A stretch of 64,000 nucleotides of DNA from Polytrichum commune. Lineage: Eukaryota; Streptophyta; Polytrichopsida; Polytrichales; Polytrichaceae. A program made the position numbers and the translations under genes. The notes under the pieces were generated by a model, which did not search any database, was not told the origin of the DNA, and saw only the letters and a program-made list of their open reading frames with translations. Of this stretch, positions 1 through 64,000 are shown piece after piece. The first letter of the stretch is position 1, and every line of letters starts with the position of its first letter. The DNA is taken from the NCBI GenBank assembly GCA_950295325.1, contig OX485803.1:76213554-76277553 (forward strand), in the 5' to 3' direction.

Positions 1-23
1 GTTATCGTTGTTTAAGATTGAAT

Positions 24-700
24 TCAAAACCTCTTCATTTGCATATCGATAACATAAAATACTATGAGGACACCATCGTCATACAAGATGGACTTGCATA
101 AAGACATTGTTGTAATCATCCGGTTCTTATCATATTTATTCCATAGAGGAATTTCAGTAGGTTTATTTGAAAGGTTGAAGTCAAGACTGTCGGGGAATTG
201 GAGAAACACCAAGTCAACACTGAAGGGGGTCGGACTTTCCATCACATAAAATTTCCACTTGTTGTTGAACTAGAATATCACAACACATCACAAAATAGAA
301 ATTAGAAACAAAACCAAATCCAAATGGAAGTAACATTAATAGAATATATAAAAATTTAAGATTACATACGTTTTTAATAAATACCCACTCTTGGATCGAC
401 TCAGAACGGCTTACATCCACCCTTTTAGACTTGTTCCAGATAACAGTAGATCAAGCAAAAGAGAATATGAAAAAATTCTTCAGTGAAATAATGATTTTCT
501 CAAAATATTCATTGTTGCACGATGAATAGCATCATAGATACTCGAGTAATGAAATTCCAATTAATTGCACCCATAATTTTTAAAATTTTGTTTCCAAGTG
601 TACAAGTGTATTCTTATCCAAATCATTAAAAAAAACAATCAGTTCTTCAGGTTGTGAAATTTTTGATTGAATTTGTCTTTTTTTTCATTAATTTTTTTTT
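24..700 (-). pseudogene. Decayed gene fragment, possibly with a methyltransferase-like end
   Basis: On the minus strand, positions 245 to 24 read as a 73-residue frame with protein-like composition, containing FLQFPDSLDF and then CKSILYDDGVLIVFYV. The second stretch resembles the late beta-strand of Rossmann methyltransferases, where a GG/DDG turn precedes a hydrophobic strand. A possible 3' splice site (ATTCTAG) lies just upstream at about 270. Further upstream, to about 700, protein-like pieces such as ISQPEELIVFFNDLDKN and SRSESIQEWVFIKN appear but are interrupted by stops. I do not recognise the family, and the methyltransferase reading is weak. A fast-evolving live gene running off the window edge is also possible. 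Confidence 0.25.
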
Positions 701-2467
701 CTTTACGACGTTTTGTCTTTTTTGGTTCTAGCTCTCGAAGTTTGAGCTATACAATTTGCGCTTGTAAAATGAAGCTCTGTTGTAACGCACTTGTGCGGAA
801 TAAAAATACAATAAAAATATATACACACAAAAATATTAAGAGCCAAATTTTGGATAACCATTTAACAAATGTAATGAAAAAAATTAAAAAATAAATAAAT
901 AGTAGGTTGTCCATGTATAGTGCATGTTTCATAGCAAGATCAATATTGGGTTGCTCATGCCAAACATTATGTTTTTTACTTTCCCACTTTTAAATTCATA
1001 ATAAAATATTGAATTGAAAGCTGCAAACTTTCAAGTATAGATTTACTTAGAGAGAGTACGGATATATGTTGGCAATTGAAAATGATATGAAATAATATTG
1101 TGAAGCTCTACAATAATAAAATTTTCTAACTGTATTCAATATGTAGATTTTAATAACCAATCATCAAGTGCAAAATCAAAGAGGAACGATTTCGGAAAAT
1201 GCAATGCATCTTTGTGAAATCTATTGTCATTCCCAAATTTGAGCCATCTAACTTTGATATCTGCATCAAAATTACTGATGGCAACACAATGAAATTCATG
1301 TTATAACATTTCAGGCACCGAAAATAATCCCTAGTGGTGTTTAACTTCTTCAAGGAAAACATGTGTGAGATTGATATCGGCAATCGCTAGTTGTTTAGTA
1401 AAACCAAAAAACAACATTTTCATGTTTTTTGTTGACAGCTATGGACATTGCTTTTGAAATTCCTTCTAACATTTTTTCAAGGGAATAAATTTAATTATAA
1501 TGGTTGAGAGCATTATCGCTAGCCTCAGCAAGTTTTTACTGAATAATGAAACAAAAAATCCCACAAATTATGGATACATATATATATATGTGATGTGAAT
1601 ATGAATAAATATACAGTACATAGTCGGGACAATTTTGTGAACTTACACTATACATGTAATCCAAAAAAATTGGTTGTGTTAAATATTACCACGTTTTGAC
1701 AAACTTCTTTTCATATCATTATAATTTTTTTGATTTAATTTTTTTCTTAAAATTGTTAAAGGCATGTTGCCAATGTTTTGCATCCGATGTAAAGTGTGCA
1801 CCAAATTGGTAGAAACGTAAGAATTCTCTGTAGACTTGAAAAATTATTAGATTGATCATATTTAAGATGACATAATTTAACAAATATAATGTAATATAAT
1901 AAATAAATAAATAAAACCAATAATTGAAAATCATATTTATTAATATCGTGCATAGTATTTAATAACCTTGGAATGTTGTCAGGCTGGAGGCTAAAATGAT
2001 AGAATTCATAATCTTTGGTATGTACACAGTCAATGTATTTTTTCTAAGCAAAAAACTTGTGATTACTATTCTACACAAAGAAAATTTTGTTCTTGTATGA
2101 TGTGAATGAAAAACTCTGCATCCAATTGAAATTCAAATACGGCATTGGCTTGAGTCCAAGATTGTGTCCACATACATAATTAATGTTGAAATAATATAAC
2201 CTCGATGTCAAAAGCAAATGAAGAACTTAAGTAACACTTAAAAAATAAGAAGGAAAAAAATCAAGAGCAAGTTAAGTTAAGTTAAGTTGAGAGGCAATGA
2301 AAGGCAAGATAAAAAAATTTAAAAAAAATCAAGAGATAATCTCGTCTTTTCTTGGGCTGCCCCAAAAATGCCAGGCGGCGCGGGAAAAAATGAGAGAAGC
2401 TAGAGGGGTCCCGGGAGCTTGTGCAAGAGAGGCTCATTAGGCACACGTAGAACAGGAGAGAGGTCAT
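701..2467. other. AT-rich intergenic DNA, no recognisable gene
   Basis: The stretch is strongly AT-rich with many homopolymer A/T runs. A 77-residue minus-strand frame at 1,150-1,383 could be another piece of the decayed gene at the window start, but it has no recognisable motif. A short TTAAG(T) repeat sits near 2,270-2,290. Base composition rises in GC from about 2,340, just before the decayed gene that starts at 2,468. Confidence 0.5.
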
Positions 2468-5106
2468 GTGCCGCACACTAAAGAAGATGCAGAGGTTATC
2501 AAACTTTCAGACGATACCACGTTTGATATAGAGGGTCACCAAAACCAAGATTTAGGGGAGGATAATTCTTGGTTTGATCAGCTCCATACCCAACCCCAAT
2601 CCCTGCGCTCATCTGAGCTAAGGGTTGAACAAAATGACGATGCTCCACTTCATGCAAATATGGGTGATGAGGACGAAGAAGAATTAGCAGTACTTGATCA
2701 AATGGAGGAAGGACGTAGGGTAAGGTCATTAAACCTTAATCTACTGGAAAGAGGAGAAGAGGCGGTTCTAGGACATTTTGTGGACAAGGTGTTTAGTGAC
2801 CTTTACGATGAAGTTGAGGCTGAACCTGAAGGGCCAGTCGCAGAAGAAGGGCTAGCTGCTGAAGGTGAAGTGCTAGCAACAGACTGTGAACAACTAGCTG
2901 CAGAAGGCGAATAGCTAGCCAGACAAGGTTATCAGTTGGCCGCACAATGTTATAGGCTTGTTGTTGAAGGTGAATTGCTAGCAGCAGAAGCTAAATATTT
3001 TGCCGTACAAGGTGAACAGTTAGCCATACAAGGCTATCAGCTGGCCGTACAAGGCTATGAAATTGCCGCAGAAGGTGAACAACTGGCTGCACAGGGCTCC
3101 CGGCTAGCCACAGAAAGTATCCGGCTAGCCTCAGAAGCAAAAGGGCTAGCTGTAGAAAATTATGCACTAGTTAAAGATCTAATCGCAGACGAACAAGTGC
3201 CAGGTGAAGACTTAATTGCATAAGAACTTGTAGTAGGTGAAGACCTAATTGAACCAAAACTTGATCCGGTATTATAGTCAATTGTACCAGATGCTACACT
3301 TGTTGTAGACCTAATTGCAGAAGATTTTGCGCCGGGTTTAGAGCCAATAGTACAAGAACCTACTCTTGTACCAAAGCCAGTTGTACAAGAACATGAGCAT
3401 GTACCAGAGCCGATTGCTGAAGATACTCAACGACTTCCTAATTTTCGCCAACAACGCAATACGCTGCGATATGTATATCAGCCCTTAGTCCTTCATTCTT
3501 CCAGACCTTGTGACCATTTGCAATCCTTTCGCCCAACTATGGGTCAATTTGCAGATGGTAGGGAATTGGGAGAAATTAAGAATCCTCAACATATGGATAT
3601 CGATGCAGCTTGCTTCATGATGTTATCTTAAGATATGCCTTTGTTGTTGGGAGCCATAACACGGCCAGGCAATCGTAAAGTAAGGCTTAGAGATTTTGAA
3701 GGTTTTAGGGATTGGTTGCATATAATTTCAGATCCAATTGTCGTTAGGATCTTTGCTAGTGAAACAGACGTCGAGAAGGAGTTAACCAAGATTAAAATTC
3801 TAAAAGCCCTTAAAATTAGTTTTGGCATCACTTTGACTAAAAATTCAAATAGTTTCATATTGTCTAGAAATCAAGTGAATGTCTTTACCATTGTTATGGC
3901 AGAAGCTCTTTATATCAGAGGTATTAGGATATGTAGAGTAGGATTTTTTGGAATGAAGATGCCAATAGGTATAGCTGAACCCCTTATAGATAATTTGGTT
4001 TAGCGTTACTTAGAATCTTTGATTCCAAAATTAGATACTTGAGTTTTACATCATAAGAGTATATTTGATATTGTAATTGTCACTCCTACGGAGAGTATGG
4101 AGTTTTATTCATTTGACATTGATCAAAGGCACGTAAAAAAATATCGCGAGGAACAAATGCACAAGATATGCAACCAATCAAAATTCGGCTCTTTATCTTT
4201 CACGCCAACGAAATTTGGGGAGATCAGACAAATCAAGACCTATCAAAAATTGATTCACGTGGTGTTATCAGTCATCCCAAGAGATTATTTGGATGACATG
4301 CCAATAATCATGTATACATTTCATATTTGAGCTCTACAATTACGAGCGTTGTTGCAGATGTTAGAGCTAATGCAAATTATGACACGTAACATAGAAATTA
4401 AGAAAACTAGATTGGAAGTCACTGTGCAACATGTGAACACAGTGCAGGTTGCTCGTCACATGTGTAGCGAGTTAGATATCTCGCGTGTGCAAGGTGTAGA
4501 AAATATGCTAGAAGAAATTTTTGATAGAATACTTATAAGGGTCCAAATTTAATCCAAGCTTTTAAGGATAGCTTAGAAAAATTGGAAGCTGCAATGCGGG
4601 GTCTTGCGAATGTTGTTGTGCCTCCAATACGCATTCGTGCTGCGTTGACTTTGGCTCGGCACACGATTGGTTGGAGCGGAAAGAATATAAAACGTCAACT
4701 TTGACAAGCAAAGTCTTGGGAGGATAGAGAAATTAGAGTATGAATTAGGAGACAAGATGTTGACCACGTTTATGACGGTTACAAGTTAGATGATGCTGAA
4801 ATGCGTGCCAAAGTGGCTGAGTTTTTGGATCGTGCAAGGTGGTATCATCATCCAAGACTTCGTGATTAAAGTAGTGAAACATTGTTGTTAAGAAGAGATG
4901 ATGGTCGTGCATTTTGGCCAAAGCAAAATATTTACGATGATCGTATTGGAGCTACACGATATTTTATAGAAAAATGGGGCAAACTGGAAAATACATGTAT
5001 GGTGCCGACCAGAAACATCTTCATTATCTGGATCACCCTGATCCTCATCCTCTTCCGATTGATATACGGTTTAAGATTTAGGCGTTATTCTGTTGATATA
5101 ATTTAG
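2468..5106 (+). pseudogene. Decayed protein-coding gene with acidic N-terminus and heptad repeat region
   Basis: One frame stays protein-like from the ATG at 2,468 to about 4,550 despite in-frame stops at about 2,912, 3,221, 3,272, 3,629, 4,001, 4,040 and 4,328. At about 4,550 the coding frame shifts by one and continues to 5,106 with further stops near 4,702, 4,741 and 4,867. The predicted product has an acidic N-terminus (residues 1-130), a region of about 7-residue repeats (LAAEGEQ-like), a Val/Pro/Glu-rich stretch, then a globular part with pieces such as FEGFRDWLHIISDP, ARHMCSELDISRVQGVENML and FWPKQNIYDDRIGATRYF. Most stops differ by one C-to-T change from a sense codon, which fits a silenced, methylated locus. 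I do not recognise the family; a transposon-borne gene or a lineage-specific family are both possible. No intron is needed to keep the frame. Confidence 0.6.
2830..3170 (+). repeat. Degenerate 21-bp (7-codon) tandem repeats inside the decayed gene
   Basis: About 15 imperfect units encode variants of GEQLAAQ / GYQLAVQ, spaced 21 bp apart. The units alternate Gly-Glu and Gly-Tyr with Leu-Ala, a pattern suited to a long amphipathic helix. The stop near 2,912 (TAG) falls where sister units carry CAG or CAA, so the repeats themselves show that this stop is secondary. Confidence 0.75.
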
Positions 5107-6963
5107 GGTATAAAATATTTTTCTTTATTTTCTTTAAATATTAGTATTATATGGTTCAGGGTTTAGTAGAATATGGTAGATTCATTACTTGTATAAATTT
5201 TAAATATATTACAATACATTAAATAAGAATTAATATATATTTTGTATAAAGATCAGTCATTATTTGTAAGGCTCTGATGAAAATCGTATATTATATTTCT
5301 TATATAAATTCATAAATAGGGTAAAATAGATTTTTTTAAATGTTTTTATAGTCTATGAATATCAGTCATTATATGTAAGGGTTTGAACAAGATAATACAT
5401 TCATTGCTAATACAAATTTACGAATACTTTATAAAAGACTAACTAAGAAATTATCTTTATATCCTATGAATATCAATTATCATGTGAATTTTGGTGAAGT
5501 GGAGACCAACTACGAGTGACCATTAGCCAGCAATGACCACTCATGTACACCTTATGGGGATTTTTGGAATCGACCATAGACCATAAAAAAACGGCTGATA
5601 TTGAGATATGAAAGTAATTTGTGGTTGAAGTTTGTCTCAATAGTGGTGTCTCAATAGTGGCCCGCAATGGGCCCGCTATAATACTCGGTGTGGCCCTCAC
5701 TCTCTATAAGTCTAGACCTAATTCTATCCTACGCCCGGTAATCTTCCACCGTGGCATCGTAATAAATCAACAATAGAATCTGCGTAACAATGGATTCACC
5801 TTATTAAATTTACCACAATAACCCTTTCATAATTAACATAAGATGAAATTTTAGGATCAATTCTTTCGTAACACCTAAAACCTAGAGCATTCGTTCTTTC
5901 TTCATAACTTATAGCCAATTAAAAAATTGAGTACATATATTATATCAATAGATCCCTCACGAAAATGCACCCAAAATATAATTATCCCGCTCTTGAAAAG
6001 ACCAAGTTTCTACTGCAAATTTGCCTATCAAAGAGTGATGGTCAAAATTCTAATATAAATTAGTTTTTTGATGATAAGTTTTTGTAAACATCAAATTGAA
6101 AGGTGCGTAATAGCTCATTGAAATTGCCCTTTCAAAGAGCCCAAAATGGACTATTCAATTGTACACATTCATCACGATTTGCAGAAGAAAATTTATTTTG
6201 AAGTGTTTTGCACCAATAAAAGTTAACTTTAGTATTTTGCTTATAACTTTCTACTGCAATGGAATTATAAGTTCTACCTTACATCATTAGATTGACCTTG
6301 AAATTACATTCAAGATGCATATATCACTCGATCAAATCGCTGAAAAAATCACTCGAAATTGTTCCGCAAAGTTTGTTATTAAAACCCAAAACCAGGTTAA
6401 GTTTGTTCATTATAACTCCTAAACTTCAATCATCAAATTAGAAATTGAGTATGGTCTCAAAAGAAACGCCTTGTACAAACGTATCAATACATATCCAATT
6501 TGCTAATATTGAACAAAAATTAGGACGGATATTTGCATTTGTTATGTGGGGCCCACCATGATATTTACATACAATGTCATATATTCGTTGTGTGGGCCCC
6601 ACCACGACCTATTGCATGCGGGCCCGACAATAAGATTGGATTTTTTAATCCATGCCATTATATGTGGACCCCACAAATGGTCTTTTAGGACAACCACAAT
6701 ATCCTACCCTTTTAAGTCCTTAAAGTCAACAAAAGTATTTAAAAAAAAAATCAACACAAATTAAAGGAAGTAAAACCTCTCATAACTCCTAAATACAGAT
6801 AGATTAGGGAAATGTTTTTACAAATTCAGATTCTTTATGCCTTAAAATGAGGTGGGGTACATACCTTTAAAACTTTCATCACCCCTTTTAATTTAGCAGC
6901 AATTGCCATTTTAAAATGTTAGCTTTGACTGCCTATAAATACCCATCACCACCTTTGAGGGAA
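5107..6963. other. Intergenic DNA with GTGGGGCCCAC-type palindromes
   Basis: I see no gene. Between 6,545 and 6,680 the short palindromic motif GTGGGGCCCACC or a close variant occurs several times, which is why a 72-residue plus-strand frame appears at 6,546. Part of 6,770-6,860 is loosely repeated at 8,395-8,470, so this DNA may be an older repeat into which the transposon at 6,972 inserted. Confidence 0.4.
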
Positions 6964-6971
6964 CTTTGTGG

Positions 6972-8282
6972 CTCGGGGGGGGCACTGGCGAAAAACGTAG
7001 GAACTACGTGCGATAAAATATAGGGTCTTGTATAAAAATTTGGCGTAAAATTTGTAAAATTATTAGATGTAGTATAGGGTGCTCTGGGATTGTGAAACAT
7101 GATTATATGTAATATAGCATTTGACAAAACATGATTAAATTACCTAAGTGGTACATATAAAATAGCATGGAGAAAAAACTATAGTTTCAAAAATTAAATA
7201 CTTTGCCACCAAAATATGGCATGTTCTATATAGGAAGGGTTCAAAAGATAAGGGTGAAGGTTGGTACTAAGTGGGGCAATTGTTGGCAACCCATTGACTT
7301 GACGAAACGTGCAGTCCATAACGGAAATAGAGAAACGCTCTTCCCAACTGCTATGGCTTACCTCCATTGGTTCAAAAAACAGCCGGGTCTCAACAAATAT
7401 AAGTATGTTGAGAGTGACTGTGTGTGGGTTGATGTGGATGCTATTATCTCCACTGTGTCTCTAGTGTATGAATCAACTAGCAAAATCTACACCTTAGATG
7501 AGGTAGATGCAAACTCATTGAGTGAGTTCATTTCAAATAAAAAATTAAACCTGCTAAATTTGTACTATCTCACACATGTGGAGATATAATTTGGAAAAAG
7601 GGTTGAATGATCATTAGTATACCTTGAAATCTGTAGTAGTCATTTCACTTCGAGTACCCTCATATCTCCCACATGTGTAAATGGTAGCCTAGCTAGTTTA
7701 GGTGGATTTTGCTTGCATGGTGTGGGATTTTCCTCCAATGTGTAGGATTGGAAGATCAAGGCATCAATTGTAGGGCTTCTGCAAACCTTGTAAATGTGAC
7801 TTTGAGACACATGTGGTTGGCCTGTTCCCTAAGACCTCAAGGTTTCTAACTGTGTTATCCAACACAACTTTTATTCGTTGGCTCGTGTTGCTTAATGACA
7901 TGTAATTGCAATCTTTTGTTGTTATTGTTTAGTGTTTTGCTTTGCCTGGACTTCAGTGTGACCCTGAACCCTAAACCCTAGTAAATGTTTGTTTCTCTTA
8001 CTCTGTACACGTGCTTCTAACGAGAATTCTACTGTATCATACACTTTAAGGAATGGGGGCAATCAGGGGGAAAAAATTACATATAAGTAATATAGGGTAC
8101 CATAAAATCAACCATCCAAGAATTTATAATTACCAATAGGGTGCAAATAATCACAACAATTTACCATTATTTCAAAAATTAGCATCCCTTATAATCCTTT
8201 CTCATAGGTAAATAGCCCCCATTTTAATAGGTCATTATCGCAGGTGTATGCAAAATATACAAGGGAGTGCCCCCCCCCCGAG
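6972..8282. mobile_element. 1,311-bp terminal-inverted-repeat transposon with G-run ends, 8-bp TSD (hAT-like)
   Basis: The left end reads CTC, eight G, CAC; the right end is the inverse, GTG, ten C, GAG. The element is flanked by a perfect 8-bp direct repeat CTTTGTGG at 6,964-6,971 and 8,283-8,290. An 8-bp target duplication with short TIRs is typical of the hAT superfamily; that assignment is an inference, as no transposase is visible inside. Subterminal ATAGGGT motifs occur near both ends (for example about 7,020, 7,074, 8,091, 8,138). A 128-codon open frame followed by UTR-like DNA fills the middle. Two relatives are in the window, at 10,574 (left end only) and 27,150-27,495 (complete, short). 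Confidence 0.8.
7203..7589 (+). CDS. Passenger ORF inside the G-run transposon, unknown function
   Basis: The open frame has 128 codons, starts at TTG or at the internal ATG at about 7,218, and ends in TAA. The composition is balanced and protein-like, with pieces such as KVGTKWGNCWQPIDLTKRAV and YVESDCVWVDVDAI. It has no DDE motif, hAT dimerisation motif or zinc finger that I can see, so it is unlikely to be the transposase. The T-rich stretch after it (7,600-8,000) resembles a plant 3' UTR, suggesting a captured host gene fragment carried by the element, as in Pack-type transposons. The source gene is not recognised. It may not be expressed, and a chance frame cannot be excluded. Confidence 0.4.
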   Translation: MPPKYGMFYIGRVQKIRVKVGTKWGNCWQPIDLTKRAVHNGNRETLFPTAMAYLHWFKKQPGLNKYKYVESDCVWVDVDAIISTVSLVYESTSKIYTLDEVDANSLSEFISNKKLNLLNLYYLTHVEI

Positions 8283-8540
8283 CTTTGTGGACCATCCTTT
8301 AAATATAACTAAAGACAACCATATAGGCTTTTGAAATTTGCAAGATTGCTTTATATAGCCCTTAGTCAACGACCCTAGACAAAAATCAACGGTGCTATAT
8401 CTTCCAAATTTAGATAGATTAGGAAAATGTTTTGCATATTTGAATTTCCCATACCTTAAAAATGCATATTTTAAATTAATGTAGTACCAAATTTAGTTTA
8501 TGAACCCTAATCCCATGCACCTTTACTAAATTTGAATTCA

Positions 8541-8636
8541 TTACTCATGTGTTACCGCTCATTGCTCATGTGTTACTGCTCACTGCTCATGTGTTACTGC
8601 TCATCGCTCACTATTCATTGTTCATCGCTCATAAGA
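8541..8636. repeat. Short tandem repeat of GCTCATGTGTTACT units
   Basis: About four degenerate units of roughly 20 bp built on GCTCATGTGTTACTGCTCA. They create the repetitive AHVLLL frame on the plus strand, which is not a gene. A related CACTGCTCA-rich patch occurs at about 41,965-42,005. Confidence 0.7.
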
Positions 8637-10573
8637 TAGCTTCCCTCGTTGCATGGGCCTCAATTGAACAATATCAAGTTAGGAATTGCTTTGGCCCTCT
8701 AACCCACTGGTTGCAAACCCCTTTGAAAAACAAATGTTCGCTATACCCAAACTACCCTTTCCAAGATGTAGCACTAAATCTACAATGAAAAGAATGCTAG
8801 AGGCACAATCCGGGCACAAACTCAAAAATATTCATGGGTCCCCTGAACGAGGTGTATTTGCTGAATAATGTTACAGAGGTCCAACGAAAATAAAGTTGGG
8901 AGAATCATAGCAACCTTTTTAGGTTTCTTTTGTTGGTTTTAAACAAGTCACCAAGAAGGGACGACTTCTCCACATGACTTGGTTGAGGTAATTATACACC
9001 ATAGCTTTTAGGCAAAGGTACCACATATCATGATAATTTTCTTGCCTTTTCTCAAAGGGCAGGCATGTGCTCATTGCTTACGACCTATCCCTTTGAGTTA
9101 GATCGTACAACAAGATCCTTTTGCAATGTAAAATGGGACTACATATTGGTGTACATTATAACTCATGATGGCTAGTTTGACAAAAAACCATGATGGACTT
9201 CATGCACACACACACACACACAGACATGTGTGTGTGTGTGTGTGTGTGTGGAAAGACATATTTATGAAGCTATTTAGGACTTAATTGTTATATGATGTTA
9301 GTGGGCATTTGAAAAGTCTCAAGTCTTTAAAGATGTCTTAAAAATTATCTACTAACATCAATTATATAATCCATACTACATTCGTGAATTCTAAAGAGAA
9401 TATTATACATTTTTACTACACAAGTTGAAAATAATAAGCCAATATATATGTTTCATAGGGACCATAACCTTGGATATGTAATTGATACAAAACTCCCCTA
9501 TATGATGTAAACATTTGGTAAGACAATATTTTTTTTCTCTAAACCTCTTGTTATTAGTATTATATCATATACATGAGTCTTATTTTATATGATGCAAAGA
9601 TTATTGAGTGTAGGATTTATTGTAACTTATTGATGGGTTATAAAAATTACAGTGGGACATTAAAATAAGGACATTGTAGTTTGCTTACACCTTGTAGTGG
9701 TTGGATCTCCCCATTTGTAGACCAAAACTTGCTAATGAATGAAAGTCAATGGCAATCACACTTTCATTTGACATCCTTGAGTGTAGATTTAACGCTATCA
9801 TGATGTCAGTTGTTTTTGGCATTATTGGAAGTCAATAAGACTAGAGATGAGATTGCACAAGCATATAGACATACACAAAGGCATATGAACAATGCTTGGA
9901 GTGAGATGATCTCATGCTCTCCTTGCTTTGCCTTTTATTGCTTTTCTTATTTTCTTTGGTTCATACAAACAATATGGGATAGCTCTTATCCCTCTTCGGA
10001 CTAGCTTTGTGGCTTTATTCTAAAATTATTGTTTCTCATGCCTCTTCCATTACATTTCTATTGATTACAAGCAATCTAGTGCTCTACCTTCTACATGTAT
10101 GACTATGGGGCTAACTTATGGAAAGTTGTCCCAATCTCTCACCTAGTTCTATCCTTTGTCGTTTGGTCTTCTAACACATGCCGAGGGGATAATGTTATAA
10201 ACATGCCCCCGATATGTTGATTGCTAATTCATCTAAAATCAAGCTCACTAGATTAAGCCAGGATCTTTGACCATGATTTAGGGGTTTTGATTTTCTACTA
10301 ATAAAACTTCATGTGCCCTATGTTAATAATCAACATTTTGACCCTCTCCCTCCCCTGGTTCGCCTTCTAATTCAATAGATTTTATGAAACTTCATCCATT
10401 ACCTATAAGATAGATTTCCATGTGCCATCCATTCTAGTGAAGAAATTAAACTATGCTAGGAATAACAAATGCATAAGGATATCAAATATGGGCTTTCCTA
10501 AATGTTTTCAATAACATACAACCATGATTGTTGATGGATACTTGCTTTAGGGTATGTGTGCCTAAAGTAACAC
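8637..10573. other. Gene-poor intergenic DNA
   Basis: No coding region or transposon ends were recognised, apart from the dinucleotide hairpin at 9,205-9,250. The small plus-strand frames at 8,549-8,868 and 9,810-10,004 have low-complexity or unremarkable content and no splice context that I can support. Confidence 0.4.
9205..9250. repeat. (CA)n-(TG)n inverted microsatellite
   Basis: A run of about nine CA units is followed, after AGACATG, by about eleven TG units. The two arms are complementary, so the locus could form a near-perfect hairpin. Confidence 0.9.
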
Positions 10574-10780
10574 CTCGGGGAGGTCGCTGGCAAAAATCGT
10601 AGAAACAACGTGCCATAAAAAAATAGGGTCTAATATATTCATTGTAGATAAATTTTGCAAAAAACATACATATGGTATAGGGGGTTTTTAAATAATGAAA
10701 TATGTTTACATGTAAAATATCATCACATATAAAATATCTAGTTTATCTAGTCAGTACATGTAAAATAGCATGAAAACAAT
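10574..10780. mobile_element. Left-end fragment of the G-run transposon family
   Basis: CTCGGGG at 10,574 is followed by about 200 bp matching the left end of the element at 6,972: GCTGGC then AAAAATCGTAG, AACGTGC, ATAGGGTCT and later TAAAATAGCATG occur in the same order and spacing. The G-run is shortened (CTCGGGGAGG), and no CCCGAG right end or duplication follows, so this is a truncated, older copy. Confidence 0.65.
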
Positions 10781-11999
10781 TATTAAGGGTAGTGGGTCTA
10801 GGGTAGGGTCCATGCTACTGTAGCTACTCTCATCTTCTCAAATCTGGGCCCACCTACTAACCTCCTCCTCCTAAAATCGATCTTCAATCCTTCGGTGACC
10901 AACACTTGCAGGTTAAAAGGTGATTTGGTTTGCACATGGAAGTCTAGTAGTCCATGTCATGGCCCTCCACATTCTAGTAGGCCACATTATGTGGTTAATT
11001 GGTGGCTTGTGCTTATCTACATGTGAACACCTCCGATCCATTATTATCGAGAATCTAGTGGGTGAGTGGCCCACATGGGAACTCACCCTTAGTGCCCACA
11101 TCTTTGGGTGCTCTTTATAAATAAGATTGATTGAAGTTGATTGTTGGTTGCAAGACATGGTAAACAAATGCACAACTTTCATATACCACAAGAGAATTGC
11201 ATTATATTGTCCTATTAGTCTAAGCCACATTAATCCTCAAGAGCCCCATTCAATTTCAACTCAAGTCAAATATCTATTTTAGGTAGATAAATAGATAGAT
11301 AGATAGATACGATGGTTGCCTATTAGAAAGGCAAGCAGAAATGAAGAGTCACTTTGTTTGAAGGCTACTATCATCACCTATCCTGGTGGTGCTTTAAGAC
11401 TAGGATTGACAAATCTTACATTTAAATTAGTGTGGGCATATTAATCATCTATTTGATAAATTGATGTGAGTGAGTATTTTATTTTATGCTATATTTGTTG
11501 AGGCACTGATAGCCCAAAGAACATAAGAAAGATCGATGCAGCACAATGAAGATAGACATTAAAGTTGTTATGAAGTGGACAAAACTAAATCTAAAGAGTG
11601 CCATCATTTACATGCATTAGAGGGAACAAAAAGTGTTTGTCAAAAATAAGACACATCAAGTTTAGAAAGTCAGTTCGACATATGCATCAACTTCCAGAGC
11701 CTCTTGAGCTTGTGTTGAAAGTTTGCTTACACATTTAGTAGCCACCACCTTACTCCAATATGAATCACTTCAATTGTACAATGTTCCAGCCAGTTGTTCC
11801 AAATCTGAAGGAGAAAGACAACCTTGTACAATTGTGCAAGGACTCGGAATTCAAGTAGAAATTATTTATCTGAGTATCTACATTGATACAAACTACTTGA
11901 CTTACAATACACCCAATTACCTTTACTATGTTGGTGCACATTCATCATGAATTTCAGAACAAAACATTCCTGTGGTCCAAATCAAATATAATACAAACC
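10781..11999. other. Intergenic DNA, no recognisable gene
   Basis: A short GATA microsatellite lies at about 11,285-11,310. The overlapping 105- and 66-residue frames at 10,913-11,230 on opposite strands look like chance frames. Nothing else was recognised. Confidence 0.4.
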
Positions 12000-12979
12000 A
12001 AGTAGGTGTCCAAGAGTTCTCAACCCTACTCGCCACTTCTTCACACTCAGTCTCATAGATCATGGCGTTCTCTGGGCTGAGGGTAAAAAGTCTTCAATTG
12101 CGTCTTGAAGCTGACTCATTTGCAGCTTTTTTAGTGTAGAGCTTAGTCTCCATATTGATGTTCCATGGTTCCACATGTGCAAAAGCACACCCCTGCTTCT
12201 TCAACCTCACAACAGAATTCATGTTTGTGGACGAGCCTCAGCCAAGCATGTTGAATCATGTTCACCCTCAAGTAGCGCTTCCTCCTTGTGGTTCACATGG
12301 TTAAATCAACTGACAACGAATAGAAGATTGTTTTCTTCTTCACTTCCACTGCCTCGTCTCACATTTAAAAAAACCCCATCTCATATTGAGACACCCTATG
12401 GACCCTGAGTATCCCTTTCATTACCCTGATTCAATCGAAAACCTGTATCCTTGACCCAGTAGACATCAGGGACACTATCACAGGTATAAACATCCACGGT
12501 TACACTCACCGCCCTTATGCATTTTTTACCCAGATTCTCTTTCCCAATGACCTGACAAAGACCTGCAGCAATTATAGAAGAATGATCCCTGTAGTGGATC
12601 ACCTGCAGAACAAATCCCAGGAGCTAATTACATCAAACTATGAACTTCCTGCAAGTTAAAGAAAATTTAGTTCCTCAGTCATCTATTGTACAGCCAGCTC
12701 TTCTCATAGATGGTGGTTCAACCCTTCCATAAAAATGTCACTTCCCAATGAGTACAGTGAGCAGGGGAAATTATATCGTCAAGAGAAAGTCAAGGAATCA
12801 AAGGCAGACCTGAACAACAACCTGCAAATCAAACATTAGAACATCCCAAGCTTAGGATACCACATGAATAAGACTGCTTCACAGAATTTGAACAAACAAG
12901 AGGACGGAAATGTATCAGTTGAGTTTGTCTGTCAGTAAATGTGAGTAAAATTGGTTGTACATAAATGATAACTGTCTTG
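12000..12979 (-). other. 3' flank and probable 3' UTR of COP1, with a possible LINE-related patch
   Basis: The minus-strand 3' UTR of COP1 should start at 12,979. A 68-residue minus-strand frame at 12,396-12,602 follows a good 3' splice site (TTGTTCTGCAG) and contains a good 5' splice site (GGGCG before GTGAGTG), so an alternative exon or UTR intron is possible. The stretch 12,160-12,350 is similar to 44,200-44,400, including the shared GTGGTTCACAT. There the minus strand appears to lead into a LINE, so 12,160-12,350 may be an old LINE fragment. Confidence 0.35.
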
Positions 12980-15900
12980 TTAAGGTGCCATTGCAAGTAC
13001 TTTGATTGTGCCTTGAGAGTTGGCCGCCAACATGGTTGGGCTATCACTCTTCCAACATACAGCACTAATGAAATGCGAGGTATCATCGTCACTATCTTCA
13101 GGGTTTTGAGACCCAAATCTATGCGAGGAAGCTGGTCTTGACATTGCCTGCCAAACAACAAGCACGTGCTTTAAAACTAACTGCACACAAACACAGCAAA
13201 ACATGGCAGATTAACTCCATCATGCTTGCAACCTACATATCCAGGAGAAATGCACGAGAGATTAAAGCGGGGATCTTGTCCAAAAATACAGTAAGCAGGG
13301 AAAGGATGTTGTTTAGTATCATCACCAGCCAAGGCCTTACCTTATGATACACAAAGACCTCATTTGTCTCACTGCCGCAAGCAATGTATTCACTATTCAC
13401 AGTCAAGCCCACGAAGTTCTTTTCATTTGTATGCCCTTTAAGGGTTCGTATCTGCAAAATAATACAGCAGTCAGTAGCACATATAGACTCTCCCACACTT
13501 CCCACACATGTTGCCAAGCACATTGCAATTTTGTGAAAAATCTTCAAGCACAACCTGCAATGGCTGTAAGAGAAACGACTTAGTTTGTAAAGATCCAAAG
13601 CAAGATCAATGGAATGAGAAGAGGTAAATCTCCCAAGGTGAGTACACTTAAGAAAATGAACATAAATTTCAAGAAAAGCAGATCTATTTCCAAATAGTTA
13701 CAAATAAGACTAAAAGTTAACTCAATACTGTTGATATCCTGGCTGACAACATTTCCACATATAGAAAGCACACAACAAAGTGCAAGCTACATAGGTTGTC
13801 GACAAACTGTGTCCCCATGCTTTCAAGGGGAGGCAAGTCACTAACTACAACAACATTAAAAGGAAGAGGACACATACAGAGCAATTTTTCCGCACGTCCC
13901 AAAGGCGCAATGTGCTATCAGTAGAAGCAGAAGCGAGCTCATTTGATGATAAAAACTTCACATAAGATACAGCTTTTTGGTGCCCCTTAAATACATATAG
14001 CGGAGCACTAGCATTCCGCAGATCGTAATAATGAATGTGATGGTCAGCTGAGCCAACCTGCAAAGTATTCCACCAAAGCAAAAGTTGATATTTAGTAGTT
14101 CAAGGGTATAACAAGCACATCGCACAATCATAGACTATGTTGTAACAGTTTCAACTCTTTGCCCATCCCATCCACAAAGATGAAATCTTGATAAAAGTGA
14201 CTTCCAGGATATAAATCTAAGCAATGCCTACTCTACTTCTCAACAAGATTTCAATATGGATCATGTATGCAGTTCAATTGCTAAGAACAAGTAAACAACA
14301 CTTACTGCAATGTGGTTACTGGAACCAGGATTATACTTCACACAACAGATGTTGGCTTTCATATCTATGTTAAGAGCACTAATTTCCTGCCTGGTACACC
14401 AAACTTTTACCTGCAAAACCTCCCAAGTGTATTCTCAGTCTCCAAGTTAGCTAGCAATTTATTAAGATAACATTATTCTAAGTGAGCAATTCAAGAGCAA
14501 GTAGAGAGCAGTTGTCAAATTATGGCAATTCTCAATACTTTCTCTGAGCACATTATAATTTTGATCCCACATGCAGCAAAAACGTAAAAGCAAGTCAAAA
14601 TGCAATTACAACAACAACCAGGGAACATGCCTTGCAATCGTCACTCCCAGAAACCAGCATTGATGGATCTGTGCGAGAAAAATCAACACTCCATGCACGC
14701 TTCTCATGCTCTTCATACTCCATAACACTCTGCAGTATAATACTAGGTGAGCTTGCAAATACAGACTCCAACAGAAACATCTGAAAATATTGAATTTATC
14801 AACTCGCAAATGAAGAACAATACACAAAAGTCCTTACAACAGCAGTCACTGTGGCTTTGTTCTCTGGTAAAAACCCGAACTTATTCACACCATCTAGTGG
14901 GTTACCTGCTTTGTGTTCACATCCCATACAGTGACAATGCCTTCATAATCGCTACTTGCAATAAGAGGTTTAATGCACTTATTCCAGCTAAGGCAGCTCA
15001 GCTTAGAGCGAGTTGGTATTTCCAGCACTGGGCAATGAACATTTGCCATCTCATTTACAACCTGTTAAGAAAAACCAATCAGATGTCAGACAAGCGTTTG
15101 GGAGGTTCATAAGGTCATTTACATGAAAAAAACTGTAGTGTAGTAGCAAATCTCTGTAGGAAAATGTATGACTTTACATAGCTCTACAGCTAATCTACAA
15201 TTGCATATTGATACAGATGTAGGTTATAATAATAACTGCAACAGGCCCACATAATCTACCAAGACTGGAAGATAAAAGTAAAGGTGCATATTCAGTTGAT
15301 CCCGAACGTACTGTGGCAAAATCAAAGATTTTGATGCGCCGTGAAACACCCGCCGTGGCAAACAGCTCATCATCCCGGTCAAACTCAATACTGCGGATAA
15401 AATGGAAAAGTCTGCACTTTCAGCGACAGCGATGCGGATATTCCACCAGAAACACCCACCCCCAGCAAACCATAAACAACCTCAAAAGGATAAATCGACA
15501 AAAAATGAATCTATTCTATGCTTCAAGTTCTTCTGTAGCAACAATAGCTATCATCATACTGAATTCTCCAATATTTCCCATGCACTTGAGTCACTTTCAC
15601 CCCAAAGCTCAGAACATCACAAACTGTTTCATAAAACTGGCCTGCAACACATATCCAGATGACAAACAAACTATGCCATAAATACAATCCAGATGCCATA
15701 CCTAGAAACTATGTTGGAAGTATGAAATAAGTCCCCGTGATGCACCTCAGCGATGACACGAAGGCGGCTGTCATTGATCATAATAAACAGAACAGAGAAT
15801 CATAAATCATCCTTGTCACGCACTGCAAGCAGACCAAGTGAAACTCATAATTTTCCACAAGAAAATAACCTAATTAAATCAAATGTCACATATCTGATAC

Positions 15901-18900
15901 ACACTAAAATCACATCAATACATATGAAATAATATAGAAATTCATTTGAAGAAAGACATACCTGTACCGAGTGAAAGCTGTGAGAACAGACTGGAAATCA
16001 TCTAGACCATCTTCGAGACTGTCTATAGCTCCACAAGCATCATGCTCAGATGCTGATTGCAACAGCTTTTGTTGTTGTGCAGCTGCAACTTGTCGCCTTC
16101 TCGTGAGGTAAGCTTCTTGCAAGTCTTCAAACTGCAATAAACATGAATCAACAGATTAGAGCTCTAATTACTGGAAACATCACATCCACGCTGACAGGCT
16201 CACACATCAACTTTGTTAAAGTATTGCAAGAATTGAAACCATTTCAAACCAAAATCTCCAGTCTGGAAACCATCGTATGATAATGTACTGTCTCAGGTAT
16301 GAGATCAAAACTCTCCAACAAATAAGAGAAAGGTCTTGATATTCGTATATAGATGATGTAGCAACGATATTGTGAGCTCCACAGGCATTAGGGATTTAGC
16401 AATCAACTGAACAACTGCATAATGCTGCAAGGGAAGAAGAACTATACCTGTTCCAGTACCTTGCTCTTCTTTACTTTTGTAAGCACCCCTGCAGATATAC
16501 CTTGCGAATCTGACAATGAATTTTCTAATGAGACATTGACTATTCCTAAATCATTGTTGCCTGAACTGAATGTCGAATTCCCAGTCTCAAGACGACCTAC
16601 GGAAAATGGTTGCTCACTGGGTGGAGTTGATGCACGTCCTTGCCCATCTTGCCATATAGCTACAGCGGCTCCATCACTTGCATCATCACGGCCTGGATGC
16701 GTATCTAGATCAGGAGCTGATGCACCTGTGAGGAGCCTAACTTTTTTGCACCGAATATCTTTTGCCCTTAACAGATCTTGTCGCCGTTTCTCAACTGTGG
16801 CAATGTCCTCTTTCAAGAATTGGAGATCATCCTCAATCTAATTTACAATCACGATAAGCAGAAGTCAATTTAGTCCAGGTAAGATGACTGTACAAGAAAC
16901 TAAACACTGCTGTTGACATCTGCACTTCATAGAGATATGTACATATTGCAATGCACCGCCTCAAACATAAACGCTAAATGCAAAATAATGGTGACCCTCC
17001 TATAAACAAAAGCCATGGAAAAAAACAAGCCCTTCAGTGGTATGTCTACATAGTTAAGATATAGAGTTGAACTACACAACAAGCTGAGAGGTAGTACCAC
17101 AACCCTGTGTGAATGGTGAATTCTCACCTCATGCAGTTCTTCTTGTTTCCTTTGTCTAGAGCGATGCAGAAATTCAAGTAATATCTCCATGTTAGACTCT
17201 GACTCCTCTTCTTCAAGCTTGCGCTTTTTTTCGCCCAAAAGAAGCAGTAAGGTATCTAGCTCCTTTGCTGGCAAATCAGCTCCCTTAAAAATCATGACAG
17301 CACTACCAAATCAGGACCTCATGAAATTAATATTCTCTCAATCACAAACATGAGGAAAATCATATGACTGTGAGCATGTCCTCCTCTTTTATAATCAGAC
17401 ATCTAATTTTCCTCATGAAAAGACATGTCTTGGTGTGCAAGAGAAACTCTAGACTCCCTAGCCCAAAATGATCCTCATCATTCAAAATATGGGCAGGAAT
17501 GGATAGTAATTAATGCCCCAGTGCCCACCACCAGAATAGGGTAATTAGTTACTGCGGGCCTTCTTCCTTCCATATTATGGACTTGTGGTCAGAAGCCAGC
17601 CATACTGACCCAAATTGCATATCACTGATAATACCAATTCAATAAAAAGTGAGAATCACCATCACTCAAACTTGGGTATGTTAACATTGAGGAGCTCCCG
17701 GCGTACATCCGAAATCCCAGGTGTCAAGATAGCACAGAAATGAATCTTTCAGTTCTCCTGATAGGAATCCCACTCCCAAAGAATTGTTGGCAGTTTAAAA
17801 TGAAGGAACGTAGGACTCAAAGGAGATATTATAGCAGACTATGTAGAATAGCTAGATCACAAGATTAAGCAACTGAGAAACAAAAGATGCAAGTTGGTAG
17901 GGCCAGTAGCATGTACAGGAAACATGCATATACCGCAATTAAGGCTCAGATGAAGAAATTACCTGCTGGAGAGCAATACGTAATTGCTCTGCCGGGGTTG
18001 CATTACTTAGTAACTGGGATGCTGATGCCTTCTTCATCAACTGCAACAATTTGCAACCACACATTCTGAAATGTGTCCCTAACCTCCACTTTCTTGAGCT
18101 CGTGAGTTAAATCAAAGTCCAAAAATGATCTATTGATGAAGTAATAGGTTAACATAAACTGATCAATCATGAGAAAAAATCTCACTAAGCCTTATATAGA
18201 TGATTAAAACAGTTAGATGTTTAGTATGTAGCCTACAGCATAACAAGCTGTCACATAAAGGTCACATAATCCTTTACTGAATATGACTTTTGGTTTGGAG
18301 TTAATTGTTTAGCATACAAGACCTTCCATGTTCGGTAAGTATCTGTTACATGCTTGGAGGTAGTGCGGGTGTTTGAATGAGAAACATTCTATATGGGCTC
18401 GTGGAGGGTCATACTCATTTTGGAGAGGTGCTAAAATGAGTTTGGCCCTCAATGAAATGAAATTTCTTGCTCTTCATTCAGCTATCCAAACACTATCTCC
18501 GAGCATGCACCACAAATGAGAAGAGATTATTGACATCATGTGCAGACCAACCAAAGGACAATCATAGGGGACCAAACTCCTGACGAAAACTCCCAGAGTT
18601 CAAGGAACCCTGTTGAGTTAGAGGATAACCCTGTTTGAGTTAAAGGGAAAAACTCTCTTGAATTGAAGGATAACTCTGTTGAGTTTGAGGATAACTATAA
18701 TTTTTTTTATATTATGCAACCAAAATGAAACTAACATGTCAAGGACGAGCTCACCTTGGTCAGCAGAATGTTGGGGATCAGTTGGTCATTCGTCAGGTAC
18801 CGGGCACAAGAAGGGCAGTTGTTCCGGTTGTTCAAATGAGTCATGATGCATGTGTAACAAAAACTGTGTCCACAAGAGGTGAGGAAAGCATCCTCCATCG

Positions 18901-19069
18901 TTTGAAAACAAATTGGACACAGAAAATCCTTGTCTACATTTGCCCTGGCGCGGACTGCAGATTCGTACTTGTCTTCGTCCGACGAAACCGAACCTGACCC
19001 ATGATGAGGCTCCTGTTTCACAAGTCCACCCATTGAGGGAACGTACGTCCCTCCTGATGACCCTTCCAT
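12980..19069 (-). CDS. COP1: COP1, RING/WD40 E3 ubiquitin ligase of light signalling
   Basis: Thirteen exons: 19069-18755, 18040-17963, 17283-17128, 16837-16448, 16131-15962, 15767-15702, 15390-15312, 15061-14906, 14729-14631, 14410-14306, 14057-13878, 13451-13341 and 13147-12980. They join in frame to 2,073 nt (690 residues), close to the usual plant length of about 675. A C3HC4 RING lies at residues 51-88 (Cys51, 54, 66, His68, Cys71, 74, 85, 88). A coiled coil covers about 106-230, a bipartite nuclear signal (KVKKSK then RRR) about 306-330, and WD40 repeats run from about 371 to the end, with [16 protein letters not shown] and SYVKFLS nearly as in Arabidopsis. In plants COP1 acts with SPA proteins and CUL4-DDB1 in the nucleus in darkness to ubiquitinate HY5-type factors. 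I chose the ATG at 19,069 (MEGSSGG), as homologues start close to the acidic stretch; an in-frame ATG at 19,111 would add 14 basic residues. The intron after 14,631 starts with GC instead of GT. Nothing suggests a defect. Confidence 0.95.
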
Positions 19070-20203
19070 TTTCCTTCCTCCTCTTCTTCTTCGCGCCAAC
19101 TCTCTCACCACTAAGGTAGATGGTGCTCAAACCAACACCCTAAAATCTTGCCGAGTAAGTACATGTTGATTTTGAGAATGTCCACCACCTTGACATCATC
19201 AGGCTCCCGAGTCCCGCGTTGATGCTTTTGGGTCTCTTACCAATAAAACTTTGAACGCTTATAAATTTCGCATACGAAATTCAAATAAGGCATACTTTGG
19301 TGCGTTGGAATCCCCTTTCAATTGCTTGCAAGAACAATTTTACTAATTTCATCCCTGCTTACCAAGTAGTGCAAGAGATCACTAGTCCTCCTCTTCCTCT
19401 TCCGCGGGGTCCATTTTCTTCCTTAGAATGCATTTACAAACAGACCGCGACGGTCAGGAAGGAAGTGGAAATTCTATGCATTTTTACAGCGTTTGAGAAA
19501 GAGAATTATGAACATTAGGAGGAACGTAGAGCGTCGGCGCCTATCATTGCAGTTGGTGATTCACCGAGTTTTTCACGAATGCTGCCCTTGTGATAATGAT
19601 CACCATATCCATAACCCAAACAAAATAATCTTCGATTCACCAGCCTAAGCAAGCTTCTCAGTTTACTTGCATAATATGCTGAAAGGTTAATTTCGAATCA
19701 GTATGTATACGCCCACTAAGGGCTCTTGGAACGCACTCATCCAATTTCTGCACCTCCACAGACCATTCTCGATGACATTATATTTCCAGCTCTTCAATCA
19801 GCTCCAAGTTCAAATACTTCACCACACCAGCTTCAAGAGTAGTAGCTTCTTGACAAATCCGGAACTCTCAAATTGACGGAAGTGCCGAACTCCAGAGTAG
19901 AGTAATCGTCAAATCTGATAAAGGTTTCCTAGTCCTCTCCATTCAGATGACGACACGTGTCAATGCACCAAATTCCTCAATTAAGCAACACACAACCACA
20001 CCTGTAATCAAAACTCCGAAGACTCCACCGAAAACACAACCGGAATTCGTCAACCGTCAGCTCCGCTCGCAGACTTCCAACAACACACGGAGATGAATGC
20101 GAGTATAAAATGTTGATGATGATGATGACGACGACTTTGCCATCAATCTCTCCGTTCAAAACAAAACCGCCACGAAGGCGACCCTACACTGAGCCTCCTA
20201 TCC
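19070..20203 (-). promoter_or_regulatory. Upstream region of COP1 (5' UTR and promoter)
   Basis: This is the DNA immediately 5' of the COP1 start. It contains CT-rich tracts near 19,075-19,110 and 19,385-19,410 and an ACACGTGTC G-box-like core at about 19,953-19,962. I could not fix the transcription start. No supported gene lies within it. Confidence 0.4.
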
Positions 20204-20445
20204 TACCTGCAAACACCGCAAGTGCCACGTACTTCGAGCTCTACCAACAACTGGACTGGGCGTTTCCTGGTGCCATTCTTCACGGCGTTTTCTGCGCTAG
20301 TGAAGTTGCGCAGAATCGCTCGCTCGGGCCGCGACATTACCGAACGAGTTCGCGCGCGGATTGCTTGCGCACCATCGCAGTCGCGAAGGAAATTCGAAAC
20401 CCTAAGCTTAGGGGGCATCGCCATGTCCGTCACAACATCCAAGCT
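20204..20445 (-). CDS. Candidate GC-rich exon upstream of COP1
   Basis: On the minus strand an open frame includes an ATG in good context (GACATGGCGATG at about 20,424) and ends at a strong 5' splice site (TTTGCAG before GTAGGA) at about 20,204. The sequence includes LRVSNFLRDCDGAQAIRART and a TTAGGGTTT-like element common in plant 5' leaders. It could be a coding first exon, an upstream leader exon of COP1, or chance coding potential in GC-rich promoter DNA. The opposite strand is also open here, which weakens the case. No family is recognised. Confidence 0.25.
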
Positions 20446-20914
20446 ACCTTTTAGTAGAAGTGAGGTTGCCAGGCAAACTCGGACTCGCGGATGATGAGGC
20501 GACTAAGTTATGACGTGTCAGCGTCTCTCGGCGTCTCTTCCCGTGTGCTTCGTTGCTGCAATGTACACCGTGGATTCGCACTAGATTGACGCGCTTTACC
20601 GCACATTAGCGCTGGGGCTTCATGGCGTCTAGTAGGTGAACCTACAATGCATGGGCTTCCACGTGGCTCCATGGGGATCTAGCAAAACAAGCTCCCTATA
20701 GGAAGGTTGAGGTCCCATTTATTTCCAAGTGGACCCCACTAGGTAGGTTGATTTGGGGCCTAGTCTGATGCTATTTCAGAGTCAAACAGTATAAAAATAA
20801 ATGGTTTGCATGTTCCATACAAAGTTCATTGCGTCAAGTTTCCATAAGGTATATGCGGGTCTTAAGTGGCTCATTTCTTGATCGGACCCCTAGTTTTGGC
20901 ATGTAAGTGGTTTA

Positions 20915-21128
20915 CTACACTGATTATCCCATTTAGTGCCTGTTACTATTCAGAGTTATGCAGTGCAATAACATCTTACTCGGGAGTTTGATGTTTATTA
21001 ACATAGGTTGGACGGACATTGTAGAACACAGATGACTTTGCTCGGTAAAATGTCACATTTTCATTAAATAGTTCTAGTATTGTGTAACTCCGAATAGTAA
21101 GACACATTAAATGGGATAATAGGTGTAG
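20915..21128. mobile_element. MITE with CTACAC ends (214 bp)
   Basis: The left end CTACACTGATTATCCCATTT is mirrored at the right end by AAATGGGATAATAGGTGTAG. Matching continues inward (TTACTATTCAGAGTTA against TAACTCCGAATAGTAA), so the inverted repeats are about 50 bp. The flanks are TTA and TAT, so a TA duplication is possible but not decisive. Relatives are at about 24,751-24,965, 30,171-30,485 and 62,495-62,783. Confidence 0.75.
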
Positions 21129-21496
21129 TATACCTTAATGGTGAGCTGCCCACCAGAAAACGCCATGTGTCATACCTGCCCGAAAACAAAATCGAGGAGG
21201 TCAAGAATAGCTACGTGCATGTCCACATTAGGCATAAGGTTGTTGCCTTGGACGCCAAACCTCTGAGCCACACTTCGGCGGTCTTTGCGCTCACGGCAAG
21301 AGCAAAGAGAGCCGAATTTTGCAATTTGCTGCGCCAGCAGATTGGCGGCACGAATGCATTTCTGTATCTTCACATGTCCACGATCTAACCATAAGCAGAT
21401 TCGCAATCTTCTGAATGCAATAGTTCCGAGTTCACTTACTGCTCAGTCACGGCAGATAATTCCTAGGCATTTAGTGGTAGTTTTGGCTAAATTCTA

Positions 21497-21586
21497 ATGG
21501 CTGACGGTTGTACTAGCGCTGATCGATGGCGATTGCCACCTGACACAAGGGAGGAGGAGCATGTTTATGATACTGAGGACCGGTGA
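21497..21586 (+). CDS. Candidate first exon or ORF, MADGCTS...
   Basis: A 29-codon frame starts at ATG 21,497 and reads MADGCTSADRWRLPPDTREE before ending in TGA just inside the CCGGTT repeat at 21,584. Its composition matches the candidate exon that follows the repeat, hinting that both belonged to one gene. However, the only good 5' splice site (CG before GTGATC) does not keep frame with that exon. Confidence 0.2.
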   Translation: MADGCTSADRWRLPPDTREEEHVYDTEDR

Positions 21587-21777
21587 TCGGGGAGATTTTT
21601 GGGCATAATTAGTTGAGATCCTAGTGTTTGCAAGTCCAACCGGTTACATGTTGACATCCTTCGGTTTTCCTTTATTAAATTTGGGGTATATTCTATAAAT
21701 TCATCTAAAAGGATCGGTAATTTTCCTGCAGTCTTGAACTTCAACCGGTTCATCTGTAACTAACTGCCGGTTCTCCC
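21584..21777 (-). repeat. CCGGTT-rich dispersed repeat, copy 1
   Basis: This is the reverse complement of the repeat at 39,386-39,605. Landmarks include GATCGGGGAGATTTTTGGGC at one end, then GTCCAACCGGTTACATGT, and TAACTGCCGGTTCTCC at the other end. Related copies are at 32,992-33,215 and, partial, at 22,365-22,455. Confidence 0.75.
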
Positions 21778-21779
21778 AG

Positions 21780-22055
21780 ATCAAAGCTGAGGACGCCAGT
21801 AATCCGAGTTGGCTTTATGAGGACGCTCAACGGGTTATTAACCCTGAGCTCGACCACTTCAGCTCTTCGGAGGAGTCTTCGGGGGCTGAGGAGAGGGAGG
21901 TCGATTTCGTCCAGTGCACACAATTCAAGCAGCTGAGTGAGCCTCATTTGAAAGTTGTGAGGGCAGCTGTACGTAGCTCGTTGCAGCTACGGCCAATGAC
22001 CAGAAGGTCAGCTCCGACTTCGGTGAACTCTGAAGGTTCATCCCAGTGTGATTGA
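21780..22055 (+). CDS. Candidate terminal exon of an unrecognised gene
   Basis: Directly after a CTCCCAG acceptor the plus strand is open for 91 codons to TGA at 22,055 and is clearly GC-richer than its surroundings. The product is acidic and polar (NPSWLYEDAQRVINPELDHF, SSSEESSGAEEREVDF) and ends MTRRSAPTSVNSEGSSQCD. The DNA after the stop is T-rich like a 3' UTR. The acceptor lies at the edge of a dispersed repeat, so the upstream part may have been displaced or the gene broken by the insertion. No family is recognised. If real, the gene is transcribed divergently from COP1. Confidence 0.4.
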   Translation: MKAEDASNPSWLYEDAQRVINPELDHFSSSEESSGAEEREVDFVQCTQFKQLSEPHLKVVRAAVRSSLQLRPMTRRSAPTSVNSEGSSQCD

Positions 22056-22987
22056 GCCACCCATCAAACAAACAGTGAGGCCAATATTTTTCAGTGCTTT
22101 TGGGTTTGTAATCGGAGTGTCTGTGAGTTTCAAATACGTGTGTCTCTTGGTTTTTGCCTAATCGAAGAGTCTGTCAGTTCGTGCCTCGAGGCATTATATG
22201 TCCCTGCCTCCGAGCTTATGGTTGCGAAGTTGCTTTCCAAACTCAGAATTTCTGAATTAGCCGCCTGAGAATTATGGTATTTCTCTCGCCGAAGGAATTC
22301 GATGAATTACTTGCAATCTGTGTTTAACTTAGATTTTGAAAGCATGTGTGCCTCCAGGTATAAGATGACGCGTAATTCTCCTGAAATCTTGAACTTAAAC
22401 CACTTATCTCTCAAACGCAACCGCTTCATCTGTACCTAGCGGCCGGTTCTCTTTGTTCAGCGATCATGGGTTCATGTGAATGTTTTGTTGTCTGTTTGCC
22501 AGCTCAGGTGGGTCTCCAAATTCATGTACCTAGCTGGCAATGGTCTTGATTTGTGCGGTAATTGAGGTGATAGGTTCTTATATGCAGCCTGGCTACTTGA
22601 ATGGGACATGGCACTAATTGTGAGTGATACAAGTGTACCTCAAGCCGTGTTATTGATTGCAAGCTGATTTCAAAAGGTTTTGGAAGCTAAACCCAAGGCG
22701 TGTTCTTGAAGGGGCCACGGTCACCAAAAAACGTGAATCCACGGAGGGTTGGTCGACCACCCAACTTGCCTGGGAGGTTTTATAGCTCCCAACCCAGCCT
22801 TTCTCTTCCACCCACATCCCAAGCACCGTCAAGGGTTGAAGATGGTCCTCTTCCCACAAATGCTACATCTCCAACTTCACAATTTGGAGCCAACCTTGGT
22901 CCATGATTGACATGGGTCTGAATTGGTCCATGTCTAGGTGCGCCACACATGTAGAAGATATGAAAAAGAGGTTGTGCATTCATTGTA
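22056..22987. other. Intergenic DNA with a partial CCGGTT repeat
   Basis: From 22,365 to 22,455 a partial copy of the CCGGTT repeat is visible in reverse orientation (GAAATCTTGAACTTAAACC, then GCGGCCGGTTCTC). The first 300 bp look like 3' UTR of the candidate exon before it. A proline-rich plus-strand frame at 22,700-22,906 sits upstream of the transposase remnant and might be its degraded N-terminal side, without firm support. Confidence 0.4.
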
Positions 22988-23640
22988 AGGTGGACAATGG
23001 AGCAATTAGATGCAGCATTGGAAGTGGTTGAGGCCGGCACAAGAATTAGAAAGGTGGCACATGATTTTGAATTTCCTTCTTCTTCATTGAGGAACCACTT
23101 GTTTGGCATATCCACATAGTGAACGAGGGGGAAGACGGGTGTCTTTACAACGGAGGAGGAGGAGGAGCTTGTTGAATACATCAAGAAAATGGTGGCTCTT
23201 GGTTATGTTTGACAATCTTGCAACTTTTATAAAGGTGGCAGAGATGACTTCATGTTGAGCAACTCCATGGTCAGGAGGTATAGCCGGGTTGAGATGGGTG
23301 AGATGGTTCCAAATTTGACATGTGGATCTCTCATTGCGGGTGGCACAAGGACTCCGAACATGAAGAGCCAAAAGTTTATGTCCGGAAAATGTGAACAATT
23401 TCTACACCAGTCTTGAGAATGTGTATGTGTTGCAATCCACAATTGATTATTCAAGGTTATGGTTAATATATTATAAATAAGTACATTGAAGCATTGCATA
23501 AGAAGGCAAGAAAAAAATGTGAAGCGGAGAAAGAGAGAACAAGACGAAAAAAAATCATTAAAAATTATTAAAAACAAAAAATGGAAACCACAAAACAAAA
23601 AAGACAATGAGATAAAGAGCAACAAGAAGGCGATAGTGAG
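22988..23640 (+). pseudogene. Remnant of a pogo/Tigger-type transposase (HTH_psq + DDE family)
   Basis: From 22,988 the plus strand reads RWTMEQLDAALEVVEAG and continues through KVAHDFEFPSSSLRNHLFG, the helix-turn-helix of Pipsqueak/CENP-B type that starts these transposases. After two stops it reads TGVFTTEEEEELVEYIKKMV, the usual start of the second DNA-binding domain. Around 23,380, in another frame, VNNFYTSLENVYVLQ matches the segment that normally precedes the DDE catalytic core. The core itself is missing. The A-rich lysine/arginine/glutamate stretch at 23,500-23,620 resembles the charged C-terminal tail. The gene is inactive: it has stops, frameshifts and an internal deletion. The large minus-strand frame over 23,227-23,718 is its antisense shadow. 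Confidence 0.75.
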
Positions 23641-24750
23641 CAAGGGTAGGAAATGGGGAGATTGATGAAACAATTCAATGAGTTGTGGTCGGCCAAAAAT
23701 TGTACAATGATTGGACATACATTACATTACATGCCAAGATCAAGGATAGTGCATCCATTATGGGTTTTTCAAGAAGAGATTATGAGTTCATGCCTCTTTT
23801 ATGCCAACACAACATGAAAATTGCTATAGGTAGGAGACAAATGAAGACTTGGATTGGGCGATCACCTCCTGCTAGCCATCATTGTAGGGCCACGGACCTA
23901 GAAGGAACACAACCTAAGGTGAGGGAGGGGCCAGGAAGGAAGGGTTGGTAAACGGTAGCTAATTAAGTAGGATATGTACTTCAGGACAGTTCGTAAGCCT
24001 TAATTTTATGAATAAAGGTTTTTTAATTTATTTAAGCTGCCAAATGTGCCGAGGTATGGACAAATGGAATTTCTGATTGTCCATTTAAGTAAACCACATT
24101 AGGCAGCTAAGGAGTTAGCCACTCAACTTTGGTATATCATGAATTTGCTTTATCATGATTGGATTGAACACACCTATAACACATGACAAAGGATTTAAAG
24201 TATGTGCTTCAAAAAATCGCCAATAGATCACACCTTACTCGATGTTAAGATCATATTTGCTTACCATCTTATTTGCTTAAGATCTTAACATCTTACCCAA
24301 ATGATATTGTGCGCTTGAGATTAGGTTATTACAAGTACTTGATTTGAGAAAATGACAAAATGACAAAACATTATCTAGATCCATAGCAGTGTTTTGTGGG
24401 ACTAGCAATATTCCACGTGATATTCTTGAATATTCTCCACAATCATTTCCACATAACATTGTTATGGATCTTAATAATGTTATGGAACCACTTAACATAC
24501 ACATACCTTAGACATCATGAAGTTCTAGTTCTCCACGGTATAGTAGCCATGTAATTCCATCCATCAAAGATGCAGAGGCTCACGGATGACTTGGACCCCA
24601 CTAGACTCATTGGGGTCTCCGATGCGATGTTGTAGTCAAATGGTCTTAAAGTATAATATTGCATGCAACATAATAGTTCACTGCATTTTCACATTTTCAA
24701 TTATGCGATGAATGAGTTTTCATAACATCATGAAGCTCTCTATTGTTTAT
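23641..24750. other. Intergenic DNA, no recognisable gene
   Basis: An 88-codon plus-strand frame at 23,685-23,951 follows the transposase remnant and could be part of the same dead element, but it carries no motif I recognise. The rest is AT-rich. Confidence 0.35.
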
Positions 24751-24965
24751 GGTATGTAATGTCACTTACTATTGGGAGTTACGTTGTGCTATAACATTTT
24801 ACTATAGGTTTCATTTTTTTATCAATATAAGTCAAATTGGTTGTTTGAACGTTATAAAACATTAACATCTTTACTTGGTAAAATTTTACACTAACAAATG
24901 TTAAAATGTTATAGGTATGTGTAACTCCAAATAGTAAGTGACACTAAATATCATAACCAGTGTAA
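24751..24965. mobile_element. MITE related to the CTACAC-ended family
   Basis: Inverted arms GTCACTTACTATTGGGAGTT (left) and AACTCCAAATAGTAAGTGAC (right) enclose about 110 bp, and ATAACATTTTA/TAAAATGTTAT extends the match inward. The right outer part, ACTAAATATCATAACCAGTG, matches the outer TIR of the copies at 20,915 and 30,171. The left outer end is eroded. Confidence 0.65.
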
Positions 24966-27149
24966 TGCTCCAGAATATTGACTAAGTTACGTAAATACAT
25001 CCAATGTGGATGAAGGGTTGAGAAGAATATAAAACAAACTCTCTATAAGTTGAGCTTTGATTCAATCTATCCCATTGGACAAGATCGAGGTCTTTGATGC
25101 CATTTCTAGAGTCAAATAGTCTTTAAAATGAATGTTTTTATGTCATAAAATAATTCACTACATTCCAATTGATTAGTTTACACAATCACCATGAAGTTCT
25201 AGCCACCCCACATCGTCAATGAAGTTGTACTAAATTCCCTTGTGGTAAAATGTACCTATAAGTTCAATTTGAGGAATATGGGTTTTTGCTACACAAATTT
25301 GAGATCTTTGATGCCAATTCTGTAGGATTGAATGAACTTAGAATATTAGGTAGCTTCCAACTTCTAAATAACAAAGCAATCTTGAATTATAGTATTGTGA
25401 CCATTTGTGCAAAAGATAAGTTATCCAATTGAATGTGGGAAAGTGTTATGGAGGATTCATTGTGGCATGTGCATTAAGTTGAAACCCATATAAGTTCCTC
25501 ATGATTGTGATCTCCACCTACCAATTGTTGCTTCCTTTTTGCTAGTGTCAACCTACAATCATGGGTTGCCCACGACTGTAAATATATAATATTAATAATG
25601 AATGTCATTTATGGTCCATCCATGGGGCTCCCAAAATTATGAAAGGAATTTGCAAATTAAGCCCATGTCATTGCGCTTCTCATTGGATATGTCAAATGAA
25701 AGCCCAACCCGTGAAAGAATGTGACCAATCTATCTTATTATAACATGTGTTTATTTATTAATTACCTTTGTTGTCTCTAATTCCAAATAGACACTACTAT
25801 ATGTAAGACAAGAGGACTCTAATTCCAACTAGACGCTACTACCGGTATATGTAAGGCTAGAGAACTCCACTCCTGAAGATCTAATAATTCTAAAAGGTAA
25901 ATGAGAATTACCCACTAGTTAGGACTATAGTGTTACATGATGTTCTCACCTCATAAGAAACAATCATTAGTTAAGAGCACTTAACTCACCCCAAAGGCAT
26001 GGAAGGAGAGCCGATTAACTATATGCTTGAGGACTAGTTGAGGGAAGCTTCAACTCTTAGTTCTAATAAGTATATAAGGCTCAAGGTTGGGTGGATCATG
26101 CCTTTAATTTATTTTTTTTGTCTTTTTTGGAAATACGTTACACTTATTTAGGAGGAACTTCTAACATATTAGAGTAATGCCAATGGAGATCCTTACTAGC
26201 CCAACACCCTCAGCACATGTGGAAGTATGCTTATTTTTATCAAGGCTATACCTACGAGTATTTGGTTATTCTTTGATTGTGTTGACCAGATTGTAAAATT
26301 TTGGATGCCCAAGTGAACGAACAACCCATGGTTTAGAATGCATTGAATGCATCACGGTGACATGTTAGGACAATTCACCCTATAAACTCACAATACGTAG
26401 CTTGGACTTAACATTTACAGGCCTCGAGAGTGAAGCATTTTTCTACAATGTATGAAATAACAATTTAAAAAGTTTCTTGAAAATAATCACAACAAAGAAC
26501 TTGCAAAGCACCATTGAAGGATCAAATCCATACGATTATAGTCACAAAGCACAACATAAAAAACATTAATGGTCAAGGACAAGGCTACCTTCAAGAATGT
26601 AAGGGCAACTTTTTTTTGAAGCCATGTAGGGTGGGCAACATTTTGTGGTCAAGTTTTGGAAAATTTTGTTTGGGGGTTGCTCAAAGGTGGCAGGTGGCAG
26701 CCTCCGGCCCTAATCCTATCAAGAGACCCCTTCCCCCAAAAGCTTTTACATAAGGGAAGGGTTAACGTACGCCGTTTTGGTGTGGTAAAGGTACATTTGG
26801 TACTCCTCTTGGAGACCTCACAAATTACAATGGACAACATTGGATGCTACCGTTGCAATTTGATCCACCACTTTCTAGCATGTAGAAGACAAAAGAATAA
26901 TTGTGACAATGTGTACCAATTTCAAGGGTGGAGTAAAGTGTGTGCACAACGTTGATTTGGACGATATCATCACCCTTTGTGCATGTCATACTAGGTGTAC
27001 ATTGATTATTTTTGGCCTAAAAATGTCACATTTCACCATGTTGATAGTCAGAATCTCTTCATAGATAATGTGGAAATTAAACAAGCCAGAAATACGCCCA
27101 AGACATGAATGTACAATATTTGGACATATCAAGGCTTGTAGACTTGGTA
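24966..27149. other. Intergenic DNA with a possible zinc-knuckle fragment near 26,860
   Basis: At about 26,656-26,955 the plus strand encodes IGCYRCNLIHHFLACRR, which resembles a degraded CCHC zinc knuckle of the retroelement Gag/DUF4283 kind (the last spacer is one residue short). Nothing else in this stretch was recognised. Confidence 0.3.
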
Positions 27150-27495
27150 CTCGGGGGGGGGGGGGTAGTCATTGGTTGGAGTAGCAATATACGTGCGAAC
27201 AAATGATAGGGTATTTTAAAAACATGGGGGCAAAATTTTATAAATGGACTTAAGAGTAATATAGGGTATCAAAAATGACACTGGACATCTTTAAAGTACT
27301 ATAGGGTATGGAATAATAGGTAATTTGGAATTATAAGTAATGCAAGCCATTTTTCTATTAACCCAAAGTAGAAATTTACATAATGATAGCATGTGAAAAA
27401 AAAAAAAGAATTGAAAGTAATACCCCCCTATAAAATAGTGGTTGTTCGCACCTATATCCTTAACTTTTTAACACACTGCCCCCCCCCCCCCCGAG
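27150..27495. mobile_element. 346-bp G-run TIR element with 8-bp TSD
   Basis: The left end is CTC plus fourteen G; the right end is a C-run followed by GAG. Perfect 8-bp direct repeats ACTTGGTA flank it at 27,142-27,149 and 27,496-27,503. Inside, ATAGGGT motifs recur near 27,209, 27,263 and 27,302, and ACGTGCGAACAA near the left end is answered by TTGTTCGCACCT near the right, so a looser inverted repeat extends about 60 bp. It has no coding capacity, so it is a non-autonomous relative of the element at 6,972. Confidence 0.85.
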
Positions 27496-27503
27496 ACTTG
27501 GTA

Positions 27504-30062
27504 TTGAGAACTCATTCAAGAGGAACAAATATGTGTAAAAACATTCATAACATCTACTAAGTGAGAGGATGAACACATTGATCACCATGTAAAGCATGTG
27601 GAATACTATTTTTTAAATACCTTAACACCAAAATTAGGGCTAAGAAACCAAAGCAATGAACCTGATTTATTTTATTGAATAAACATACAATTAAAAACAT
27701 AATCATGTGGAATGAATGTGGAGCACTCTTGTTACGAAAATGTTGTATTAGTCACCTCTTTTGGTGACACTTGGAGCACTCTTCAATTCAAAGGTGACAT
27801 GTTATGTTTACACTCGCTTAGATGTTGACAAGGCAAGGATATCCATCACATGTATTATTTTCACATATTTGGTGCACTACATTGTTGTAGGGGTATGTAA
27901 TGTCACATACACATATACGTGAAGGATTACACCAAATTGTCTTCAACTCTAATATGTGCACCATGTTCAATTTTGGGTCATTAATTGGGGAGATACCATT
28001 AATATTTAGAAGTTAATTCCAAGTGGGAACTTGAGGGGAGGACTAACATGGGCGATTCATCCTTTGTGTATTTTATCCTTATTGGGTAGAGGTAAAATCC
28101 TAGCAAAGGTATAGTGCTAAATTGGAGGTGAATATGTTCATGAAATTGTTAAAGATACATCATTCTCGAGAGTGGAGGCAAATTGTCAGTCGATATCTTT
28201 GATAATGGAGGGCAACTCATCCTTTGTGTATTCAGTGGTGAGGCATTGTATAGAATTTTTGTGCATCACGTACAATGGAGGGGTATATGTTTAGGAGCTA
28301 TTTACTCCAGTCCATGAATTAAAGGATCCCTATACTTACAAAATTATCTAAAATGACCTAGTTGGTTGCACTCTATTGTTACTTATATTTCTTATGCCAA
28401 TGCAATTTATTATAGTCTATACTCTTTTTAAGTAATAAAAAGTAATCGATGTTCATAGATACCATTACATACATACAAAATCCTTGCTCATACATACTAT
28501 TGCAAACATGATTCCATGCAAGCCATTGCAACAAACTTGTGCTTGAGGATCATATAACAAAACATAACAACACGTTTTCTGCAAACATCAAATGCATCTT
28601 TCATCCATCCAATGTGCAACATGCTTACAAACGTATCATATTAAACATAAACTCTATGATCCTAAAATTTAACCTCTAATGGCCAACATTCTATACTTAA
28701 GTATTTTACTTGTAATGGGATTGTTTGCTTTTAATGGACCCTTTAATATTTGGAATGTCTTTATCATTTTGATTTCAAATGAATCTAATCCTCCATATAT
28801 TATGTCGTGCATTGCTTGTAAAATGCACTAAGTGTCCCACCGAAATGTGTATCCTATCCTTATAAGGCAAAGGAAAATTCATAGTAAGGGAAAAGTTTAG
28901 AAGTGAATATTTTATGGTTACGCTGAAGATACATCATGCTCAAGAGTGGAGATGAATTGTTAGTCAATACATTTGAGGATACAACCATGAGCATTTCATT
29001 TGTTAACTTGGACAAGTAAGTTGAGTTCTAACTTCTTGGTTGTTTCATTTGCTTTTGCAACCGTGAGCATTGCTTTTGCATACTAATGTTGGCACACAAA
29101 ATGATATCCCTCAAGACAACACCAACCCATATTGGATCTTGAGTTGTGTTTGTGATATCATAATATGCACATGCCTAGACAAAGCTCCGTCTATACATTA
29201 TATACATAATTAAAAAAAAAAAAAAACCAATGTTGGGTCGAGAGAATATGCTTTAGAGATACACATGGCACTTGGCTACAAATCTTTTGGATTCTTTCAA
29301 ATGTTCCAGGTCATATCGACAATAAACTACATCAATTAACATGTTTAAATCACCTATCAACTTAACTTTTTTCCTCTTCACTATTCAACTTCACTAGATT
29401 CAGTTGCATGCATAACCCCATTTTTCATATCAAATAATGAAATTTCAGCCTCATTACTATTTCCAAACATCAAGTGATGATTTTGGACGCATTAAATATA
29501 AATCCAATCATTATTCACTATTTTAGGACATTAACTCTACCATCTAGCACAAAAATATACAAGCACAATATATTTTCTTGCCATACTTTGCAACAATCAA
29601 AACTAATCCAATACTACTCAGTCTTTCCTCTCTCCTTTCTTTCCCTTCTTCTCTCATTGTACAAAGTATCTAGTGTCTTCCTTCAAAATGGTTCTTTTTT
29701 AAACTCCTCCAACACTTTCCAACTAAAACTATTAACTAGACCGAAGTTTTCTCCTCTGGAACCCATGTGGGAGTTTCTTCGAGTGGCCGCATTAATTGTT
29801 CGGCATCAATTTCAATTTTCCATGTTCACACTTGTAGATTAGTTTGACTTATTTCCATTTAGAATGGTCTCCGCCAATTTTTCATGCAAACCTTCTACTT
29901 GTTTACTTGATGTTTAATCTAAGAGGTATAGTATTTAACTTAATGAAAATTAAGATTTTAAAGAAAATAAAGCCAAATCAAATCTAATGATTTTTTTAAC
30001 AAATTGGAAAATAAATGTAGCAACATGTTTAAAAAATTGTGAATTTCACCTTGATAGCAAAA
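27504..30062. other. Gene-poor DNA with a diverged direct repeat
   Basis: About 170 bp at 28,060-28,230 is repeated, diverged, at 28,845-29,005; shared landmarks are AAGATACATCATNCTC, AGAGTGGAG and TGTCAGTCGATA/TGTTAGTCAATA. A 122-codon frame at 29,474-29,842 has no motif and lies in low-complexity DNA, so I do not call it a gene. Confidence 0.4.
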
Positions 30063-30135
30063 TTGTTGGGATAAGGTTGGCTAAGTAATGCAATGCACCA
30101 TGCTACCAATCCAGGTTCAAATTATGTTGGGCTCG
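30063..30135 (+). repeat. Possible tRNA-derived SINE head
   Basis: TGGCTAAGTAATG at about 30,078 resembles a pol III A box and GGTTCAAATTA at about 30,113 resembles a B box, with SINE-like spacing. The rest does not fold convincingly as a tRNA, and the 3' boundary is unknown. Confidence 0.25.
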
Positions 30136-30170
30136 TTGAATTGAATTGTGGGGCATGTGATTTGGTATTG

Positions 30171-30485
30171 CTACACTAAATATGATATTTAGTGTTTGAT
30201 ACACTAAATACAAATGCATACACTAAATGTCAATAACCCTATGAAAGTAAGGAACATTAAATGTAAACTCAAACACTAAATACCAACTATAGTAATATGT
30301 GGAAGTTACATGTTTGAATTTAGTGCTAGTAAGGATATGAATAATAATAATAAAAGGAGAGTTCCAAAACATTTCTAGCATATCTTCTAGCACTAATTGT
30401 CAAGGAATTGAAAATTAGTGTTGAGCAGGGTAGGGTGGTAACAAAATTAAATATAAATAAAGGCTAAATATCATATTTAGTGTAG
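30171..30485. mobile_element. MITE with 22-bp perfect CTACACTAAATA ends (315 bp)
   Basis: The first 22 bp (CTACACTAAATATGATATTT plus AG) are a perfect inverted match to the last 22 bp. Each end is itself nearly palindromic (CACTAAATAT / ATATTTAGTG). CACTAAAT/ATTTAGTG and ATTAGTG motifs recur internally. No convincing target duplication is seen. The right third, including ATTAGTGTTGAGCA, is shared with the copy at 62,495. Confidence 0.8.
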
Positions 30486-32192
30486 TGAGTAAGCAAGAAA
30501 AATAAGTCAATCTCCCACCTACCCCTACTGTGACAAGGTAAAACCTTGGTTTTCACCACAACCTTCTCATTTTTGTCTAATACCCTTTTTAATCACACAC
30601 TCCGTATTTTTAGCTTCTTAAAAATACTAACATTCTAGACTAGACTAATTATATATTTTTACATTGTGCATACATAAACAATGCAACACCACATTTGAGC
30701 ATGCATGCCACCCACACTTGACCTCACCGTCCAGATGATCGAATACACAATCATGCATGATAGATTCCTCGACCAAGCCATCAAAACAAAACATGATAAA
30801 TACGATCTCTTGATAATTAAGTAACACAAGGATGGGCTCAATTTCCACACAAAGCGCTCTAAAAGTACAACAAGATGCTACATCTTCCTACTTTACAAAA
30901 GGAAGGTCACAAAAGAAATGAAAGTCTCTTTGTAGACGTTGTTGGTGCTATGTCACGTGCTGCATTTAATGAGTGCCCTTGGTATCCATAAAGAATGTCA
31001 ACATGGCGCATGATAGTCAAAGATTCCAAACTCTACGTGCAAAAATCATGACAACTTTTGGGTAGAAAATCCCCGCTTCTTGACACCACTATATATGTAG
31101 CTCTATTTGATCCATTCCGTGTGGTAAGTTACTACACAACAATCTATTATGGGTGGGGGTTGGAGCTTGGTACCTATGGAAACTCAACCCGGTGTGGATA
31201 AAGGAGCTCTACTAGAAATAGAGCTCCTATAAGTTGAGGGTTGTATTGCCAATTGAGTTTCTCTACATTCATTTGGGGTTTGTGATACGATTTATAAAGT
31301 AAAAAACAATTACAATGAAAGTTTTCATGTTAAAGAGTAGACTTTTACATTTTCTCCTTCCCAAGGAGGTACGTAGACATCATGAAGTTCTAAAAACACT
31401 TAGAATACTTCCTACCAACCAAATATTGCATCATATTTTAATTGTATTGGTGACACTAGTAGAAAACATGGCGAAAAAAAACCTGTAGTTGTTTTCCCAT
31501 TGCGGTTCTTTTGACCACTGTTTTCTCACATGGTCCACCAAACGCCAAATCGAGTTACACTTGACATTTCCGTTGACTGCCAAGTGGAAATACACATTTC
31601 TTTCATGTGCGTTCGGAGTGGCCATGGCTTGCATGATGTTCACAACTACATACATGTATATTTTGCTCTCGTTAAATTCCTTTAGTGATATTGAAGAAGT
31701 AATTCGAAGCAAATGTTGTTAATATATGAAATTCATTCTCATATGAATGGAGTTGTTGCAATTCCCACTGTACTGCTCTTTCATCGTTCTTAAGTGCATG
31801 CGATTTATTGTGTAAAGCTAGCTAGCGTGCAAAAAGCAAACATAAAGACTTTTTCATACAAAACACTCAATTTTTTTCGTGAGGTTCCCTACGCCCTCAA
31901 AAATTCACAAGAGGATGCCAACATCCATCCATAGGTTTCTCTATCTCTTTATATTCATGTTGAATTTGAAGAAAAGTGGTGTTTTGTTTAGAATCTTTCG
32001 AAGAGGCTCATTCCTAAACCCATCTCACCCTTCACAAATTCCCAACATAGAGAGGAATGAGCTTAATAACCTTGGGTTATGAAGATAGTTCCTACGCATA
32101 CAAGTTTAAGGAGATTGAAACTCGGTACTTAAGTGAATTTAATACACATATTGGGTGAAATTTAAAGCGAAAGAAACCATGATGGAGTAGTA
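30486..32192. other. Intergenic DNA, no recognisable gene
   Basis: The overlapping frames at 31,431-31,722 on both strands cannot both be real and have no known motif. CACTAGTAGAAAA at 31,454 looks like a CACTA-type transposon end but has no partner end in range. Nothing else was recognised. Confidence 0.35.
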
Positions 32193-32532
32193 CACTAATG
32201 ATCCCAAACAGTGCGGGAGGGGGCTAACACTACATGTGGAAACTTAGTGAAGATGATACTAAATTTCTTCACGCTATGAAATGAGTGCCACCAAACTATA
32301 TAGAAAGCACTATTCATTGAAAGTGCTATTCATAGCAACATTAAAACTGAAAGTACCGACACTAAATGTTTTTGACATATTGATACTAAAAACACACACA
32401 CATACATTGGGATAGTCAGTGTTGGAGGTGCTCATCAGTAAACTGAAAGTACCGACACTAAATATTTTTTACACATTGATACTAAAAACACACACACATT
32501 GGGATAATCAGTGTTGGAGGTGCTCATCAGTG
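32193..32532. repeat. Two 96-bp tandem copies inside a possible MITE
   Basis: 32,345-32,440 is repeated almost exactly at 32,441-32,531 (AACTGAAAGTACCGACACT at the start, GGAGGTGCTCATCAGT at the end), with CA-repeat length differences. The block is bounded by CACTAATGATC on the left and GCTCATCAGTG on the right, which could be eroded inverted ends. Confidence 0.65.
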
Positions 32533-32991
32533 ATTATTATGGTCCAAGTAGACACAAGCAAATAGGTAGGTCCCAACTCTTCAGCCAATCAAAGGATGTG
32601 GGTGGAAACGAGGTCCATTGGTAACGTTGGATGTGAATTTAAGTTCCCAAAATGGCCACGTCTTCACTGATACATCATCGTCTTCTCCGAGAGATGGCAT
32701 CTTCATTAGATGGCATCCTGTAGGTAGAGTGCGATGTGTGACCTCTGGAGCTCTGGCGCTCTGCGCTTACAAAGGAAGGTCAAGAATCTTGGGTGACTCT
32801 CACCACACTTCATCGAATATGGAGTCTCTTCAGTCTAACCTGAGGTAGGTTCTTTGAGTGCCGCGAGAGAGCAAGAAGCGTCTGTATGACGAGCAACACG
32901 ACTTCAGAGTTTTAAAACAATAGTTTCTGGATATGGCACGTGAAGAAGGTGGAAGGAGGGGATTTGGGGACACTAGGGGTGTGGGGCACTG
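32533..32991 (+). other. GC-richer DNA with promoter-like CCAAT motifs
   Basis: CAGCCAATCAAAGG at about 32,581 and a short GC-richer open frame (32,618-32,848) ending at a possible donor (CTGAG before GTAGGT) suggest a relic first exon. The frame has no recognised motif. Confidence 0.25.
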
Positions 32992-33215
32992 CTCGGGAAG
33001 AACCGGCGGTTAGTTGCAAATGATGTAACCGGTTGAGTTTGAGGAATAACCGGTTGAAGTTGGAGACTTCAGGAGAATTACTGATTGTTTTAGGGGAATC
33101 TATAGAAGAATATACCTCAAATGAATAAAGCAAAATTGGAAGATGTCCACATGTAACCAGTTGGCTTTAGAATCACTAGGACCTTGACCGACTACCATGC
33201 CCAAATACTAACTTC
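32992..33215 (+). repeat. CCGGTT-rich dispersed repeat, copy 2
   Basis: The copy starts AAGAACCGGCGGTTAGTTGC and passes through GGTTGAGTTTGAGGAATAAC and ACTTCAGGAGAATTA, as in the copy at 39,386. Its distal part was duplicated together with the GC-rich DNA that follows. Confidence 0.7.
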
Positions 33216-33655
33216 CCGGGCACTGGTGCGGGGATGCGGCAGTAGCCAACTGTGGGTCGCGGGCCTAGTTCATTGCAAGGTGACAATGGTCGCGTGCACA
33301 TGGCACTGGAGTGTTCCGCCATCTGCCTGGCGGAGGTCCAAGTGGTCCCCCGCGGTTGAAGTTGGAGACTTCATGAGAATCACCGATTGGTTTAGAGGAA
33401 TCTATAGAAGAATATGCCTCAAATGAATAAAGAAAAATCAAAAGATGTCCACATGTAACCGGCTAGCTTTGGAATCACTAGGATCTTGACCGACTATGCC
33501 CAAAGATCAACTTTCCGGGCACTGGTGCGGGGATGCGGCAGTAGCCAACTGTGGGTCGCGGACCTAGCTCATTGCAAGGTGACAATGGTCGCACGCACAT
33601 GGCATTGGAGTGTTCCGCCATCCACCTGGCGGAGGTCCAAGTGGTCCCCCGCGGT
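33050..33655 (+). repeat. Tandem duplication, two units of about 300 bp
   Basis: Unit 1 (about 33,050-33,352) and unit 2 (about 33,353-33,655) share GAAGTTGGAGACTTCA at the start and GGAGGTCCAAGTGGTCCCC at the end and are about 90 percent alike by eye. Each joins the tail of a CCGGTT repeat to a GC-rich segment (GGGGATGCGGCAGTAGCC). Their frames read alike, but no domain is recognised. Confidence 0.85.
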
Positions 33656-34164
33656 TGGTCAACAGGGGCGCGTTCACACTGGCGGTGCCCTGGCTTCTCG
33701 GCCGGGCGGATAGGATGCGCCTTGCTGTGCCCGTCTCTACCTCCCCACCGTCTTCTTCACTTACCTCCTCCGGGTAATATTTGCAAGTGAAACTTTCTCA
33801 AGCAATTTGTGGAGCAACCCAATAAAAAAATTGCCTAGCGGAGGGCGGCGAACCCGTGGCTTGCGGGCTACAACAGAGGCTCCGCTTCACCACCCTTGTT
33901 GGTGGAGGGAGGACGTCCTGCACAAAGCAAGGATGAGATTCACTCACTCTGCCAGGCAGAACGGTTGATACCTGCTCATGTGCGCGGTACTAATACTGAT
34001 GTAACTAACTAGGGACGATCTCCAGGAAGAGAGCCACTAGAAACCTTGGTGCACCCATAGCAACACTCTTGGGGCTAATTTCCAAGGATACATGGGCGAG
34101 AAACCCCATTTTTTTTTTTGCAAACTCAAGTCACAGTGGGAAGCACCCCACATGAGATATACGC

Positions 34165-35077
34165 ATGGAAGAGGCAGTAGGGGTGGAAAATTCGAACATG
34201 AGCTCAGATTTTGGAAATGAACCACTCAAAGGAGAAGCTGGAGAGTGCCTTCCTGAAGGCTATTATTGCAATGCCAACGGCTGCCTCCTGGGACCGGGTC
34301 CTACACTTAGATCTCTAGATCTGTGTGTGCTTAAAGCTAAGATTCAATTTGTCTGGTTTGGTCACCTTCTAATTGCAACCTTCATTGGGCCTAAACCTAA
34401 GCTTGGAATCTTGCAGCCATGGTTGGAAGCTCTCAATTCTGAAACTAAGCAAGGTAGGGTTTCCTTCAATCATGAAGTTGGGGCACATATTCTTCTATCT
34501 CAAGTGTGACAATCAAGAGACAACCAAACAAATGCTAATAATGCAAACTCCTTTCCACAACGATTATGGTTCTTGTGTATTCCATCCTTGGGTACCAACC
34601 TTTGATGCTGACAACCCCTTGGGACTTCAACTCCCCACACGGAGAACTAACAAACGCCTTCCTCTAGAACACCTTCAATTAGCTCATGTGGTAGCACCTG
34701 AAGTTGGTGACGTTCTAGGTTGCGACCCAAACGATGCTACTTTTAAGCACCCCAAATTCTATGTTTCTCCAATGTTGAGAAAGGGTGTCAGAGCTACAAA
34801 GTTCAAATCAACTACATTAACACCAGAGTTTCTTCCAAAGCCATTATTTAATTACGACTCCTTTATGATCATGTGTTGCTTCTGTTTGTCAACAAAGCAC
34901 CTGATCAAAGGATGCAGAGAAATTCCAACAAAAGGTACGGCTCACGTGTTTTCTGCAAGACCACACCCTGGATCTGGTCTCGGCCACTATACTCTTCACG
35001 AGGCCAAGTCACATGGACTCCAGACCTCTAAGGTAGAAATACCCAAACTTGTTAGCCACCCTTTACCCGTGCACTAG
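34165..35077 (+). pseudogene. DUF4283 / zinc-knuckle protein fragment of retroelement type
   Basis: The first part (34,165 to about 34,490) includes LLIATFIGPKPKLGILQPWL. A one-base frameshift near 34,490 moves the reading to the frame of 34,373-35,077, which continues with VFHPWVPTFDADNPLGLQLP, LPLEHLQLA and a CX2CX4HX4C zinc knuckle (Cys168, Cys171, His176, Cys181 of that frame, about 34,874-34,915). This order matches plant DUF4283 proteins, usually encoded upstream of the reverse transcriptase in LINE-type elements. No reverse transcriptase follows, so it is an isolated fragment or a domesticated relic. The frameshift argues against a working gene unless an intron corrects it. Confidence 0.6.
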
Positions 35078-35482
35078 ACTGCCGTCATAATAGTGAAGTG
35101 CTATTTCTGAAACCGATCATGCGAGGCGGTAAGTTCAATGCGTGCACACTTAGTGTAGCCAATGGGAGTCAAGTTTGATGTACTCATGAGTTAACCGGTT
35201 TAGGTGATGTTTTGTATGAAAATGCAGATTACCGTGTTCAGTGTAGGGAGAATCTAGTGAACGAGTAGGAAATTTGACAACTTTCCACTTTGAAAAATTG
35301 TAGAATTTTTTGTATAGGGTAAAAAAATATGAAACAACTTGCATTCTTCATGAATCCTTCTCGTCTATCTTGGAAAATTATCTCATGACTGTAAGACCAT
35401 ATCTTCAATGCGAATCACCTTATTTTCACCTTAGTCTCTCGCAATGGTGAGCCCTCGTCCAACGTTAACCCACAGGTACCCA

Positions 35483-35513
<31 letters not shown>

Positions 35514-35839
35514 GCACATGAAAATTGGATTCCTAGCCCACCTACTGCAGGAAAGATCTCTAAGTTTGTGGATCGATTCTTTTCAGCTTCTGGGCCTAGG
35601 ATCGAAGATACCAGAGATGTAGACAGACCTATTTTGGTAACACGAAGATGATCAAAAGGGAAGGCTTGAGTGGAGGTGATTTCATTCAAAGGATGCCGGT
35701 ACTGTATTCCACGAAACAAGCACGTGCAGTCAAATGGTGAAGATTCTGGATCCATTCTCCAAATGGACGATCAGGTACTTAAGGCCAGAAATTTACAAGC
35801 AGGTACTTCAGAAAAGACAGGGGAGCCTCTAGACAATAA
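35078..35839. other. Intergenic DNA with a CAGA microsatellite
   Basis: A run of about eight ACAG units lies at 35,483-35,514. Frames across it on both strands have no motif. Nothing else was recognised. Confidence 0.4.
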
Positions 35840-36343
35840 GGGCCACTTCACACATGAGCCAAGAGTCGTGACCCTGAAGTTGTGAGAGCCCAAAAGAAAA
35901 GTGTTCAAAGGCCGTTTCAAGACACCTCCAAAATCATGTAGTGTGGTCACGGATCCTCAAGTGTAATGTGAAGTCATATGTGCCCGGGCCCTCAACCAAA
36001 TGCTATTTCAATGAATTTCTATCCATGTGGGTCCTCACACATGATAAAATAGAATAAATCAACGGTTGTGAGCGTTCGGAGTGCAGTGGTCTTCTAGTTT
36101 TGTATTAGGCCTACTTTCAAGAGATGGTTTTTGAAAACAGTCCATGTGACCACGAAACATGATCCATTTGATGCCATGTAAGAATTCATGTAGACTTTGA
36201 CATCCATCTTGCATTCACATACTCCGTTGGTCCCTCAAGTGTAGTGTGAAGTAGCGAACTTGGACCGGCTCCGCCTTTTCCACCAATGAGAGTGCTTGAA
36301 GTACAATGGTCATGGGCTCTCAGTCTTGTGAATAAAGTGGCCC
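35840..36343. mobile_element. PIF/Harbinger-like MITE, copy 1 (504 bp, TAA duplication)
   Basis: The left end GGGCCACTTCACACATGAGC is matched in inverse by the right end, whose last bases are AATAAAGTGGCCC. Similarity extends about 38 bp inward, to the GTGACC / GGTCATGGGCTCTC pair. TAA flanks it directly on both sides (35,837-35,839 and 36,344-36,346). A GGGCC start with a TWA duplication fits PIF/Harbinger MITEs. It is the reverse complement of the copy at 60,874, and no transposase is present. Confidence 0.8.
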
Positions 36344-36761
36344 TAACTCCCATACTTTGGCTGGTTTTGGTGTTTTGGGAATTGATCACAGACTCTACCC
36401 TGGAACAGGTTACTAATAGGGAGACAGGTCCAACAAACATGAAATCATCACCAAGAGAGGTATCAGGAACTAAGAGGTGAGCCACAGATGAGCAAGGAGA
36501 TTCGGATCTTGAAACTCCATGGAGAGAAGCTAGGACATGAGCATGAGTATGAGTATGTCCCTAATATCAATTATTTTGGGACATGTCTGTAATTTATGGA
36601 AGTGTTTTGAAGTGATTCTTAGATCCCTATATCCGAGTTTTCATGAGGGTTGTCCGTTCTAATATTTACTTTGCATGCTATAATTTTTATGTTGTATGTT
36701 TCACGACATGGTAGGGTGTGACAATCGGGGTTGAATCGCTTTGAGGGGACTTACAAAGAAT

Positions 36762-37145
36762 GTAGATGAGAGAATTTCATGAATATTGACAAATAAAATA
36801 AGAAGTTGGAGTTTTTTTGCACCTCATATGAAACTTGGAAGGTTGAGGGCTTCAGCTCGGCCCTAGTACGGCACAATACTTGTCTTGAATGGCAAAGCTC
36901 GTATACATGTAGATGAGAGAATTTCATGAAAATAGATAGAAAAATAAAAATAAAAATGAAAGCGATATTCGTTTGCACTTTCTGTGAAATTTTGAAAGTT
37001 GAGGGCTTGAGCTTGGCACTATTACTGCACAGTAATAGTCTTGAAGGACATAGCTCATATATATGCAAATGAGAGAGTTTCATGAATATTGAAAAACACT
37101 TAATCAAAATTGGAATTCGTTTGCACTTTCTGTGAAATTTTAAGA
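36762..37145. repeat. About 2.5 tandem units of 147-155 bp
   Basis: GTAGATGAGAGAATTTCATG at 36,762 recurs at 36,909 and, diverged, at 37,064. Each is followed by a CATATGAAACTTGGAAGGTT-like or TGTGAAATTTTGAAAGTT segment and GAGGGCTT. The 118-codon minus-strand frame here is a by-product of the repeat. Confidence 0.8.
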
Positions 37146-39385
37146 TTTGTGTTTAGGTGCTATGACTTCTTCTTCTTTTTTCCAAAAATTTATTTTTTCC
37201 AGATGTTGAGAAATTCATGTGAGACTTCAAAGTTCAAACTCTTTGTCCACATGTTCTGGTTTAAGTCTTTCTCATCACAAAACATGGCTACCAAATTAGT
37301 GAGAATGTAAGGAGTGTGTCAAATACTAAGTTTGACACAACTCCCCCAAGAACAAGGTTAATTGAATAGAAGTAGATGTATGAGCATTATACAGACATGA
37401 TGAAGACGGTAGTAACAAAAATTGATATTTGTTGAATTGCTTTTGTCAACACTGCAACTACAATAGATTGTCCAAAGAAAGTAGTAGTGTTTATTGAGAT
37501 ATTGCATTGGTTAAGTCATGCCTAATCCAAAATATGCAAGTTTGAATACGCAAATCATTTATGAATACCTTGCATTGCCTTGTCTGGTTTGTTAGGACTG
37601 GCAATAGCAATCTCCTCTTTGAAGAGAACAACACCTTGTGTATACAATGACCACTGTCCTATAAAGTCATATGGCTAAGCACAAGGCATACAAGGAAGCA
37701 ACTTTCCTTTGGCCATTTATTCACACGTCTACTTCACACATGAGATTGAAGGCCCGTGACCATTGCATTCTAAGATCTCTTGTTGGTCGAAAAGGCCATG
37801 ACTATTCAAGTTCACTTCACATTGGAAAGTGAAGGCCTAAGGGTCCAAAGATATTATCATGGATGAAAAGTCTACATGGGTTCCTACATGGCAAACTATA
37901 AATAACGTCTCATGGTTCACTGCAGTTTGCATCATGCCCACCTCCAAGAGGTAGGTTTGATTCAAATATAAGCAGACCATGTTAGTGATATGGCCTTTGG
38001 ATAAGAATCAAGGGCCCTTGCAACTACATGGTAACAACCCTTGGCTTGTGTGTGAAGTGGCCCTGAGATGAGTTTGTTGAACACTTGATTTGTGTGACTA
38101 AGCTACATAATTTGTATGATGCTTATAGATTTGTTGTCCATGATGTTCTTTGTGTGGGGTTTAAACCAATAATTGAATCAAAAGTGTGATATTGTAATAC
38201 AAGGCTATGGAAATAGCAAAATTTATACAACCTATGAAGTTTGATATATTTAGTACAATAATCCATGCTGACATGGACTAGAGGCGGCGAATGGACATTG
38301 CACGTCCATGTAAAATAAATACTGACATTCATTTTCCTTTACTTTTCCTATTCAATAAGGTGAACAACTTCTTTATAATTTAACCTTCTGATGGATGAGT
38401 ATACATATAGGGGTAAGATATAGGTTAACCTAGAAATAGGATGGTTGACCTCTAAATTGCCCCAACTTGTGCATTTCATTGAGCTTGGGAACTTTCATAC
38501 TCCCCTTGATGTCAAGTGAGCATGTGAGCCCAACTTTTATCAACATTGTTTGTGATAGGCCAATTGTATGGAAACTTCTTCATTAACAAATATGAGAAGA
38601 TTGAACTGTCATAAAGTTGAAGGTTTTCATTAGGATAACTGCCTAGTGGTTTTTTTTGGTTTTTTAGTTTTGTTTTTTTGATGGGTGTGTATTAATCTTA
38701 ACATTGTGGAGAATGATCATGAAGAAGAACATGAGAAGGAAGAAGAAGTTGAATTTCCAAATTTGGAGATCATATGCCTATCCTAGAAGGGGTCAAAGTT
38801 CTTAAACTGGAATATGCCTCTTATATCAAACTCAATTGCCATCTTTGAAGCAAGCTTGTATTTACCAATTTCCATATTGCTAATTTAGCCATTAGAATAG
38901 GCAATAGTGTTTCACATGCAAGGCCGCTTGCCTCCTCCTTCAAGTGTTAACGTCCTCTTAAGTAATGACTGTCTACAAGCGTCAAAAGTATGTTGGAGCA
39001 CCGCTCACCTACAAAATAAAGCAAAATTCAACATGATTTGCAACAACCTCAATTTCCTCTTTTTGAAACACATGAATCATGAGGTGATGGTTTAGAGTAC
39101 TTTACCACCAAGAGGTGGCTTGTCATGTCAGTGGGAGCAATGAAGGGCTCATCAATTATGCATGTACTACATGCATGAGGCCACAAAAATCAATGTAAAT
39201 GTTCAAGTACATATCCACACAATAGCTAAAGGGATTGCGGCACTTGGCACAAGATGGTAATGAGATGCGGCCTTGGGGATAAAGAGTCCCTTTCAACAAG
39301 TACCTAAGTCCCTTACCATAACATTGTTGAAGCATGGTATACCTTCGTGGAACCTAAACCACCGAATAACTGCAAATCAATAATG
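37146..39385. other. Intergenic DNA containing a shortened PIF-like MITE (37,711-38,063)
   Basis: 37,711-38,063 is a diverged, shortened copy of the 60,874 element in the same orientation: CTTCACACATGAGATTGAAG, GGCCCGTGACCATTGC and the end GTGTGTGAAGTGGCCC are recognisable. Outside it I see no gene. Confidence 0.6.
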
Positions 39386-39605
39386 GGGGAGAACCAGCAG
39401 TTAGTTACAGATGAACCGGTTGAGTTTGAGAAATAACCGGTTGAAGTTCAAGACTTCAGGAGAATTGCCGATCACTTTAGAGGAATTTATGGAATATACC
39501 TTGAATTATTAGAGAAAAACCGGACGACGAGAACATGTAACCGGTTGGACTTGCAAATACAAGGATCTCAACTGGTTTTGCCCAAAAATCTCCCCGATCA
39601 TTGCT
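39386..39605 (+). repeat. CCGGTT-rich dispersed repeat, copy 3 (most complete)
   Basis: The copy runs from GGAGAACCAGCAGTTAGTTA to CCCAAAAATCTCCCCGATCA. It contains AACCGGTTGAGTTTGAGA, ACCGGTTGAAGTTC and CATGTAACCGGTTGG. The ends carry a minimal inverted match (GGGGAGA), but no clear target duplication is visible, so the class of element is unknown. Confidence 0.75.
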
Positions 39606-42600
39606 GCAAATTTGGTGCTCAAAGTGTACTTACATTTCTCTTTTTTGGACGCTTTCAACACCTCATGGGGGGTGCACTCAATGTTAGAAATAGGAATCAC
39701 ATGTGTGCATAACCATACAATCGATATCTTTAATATACAAAACTCCTTCCCTCCTTAAAAATGATATACAATACATACAAATATGTAGCTAGGAAATCCC
39801 TTCGAATACATTCACAAGTGAAAATAAATAAACGAATCATATAGAGTCCAATTATATGATAACACCAAAAGATCATGTAGAAAATATGGCTTAAATACTC
39901 TTAGCAAACACGCACACACACATATAAAACATTGATGAAATAATTGATCTCATTGATCCATTATATGTAACTTATACATATTTGTTTCTACAATATAAGT
40001 CATTATAGCCAATGCAATGATAACATCTAACTCTACCGTCAAATAATATGTCAGATCATAGGTCCACATTGACCCATTTTTATTTTGATACCAACATAAT
40101 TTACATATTGGAAGGCCAGTCCAAGAGGTCAACTAGTTGTTGATACTCAATCCACCTATTGCCAATTGTGCGACACATCTTATAGACTTTTCCCAAATAC
40201 CAAGTCTTAGTGGTCAATGTTTTGGCCAGCTTGTTTATTTCCCTTTTTCCACTCTTTCAACTATTGCTTGGTAGACAAACAATACCACAAATTTACTTCC
40301 CAATTCCAATGAGTGAATATTATCTCTAACTCTAAATAGTCAAACTTTAGGTTTGACATACAACATACCAATCTTGATTATGGTGAGTCTATCCTTGAAC
40401 AATGAGGGATCACTATTTCAACTCACTACCCAAGGTACTCTTGTATACCTATCCACTTCAACAAATGACCATATAGAGAGTTGCAATAAATTTCTCTTAT
40501 GCTCATCGACAAGATTATTTGCCAGGCCTTAAATCACATTCAAGGGTTGGTACATTAGTCACTAAAAGTTCATCAAACACTATAAGCTCAATATCAATAC
40601 CTTTTGCACTGTCAACCTAAAGGTAGAAATAAAACTAAGTTTATATAAATAATACACCTAGTATATCTACAATTCTAGAGTAAAGAATACCCATATTATA
40701 TGTATAATTATAAACCCCTAGGCACAAGTAATGCCCCTTTTGTGCACCCAAGCAATTTTGTACATGCCACATTGGATGCATCCCCTGAGCAACACCTTCC
40801 CAATGTCAATGTTACAAACACTTTGAAAACATAAAACTGATAAGTAATGAATAGTGGAAAGATCAAAGTAGATAGCATTTTGAAATTATGATCACGTTAA
40901 ATCTTTGGAGACTCCTCAACTCCTTTGTAACGGGGAATGCTATCATGTGAGTGGTGGGAAGAAAAAAACATGAAAATACATGCAGTTGTAACCTAGACCC
41001 ATGGAATTTTAGAGTTGTTGGGGAGTTCAAAGAAAATTCTCTAATCCCAATCTTTGAAAGACACTAGTGTATTAAATAATGGAGGACACACATTGCAAAA
41101 TGGAGAACATTATGTTTTGAAGACAACTTATGAGGTGAATGGTGAAACTTCACATGTAAATCAAATTCCACTAATCAAGGTTATTGAGAATTCAAAAACC
41201 AACATTGAAAGCATTTGAACCCAAATTATACCAACAAATGCACTTAATGCTCTCTATGTAGAATGTTGCGTGGAAGCTTCGTGACTACCCATGTCATCTT
41301 GCATCCCTCATCATCATTGCTACCTTTATCCACTTCATGACACTCCTCAACTTTGTCATCTACAAATGCATGGCTATTCAAACATATAGATATGCGACAA
41401 GGTTCTGGTGCTGATGTCTACGCCAAAATCCTTTGTTACACTCTCTCTATATATGCACGAAGCACCATCAACCTAGGAGCAAACATTATGGATATTAGCA
41501 TTCCGGAAACACAAAACCAAACAATTAGGTGCCACAACATAGGAAAAGATGTTGTGAATGCAATAATTGATATTAATAAGCCTTACACTACATGAGAAAC
41601 TTACTTACTACCGGTAATGCAAGAGCACTTAGCCACCTTCCAAAGTGGTGCATCATCATCACCAAAGGAATAGGACTAGAACCCACTTCCACAAGGGAGT
41701 GGAGGAGGAGTAACATCACACAATGTAGCAAGAATAATGTTGTAAATGGCATAGTCACCCTCATATGCTACGAGGTGACGACTGCTACATTTGCAAACAT
41801 GGATAGAGGCACCTAGAAATGATTCAATCAACTAAAAAATTACAAGTTGTCAAAATGAATTTTTTTAATTTACAGTTTTTAATAATTGCCAAGGAAAAAG
41901 ATGCATCACCTAAAGATGCATAAGCATAAAAAAACCACAACTTTACGGCTTTGTCAATGATAGTAAACCCCTCACTGCTCACCACTCAATGCTCACATGC
42001 TAGCTTTCTCCCCTCATAACATCAATGCTACATACATTTTATAAAGGAACATCATATAACCTCCAATGATGACCATTACAAGGACCATCATTGAGAAATC
42101 AAAAATAAAAATAAAAATGGTTAGACTTCAAATCTACCCACATCAAATGTTTCCAGGATTAAATTTTAAAAAAAAAATCAATGTAATCCACACTCATCAT
42201 AAACAACACACCATTTGTTTGATTTAGTCCCAGGCCAATTGATCACCAAACTTGATGTGGCTTCCACCACGTTATTGGCCCCTCACACTAAATACAACAA
42301 TTCGGTGTACTTCTCACTTCGATTTCAAGACAACTTAAGTTTGTCTCGTCTCTTGTTGTAAACTTATTGCCTTGAACTCATGTAAGTATGTTATTGTCGC
42401 GTGTCTTTAAGTACCTTTTACCTTCTATTCAACTTCACCCGTTGTTGTCTTTTGGGGTGTCCTACTATCCGGGACGTCCTCAAAGCCTTCCCACCAACCC
42501 ACATGCGCCATGTCGGCAAGTACTTCCCTTGTTGGCAAGGACAAAGGGCGAGTCGAGTTCACGGGTTTCATAACTTCTTGTTATAAGTTAGTGTACTACC

Positions 42601-43319
42601 CGTGGAAGCTTTTCGGCTTGTGTAGTGTGACTCGTGTTAGAAGCGACCCCTCATCAATGCCGGGATTTCGTTTCTCACCAGGTGCCGTTTGAAAAGGCCC
42701 CTTGAAGGTTAACTTATTGTTTACTCATCTCAAATTTAACCCTAATAGATTTATCCAAGTTTTTGACTCCAATGCAATTAGGTTGTCCCACACTAATATA
42801 TCCACAATCCACAATTTTTTTTGAATATATAATATAATATTAAAAAACATATATAGTTTTTTTCTTACTGTAGTTGCTATGTGGATGAATACATAAAATT
42901 ATAAGGTTTTTTGATCTAGTTTTGATCCAATGTGATTTGCATGGGTGAGGAGGAAACCTATTCACAAAGGCAACCTAATTGCACATAGGAGTGTAGGTGT
43001 GAGTGTAGGGTGTTGTGAAGTCGTGGCACTTTGAGTGCCCCAAAGCTAATTATCACTTTGAATTGGATATGGATCTTGACCAATGTGGCTACGACATGCA
43101 ACAATTTTATTTCAAAAAAATGATGATTTTTTATTAAACCAAACAACGGTAATAAGGAGGTTAACATTCCATCCTGCATTTTTAATGCCTGAATGAGGGG
43201 TCATATTTTTTGGGGGTCCCCCCCCCTTCTTATGGTAGTATTTGAGAATATATCATGCTAGTAGGTGAATCTTATGGATTATATGGTGTTTGATGGGTTT
43301 GGGGGGATGGGTGTATGGG
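39606..43319. other. Gene-poor DNA with one dispersed repeat
   Basis: 39,960-40,210 is similar to 56,540-56,775. On the minus strand both read as related broken protein (for example YKMCRTIGNRWIEYQQLVD against YKMRRKFDNYWVEYRDPIN), so they may be remnants of one transposon gene. A GC-richer patch at 42,390-42,700 has overlapping plus-strand frames without a motif. A G5-T-C10 run lies at about 43,212-43,227. Confidence 0.45.
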
Positions 43320-44385
43320 TGTATGGCTATCTATGGGGAACCCTAGTAGACATAATATGTCGGGTCTTAGCTAGACCATGGATGTGCATGTGTTGGGAAG
43401 GCATGTGCATTGTATGAACTATTCTAGGATTGTGATGTCTTGGGGCCAATTTGTGTTGGTTGCCTACATTTACAAGGGTTTAACACCTTGTGTGTTTGTT
43501 GGATTGGAGTGTGTGGGCTTATTGGTGTACTGCTTTGTTGTGTCGGGCTATGTGAAGGCCTTTTATGCACGAGTGCATGTCGAGAGTAGGTGTGGCCACG
43601 TGTCGATTTCGTGGTTTGGGCAAATTGTGCAATTGGGGTTGGGATATGCCAATGGCTAGAATATGTATTTTCAGTGGTCTCCCATGTATTGGGTGTATCG
43701 GAATTTTAAGGTTTGTGTAATTTATGCATCGGATATGCTTGAGGCTTTCCAAAAGTGGTTTAAGAGTTTTTGATTGATTTGCTCATTAGACACCCATTTA
43801 TCGACATATGTGAATTTGGATTTTCCAATTCATAGTTCTTGTTCGTCGTGGTATTTGTTTATGTATGTTTAGAGGTTGTAGATTTCTCCATAATGATCAC
43901 TTGTCGGGGTTCCGTTGAGCCAATAAGGTATGGTGCGTGTGATATGTATGCAGGGTGTGGGGGTTGGTTTGTTGCGGGTGGTTCCTTCGTTTGCTAGTTA
44001 ATTTGCAATTTCGTTGCCTAAGATTTTGATGTGAAGTATGGTTAAGATAAGTAGTTTGTCGAGGTGGTTGTGTTGGGATGAGGGGTGGCAACTTGTGTGC
44101 AAATAGTTTTTACATTGAGCCCCTTACTTGGCCTCTTAGGTTAACATGTGATTGCACAATTGCAAAGGAGAAGTCATCTGGAAAGATTGCTCTCATATAT
44201 TTGTGCACACAACCAACCACCTTCAATTTTTCACAACAATTTCTGTGTGATGCAGTGACTAACCTACTAGTGTAACTATTCATATGTCAGTTCAAGTTCA
44301 CCTGCAAGTGCTCCCCCGCCCCTGTGGTTCACATAGTCAAATGAACCAACGGCCATTAGGAGATTTTTTTTATTTTTTATTTTTT
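43320..44385 (-). pseudogene. Decayed LINE (non-LTR retrotransposon) 3' end: RNase H and C-terminal zinc motif
   Basis: On the minus strand, from about 44,385 down, AVGSFDYVNHRGGGALAGEL resembles the first RNase H strand. KILGNEIAN then a stop and LANEGTTRNKP match the RNase H end (normally GNExADxLANEG). Next come NQKLLNHFWKASSISDA and TLKFRYTQYMGDH, followed by the NCTICPNHEIDTWPHLLSTC zinc-binding segment and, after a frameshift, GLHIARHNKAVHQ. The far C-terminus near 43,350 (GLAKTRHIM) resembles the ClArLrPDi block of related LINEs. Several stops and at least one frameshift show it is dead, and the reverse transcriptase is not recognisable upstream. Plus-strand frames over the same DNA are antisense shadows. 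Confidence 0.7.
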
Positions 44386-46414
44386 CTCAACTTCTACAAG
44401 CTGACATTTGTAAGAACAACAAGGGGGGGGGACAAAGTGCTAGGAAAAGTCAAATGAGATTTGTGACGTACAACGTTCTTATGGAATTAAGATATGCTTT
44501 GATTCGTGTGATCCTAAAGTCGTTGTGCTTAAGTTATAACATGATTACTAATCCCAGGAAAGATTTGGATAATATGTATGGGTTAGGTAAGGGACAATAG
44601 TGCTTGAAGTGTCTATAATAGGCACTTCTACCCTAAGAATGGTCCAAGTGCAACAAATGCACTAGCTACAATAGACAATTTAAAATTTGGAATGTACACT
44701 CATGCCCGGGCAAGCCCACCCGTTGCCATATCCACATGACAAACATTGATTACAAATGAAATGTACATATTATGTCAAAATTGCGACGAGAGCTCCCACC
44801 CATAGCCATACCCATATACATTTACAAAAAGTAGATACAATCATCTACATTTTCCAACAAATTGAGACCGTTTGCGGCCATCGAAAACTTGCCAAAAACA
44901 TAATGAGACAAGCAATCAATACCCTTAACCTTTAGATGTGGCCAATAAGAGCCATTGGATGCAACCAATACTGGTAGAATCCATTCATTAGTGGCCCACA
45001 CCAATAGGTGTGCAAGGCTATTAATGTGACTCATTTCCACCTAAAATTTTGTCATTTGCCTAACATAGCCTAGGATGCTTCAATTGATGAGCTCTATATC
45101 ATGTCTTTTTGCAAGACAATGTGACATTCGAAAAACGAAATTGAAAGATACCCAAATGCAGATATAGCAACTGGTGGAAGAATGCACCGCATACAAATTT
45201 GCATCCACAATTACAATTTGTGGATGGCTGAGGGAGGATTTGCTACGTGGATACAGAATTGGATGGCAAATTATATAAGAGTCCACTGGCTAAAGTTTAC
45301 CTAACATAGTCTTCAAGATGTATGGAATCTGGGTGTACCTTCTGGACAGCCTCAGAGCAGAGCATTCATACACTCTTGCACATGATATGTACATTTATTC
45401 TTCACCTGCTATACACCTTTTCCCCAGCAAAATAATTGACCTGAAAAAGCTTCTGCTTATGCACCACGTGTACTATGAACCACAATCTGCAGACTTGAAG
45501 TGGAAACCATGCACCCCATAGAGAATAGAAAATTGGTATGCTACGTACACATAAAGATCATCACATAAACCACAAAGCTTGCCTACTATTAACATGAAGA
45601 ATCTCAAGTCATCTGAACTTCTAATGAGGTTGGAGCATGGAGCAGTCTGAGAGTACCAATCAAAGCAAATTTCTAGGTGGGTTAGGTTTTCAAATGCATG
45701 ATGATGTCAACTAGTAGGTTTATGCATCTGTGAAGTAGTCTTAATAAGGTTACAATCCAAGTCGGCTCACTGCTGGATTGGAAAAATACTCAACTACTCA
45801 AAAAGCTCAATTATACATCTGCCAAAGCTATTCCTTGAGTGGACAATATCTTCTTAGTCTACAATGATCTGTACGTAATGAGAAACTCGAGTTCCTGCAA
45901 AACGTAACTTTAAATCAGGTTCACAATGCTCTTACCCTCAAAGGCGAGCACTTGGAACAGCCAACACCAGCACAAGAAAACATACTGGTAATTTGGTCCA
46001 AATAATTTGAGATATTACAGCTCTAACAAGTTCCCCTGTCTTTAGAAGAGATAAGGGCAATAATGTGTTTTCGCGCATGGTATGGGTACTAAAGAGAACC
46101 TGACAACCCAGTAAGCTTTCTAAGCACCAATTCTTAGTTCTCACCTATCCCATACTTGAAGTCATAAAGTATGATCCAGTCAAAACTGACTGCGACATCT
46201 CAAGTGACGAATTCAGGAGGTGGGCTGCTGGCACTCCAGTATAAACACCATGGTTGTGGGTTCCTTGAGTAGAGGAATTTTGAAGCACAGCTGCAACACC
46301 TGTCTTCCAGCTCATCCTAAGAGCTGTCCTATACAATAGCTCATGAGGTGTAGTAAAAGGATTTTAGCATAAGCTTAAATCCCTAATTTGTCTACGGCCA
46401 GTAAGACAAATCAA
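44386..46414. other. Intergenic DNA and probable 3' UTR of the methyltransferase-ACT gene
   Basis: Minus-strand frames at 44,822-45,040, 45,080-45,286 and 45,938-46,336 are short and without motifs. The last of these probably lie in the 3' UTR of the gene ending at 46,415. A nine-G run occurs at about 44,425, but without the CTC/GAG ends of the transposon family. Confidence 0.4.
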
Positions 46415-49400
46415 TCACTTGTAATTCAGGAGCTTGCGGCGCTCGACAAGGCGATCCAGAATGTGCCTCCTGACAGTTTCCCAATGTGACTCCAACAGCG
46501 GACCTTTAGTTCCACCATCCACCACATAAAAGATGTCTAGTACATAAGAGTCTTGTGTCGATATTTTGGCCTTCTTGACACTGCAATCAAAGCATCAGAA
46601 GAGTAAGGAGAAAATGAAGTGCCTCATGTTACAGTGTAAGGTGCTCCATCAAAGCTTCTGTACTTTGAAAATAATGTGTGAAGAGCAAGAGTTGTGGCAA
46701 TCATTCAGGGTGAATGAGGTCCAAACTGAATTATAATGTCATGGCCTCCAAAATACACAATATTATCAACACAACAGAAAGCTCTTGACTATACATTTCT
46801 TATACACTGGAAACACAACACACGTGCTCTCAAAGCAAGCTCAAATAGTCCAAACAAGACATGCAAATAGCTTAAATTCCTTGTTCTCAGAAAAGAAAAT
46901 TGCTGAAGAATGTGATTTACCTCACTCCAGTTTCATTGAATGCAAGTGTGAGGTCAAACAGTAACATGTCTTGGTCCACTCCCTCTACAGTGACTTCTGT
47001 TTGCCCATCATCATTCTGAAAATAAACTTGAAAAGTTGGTTCTTCGTTTCCAATATTAGTGACCTCCATTGAGACAACCGCCTCAGCATGTTCAAGGGGC
47101 TCAGGTGCTACTTTGCCTGCCATCGAGGCATCACTTGAAGACAACGAGGTATCATTGTTCTCTGGATCCATCTGCAAAAGAAAGGTGCCGTCCGTAAGCT
47201 ATACATTAGCCATTTCTAAGCTTTGCACTGTAAATATAGAATCATTGAGCTCTCCTTATCAAGCAACATGTTAATCCGTAACCAGCTAGCAATTGCATAT
47301 CACCTTCTCCCGCCCATCCCTCTCCAGTCACCAATTTCATTTCATTTGCATTTTCAACAACTCAACCTCCTTCCAAGTGTCTCTGTATCTTTGACTGCAT
47401 CATTAGGAAAGGAGGTGCCAGGGCACCACTACATCCAGTGTTCAACTTTCAGCCATGTCCTGTCCTGTTTTTTGGGACTCCCTAAACCTGCAGATTCAGT
47501 GATTTTTATGTGTGCACGTTTCTAAATCACATTAATTCCTAAGGTAGAAATCTTGTGACCTCCATACTGATTTAATCTTCTAGTATATATTGTGACAATT
47601 GTCATAATTACTTGAATAACAGATATTTAATAATAGACACGGTGCTTTTGATGCTATGACTATACATGTATAAAAATATTGTATTGAGATATGACATAAG
47701 AGCCGTACATCTCTCTAGTAGCTGAACATTTTCTTTAATTTCCTCATTTACATGGTATTTACTACGACCCACATTAAGTTAGGAGTCCATACTTCTTTTG
47801 ATAGTATGAGGTGTTGCAAAGTGATTGAAGTCTAAAATTATCATGGTGAAGAGTCATAAACAGAATGTAGACTTTCACAAGAAGGCCATAGAAATGCTTA
47901 CAGGCAAGTGCCAATGAAGCCTTGTAGCATAGTCTTCAACGTTAGAGACCTGAGAATTTGTGTGCCAAACATCATGATTAGAAAAGTTAAAAAGACAATT
48001 ATAGACACTATTGTACAAGAGGGGTGAGTCATATGAGGACAGAGCTCCCTAGTGGATGATACTTTGCATTTCTTTTGTGATTGACATGACATATCCAACT
48101 ATCTAATTAACATGACATATCCAACTGTTACTTAGAGACTACTGCCGAAATTGGGAACTGACAGACATAATAGTTTGGAATGATATTGACTCAGCATTAA
48201 CAAGGTAGAAGCTTCACCTTTACAACACCTTCATGTTGAGGATATACTGAAGGTGTGTTGCATAGTGACCCTACAGAAAGTTCACTTGCTGTGGAGTATG
48301 ATGCCGTATCATCACACAAGTGCACCGGAGGACCTGCTTGTGTGCTCTCGAAAGAGGTTCCAGAGCTATGATCAAGTGCAGCAAGCTGTAACCGCCACTG
48401 CTCAGCAAGACTCTGCATAGACTGGAACTGATCTCCCACACCATCTACAGAGGGGCTCACAAGAACAACGTCAGGACATCTTATAAACTAACTACAATTT
48501 CAACATTGCACTACATGTCACATAAACATATGATCCTTGACTCACCAGGATTGAATATATCATGTTGGCCAAGTTCACCTGGGTAATGAGTATCAACATC
48601 ACTCATATCAAGCCCCAAATAATTTACAAGATTATGTCCTCCACTGTTGGTCTTCTCAGAGTTCTGCTGTTCCAACTCAATCATGGACCCCTCTGCCGTA
48701 GAGCCTGAGCTCTGTGAAGAGACATCTGATTTTGCAGATAAGAAAAGGCTGCTGGAAGATAGATGGGCAGTGTACGATGGACTTCGACATATACCCTGTT
48801 CTTGAGAGTACTCCCTATCATTAATGGGATCTTCACAGCCCTCATACCACTTTCTCCTGTATAGCACACATAATTAGTGCATCTGATAAGTAAACGCCAT
48901 GTAGAAACAGTTCTGAGGAAACCCTGCAATATGACTATTGCAATTGTTACTGTCTATCCAGTTCCCTTACTCAATAAAATGAGGCACTTCAAGGATAACA
49001 TTGAAAATGTCACAAGTTTGACTCTTGTCTAAAAGACCAAAGTCCTTTGTCACAAGGAAGACAATATCCTCATATACAGGATGTGACAAAGTTTTAACAT
49101 GACTAAAATTTAAGAAAGATACATGAGACAATAGAACTGACAAGTAGGGGAAAGACAAGTTTGAAAGCAAAAGTAGGATCCTTATTAAAAGACGGTTTGC
49201 CAACCCCTCTATTCAATCCTTCAAATAAATCAGAAAATCAAAGCTAGAGTTTCGCCATCTCCTTAGATCTCCATTTTGAGATGATTAGTGCAACTCACCC
49301 TCGATTGAAATCCTCCCAGGTGACAATCTTGGTCACTTCAATCCCTCGGTTCAATGGAAGAGTAGAAGAATCAACACCAGGTTGTCTCCTCACATGCCGA

Positions 49401-52365
49401 ATGTACTCATTTGTGACATCATCTAGGGCATTATCAGCCACCACAACAGCTCCTTTTTTCAGCTTCAATAGGTCGAATAGTTCGATGTAGCGTTGAGGCA
49501 AGCCAGATAACAGCACAAATTCCAATCCTGTGTTCCAATTCTTGAAGTTAGATTTAGAATTTGAGCACAAAGCCATTACAGAATCAAATCATTCTGGAAC
49601 TAATTGCACATTCAAAAGCAGAAAACATGCTCTCGACCTTTGGCTTTAGAACTGAAGAGATAAATTTTCATCAATATTTGAACACTTCCTAAATTCCAGA
49701 CTGACAAGAGTCCAGACAATGTCCAAAATAAGATCCATCAACCACAACGAAGACCCCTTCTGCTTGTCTCTTGAATAGAGACACCCCAAATATACCGTCT
49801 CTCTGAGGAACGAAGGTTGAAGGATCCTCCGTGATGAAATCCACATAATCAATCAACCCAACCTCCTTCAAAAATTTCTGAACAATCTGCTGCTTCTCCT
49901 CCTCATAGTGCACAGACCACAAGTGGCCATTTGTTGCTCGTGCAGCTGCAGAAAGAGCAGAGTAAGTTCTAACAAAAGGATCTCCACATTTGGAGTAAGA
50001 CTTGGACAATGGATTCTGCAAGATGTCAATTACATCTGAAGGAGAGAACTGAGGCTGTAGCAAGAGAGGCAAGAAAGCAGAAAACAGATGAACATAGGTA
50101 GAAAATCAGAGATGGAAGAGTGTAGGTTCCTACCTGCAGCAAGAGTGACAGTCGACAATCCACATCCTATTTGCAGGATATGACGTGAATTGATCCCAGC
50201 TGCCAAAGCAGAAACAAATTCTGCACTTGAAGGTTCCACAATTGGGGCTCTTTGTTTACCCCTCCGAAACGAGTGCCTCTTCTCAAGTAGCACCCTACGC
50301 TGCAAACATTCAAAGCTGTATGGTTAGCTCTTTCAGGATCATTCGTACCAGTACAACATGACATCAACTTAAGAAAATCAAGAGGTGGATAGTGGATATA
50401 ACTTTCAAAGTGAACACCTTCTGACTGAAGCGCTTCTATTAGATTCAATATATAAACTACAATATCACTCACAGAAACCAGAACATACCAAATACATGTT
50501 AACTGTAGGTGCAATCGTCTTGAATATCGAAGGGAAGGGAAGGCGAAGTCAATGCAGCTTCACGAATGGTGACAGAACAGGTTATCGAAAGAATGCTAGA
50601 CTTACCAGGTCTAAAGATTCACAAAACGCAGTTGTTGAAATGTCTGAGTTCCACCGAATCTCGGAGAAGTAATTCCCAGGCATTCTCCTGCAGCCAGCTG
50701 CTTAGTGCGCCTCCTTTAGCGCACCCAAAAATCATCACACATCTACTTCAATGTTGTTAGGATCCACCTCTTCTGCCCTCCCTGCACCCCACTATCATTG
50801 ACCTTGTAAGGTTTTCTGAGTAACCTAACAACAAAACAAAACAAAACAAACAAGCACCCCCAAACACCACCAGAAAACAAACAAGTACTAGGATGATCTC
50901 AAACAGAGCCCGAGTGATTCTTCAAGAGCAAAAAACTCGATTTTAAGTTCAGCAACCACGGAGAGGTTAATACAAAGGGGCAATATGATTTGCAATAAGC
51001 GTACAAGTGAAGTCTTTCAGAAGGAGACACATCACAAAAGTAAAGTGACATGGAGGGTGCCCTTCAGAACGGGATCGGTGAAAATAATCTATGTGCATTT
51101 GTTGGGAGTACTCGAAATACTTTCTAGTTACAAGAAATTGAAGGCAAGTACTACAATGAACCAATGCCAGATTCCTTCTCTTTCCCAGTAGTTGTCAAAT
51201 CTCATCCAGCGTATGCAACATATCATAAATCTCTGAGACAGAAGGTGCCTTTCAGAACGAGATGGATGAAAATAATCTATGTGCATTTGTTGGGACTACT
51301 CGAAACACATTCTGGTAACAAAAAACTGAAGGCAAGTACTACAATGAGCCAATGCCAGATTCCTTCTCTTTCCCTGAAATCGTTAAAAGACCAGATAAAA
51401 AGAGAAAAAAAACTATTCATTTAAGAGTCCAGTTCTATTGTAGAGCTTGCCAAGGTGGAACATCACTTTACGTCACTTTGCAAACAGAAATGGCTGAGAC
51501 GTTGAACTAACGATGTCATTATAACGTTGTGACAATGGAGCTGCCATTAGTCACTCACACATTTCATAATTACACTGAACATCAGTTTGCCGTAACAGTA
51601 TTAATCGGACAAGCATGTTCGAAGTCCGAGGGCAAAGTTTCTGTCATAATTCAAGACATAAAAAGGAAAATTCGCTCTTTTACTTCAGTTGACTTCACTT
51701 TGCAAACAAAACTAGCTGAAGTTGTGACAGTGGAGCTGCCATTACTTTCTCATACATTTCATTATTACAACGAATATAAGGTTGCCTCAATAGTCTTGAT
51801 GAAACAAACATGTTCGATTCCGAGGGTAGACTTTCTGTTATCATTCAAGACATTGGGAGGAAGACTAGCTAGGTTCACTTTGCAAACAGAAATAGCTGAG
51901 ACCTTGAAGTAGCGATCGATTATAACACTGCGACAGGGGATCTATCATTACCCACCACACATTTCATCGTTACACTGAACATCAGGTTGCCGTAACAGTA
52001 TTGATCAGGTGAACATGTTCGAAGTCCGAGGGCAGAGTTTCTGTCATAATTCAAGACATAAAAAGGAAGACTCGCTCTCAAGGCATGTGCTAAGACGATA
52101 AAACCCTAGCATATGGGAGAGAGAAAGAGAGAGAGGAAAAAGAAGTATGGTGCATTTAAGTACTCACTTCCGCTGCACTCACAGGTTCAGGATGAACGAT
52201 ACAGGCGGTCAAGATGACACATAGTTGTGGTCTCTTATTACACAGGTGTCGTATGCCAGCCACTGTCTCAGGATCATTCAACAACGTCTGACAAGGAGGT
52301 CCACCACAAGCTTTGGCTGGCCGCACGGCTCTGTCGATTGTTTGCCCTTCACACATCACTCGCAT
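46415..52365 (-). CDS. Methyltransferase-like (COMT/DUF1442-type) protein with C-terminal ACT domain
   Basis: Eight exons: 52365-52168, 50299-50134, 49945-49796, 49527-49299, 48856-48546, 48444-48218, 47171-46921 and 46580-46415. They join in frame to 1,698 nt (565 residues). Residues 67-220 form a Rossmann domain: SAEFVSALAAGIN, motif I LQIGCGLSTVTLAAAAR (about 108-124), then LEFVLLSGLPQRY and AVVVADNA (198-205). The order matches catechol-O-methyltransferase-like and plant DUF1442 proteins. The ADN metal motif is kept, but the expected first metal Asp (FLD-type) is Ser in LLSG. Residues 248-427 are Ser-rich and probably disordered. About 455-545 form an ACT domain (VEGVDQDMLLFDLTLAFNE, SVKKAKISTQDSYVLDIFYV) like those of GlnD/ACR proteins. 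The substrate is unknown; no transit peptide is obvious. The start is the first in-frame ATG after a stop at about 52,435. Exon 7 itself begins with ATG, so exons 7-8 could instead be a separate 138-residue ACT protein, with the first gene ending in TAG or TGA near 48,197. cDNA would decide. Confidence 0.75.
51030..51400. repeat. Intronic tandem duplication, about 190-bp period
   Basis: Inside intron 1 of the methyltransferase-ACT gene, GTGCCCTTCAGAACGGGATC at about 51,057 and GTGCCTTTCAGAACGAGATG at about 51,246 start two copies of about 125 bp, each ending in CAATGCCAGATTCCTTCTCT. Confidence 0.85.
51470..52085. repeat. Three degenerate tandem copies of about 200 bp in intron 1
   Basis: CACTTTGCAAACA(G/A)AA starts copies at about 51,472, 51,694 and 51,876. 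Each copy contains a GAGCTGCCATTA- or GATCTATCATTA-like segment, CACACATTTCAT, an ACATGTTCGA block and TCATAATTCAAGACATA (the middle copy is most diverged). They produce the open frames seen on the plus strand, which are not genes. Confidence 0.8.
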
Positions 52366-53560
52366 TTCAGCTCCTTGTGTACGAACCTCTCTTGTATTGG
52401 AAATTTCTCTCCTCTCCGCTTCTGTGAGAGTCTCTTATTAAGAACAGTAATATAGCTACTTAGAAAACAGAGAAGATCGTCGCCCCGCCTCTTAGTACCA
52501 ACTCCTTGGCTGCTGCCTCTCCATATCCATTGTAATTATCCAACCTATCGTCGAACAAAAGGCTTTTAAAAGAGGTTTATAAGAAAAAAGAGCGTTTCTA
52601 TGCGACGACTACAAAGCTTCCAATGCGATGGCACCTGAGCGAATACTTAGTTGCCTAAGTAGCAAAGAAAGGCAGTTGGTTGCAATAAGTAGTCTTTGTT
52701 GTTGTAACCCTCGGACCAAAATGTGATCTAAGATATTTTGAACCTGCAGTTGCTCTTATTACATTTTCCTTGTAATGCTAAGAAACGTTTTCTGGATAAT
52801 TCTGAGGTTGTAACTTAGCACACCTTTCTCCTCGCTCGCTCGCTCTCCACCTCCTTACCTCGTCATCTTATCCATAAAAGCTAGAAAAGGCAAAAACCTC
52901 GATGAAGAAGAAGCATCAAGGCTCGTCACGACAACATTCCAACCAAGACGAGAAACAATCATAAGCTAAGATTACTTTAACCTCCTCTTCTTAAAACCTG
53001 ATTTTGAGCCTCGCTGCGCAATCAATAAGCAATAACAATCTAATCAAATAAACCCCCACGGGCCGTGTCCAGCTCAATTTTCTTGATAAAAAGAGGCTCA
53101 ACGTTGAAGCTGGAGGATAGGAAAGGAAGATTGAAGGCCGTAAGTAGGTTGATGATGCTCGACGGTGACGAAAATCGCAACAATTTAGGGCAGAATTCAA
53201 GACCTTTGAAGGAGAATTGCCGGTTGAGCACAAGAGAAAGGCGGAGCGAAGGCAAGGGACCAGGAGCGCGGGCCGGGTGATATATACAGGGGCTCCCATT
53301 GGAAACCCGACCCGCTATGGACACGGATTACCCGCCATCTCGCTGCTCAGCACGAGTCGCCGGGCTGTGAGGGGTTCGCATTGGGCGCCCGGGCCACCAT
53401 CGCCCACGTCAGCACGGGTCGCCGGGTTCGACTTGCTATTTCGTTGGCTGCTGACTTGTCGCAAGGAGAGCCCACCCCATGGGATCACGGGCCGGGCCGG
53501 GCCGGGCCGGGGTGTTCCCATCCATACACAAGGAACTATGCTGAGGACCCATAATTGATA
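52366..53560 (-). promoter_or_regulatory. Upstream region of the methyltransferase-ACT gene, GC-rich block
   Basis: The nearest 600 bp are ordinary upstream DNA. From about 53,200 to 53,520 the sequence becomes strongly GC- and CpG-rich, with repeated GGGTCGCCGGG and GGGCCGGGCCGGG motifs, like a CpG-rich plant promoter. Frames on both strands at 52,990-53,575 follow from the base composition and are not supported as genes. A leader exon could lie here. Confidence 0.4.
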
Positions 53561-54520
53561 AAGTATGGACCACATATTGAAAGGGTTGTGATTATTCCAA
53601 TCTTTTGGTCACATTTTTAGAGAACTTTTCAATCCAATCCTGTCACATTGTTATAACGCCCTTGGGGTTTTTGGGTACACAAGGATATCCTCATCCACAC
53701 TAAAACCACATACACAGCGTGTTGGTGTAATCCTTGCCACTTGGCACGTTTTCGAAGCCCCTCCAGTGAGTTTTTTATTAAAATATGGACGTAATTCATT
53801 CCATTCAAGCGTTCATGGATGCAAGAACAAAAATTTGAAAAGTTCGATTACTTTGAATTGGCATGAAACCGTCAAGTTATGTACTTCCTTGACAATGTTC
53901 TTGAGAACTTTGTGTTGATACCCAAAGCATTCTTTTAGGTCTTTGGTTCGGAGGCTTGTACAATGGACTCATAACATAAAATTAGGTTTGATGTCCCAAT
54001 CTTTATCCCAACCCGTCCATGTGATAGTGTGTCTATGCAGAGAGAGGCAGAGAGAGAGAGAGAGAGAGAGATCACCTTCATCACAGTTTGCAAGTTCATA
54101 TGTGAATATGAAACAAATTTACAGATTAGAGTTATGGGACAAGTGATAATGTCTTATGTCAGAGGTGGTCTCTTTTAAACACACTAATTAGACATTGTGT
54201 TACACATAATTGATTTTGCAATAAATAAGCTCAAGCGTATGAAGTATGTGTGGTGCCCAACTTTGATGCTCCTTTGACATTTCACAAAACCAATACATTT
54301 GACTTCATTGGGATAGAGATTAGGCCCAAGTTAAGGCTCCAACTTATTATATTTAAATAAATCGTTCAACTACATCAAATGTGCCTTTGAGAGAATGTCT
54401 CTTTGAGAGAATGTGCCTTTTAGGTTACATATGCCATAGGAAGCATGATCCACAAATTGTCCTTGGTTTACATATGAGTTTGTGGTCATGATTAAGGGTG
54501 AGCATCTCTCATTCACGATA

Positions 54521-54561
<41 letters not shown>

Positions 54562-56539
54562 ACTGTGTCAAAACCCAAATACAAAATTACAATTTTGGCT
54601 ATATATATATGTTTATTTATTTATTTATTTATATTAAAAACTCCTAAGATACTCAATGTAAGCCTAGGTTGAAAGTACCTTCCTAGGAGGTTGGTCAACT
54701 AATAACAATCCACTTGAAGCAATCTCCAAGCTAAAGATATTTGTGTGCCCTGGGGATGCACTCTAGTATGTTGTAGCTCCTACCCAAGTGGGTGCACAAA
54801 AGGGGTGTAAATGGAACAAGACATGCACATTGTACACATATGAGGGATATTGTTGAAGGTTAGGTTTGTATGTACATTTCGGATCGTTATGTAATGTTTA
54901 TGATTCGTAAAAATACATAGACCCACCACCATAAGGACAAGAAATGCATATTCAAAATTTGGCTATCATGAGTGGGTACAATATCAATTTTGGTGCATCA
55001 ACTAGGGGGTCACCCCCCCCCCCCCCCCCCGCGCCCAGAAAAAACAAAAAAAACAAACTACTATGATTATCTAAACATACAATATGATAATCCATGCATT
55101 GCTACCAACATTTGTTACATTATTTTTTTTAAACATTCGATACAATATCTTTACTTTTGAAAATTTAGCCTAGTAAAAAGAGATATTGAAAAGTTTCAAA
55201 TTTTATAAATAAAAGAACATGCATGACAATCTCATGTTGAGGTAGATGTGCCTTATTCAATTACCTATCTTAATCGGACACCTATATTTTAGTGGTATAT
55301 GGTTAGGTGTGACTCCAAGAACATGTACCAAAAAGGCATGTGTTCAAAAGAAACCAGACTACATGCTCAAAATATGATAACCATTCTAGGCTTTATAGTC
55401 AACCTAATTGGAGGGACCTATATGGCCATTTAACGAGCACAAGAATCTTCACTTTGATTGTAAATAAGATATTCATGTGAGCTTTGAAAATCATGAAGAA
55501 AATGGCTACAACCTCGATCTGGATTCACTAACTATCTCGTACTAATCGCATGTTTCATATCCTAGGAGGAGTGGACTAATTGGGAAACGTAACCATTGAA
55601 GACCCATCTACCTTACGCATGTAGATTGAAGTTTTGTGAGGAGATTAGAGACCGAGATCGTACGTAGACGGATGGATGCTTGATCGTATGAGGGTTTGCC
55701 TTCGTACAACAAACTCCTAATTTGCGACCATGATCTTATCCATGATGTAGATAAAGGTGTGGCTTCAAGGCTCTTGGGTCATGTTCAATAACCCCGGTGA
55801 TCATGCCCCACGTCTAAAAGGTTGGGGTGTCATACAACCCACATGGCTCCCTTTCCCTAATGACCTCGTACAAACTTCAATGTCATTGTGGGGTCTGCTC
55901 GGTTTGCCATATGTACCATACGAGGTACATACTAAGTTGCCTTGGTGTTTTTTTCCTTTATATTGTACTTTCTATTTTCATGAATGTTTAAATGCATTTC
56001 ACGTGTGGGAATAGCATCGTTGTATCAAGTCACATCACCTTTTAATTCACAAAAGTTTATTCCATACTTTATATCATTCAAAGAAACAAAGAAATTGACA
56101 TAACACTTCTAAGCAACTAGACTGTGATCTCTTTTCAAAGAAAGCGGCTATGATTAAAAAGAACTTTGATAAATTATAGTTGCTTCTCAAAAACTCTACA
56201 ATACACAACCTGAGTCCGAGGGGGTGCACCCTTCCATTAAAAACCAAGAATCATGTGCATTCACAACATACTCTAAAACCTTCCTAAATACAAGTTTTAC
56301 TTTGTAAAATTCAAGCAATACGCATGCAATTTCAATGACAAAAATACAAGTGACAATATGCATACACTAAATAAATATATAAATAAATATATTCATATAT
56401 AGTCATCGACATAAGTATGTAAATATACTTTTGAATAACAATCAACCCCTATCATATGTAAACTGCAAAACTCGAGCATTCATCATCAAGTTGTTGAAGA
56501 CTTATTTATCCCATGGATGTCACTCATAAAACATCTTAA
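53561..56539. other. Gene-poor DNA with microsatellites and a C-run
   Basis: Microsatellites: (AG)n at 54,039-54,071, compound (CT)n(CA)n at 54,520-54,563, TTTA/TATA runs at 54,600-54,640, and an 18-C run at 55,013-55,030. No gene or paired transposon ends were recognised; the C-run lacks the flanking GTG/GAG of the G-run transposons. Confidence 0.5.
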
Positions 56540-56775
56540 GTCTACAATATATGTCATAAAAGCTAATGCAATTACTCTTTTGAAAGACCAAGAAGATCAT
56601 ATGACGTTTCTCATCAAATGATTAGTAAGATCATAAGTCCACTTGTTGTCGGGTTTTTTGCAACCAACTTAAGCCAATGTCCTTGTTTAATGGACAGTCC
56701 ATCAAGTTAATCGGATCCCTATACTCCACCCAATAATTATCAAATTTTCTACGCATCTTATAACCCACCCAACAA
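56540..56775 (-). repeat. Second copy of the 39,960 dispersed repeat
   Basis: Shared with 39,960-40,210 in the same orientation, including TAANGTCATNATAGCNAATGC-like and CATCTTATA segments and a conserved distance between them. Minus-strand reading gives related broken protein. The copies are too decayed to name a family. Confidence 0.45.
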
Positions 56776-57019
56776 ATCAAACCTTGATTGGAGCTGATTA
56801 TTTGGGTCTATAATCCAACTTTTTGGTTAGAGTAGTTTAAATGTCAATTTTTTTTATATATATTTGAGTTCAAATCTTCATACCGATTCTTGAGTTAGTG
56901 AAGAAACATTGATATGAGTGATTACTAGGACAAAAAAGGGTTAGTAATGCTAAAAACGAACATTCTGACCATTGGCAAGGGTTAGGAGGAGTTTTAGTGA
57001 GTACGCTATAGACATGTGG

Positions 57020-58330
57020 GAATTTAGTATAACCTCTTGAGTCTTTGGCTATGGATACTCACAACTTCTTGAGGGTTGAGCACCTTGCTCCCCTCCTCCA
57101 TTTTAATCATGTAGGCCATTGGTAGGGGAGGCAGTTGAGATACATACTCGAGTAGTTGTAAAAATAAAATAAAATAAAGTGTCTCTCTCGGGAAGAGAAT
57201 GGATTTCTTGAGTTTGAGAAGGATGATTGTCTCTTGTTCAGTATTGGGTGTGAAGCCCTTGATTCTAAGGAGCACTCTAGTTGTTTTTCACTTGAGTGTG
57301 GATATTTTCTAAAGAAAATATTAGTTGCGACTCTCGAAAAGTGAGTAGACTTCTATTGCATCTTAATGGTATGTGTGAATTCGGATATGAAGACCATATT
57401 TTCTAAGTTGGTTTGTTACAAGTGATAGATGATGATGACAAGTGGCTCAACATTTGTGTAGGCAATTGTCCTAACTTGTAACGGAAATAATAGAAGTTTT
57501 TTTGGATCGTGAAGTTTGGCCAAGGGCCATAGTCTGAGTATAGCAAGATGGCGTGAAGCCTTTGTTTATGTTCAATGGTGTTTTGTAAGTCAATATTTGA
57601 GTGTATTGGCTTTGTGTGTTTATTGGAACCCCTTGACTAAACCCTCGGGAAGAGAGCAAATTCTCGTAGTAATCGAAAATCTTGAGTACTACAGTTTGAG
57701 TGTTATAAGAGGGTGTGTGCAATTGTCTTTACAAATCATAATAAGTTGCATTGATTGATGTAGTAATGGACATAAACTATTATTTATACTCCTGGGAAGA
57801 AAGTAAGAATTTTTAGCAATGTGAATACACCATGGCCATTGCCAATTGAATCACATGTGTGAAGCCTTTGTTCATTTGGTATCATGTGGCGTGGGTGTAA
57901 GGTGTGAGACCTTTAATTCACATGACATTTAACGTGGTGTAAGATCATTTACACGATGCATTTGTGGGGGCAGTTTTCCAAATTGTATGTCATAAATTGA
58001 GTGACCATTGTTTGGGATTGAATGAGGTTCAAGGTGAGAAGCCTTTATCTCTTATACAATGGTCTCTCTAAATTATGAGATGTTTGTCCCAAGGAAAGCA
58101 TCCTAATTGTCTACCCAATTGTCTTGATCCTCAAGACAAGGTCAAAGCAATAAACTACATGAATTGTTTGACATCATGGTTTGTGCATCGTACACCATTA
58201 TTTCTTTGTGAATGTGCATATAAAGGATTAAGATGACGATTCTCAAGAAGAGAATATAGTATTGAGTTGAAATTTTGATATGTACTAGGATTAGAGTGAA
58301 GCCTTGGTTTCATTTGATATCATTTGTTAC
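57020..58330. repeat. Degenerate array around GTGAAGCCTTTG
   Basis: GTGAAGCC(C/T)TTG or a close variant recurs at about 57,251, 57,553, 57,862, 58,041 and 58,301. Variants of CTCGGGAAGAGA(A/G) lie between (about 57,190, 57,647, 57,795, 58,240, 58,385). Spacing is about 300 bp for the first units and shorter later, suggesting an old, eroded tandem array. No gene is seen. Confidence 0.5.
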
Positions 58331-60873
58331 GAAGCAATCTGAGTAACTTTCTTGGAAAAGTCAGTTACACTATAGTCTTGGCTCTTGAGAAGAGAGTAGG
58401 TGAATGGGATTGGAAGTATGTGCATTGCCATTGCATGGTATATATTAGTCTTATGTATGACCAATTGTCTTGTGCATAAGATACTTATGGGTTTGAGAGA
58501 ATGTGGGAATACTTACGAGCTAACTTGATTCAAATAAGTGTCTAAGAGGGGAATATATGTTGAAACTCGGCATTGTGCCATAATCGATGGGATCCACCCT
58601 CAATTGTTGCTTAAAAGGGAACATGGAAGGGCCATGAAATGAGAACACATTATATGGTAGGCATGAAAATTACATGGTCCATCTTGACCATTGTCTTTTG
58701 AAGAGTCAAAGTGATAGTGCACTTTGACTGTATCAAGGATAAGGTGGTGTGTTTCCAATGGCTAATGGCCAAATGAGTTGGCCTACGTTTTTTACCCTTT
58801 TCCCCAGTGATTTTTTCATGGGTAATTAATCTTGTAGTTATGGCCAATAGATTGGGTACTTACATGTGGAAGTTCTTCAGTCGGTCTAGGTAAGGACAAT
58901 GGTCCCACGACCTCATTAAAATTTAGATAAATCAATAAATGTTGTAACCCACAAGGTTGTTACTATAATATTTCAAGGTCCTTTAAATTATCAAATTATA
59001 AAATAGAGACTATTGTTCATATTGGGGTGCCCTTGGCATGGATTACATATGGTTATTGATTATTTAAAAAGACTATTGATGAGTTATGACTCTTTGCATT
59101 GAATATCCATAGTATAGCAAGTCATTACTACTAAATTATGGTTGGTTGTAAGGGAGAGACCATGCAATTGCATGTATTGCACTAAGTGACCCTCATAATC
59201 AACTTCATAATTTCATAATTTTCTAAGAGCCACATGAAAGAGAGTCTAACATATGTTTGGTTCTCAAATCTTATCCTAAAGTCATTGTGACTTATCAATT
59301 AACCCAATAATGACGATTAGAGTTCAATTTGACACTTATTTTGTTTTCCCCGTGTGGTTTTGTTGAATGGAACCCAATCCAAAAAATATATTTACAGGGT
59401 GTACCGCAATTTTCAGGTTTGTTCTTATCTTGACTTTCTTTGTATGCATCTTGAGTCAATCAAGATAGCAATCAAACCTCAAAATATCATGAACAAAAAA
59501 AAACTACTTCACTTTTTTTATTCCACTTGTTAGTTAGTCTCTACCATGCATGCTTTAATAATAGCCACAACTTAATTTGGAGACAAGACAAACATTTTGC
59601 TCTCTACTCAAAATGAATGATTCAATTGTTGGAAGAATCTATCTATTATTGCTTCCACAATCAACTACAAAAAAACTACTAATGTGATGAGCATCCAAAT
59701 GAAGGTAGGAGCAACGTGCACACACGAAATGAATGAGAAAACGAGGAATTTTGAGTACCTTCACTTTTTCTACTCGACTTTGCAACAAAACCTAACTTCT
59801 AAGTCACCTAATGCCTACAATCACTACTTGCATCAAAGCACCCGCATCAACCATCTTTGATTAGCCTCCACAAAGAAGCGTGGCCCATTCCTCTTGCAAC
59901 CCTAAGCAAGAAGTGTCCTTTTTCTTGACTCATCGACCCCTTCCAAAACCCTCTTATTGCCTCTTCCATACATGCATGGATGAGATAAAGAAATGAAAAT
60001 TTTATTCATCCTAGTTTCATCCAATATGAATACTTATCCCATAAAGTCTAATGACACTATCATGCAAGTACAAATATTGCATATTTTCTAGAGGTCCTTC
60101 ATACATGTACATAACTATGAGCTACACTTTGTGTAAAATATGTATACCTAGTACGGCAAAGTTCAAATTAATACCCTCTTTTGTGCACTCACATATATTC
60201 ATATGTGTTATGAAATGTGCACCCCCAGAACATGAGTGCTCCCCAAAAACAAGGAATCCTAGAATTTTAAAAAGTTTACCCTTACCCAATACATGGTCCC
60301 ATGGAACGCAGTCAAAGAGTTGAGTTATGTCATGAAAGCAAAGTCATGTATTACGAGGATCATGTGGTCAATCAATTAGTCTTAAAGATAGATAGATAGA
60401 AACTCCGGTCCCTTTTTAGCAAGGGTCCGGCGTGAATAAAGTGTCCGTTCGTAATGCCAATGACCCGATGCCCACTGGACAAGGGGACATTGGGACAATA
60501 CTACTCTCCCCTTTCGAGGATGGACACTATAGTGACACACTATACTATTTCCTAGCTAACCACTAGTGCCTTGAGGATACCGGACATGGAATCCCCCCAA
60601 AGGGCTTTGAGGTACCCATACAACAAGGTCCAAGGACCCCCCACCATAGTTGGGTGGACTAAGGTGGTGAATTAGTCTTAAACTATTGGAAGGCTCCAAT
60701 ATTTATCAATGTGATACCAAAATACTCACCATAATACCTTTTTGATAAGCTAGACACTTTATAACATTCTACCACTCTCAAATTTGTCTGCAAATTTTTA
60801 ATTGGAGAACACCTACTTTTGCCAAATATGGCGAACTTAACCTCATGCCTGCCATATATAATTTGCCACCTAA
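58331..60873. other. Gene-poor DNA
   Basis: No gene is recognised. 60,395-60,670 is GC-richer and low in A/T runs (CCGGTCCC, GGTCCGGCGTGAATAAAG, ACCATAGTTGGGTGG) and may be an unassigned repeat, but no second copy is in the window. The 90-codon frame at 60,051-60,323 has no motif. Confidence 0.4.
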
Positions 60874-61371
60874 GGGCCACTGCACCCACGAGACTGAGAG
60901 CCCGTGACCATTACACATCAAGCACTCTCATTGGTGGAAAAGGTGGAGCCGGTCCAAGTTCGCTTCACACTATGCTTGAGGGACCAACGGAGTATGTGAA
61001 TGCAAGATGGACGTAAAGTCTACATGGATTCCTACATGGCATTGAATGGATCATGTTTCATGGTCACTGTGATTATTTTCAAAACCTCCCTTTGGAGGTA
61101 GGCCTAACACAAACCCGGGAGACCATGGCACTCCAAACGCTCACAACCATTGGTTTATTTTATTTTATCATTTGTGAAGACTTGCATAAATAGAAATTCA
61201 TTGAAATAAGATTTAGTTGAGGGTCTGGTCACATATGACTTCACACTACACCTGAGGATCGGTGACCACACTACATGATTTTGGAGGTGTGTTGGGACGG
61301 CCTTTAGACACTTTATTTTGGGCTCTCACAATATAATGGTCACGGCTCTCGGCTCATGTGTGAAGTGGCCC
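60874..61371. mobile_element. PIF/Harbinger-like MITE, copy 2 (498 bp, TAA duplication)
   Basis: The element starts GGGCCACTGCACCCACGAGA and ends GTGTGAAGTGGCCC, flanked by TAA at 60,871-60,873 and 61,372-61,374. It is the reverse complement of 35,840-36,343 over nearly its full length; shared landmarks include CCTCCAAAATCATGTAGTGT and TTGGTGGAAAAGGTGGAGCC in the matching orientation. It has no coding capacity. Confidence 0.85.
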
Positions 61372-62494
61372 TAAGACGAAAGCAAGAGGTGATACTCATA
61401 TTCAATATGATGTTGAAGGTTGTCATATATCAATGCTTAAGATGCACGGGGCTTACTAAACAAGGTGATCTAGCTTAGCAATGTTAGTTTGTTGGCTTGT
61501 TGAATTGACTTTATTTTCATGCCACGTCAACATTTTTACATGTTCCACCAAACCATTGCATGACATGTGGCATTCTCACTCAAGGAAATAATCGTTTTGT
61601 GTTGAAACTAACGAGGTAGTGTAGTCTACAATCGCATCATCAATCCATATAGTAATAACATCACACACAAACCTTGTAGTGATCATAATCTAGACTACCT
61701 CCCATATTCCATTGATTCAATATCATGCAAAGCAAGTAGTTTCTATGGTCCATGTATCATCACAATAGCAACACACATTAACAAAGAGTTCATTTCAAAA
61801 TTGAAGTCACAACTCTTATCCATTTAGTCCACAATCAAAAACTAATCCACAACAATAAACTTATCCATATATAATCATCAAATATTTGACAATAATATCC
61901 AACACGCTTAAGAGTACTTAAGTCCTTTGCCAAATTGATTATTGTCAAGGTGTGAACCATGTTGTGGAGTACTTATATAGAAAAATCTAACTCATGCCAC
62001 ATATGGAACTTAGCGCCCATAATAATATTACTAAACTTCATGTGTGTGTTCCATGGGACCCGAAATCAATGACACTTCGATTCTAGGATCAAGAGCATGT
62101 CAAAGAATAAATCGTGGCAAATTCAATATGAATATATAAGTTGCAATATATAATATTATTAATATAGTCGAAGTGCCTACTAATATGTGCGTGACTAAGA
62201 CAAGTCCTCTAGATAGAATGAGAATGTGGAGTTGAGGTTTAGTGAGGTAGATTCATCCAAGTGACCCCAATTCCAATACCTACTTCCCCCAAAATGGGCA
62301 ATTATAGTTTTCGACATGAACGTTATTTGTAATGTTCTTAAAGCATTTATGGGTTAGGTAATGGTCTCTCTCTCTCTCTCTCTCTCGCGTTAATCATAAA
62401 GGCACCAAAGTTGGGGAATTTATCTTTACTTGGAAATGGTATACTATAATAAACAAGTACTTAACACTTGCATGGATAACTCAATACTAACTTA
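61372..62494. other. Intergenic DNA with a (TC)n microsatellite
   Basis: (TC)n lies at 62,364-62,386. Nothing else was recognised. Confidence 0.4.
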
Positions 62495-62783
62495 CTACAC
62501 TAAATATTGTTTTCATTTCAAAATGGTATTCTATGTCGGTGTGACAACTTCTCTAGTGACACTACCCAACTTACTTTTAGGGCGTCAAAATGCCGATTAT
62601 TGAAACAATGTTTGGGATATTTTGCATCCGCACATTTATGTAAAACGAGACATTGGCACGATTGATTGAAATTTGGATGAAAAATGGCTTAGTGTTGGTG
62701 ACACTACACGGGAGGTTTACAATTAGTGTTGAGCAAGGCAAATAGAATGGGTGGCACTAACTAAATACGATTATTTAGTGTAG
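62495..62783. mobile_element. MITE of the CTACAC family (289 bp)
   Basis: The left end CTACACTAAATATTG and the right end GATTATTTAGTGTAG are inverted over about 12-14 bp. ATTAGTGTTGAGCAAGGCAA near 62,724 matches the right part of the copy at 30,171. The flanks give no clear target duplication. Confidence 0.65.
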
Positions 62784-64000
62784 CGCGTTAGTGTCATAGA
62801 AGGAGCATGGGTCTCAAGTACATTGACATCCATATTCACTTGTGCTTCTTGGGGGAAGGCGATGGAGATTTGTAAAGCGACTCAACCTTGCATTTCCAAA
62901 GGTGCAAAAAGCGACTCGGGTATGGACACCACCCCTTGTGAGGACCGCGTTGTGCCAGGTGGACAAACCCAAAGAATGTGTTTACTTGTGACAAAGGAAT
63001 GACATAATAAGACAAAGCAAAGCGTGGATATTTATTTGCCAGGTCAGCACTCTACGTCCGCCAGCATGGCGTCAAAAAAATCTTTTTAATCTAACGTGAA
63101 CGATTGGGCTTGAAATATCTGTCGTTCTTCCCACTAAACGTTTGTAGTATGTACCGGGAAGCATATTCCCGATATGCTTATTCCTTCCCCTCTTAGAATA
63201 TCATTGTCCCGAGTCCATGATTTGAAGCCCTTGAGATTTGCAGCACGGATTTTGGATCGTTGTGAAAGGCCGTTAATTCTTGGCTATTGAGAAAGGTGGT
63301 GAGATACACCAAGATGCTAAGGTAGATGGGTCTTAAACGGTTACTTTTTTTTCTTCCAATTAACCCACTTCTCCTAGCACATGAAACACGTGATAAGTGT
63401 GAGATGGTTAGCAAATCCGAATCAAGGTTGTAGTCACTTTCCTTGTATTATTAAGAGTTCATATGAATAGTTTATTTTGTTATCAAAAAGAAGATTCTTG
63501 TGCTCATCAAATGGTCGTATAGGTCCCTCCGATTAGAGTGACTATGGAACCTAGAGTGGTTATCACATTTTGAGCATGTAATCCAAGCTCTTTTGACACA
63601 CATGTGTTTTTGCTATCCGTTATTGGTGTCAAACCTGACCATGTACCACTCAAATATAGGTGCTCGGTTAAGTTAGGTAAAACAAACCATGCACATCTAC
63701 CTTATAATATCTATTGAGCGTCCATAACTCATTACGTAACTTGCCATCCACACTAATAAGGACATGTGGCTCAACATGAAAGGCGTTTGACTCTTGATGC
63801 ATGCAACAATTGTGAATTATGCAAATGTTCATTTTAGAGTTTAAAATTGGAGCACATATGCAAAAGTTAGAAGAGTCCATAGTATTTTCTTTACAAATAA
63901 TCACGTCAATCCTTCATTTCATGTTCATTGTTGAACTTATAGTAAAGAAAAGTTGTGCATATCGTACAATCTTATTGTTACATGAATTGTTTTTTGGGTG
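62784..64000. other. Intergenic DNA to the window end
   Basis: Two short minus-strand frames (63,193-63,414 and 63,668-63,904) have no motif. No transposon ends were recognised. Confidence 0.4.

Follow-up and report, generated by a model that had tools for sequence, protein, structure and literature searches.

A duplicated Polytrichum commune gene predicted to join a methyltransferase-like domain to an ACT domain

Our analysis indicates that one predicted gene in the window (the whole 64,000-nucleotide stretch of Polytrichum commune DNA analysed here, C1:76213554-76277553) encodes a methyltransferase-like domain, a Ser-rich linker, and a C-terminal ACT domain, a reading that is well supported by sequence comparisons. 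We consider it probable that this gene specifies a methyltransferase-like pseudoenzyme fused to an ACT regulator and that the fusion has been kept as two old duplicates. A role as a sensor or scaffold appears more likely than one as a regulated methyltransferase, because several key enzyme residues are replaced. The duplicated and conserved fusion is a concrete protein to test, and it offers a handle on DUF1442.

In a model drawn by hand from the sequence, the window gene comprises nine coding exons on the minus strand between 50683 and 46415 (Table 1), is predicted to encode 541 amino acids, and has GT-AG introns whose phases fit. Six sense codons separate ATG 50683 from the upstream in-frame TAA. 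The linker between the methyltransferase-like and ACT domains spans about 236 residues and is poorly conserved except for one segment, around SMQSLAEQWRLQLAA, which could be a candidate contact site. An earlier note on this DNA had described a minus-strand, multi-exon frame running from a methyltransferase-like domain through a Ser-rich linker to a C-terminal ACT domain, and this description holds, with the LQIGCG and VVADNA motifs present and the splice phases fitting. Its eight-exon model stands as regards the fusion and the phases, but it omitted the 48-nt exon at 47949-47902, which the paralogue described below has too, and its start at 52365 is better replaced by 50683. We infer the joins of that model (from ATG 52365..52168, or 52183, to 50299, and from 48218 to 47171), since the note lists no exons and gives only the start at 52365, the count of eight, and the span 48,218-47,171.

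Table 1. Predicted features of the window gene and its leader region (window coordinates)
Feature	Position	Strand	Evidence
Leader-exon region with conserved upstream ORF (ATG 52365, MRVMCEGQTIDRAV...), exon 1 of the earlier note	52168..52374	-	best donor 52168/52167
Coding exon 1 (start codon at 50683), MPGNYFSEIRWNSDISTTAFCESLDL	50606..50683	-	counterpart kept in L005 2382-2459; in-frame TAA upstream
Coding exon 2, methyltransferase-like domain, altered motif I LQIGCGLST	50134..50299	-	blastn against paralogue, COMT alignment
Coding exon 3, methyltransferase-like domain, LWSVHYEEEK; His at usual acidic position	49796..49945	-	blastn against paralogue, COMT alignment
Coding exon 4, methyltransferase-like domain, LLSGLPQRY replaces Asp/Lys motif; VVADN kept	49299..49527	-	blastn, structure-relative alignments
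Coding exon 5, Ser-rich linker	48546..48856	-	blastn against paralogue; exons 5-6 dN/dS 0.52
Coding exon 6, linker, conserved segment around SMQSLAEQWRLQLAA	48218..48444	-	blastn against paralogue
Coding exon 7, 48 nt, VSNVEDYATRLHWHLP	47902..47949	-	45-nt counterpart L005 6352-6396, phase and splice sites alike
Coding exon 8, start of ACT domain (GlnD/ACR-type); ATG at its beginning in both copies	46921..47171	-	
Coding exon 9, remaining ACT domain and stop codon	46415..46580	-	

A second locus on the same chromosome, C1 (locus L005), holds a complete readable gene of 538 residues and nine exons, with the phases and domain order of the window gene; its exon model was likewise drawn by hand, by analogy with that of the window copy. 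Window and paralogue exon lengths are 78/78, 166/166, 150/150, 229/229, 311/302, 227/230, 48/45, 251/251, and 166/166 nucleotides, so that six exons are equal and exons 5, 6, and 7 differ by -9, +3, and -3, respectively, and all eight introns differ in length between the copies. Because the paralogue reads with the same nine coding exons and identical phases, the fusion is more than chance. Comparison of the two loci by blastn (E up to 1e-3) gave 11 similar blocks, all of them on exons: ten fall on the nine coding exons, and the eleventh matches the leader exon. No block extends more than about 15 bases beyond its exon. When the 408-Mb assembly was searched, all four matches to the ACT part fell in these two genes (two each in the window gene and at C1:38.203-38.204 Mb), as did six of the seven matches to the methyltransferase-like part (three each in the window gene and at C1:38.199-38.200 Mb), the remaining one being on C2.

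The duplication is old, as the overall dS between the copies is 0.93. Each copy is followed on its 3' side, in the same orientation as the gene, by a COP1-like RING exon (at C1:76232305 and at C1:38217822, with 100 and 85% identity to the query, respectively), which suggests a segmental or larger duplication. Both the methyltransferase-like domain and the ACT domain are under purifying selection: in the window-paralogue comparison (Nei-Gojobori, with bootstrap 95% ranges), dN/dS was 0.18 (0.11-0.27) for the methyltransferase-like part and 0.105 (0.05-0.20) for the ACT part, which shows the strongest constraint. The linker exons 5-6 gave 0.52 (0.33-0.83) and the first 41 codons of exon 8 gave 0.285 (0.12-0.74); the values for exon 1 (0.27, range 0.07-1.2) and for exon 7 alone (0.35, range 0.08-2.1) were not significant.

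The methyltransferase-like domain resembles plant DUF1442 proteins in that both copies pass the Pfam model DUF1442 (PF07279), with 37.6 bits for the window gene and 34.5 bits for the paralogue against a cut-off of 27, over residues 48-204 and 48-206, respectively. The Pfam models Methyltransf_3 (20.3 and 17.7 bits, cut-off 22) and Methyltransf_24 (21.6 and 22.2 bits, cut-off 26.3) stayed below their cut-offs in both copies. Its solved relatives are family-3 O-methyltransferases and COMT (alignments with 8c9v, 7cvu, 6jcl, and 4p7f), the best being 8c9v, which is named an O-methyltransferase (E 1.5e-11), and the DUF1442/COMT-like assignment made previously is thereby borne out. The homology to COMT and to caffeoyl-CoA-type (family 3) O-methyltransferases extends over the core of the SAM domain, and the window gene retains the Asp-Asn pair; it differs from COMT in that the Mg ligand Asp, the Lys, Glu90, and the motif-I Glu are replaced, and in its fusion to an ACT domain.

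These replacements are read from distant alignments, the match to COMT 4p7f having an E value of 2.4e-4, and they are common to both gene copies. The acidic residue of motif I is part of the methyltransferase SAM site, and it is Gln here, LELGAYCGYS of COMT aligning with LQIG--CGLS in a Gly-rich loop that is two residues shorter. TMEIN aligns with SVHYE, which places His at Glu90, and FLDHWKDRY aligns with LLSGLPQRY, which places Ser at Asp141 and Pro at Lys144. LLADN aligns with VVADN, in which the equivalents of Asp169 and Asn170 are kept. According to one COMT study, Asp141, Asp169, and Asn170 are Mg ligands, Lys144 deprotonates the substrate, and Glu90 contacts SAM (PMC5001633). The Mg-ligand trio is thus incomplete in both copies, the equivalent of Asp141 being Ser. 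Loss of the Lys alone says little, since 8c9v is also without Lys at this place (LDSERSQY).

The match on C2 of the same genome is a stand-alone DUF1442 gene, a single open frame of 211 codons (L006 1476-2111, minus strand) that is 37-39% identical to the methyltransferase-like domain and that, in contrast to the fused genes, has no ACT match nearby in the genome search. It keeps the Asp (ALIDCRRDQY), and its motif I is altered too. A search of the genome with the DUF1442 family matched only this gene and not the exons of the fused copies.

In the ACT part, seven NCBIfam GlnD models match each copy, with best E values of 8.8e-8 and 1.1e-10, and these matches, together with the alignment, agree with the earlier assignment of a GlnD/ACR type. 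As the models match over the ACT part alone, their scores fall far short of the cut-offs set for the full length. Pfam ACR10_N (12 and 18.4 bits) and ACT_4 (13.9 and 12.9 bits) were below their cut-off of 27 in both copies, and the ACT profile retrieved no ACT structure from the PDB, its one match there being at chance level (E 1.5). Identity with the ACT part is 30-34% for three ACR-like ACT domains encoded in this genome and 23-25% for the two E. coli GlnD domains. In both copies, Met replaces the Gly of the beta1-alpha1 loop (DQDMLL and DQEMLL, against GLL in the three ACR-like domains and in GlnD ACT2), a residue described as near-invariant in PMC3173338. E. coli GlnD ACT1 likewise lacks the loop glycine, so its loss is no proof against ligand binding. 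The same paper likens ACR11 and ACR12 to the ACT domains of GlnD, and ACRs are described as ACT repeats without a recognisable catalytic domain (PMC6081435, PMC3173338). In contrast to that family, the window protein has one ACT-like stretch plus DUF1442 in a full-length Pfam scan, and not ACT repeats alone. Its ACT domain is homologous to the C-terminal ACT domains of GlnD, but it is single, lies behind a methyltransferase-like domain, and carries Met at the loop glycine.

These features can be weighed against three other readings of the locus. Two neighbouring genes might have been misjoined, a methyltransferase-like gene that ends near 48197 and an ACT gene whose start codon is ATG 47171; exon 8 does start with ATG in both copies, and a frame that ran on past exon 6 into the following intron would stop after 6 codons in the window copy and after 33 in the paralogue. 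However, the paralogue has equivalents of the linker exons and of the 48-nt exon, in the same phases and with length changes in threes, the methyltransferase-like and ACT parts are adjacent and in the same order in both copies, and between the parts the similar blocks lie on exons only. We regard two separate genes as highly improbable and rejected this model on the exon layout and phases of the paralogue.

The protein might instead be an active SAM-dependent methyltransferase switched by a ligand on its ACT domain. This is in line with the homology to O-methyltransferases (8c9v, E 1.5e-11), the retained Asp-Asn pair, the purifying selection on the domain, its fusion to a domain of regulatory type, and the fact that 8c9v itself lacks the Lys, but it has to be reconciled with the loss of the Mg ligand Asp, Glu90, and the motif-I Glu in both copies, a shortened Gly-rich loop, the absent Lys, and the replaced ACT loop glycine. 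We therefore consider such an enzyme unlikely, and the 'ligand-gated methyltransferase' of the earlier note, set against the COMT Mg, catalytic, and SAM residues and the ACT loop Gly that are replaced in both copies, appears doubtful on sequence grounds. Other chemistry or SAM binding is nevertheless possible, because the Asp-Asn pair and a recognisable motif I are kept and the methyltransferase-like part is strongly conserved. By a related reading, which we judge rather improbable, the methyltransferase fold would bind SAM/SAH or another metabolite without catalysis and couple this binding to the ACT domain; the conserved fold with its motif I remnant and Asp-Asn pair, and an ACT part that is the most strongly constrained, would suit such a sensor, but His stands where COMT has Glu90, which contacts SAM.

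For the pseudoenzyme fused to an ACT regulator, the reading that we prefer, our results lead us to propose that the N-terminal class-I methyltransferase fold of the DUF1442 kind would have lost Mg-dependent O-methyl transfer and would act as a binding or scaffolding module. The ACT domain would mediate dimerisation and may also sense a small ligand, and the whole protein might therefore serve as a metabolic sensor or as a regulator of a partner, as has been suggested for plant ACR proteins, while the conserved upstream ORF of the leader, described below, probably tunes translation. More speculative, and in our view a doubtful prospect, is a class of plant regulator undescribed in the literature searched, which would combine a methyltransferase-fold pseudoenzyme with an ACT sensor in a single chain and respond to a metabolite, either an amino acid or SAM/SAH, under translational control by a conserved upstream peptide. 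In the literature searched, which leaves most subscription journals outside it, no study of DUF1442 function or of a methyltransferase-ACT fusion was evident; the eight papers there that name DUF1442 and the two under related identifiers appear, by title and abstract, to be surveys or screens, with no functional study evident among them.

Upstream of the coding exons, the leader blastn block (52374-52298 against L005 1758-1831; 80.5% identity over 77 columns) contains a candidate conserved-peptide upstream ORF. Over 22 aligned codons of this ORF (MRVM.EG.TIDRAV), 17 residues are the same in both copies, and there are 8 synonymous and 5 non-synonymous changes (dS 0.81, dN 0.11, Fisher p 0.0015), figures that come from one sequence pair and a manual alignment containing one codon gap. 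When the genome was searched with the window peptide, the only matches listed were the window itself and one at chance level (E 0.67), and the paralogue's copy was missed. Spliced at its best donor (GAA/GTGAGT), the frame from 52365 leads in frame into 50299 in the window copy. In the paralogue, the same leader donor is in phase 1, and only three weak GT sites (2-3 of 8 consensus bases) are in frame. Because the donor phase is not kept in the paralogue, the leader frame fits a conserved upstream ORF better than a protein N-terminus, and the 52365 exon was rejected as the N-terminus on this ground and because another N-terminal exon is conserved; an isoform that uses it is possible in the window copy. 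Repeated stretches, e.g., gggaaagagaaggaatctggcattgg and tatgtcttgaattatgacagaaact, each present twice, occur at about 52060-51130 (minus strand) in the intron that separates the leader exon from coding exon 1.

Wider searches were made as well. Scans of prokaryote and virus contigs gave 53 and 68 pattern-matching stretches, respectively, and no confirmed relatives, a weak negative since each scan had only two short peptide patterns. Rfam had no match within the window at the gathering score.

The gene 3' of the window copy, which we take to be COP1-like, lies at about 13.2-19.1 kb (minus strand) with its RING exon within 19126-18734 (Pfam RING, 6.1e-12) and a coiled-coil-like frame near 16.8-16.4 kb. 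Pfam recognised the RING only, and a WD40-like piece at 13697-13236 had no Pfam match at E 0.01. The genome search gave 14 RING matches, of which three, the window's own among them, have at least 68% identity. Elsewhere in the window, a 234-codon open frame at 34373-35074 (plus strand) has a CCHC-like knuckle (CCFCLSTKHLIKGC) and may be what is left of a retroelement gag; Pfam gave no match to 155 of its residues. The best solved match to the Rubisco encoded on contig C8 of the same assembly is 9chz, and the gene order on that contig, which suggests a non-seed plant and perhaps a moss, places a tRNA-Arg(CCG) between rbcL and accD.
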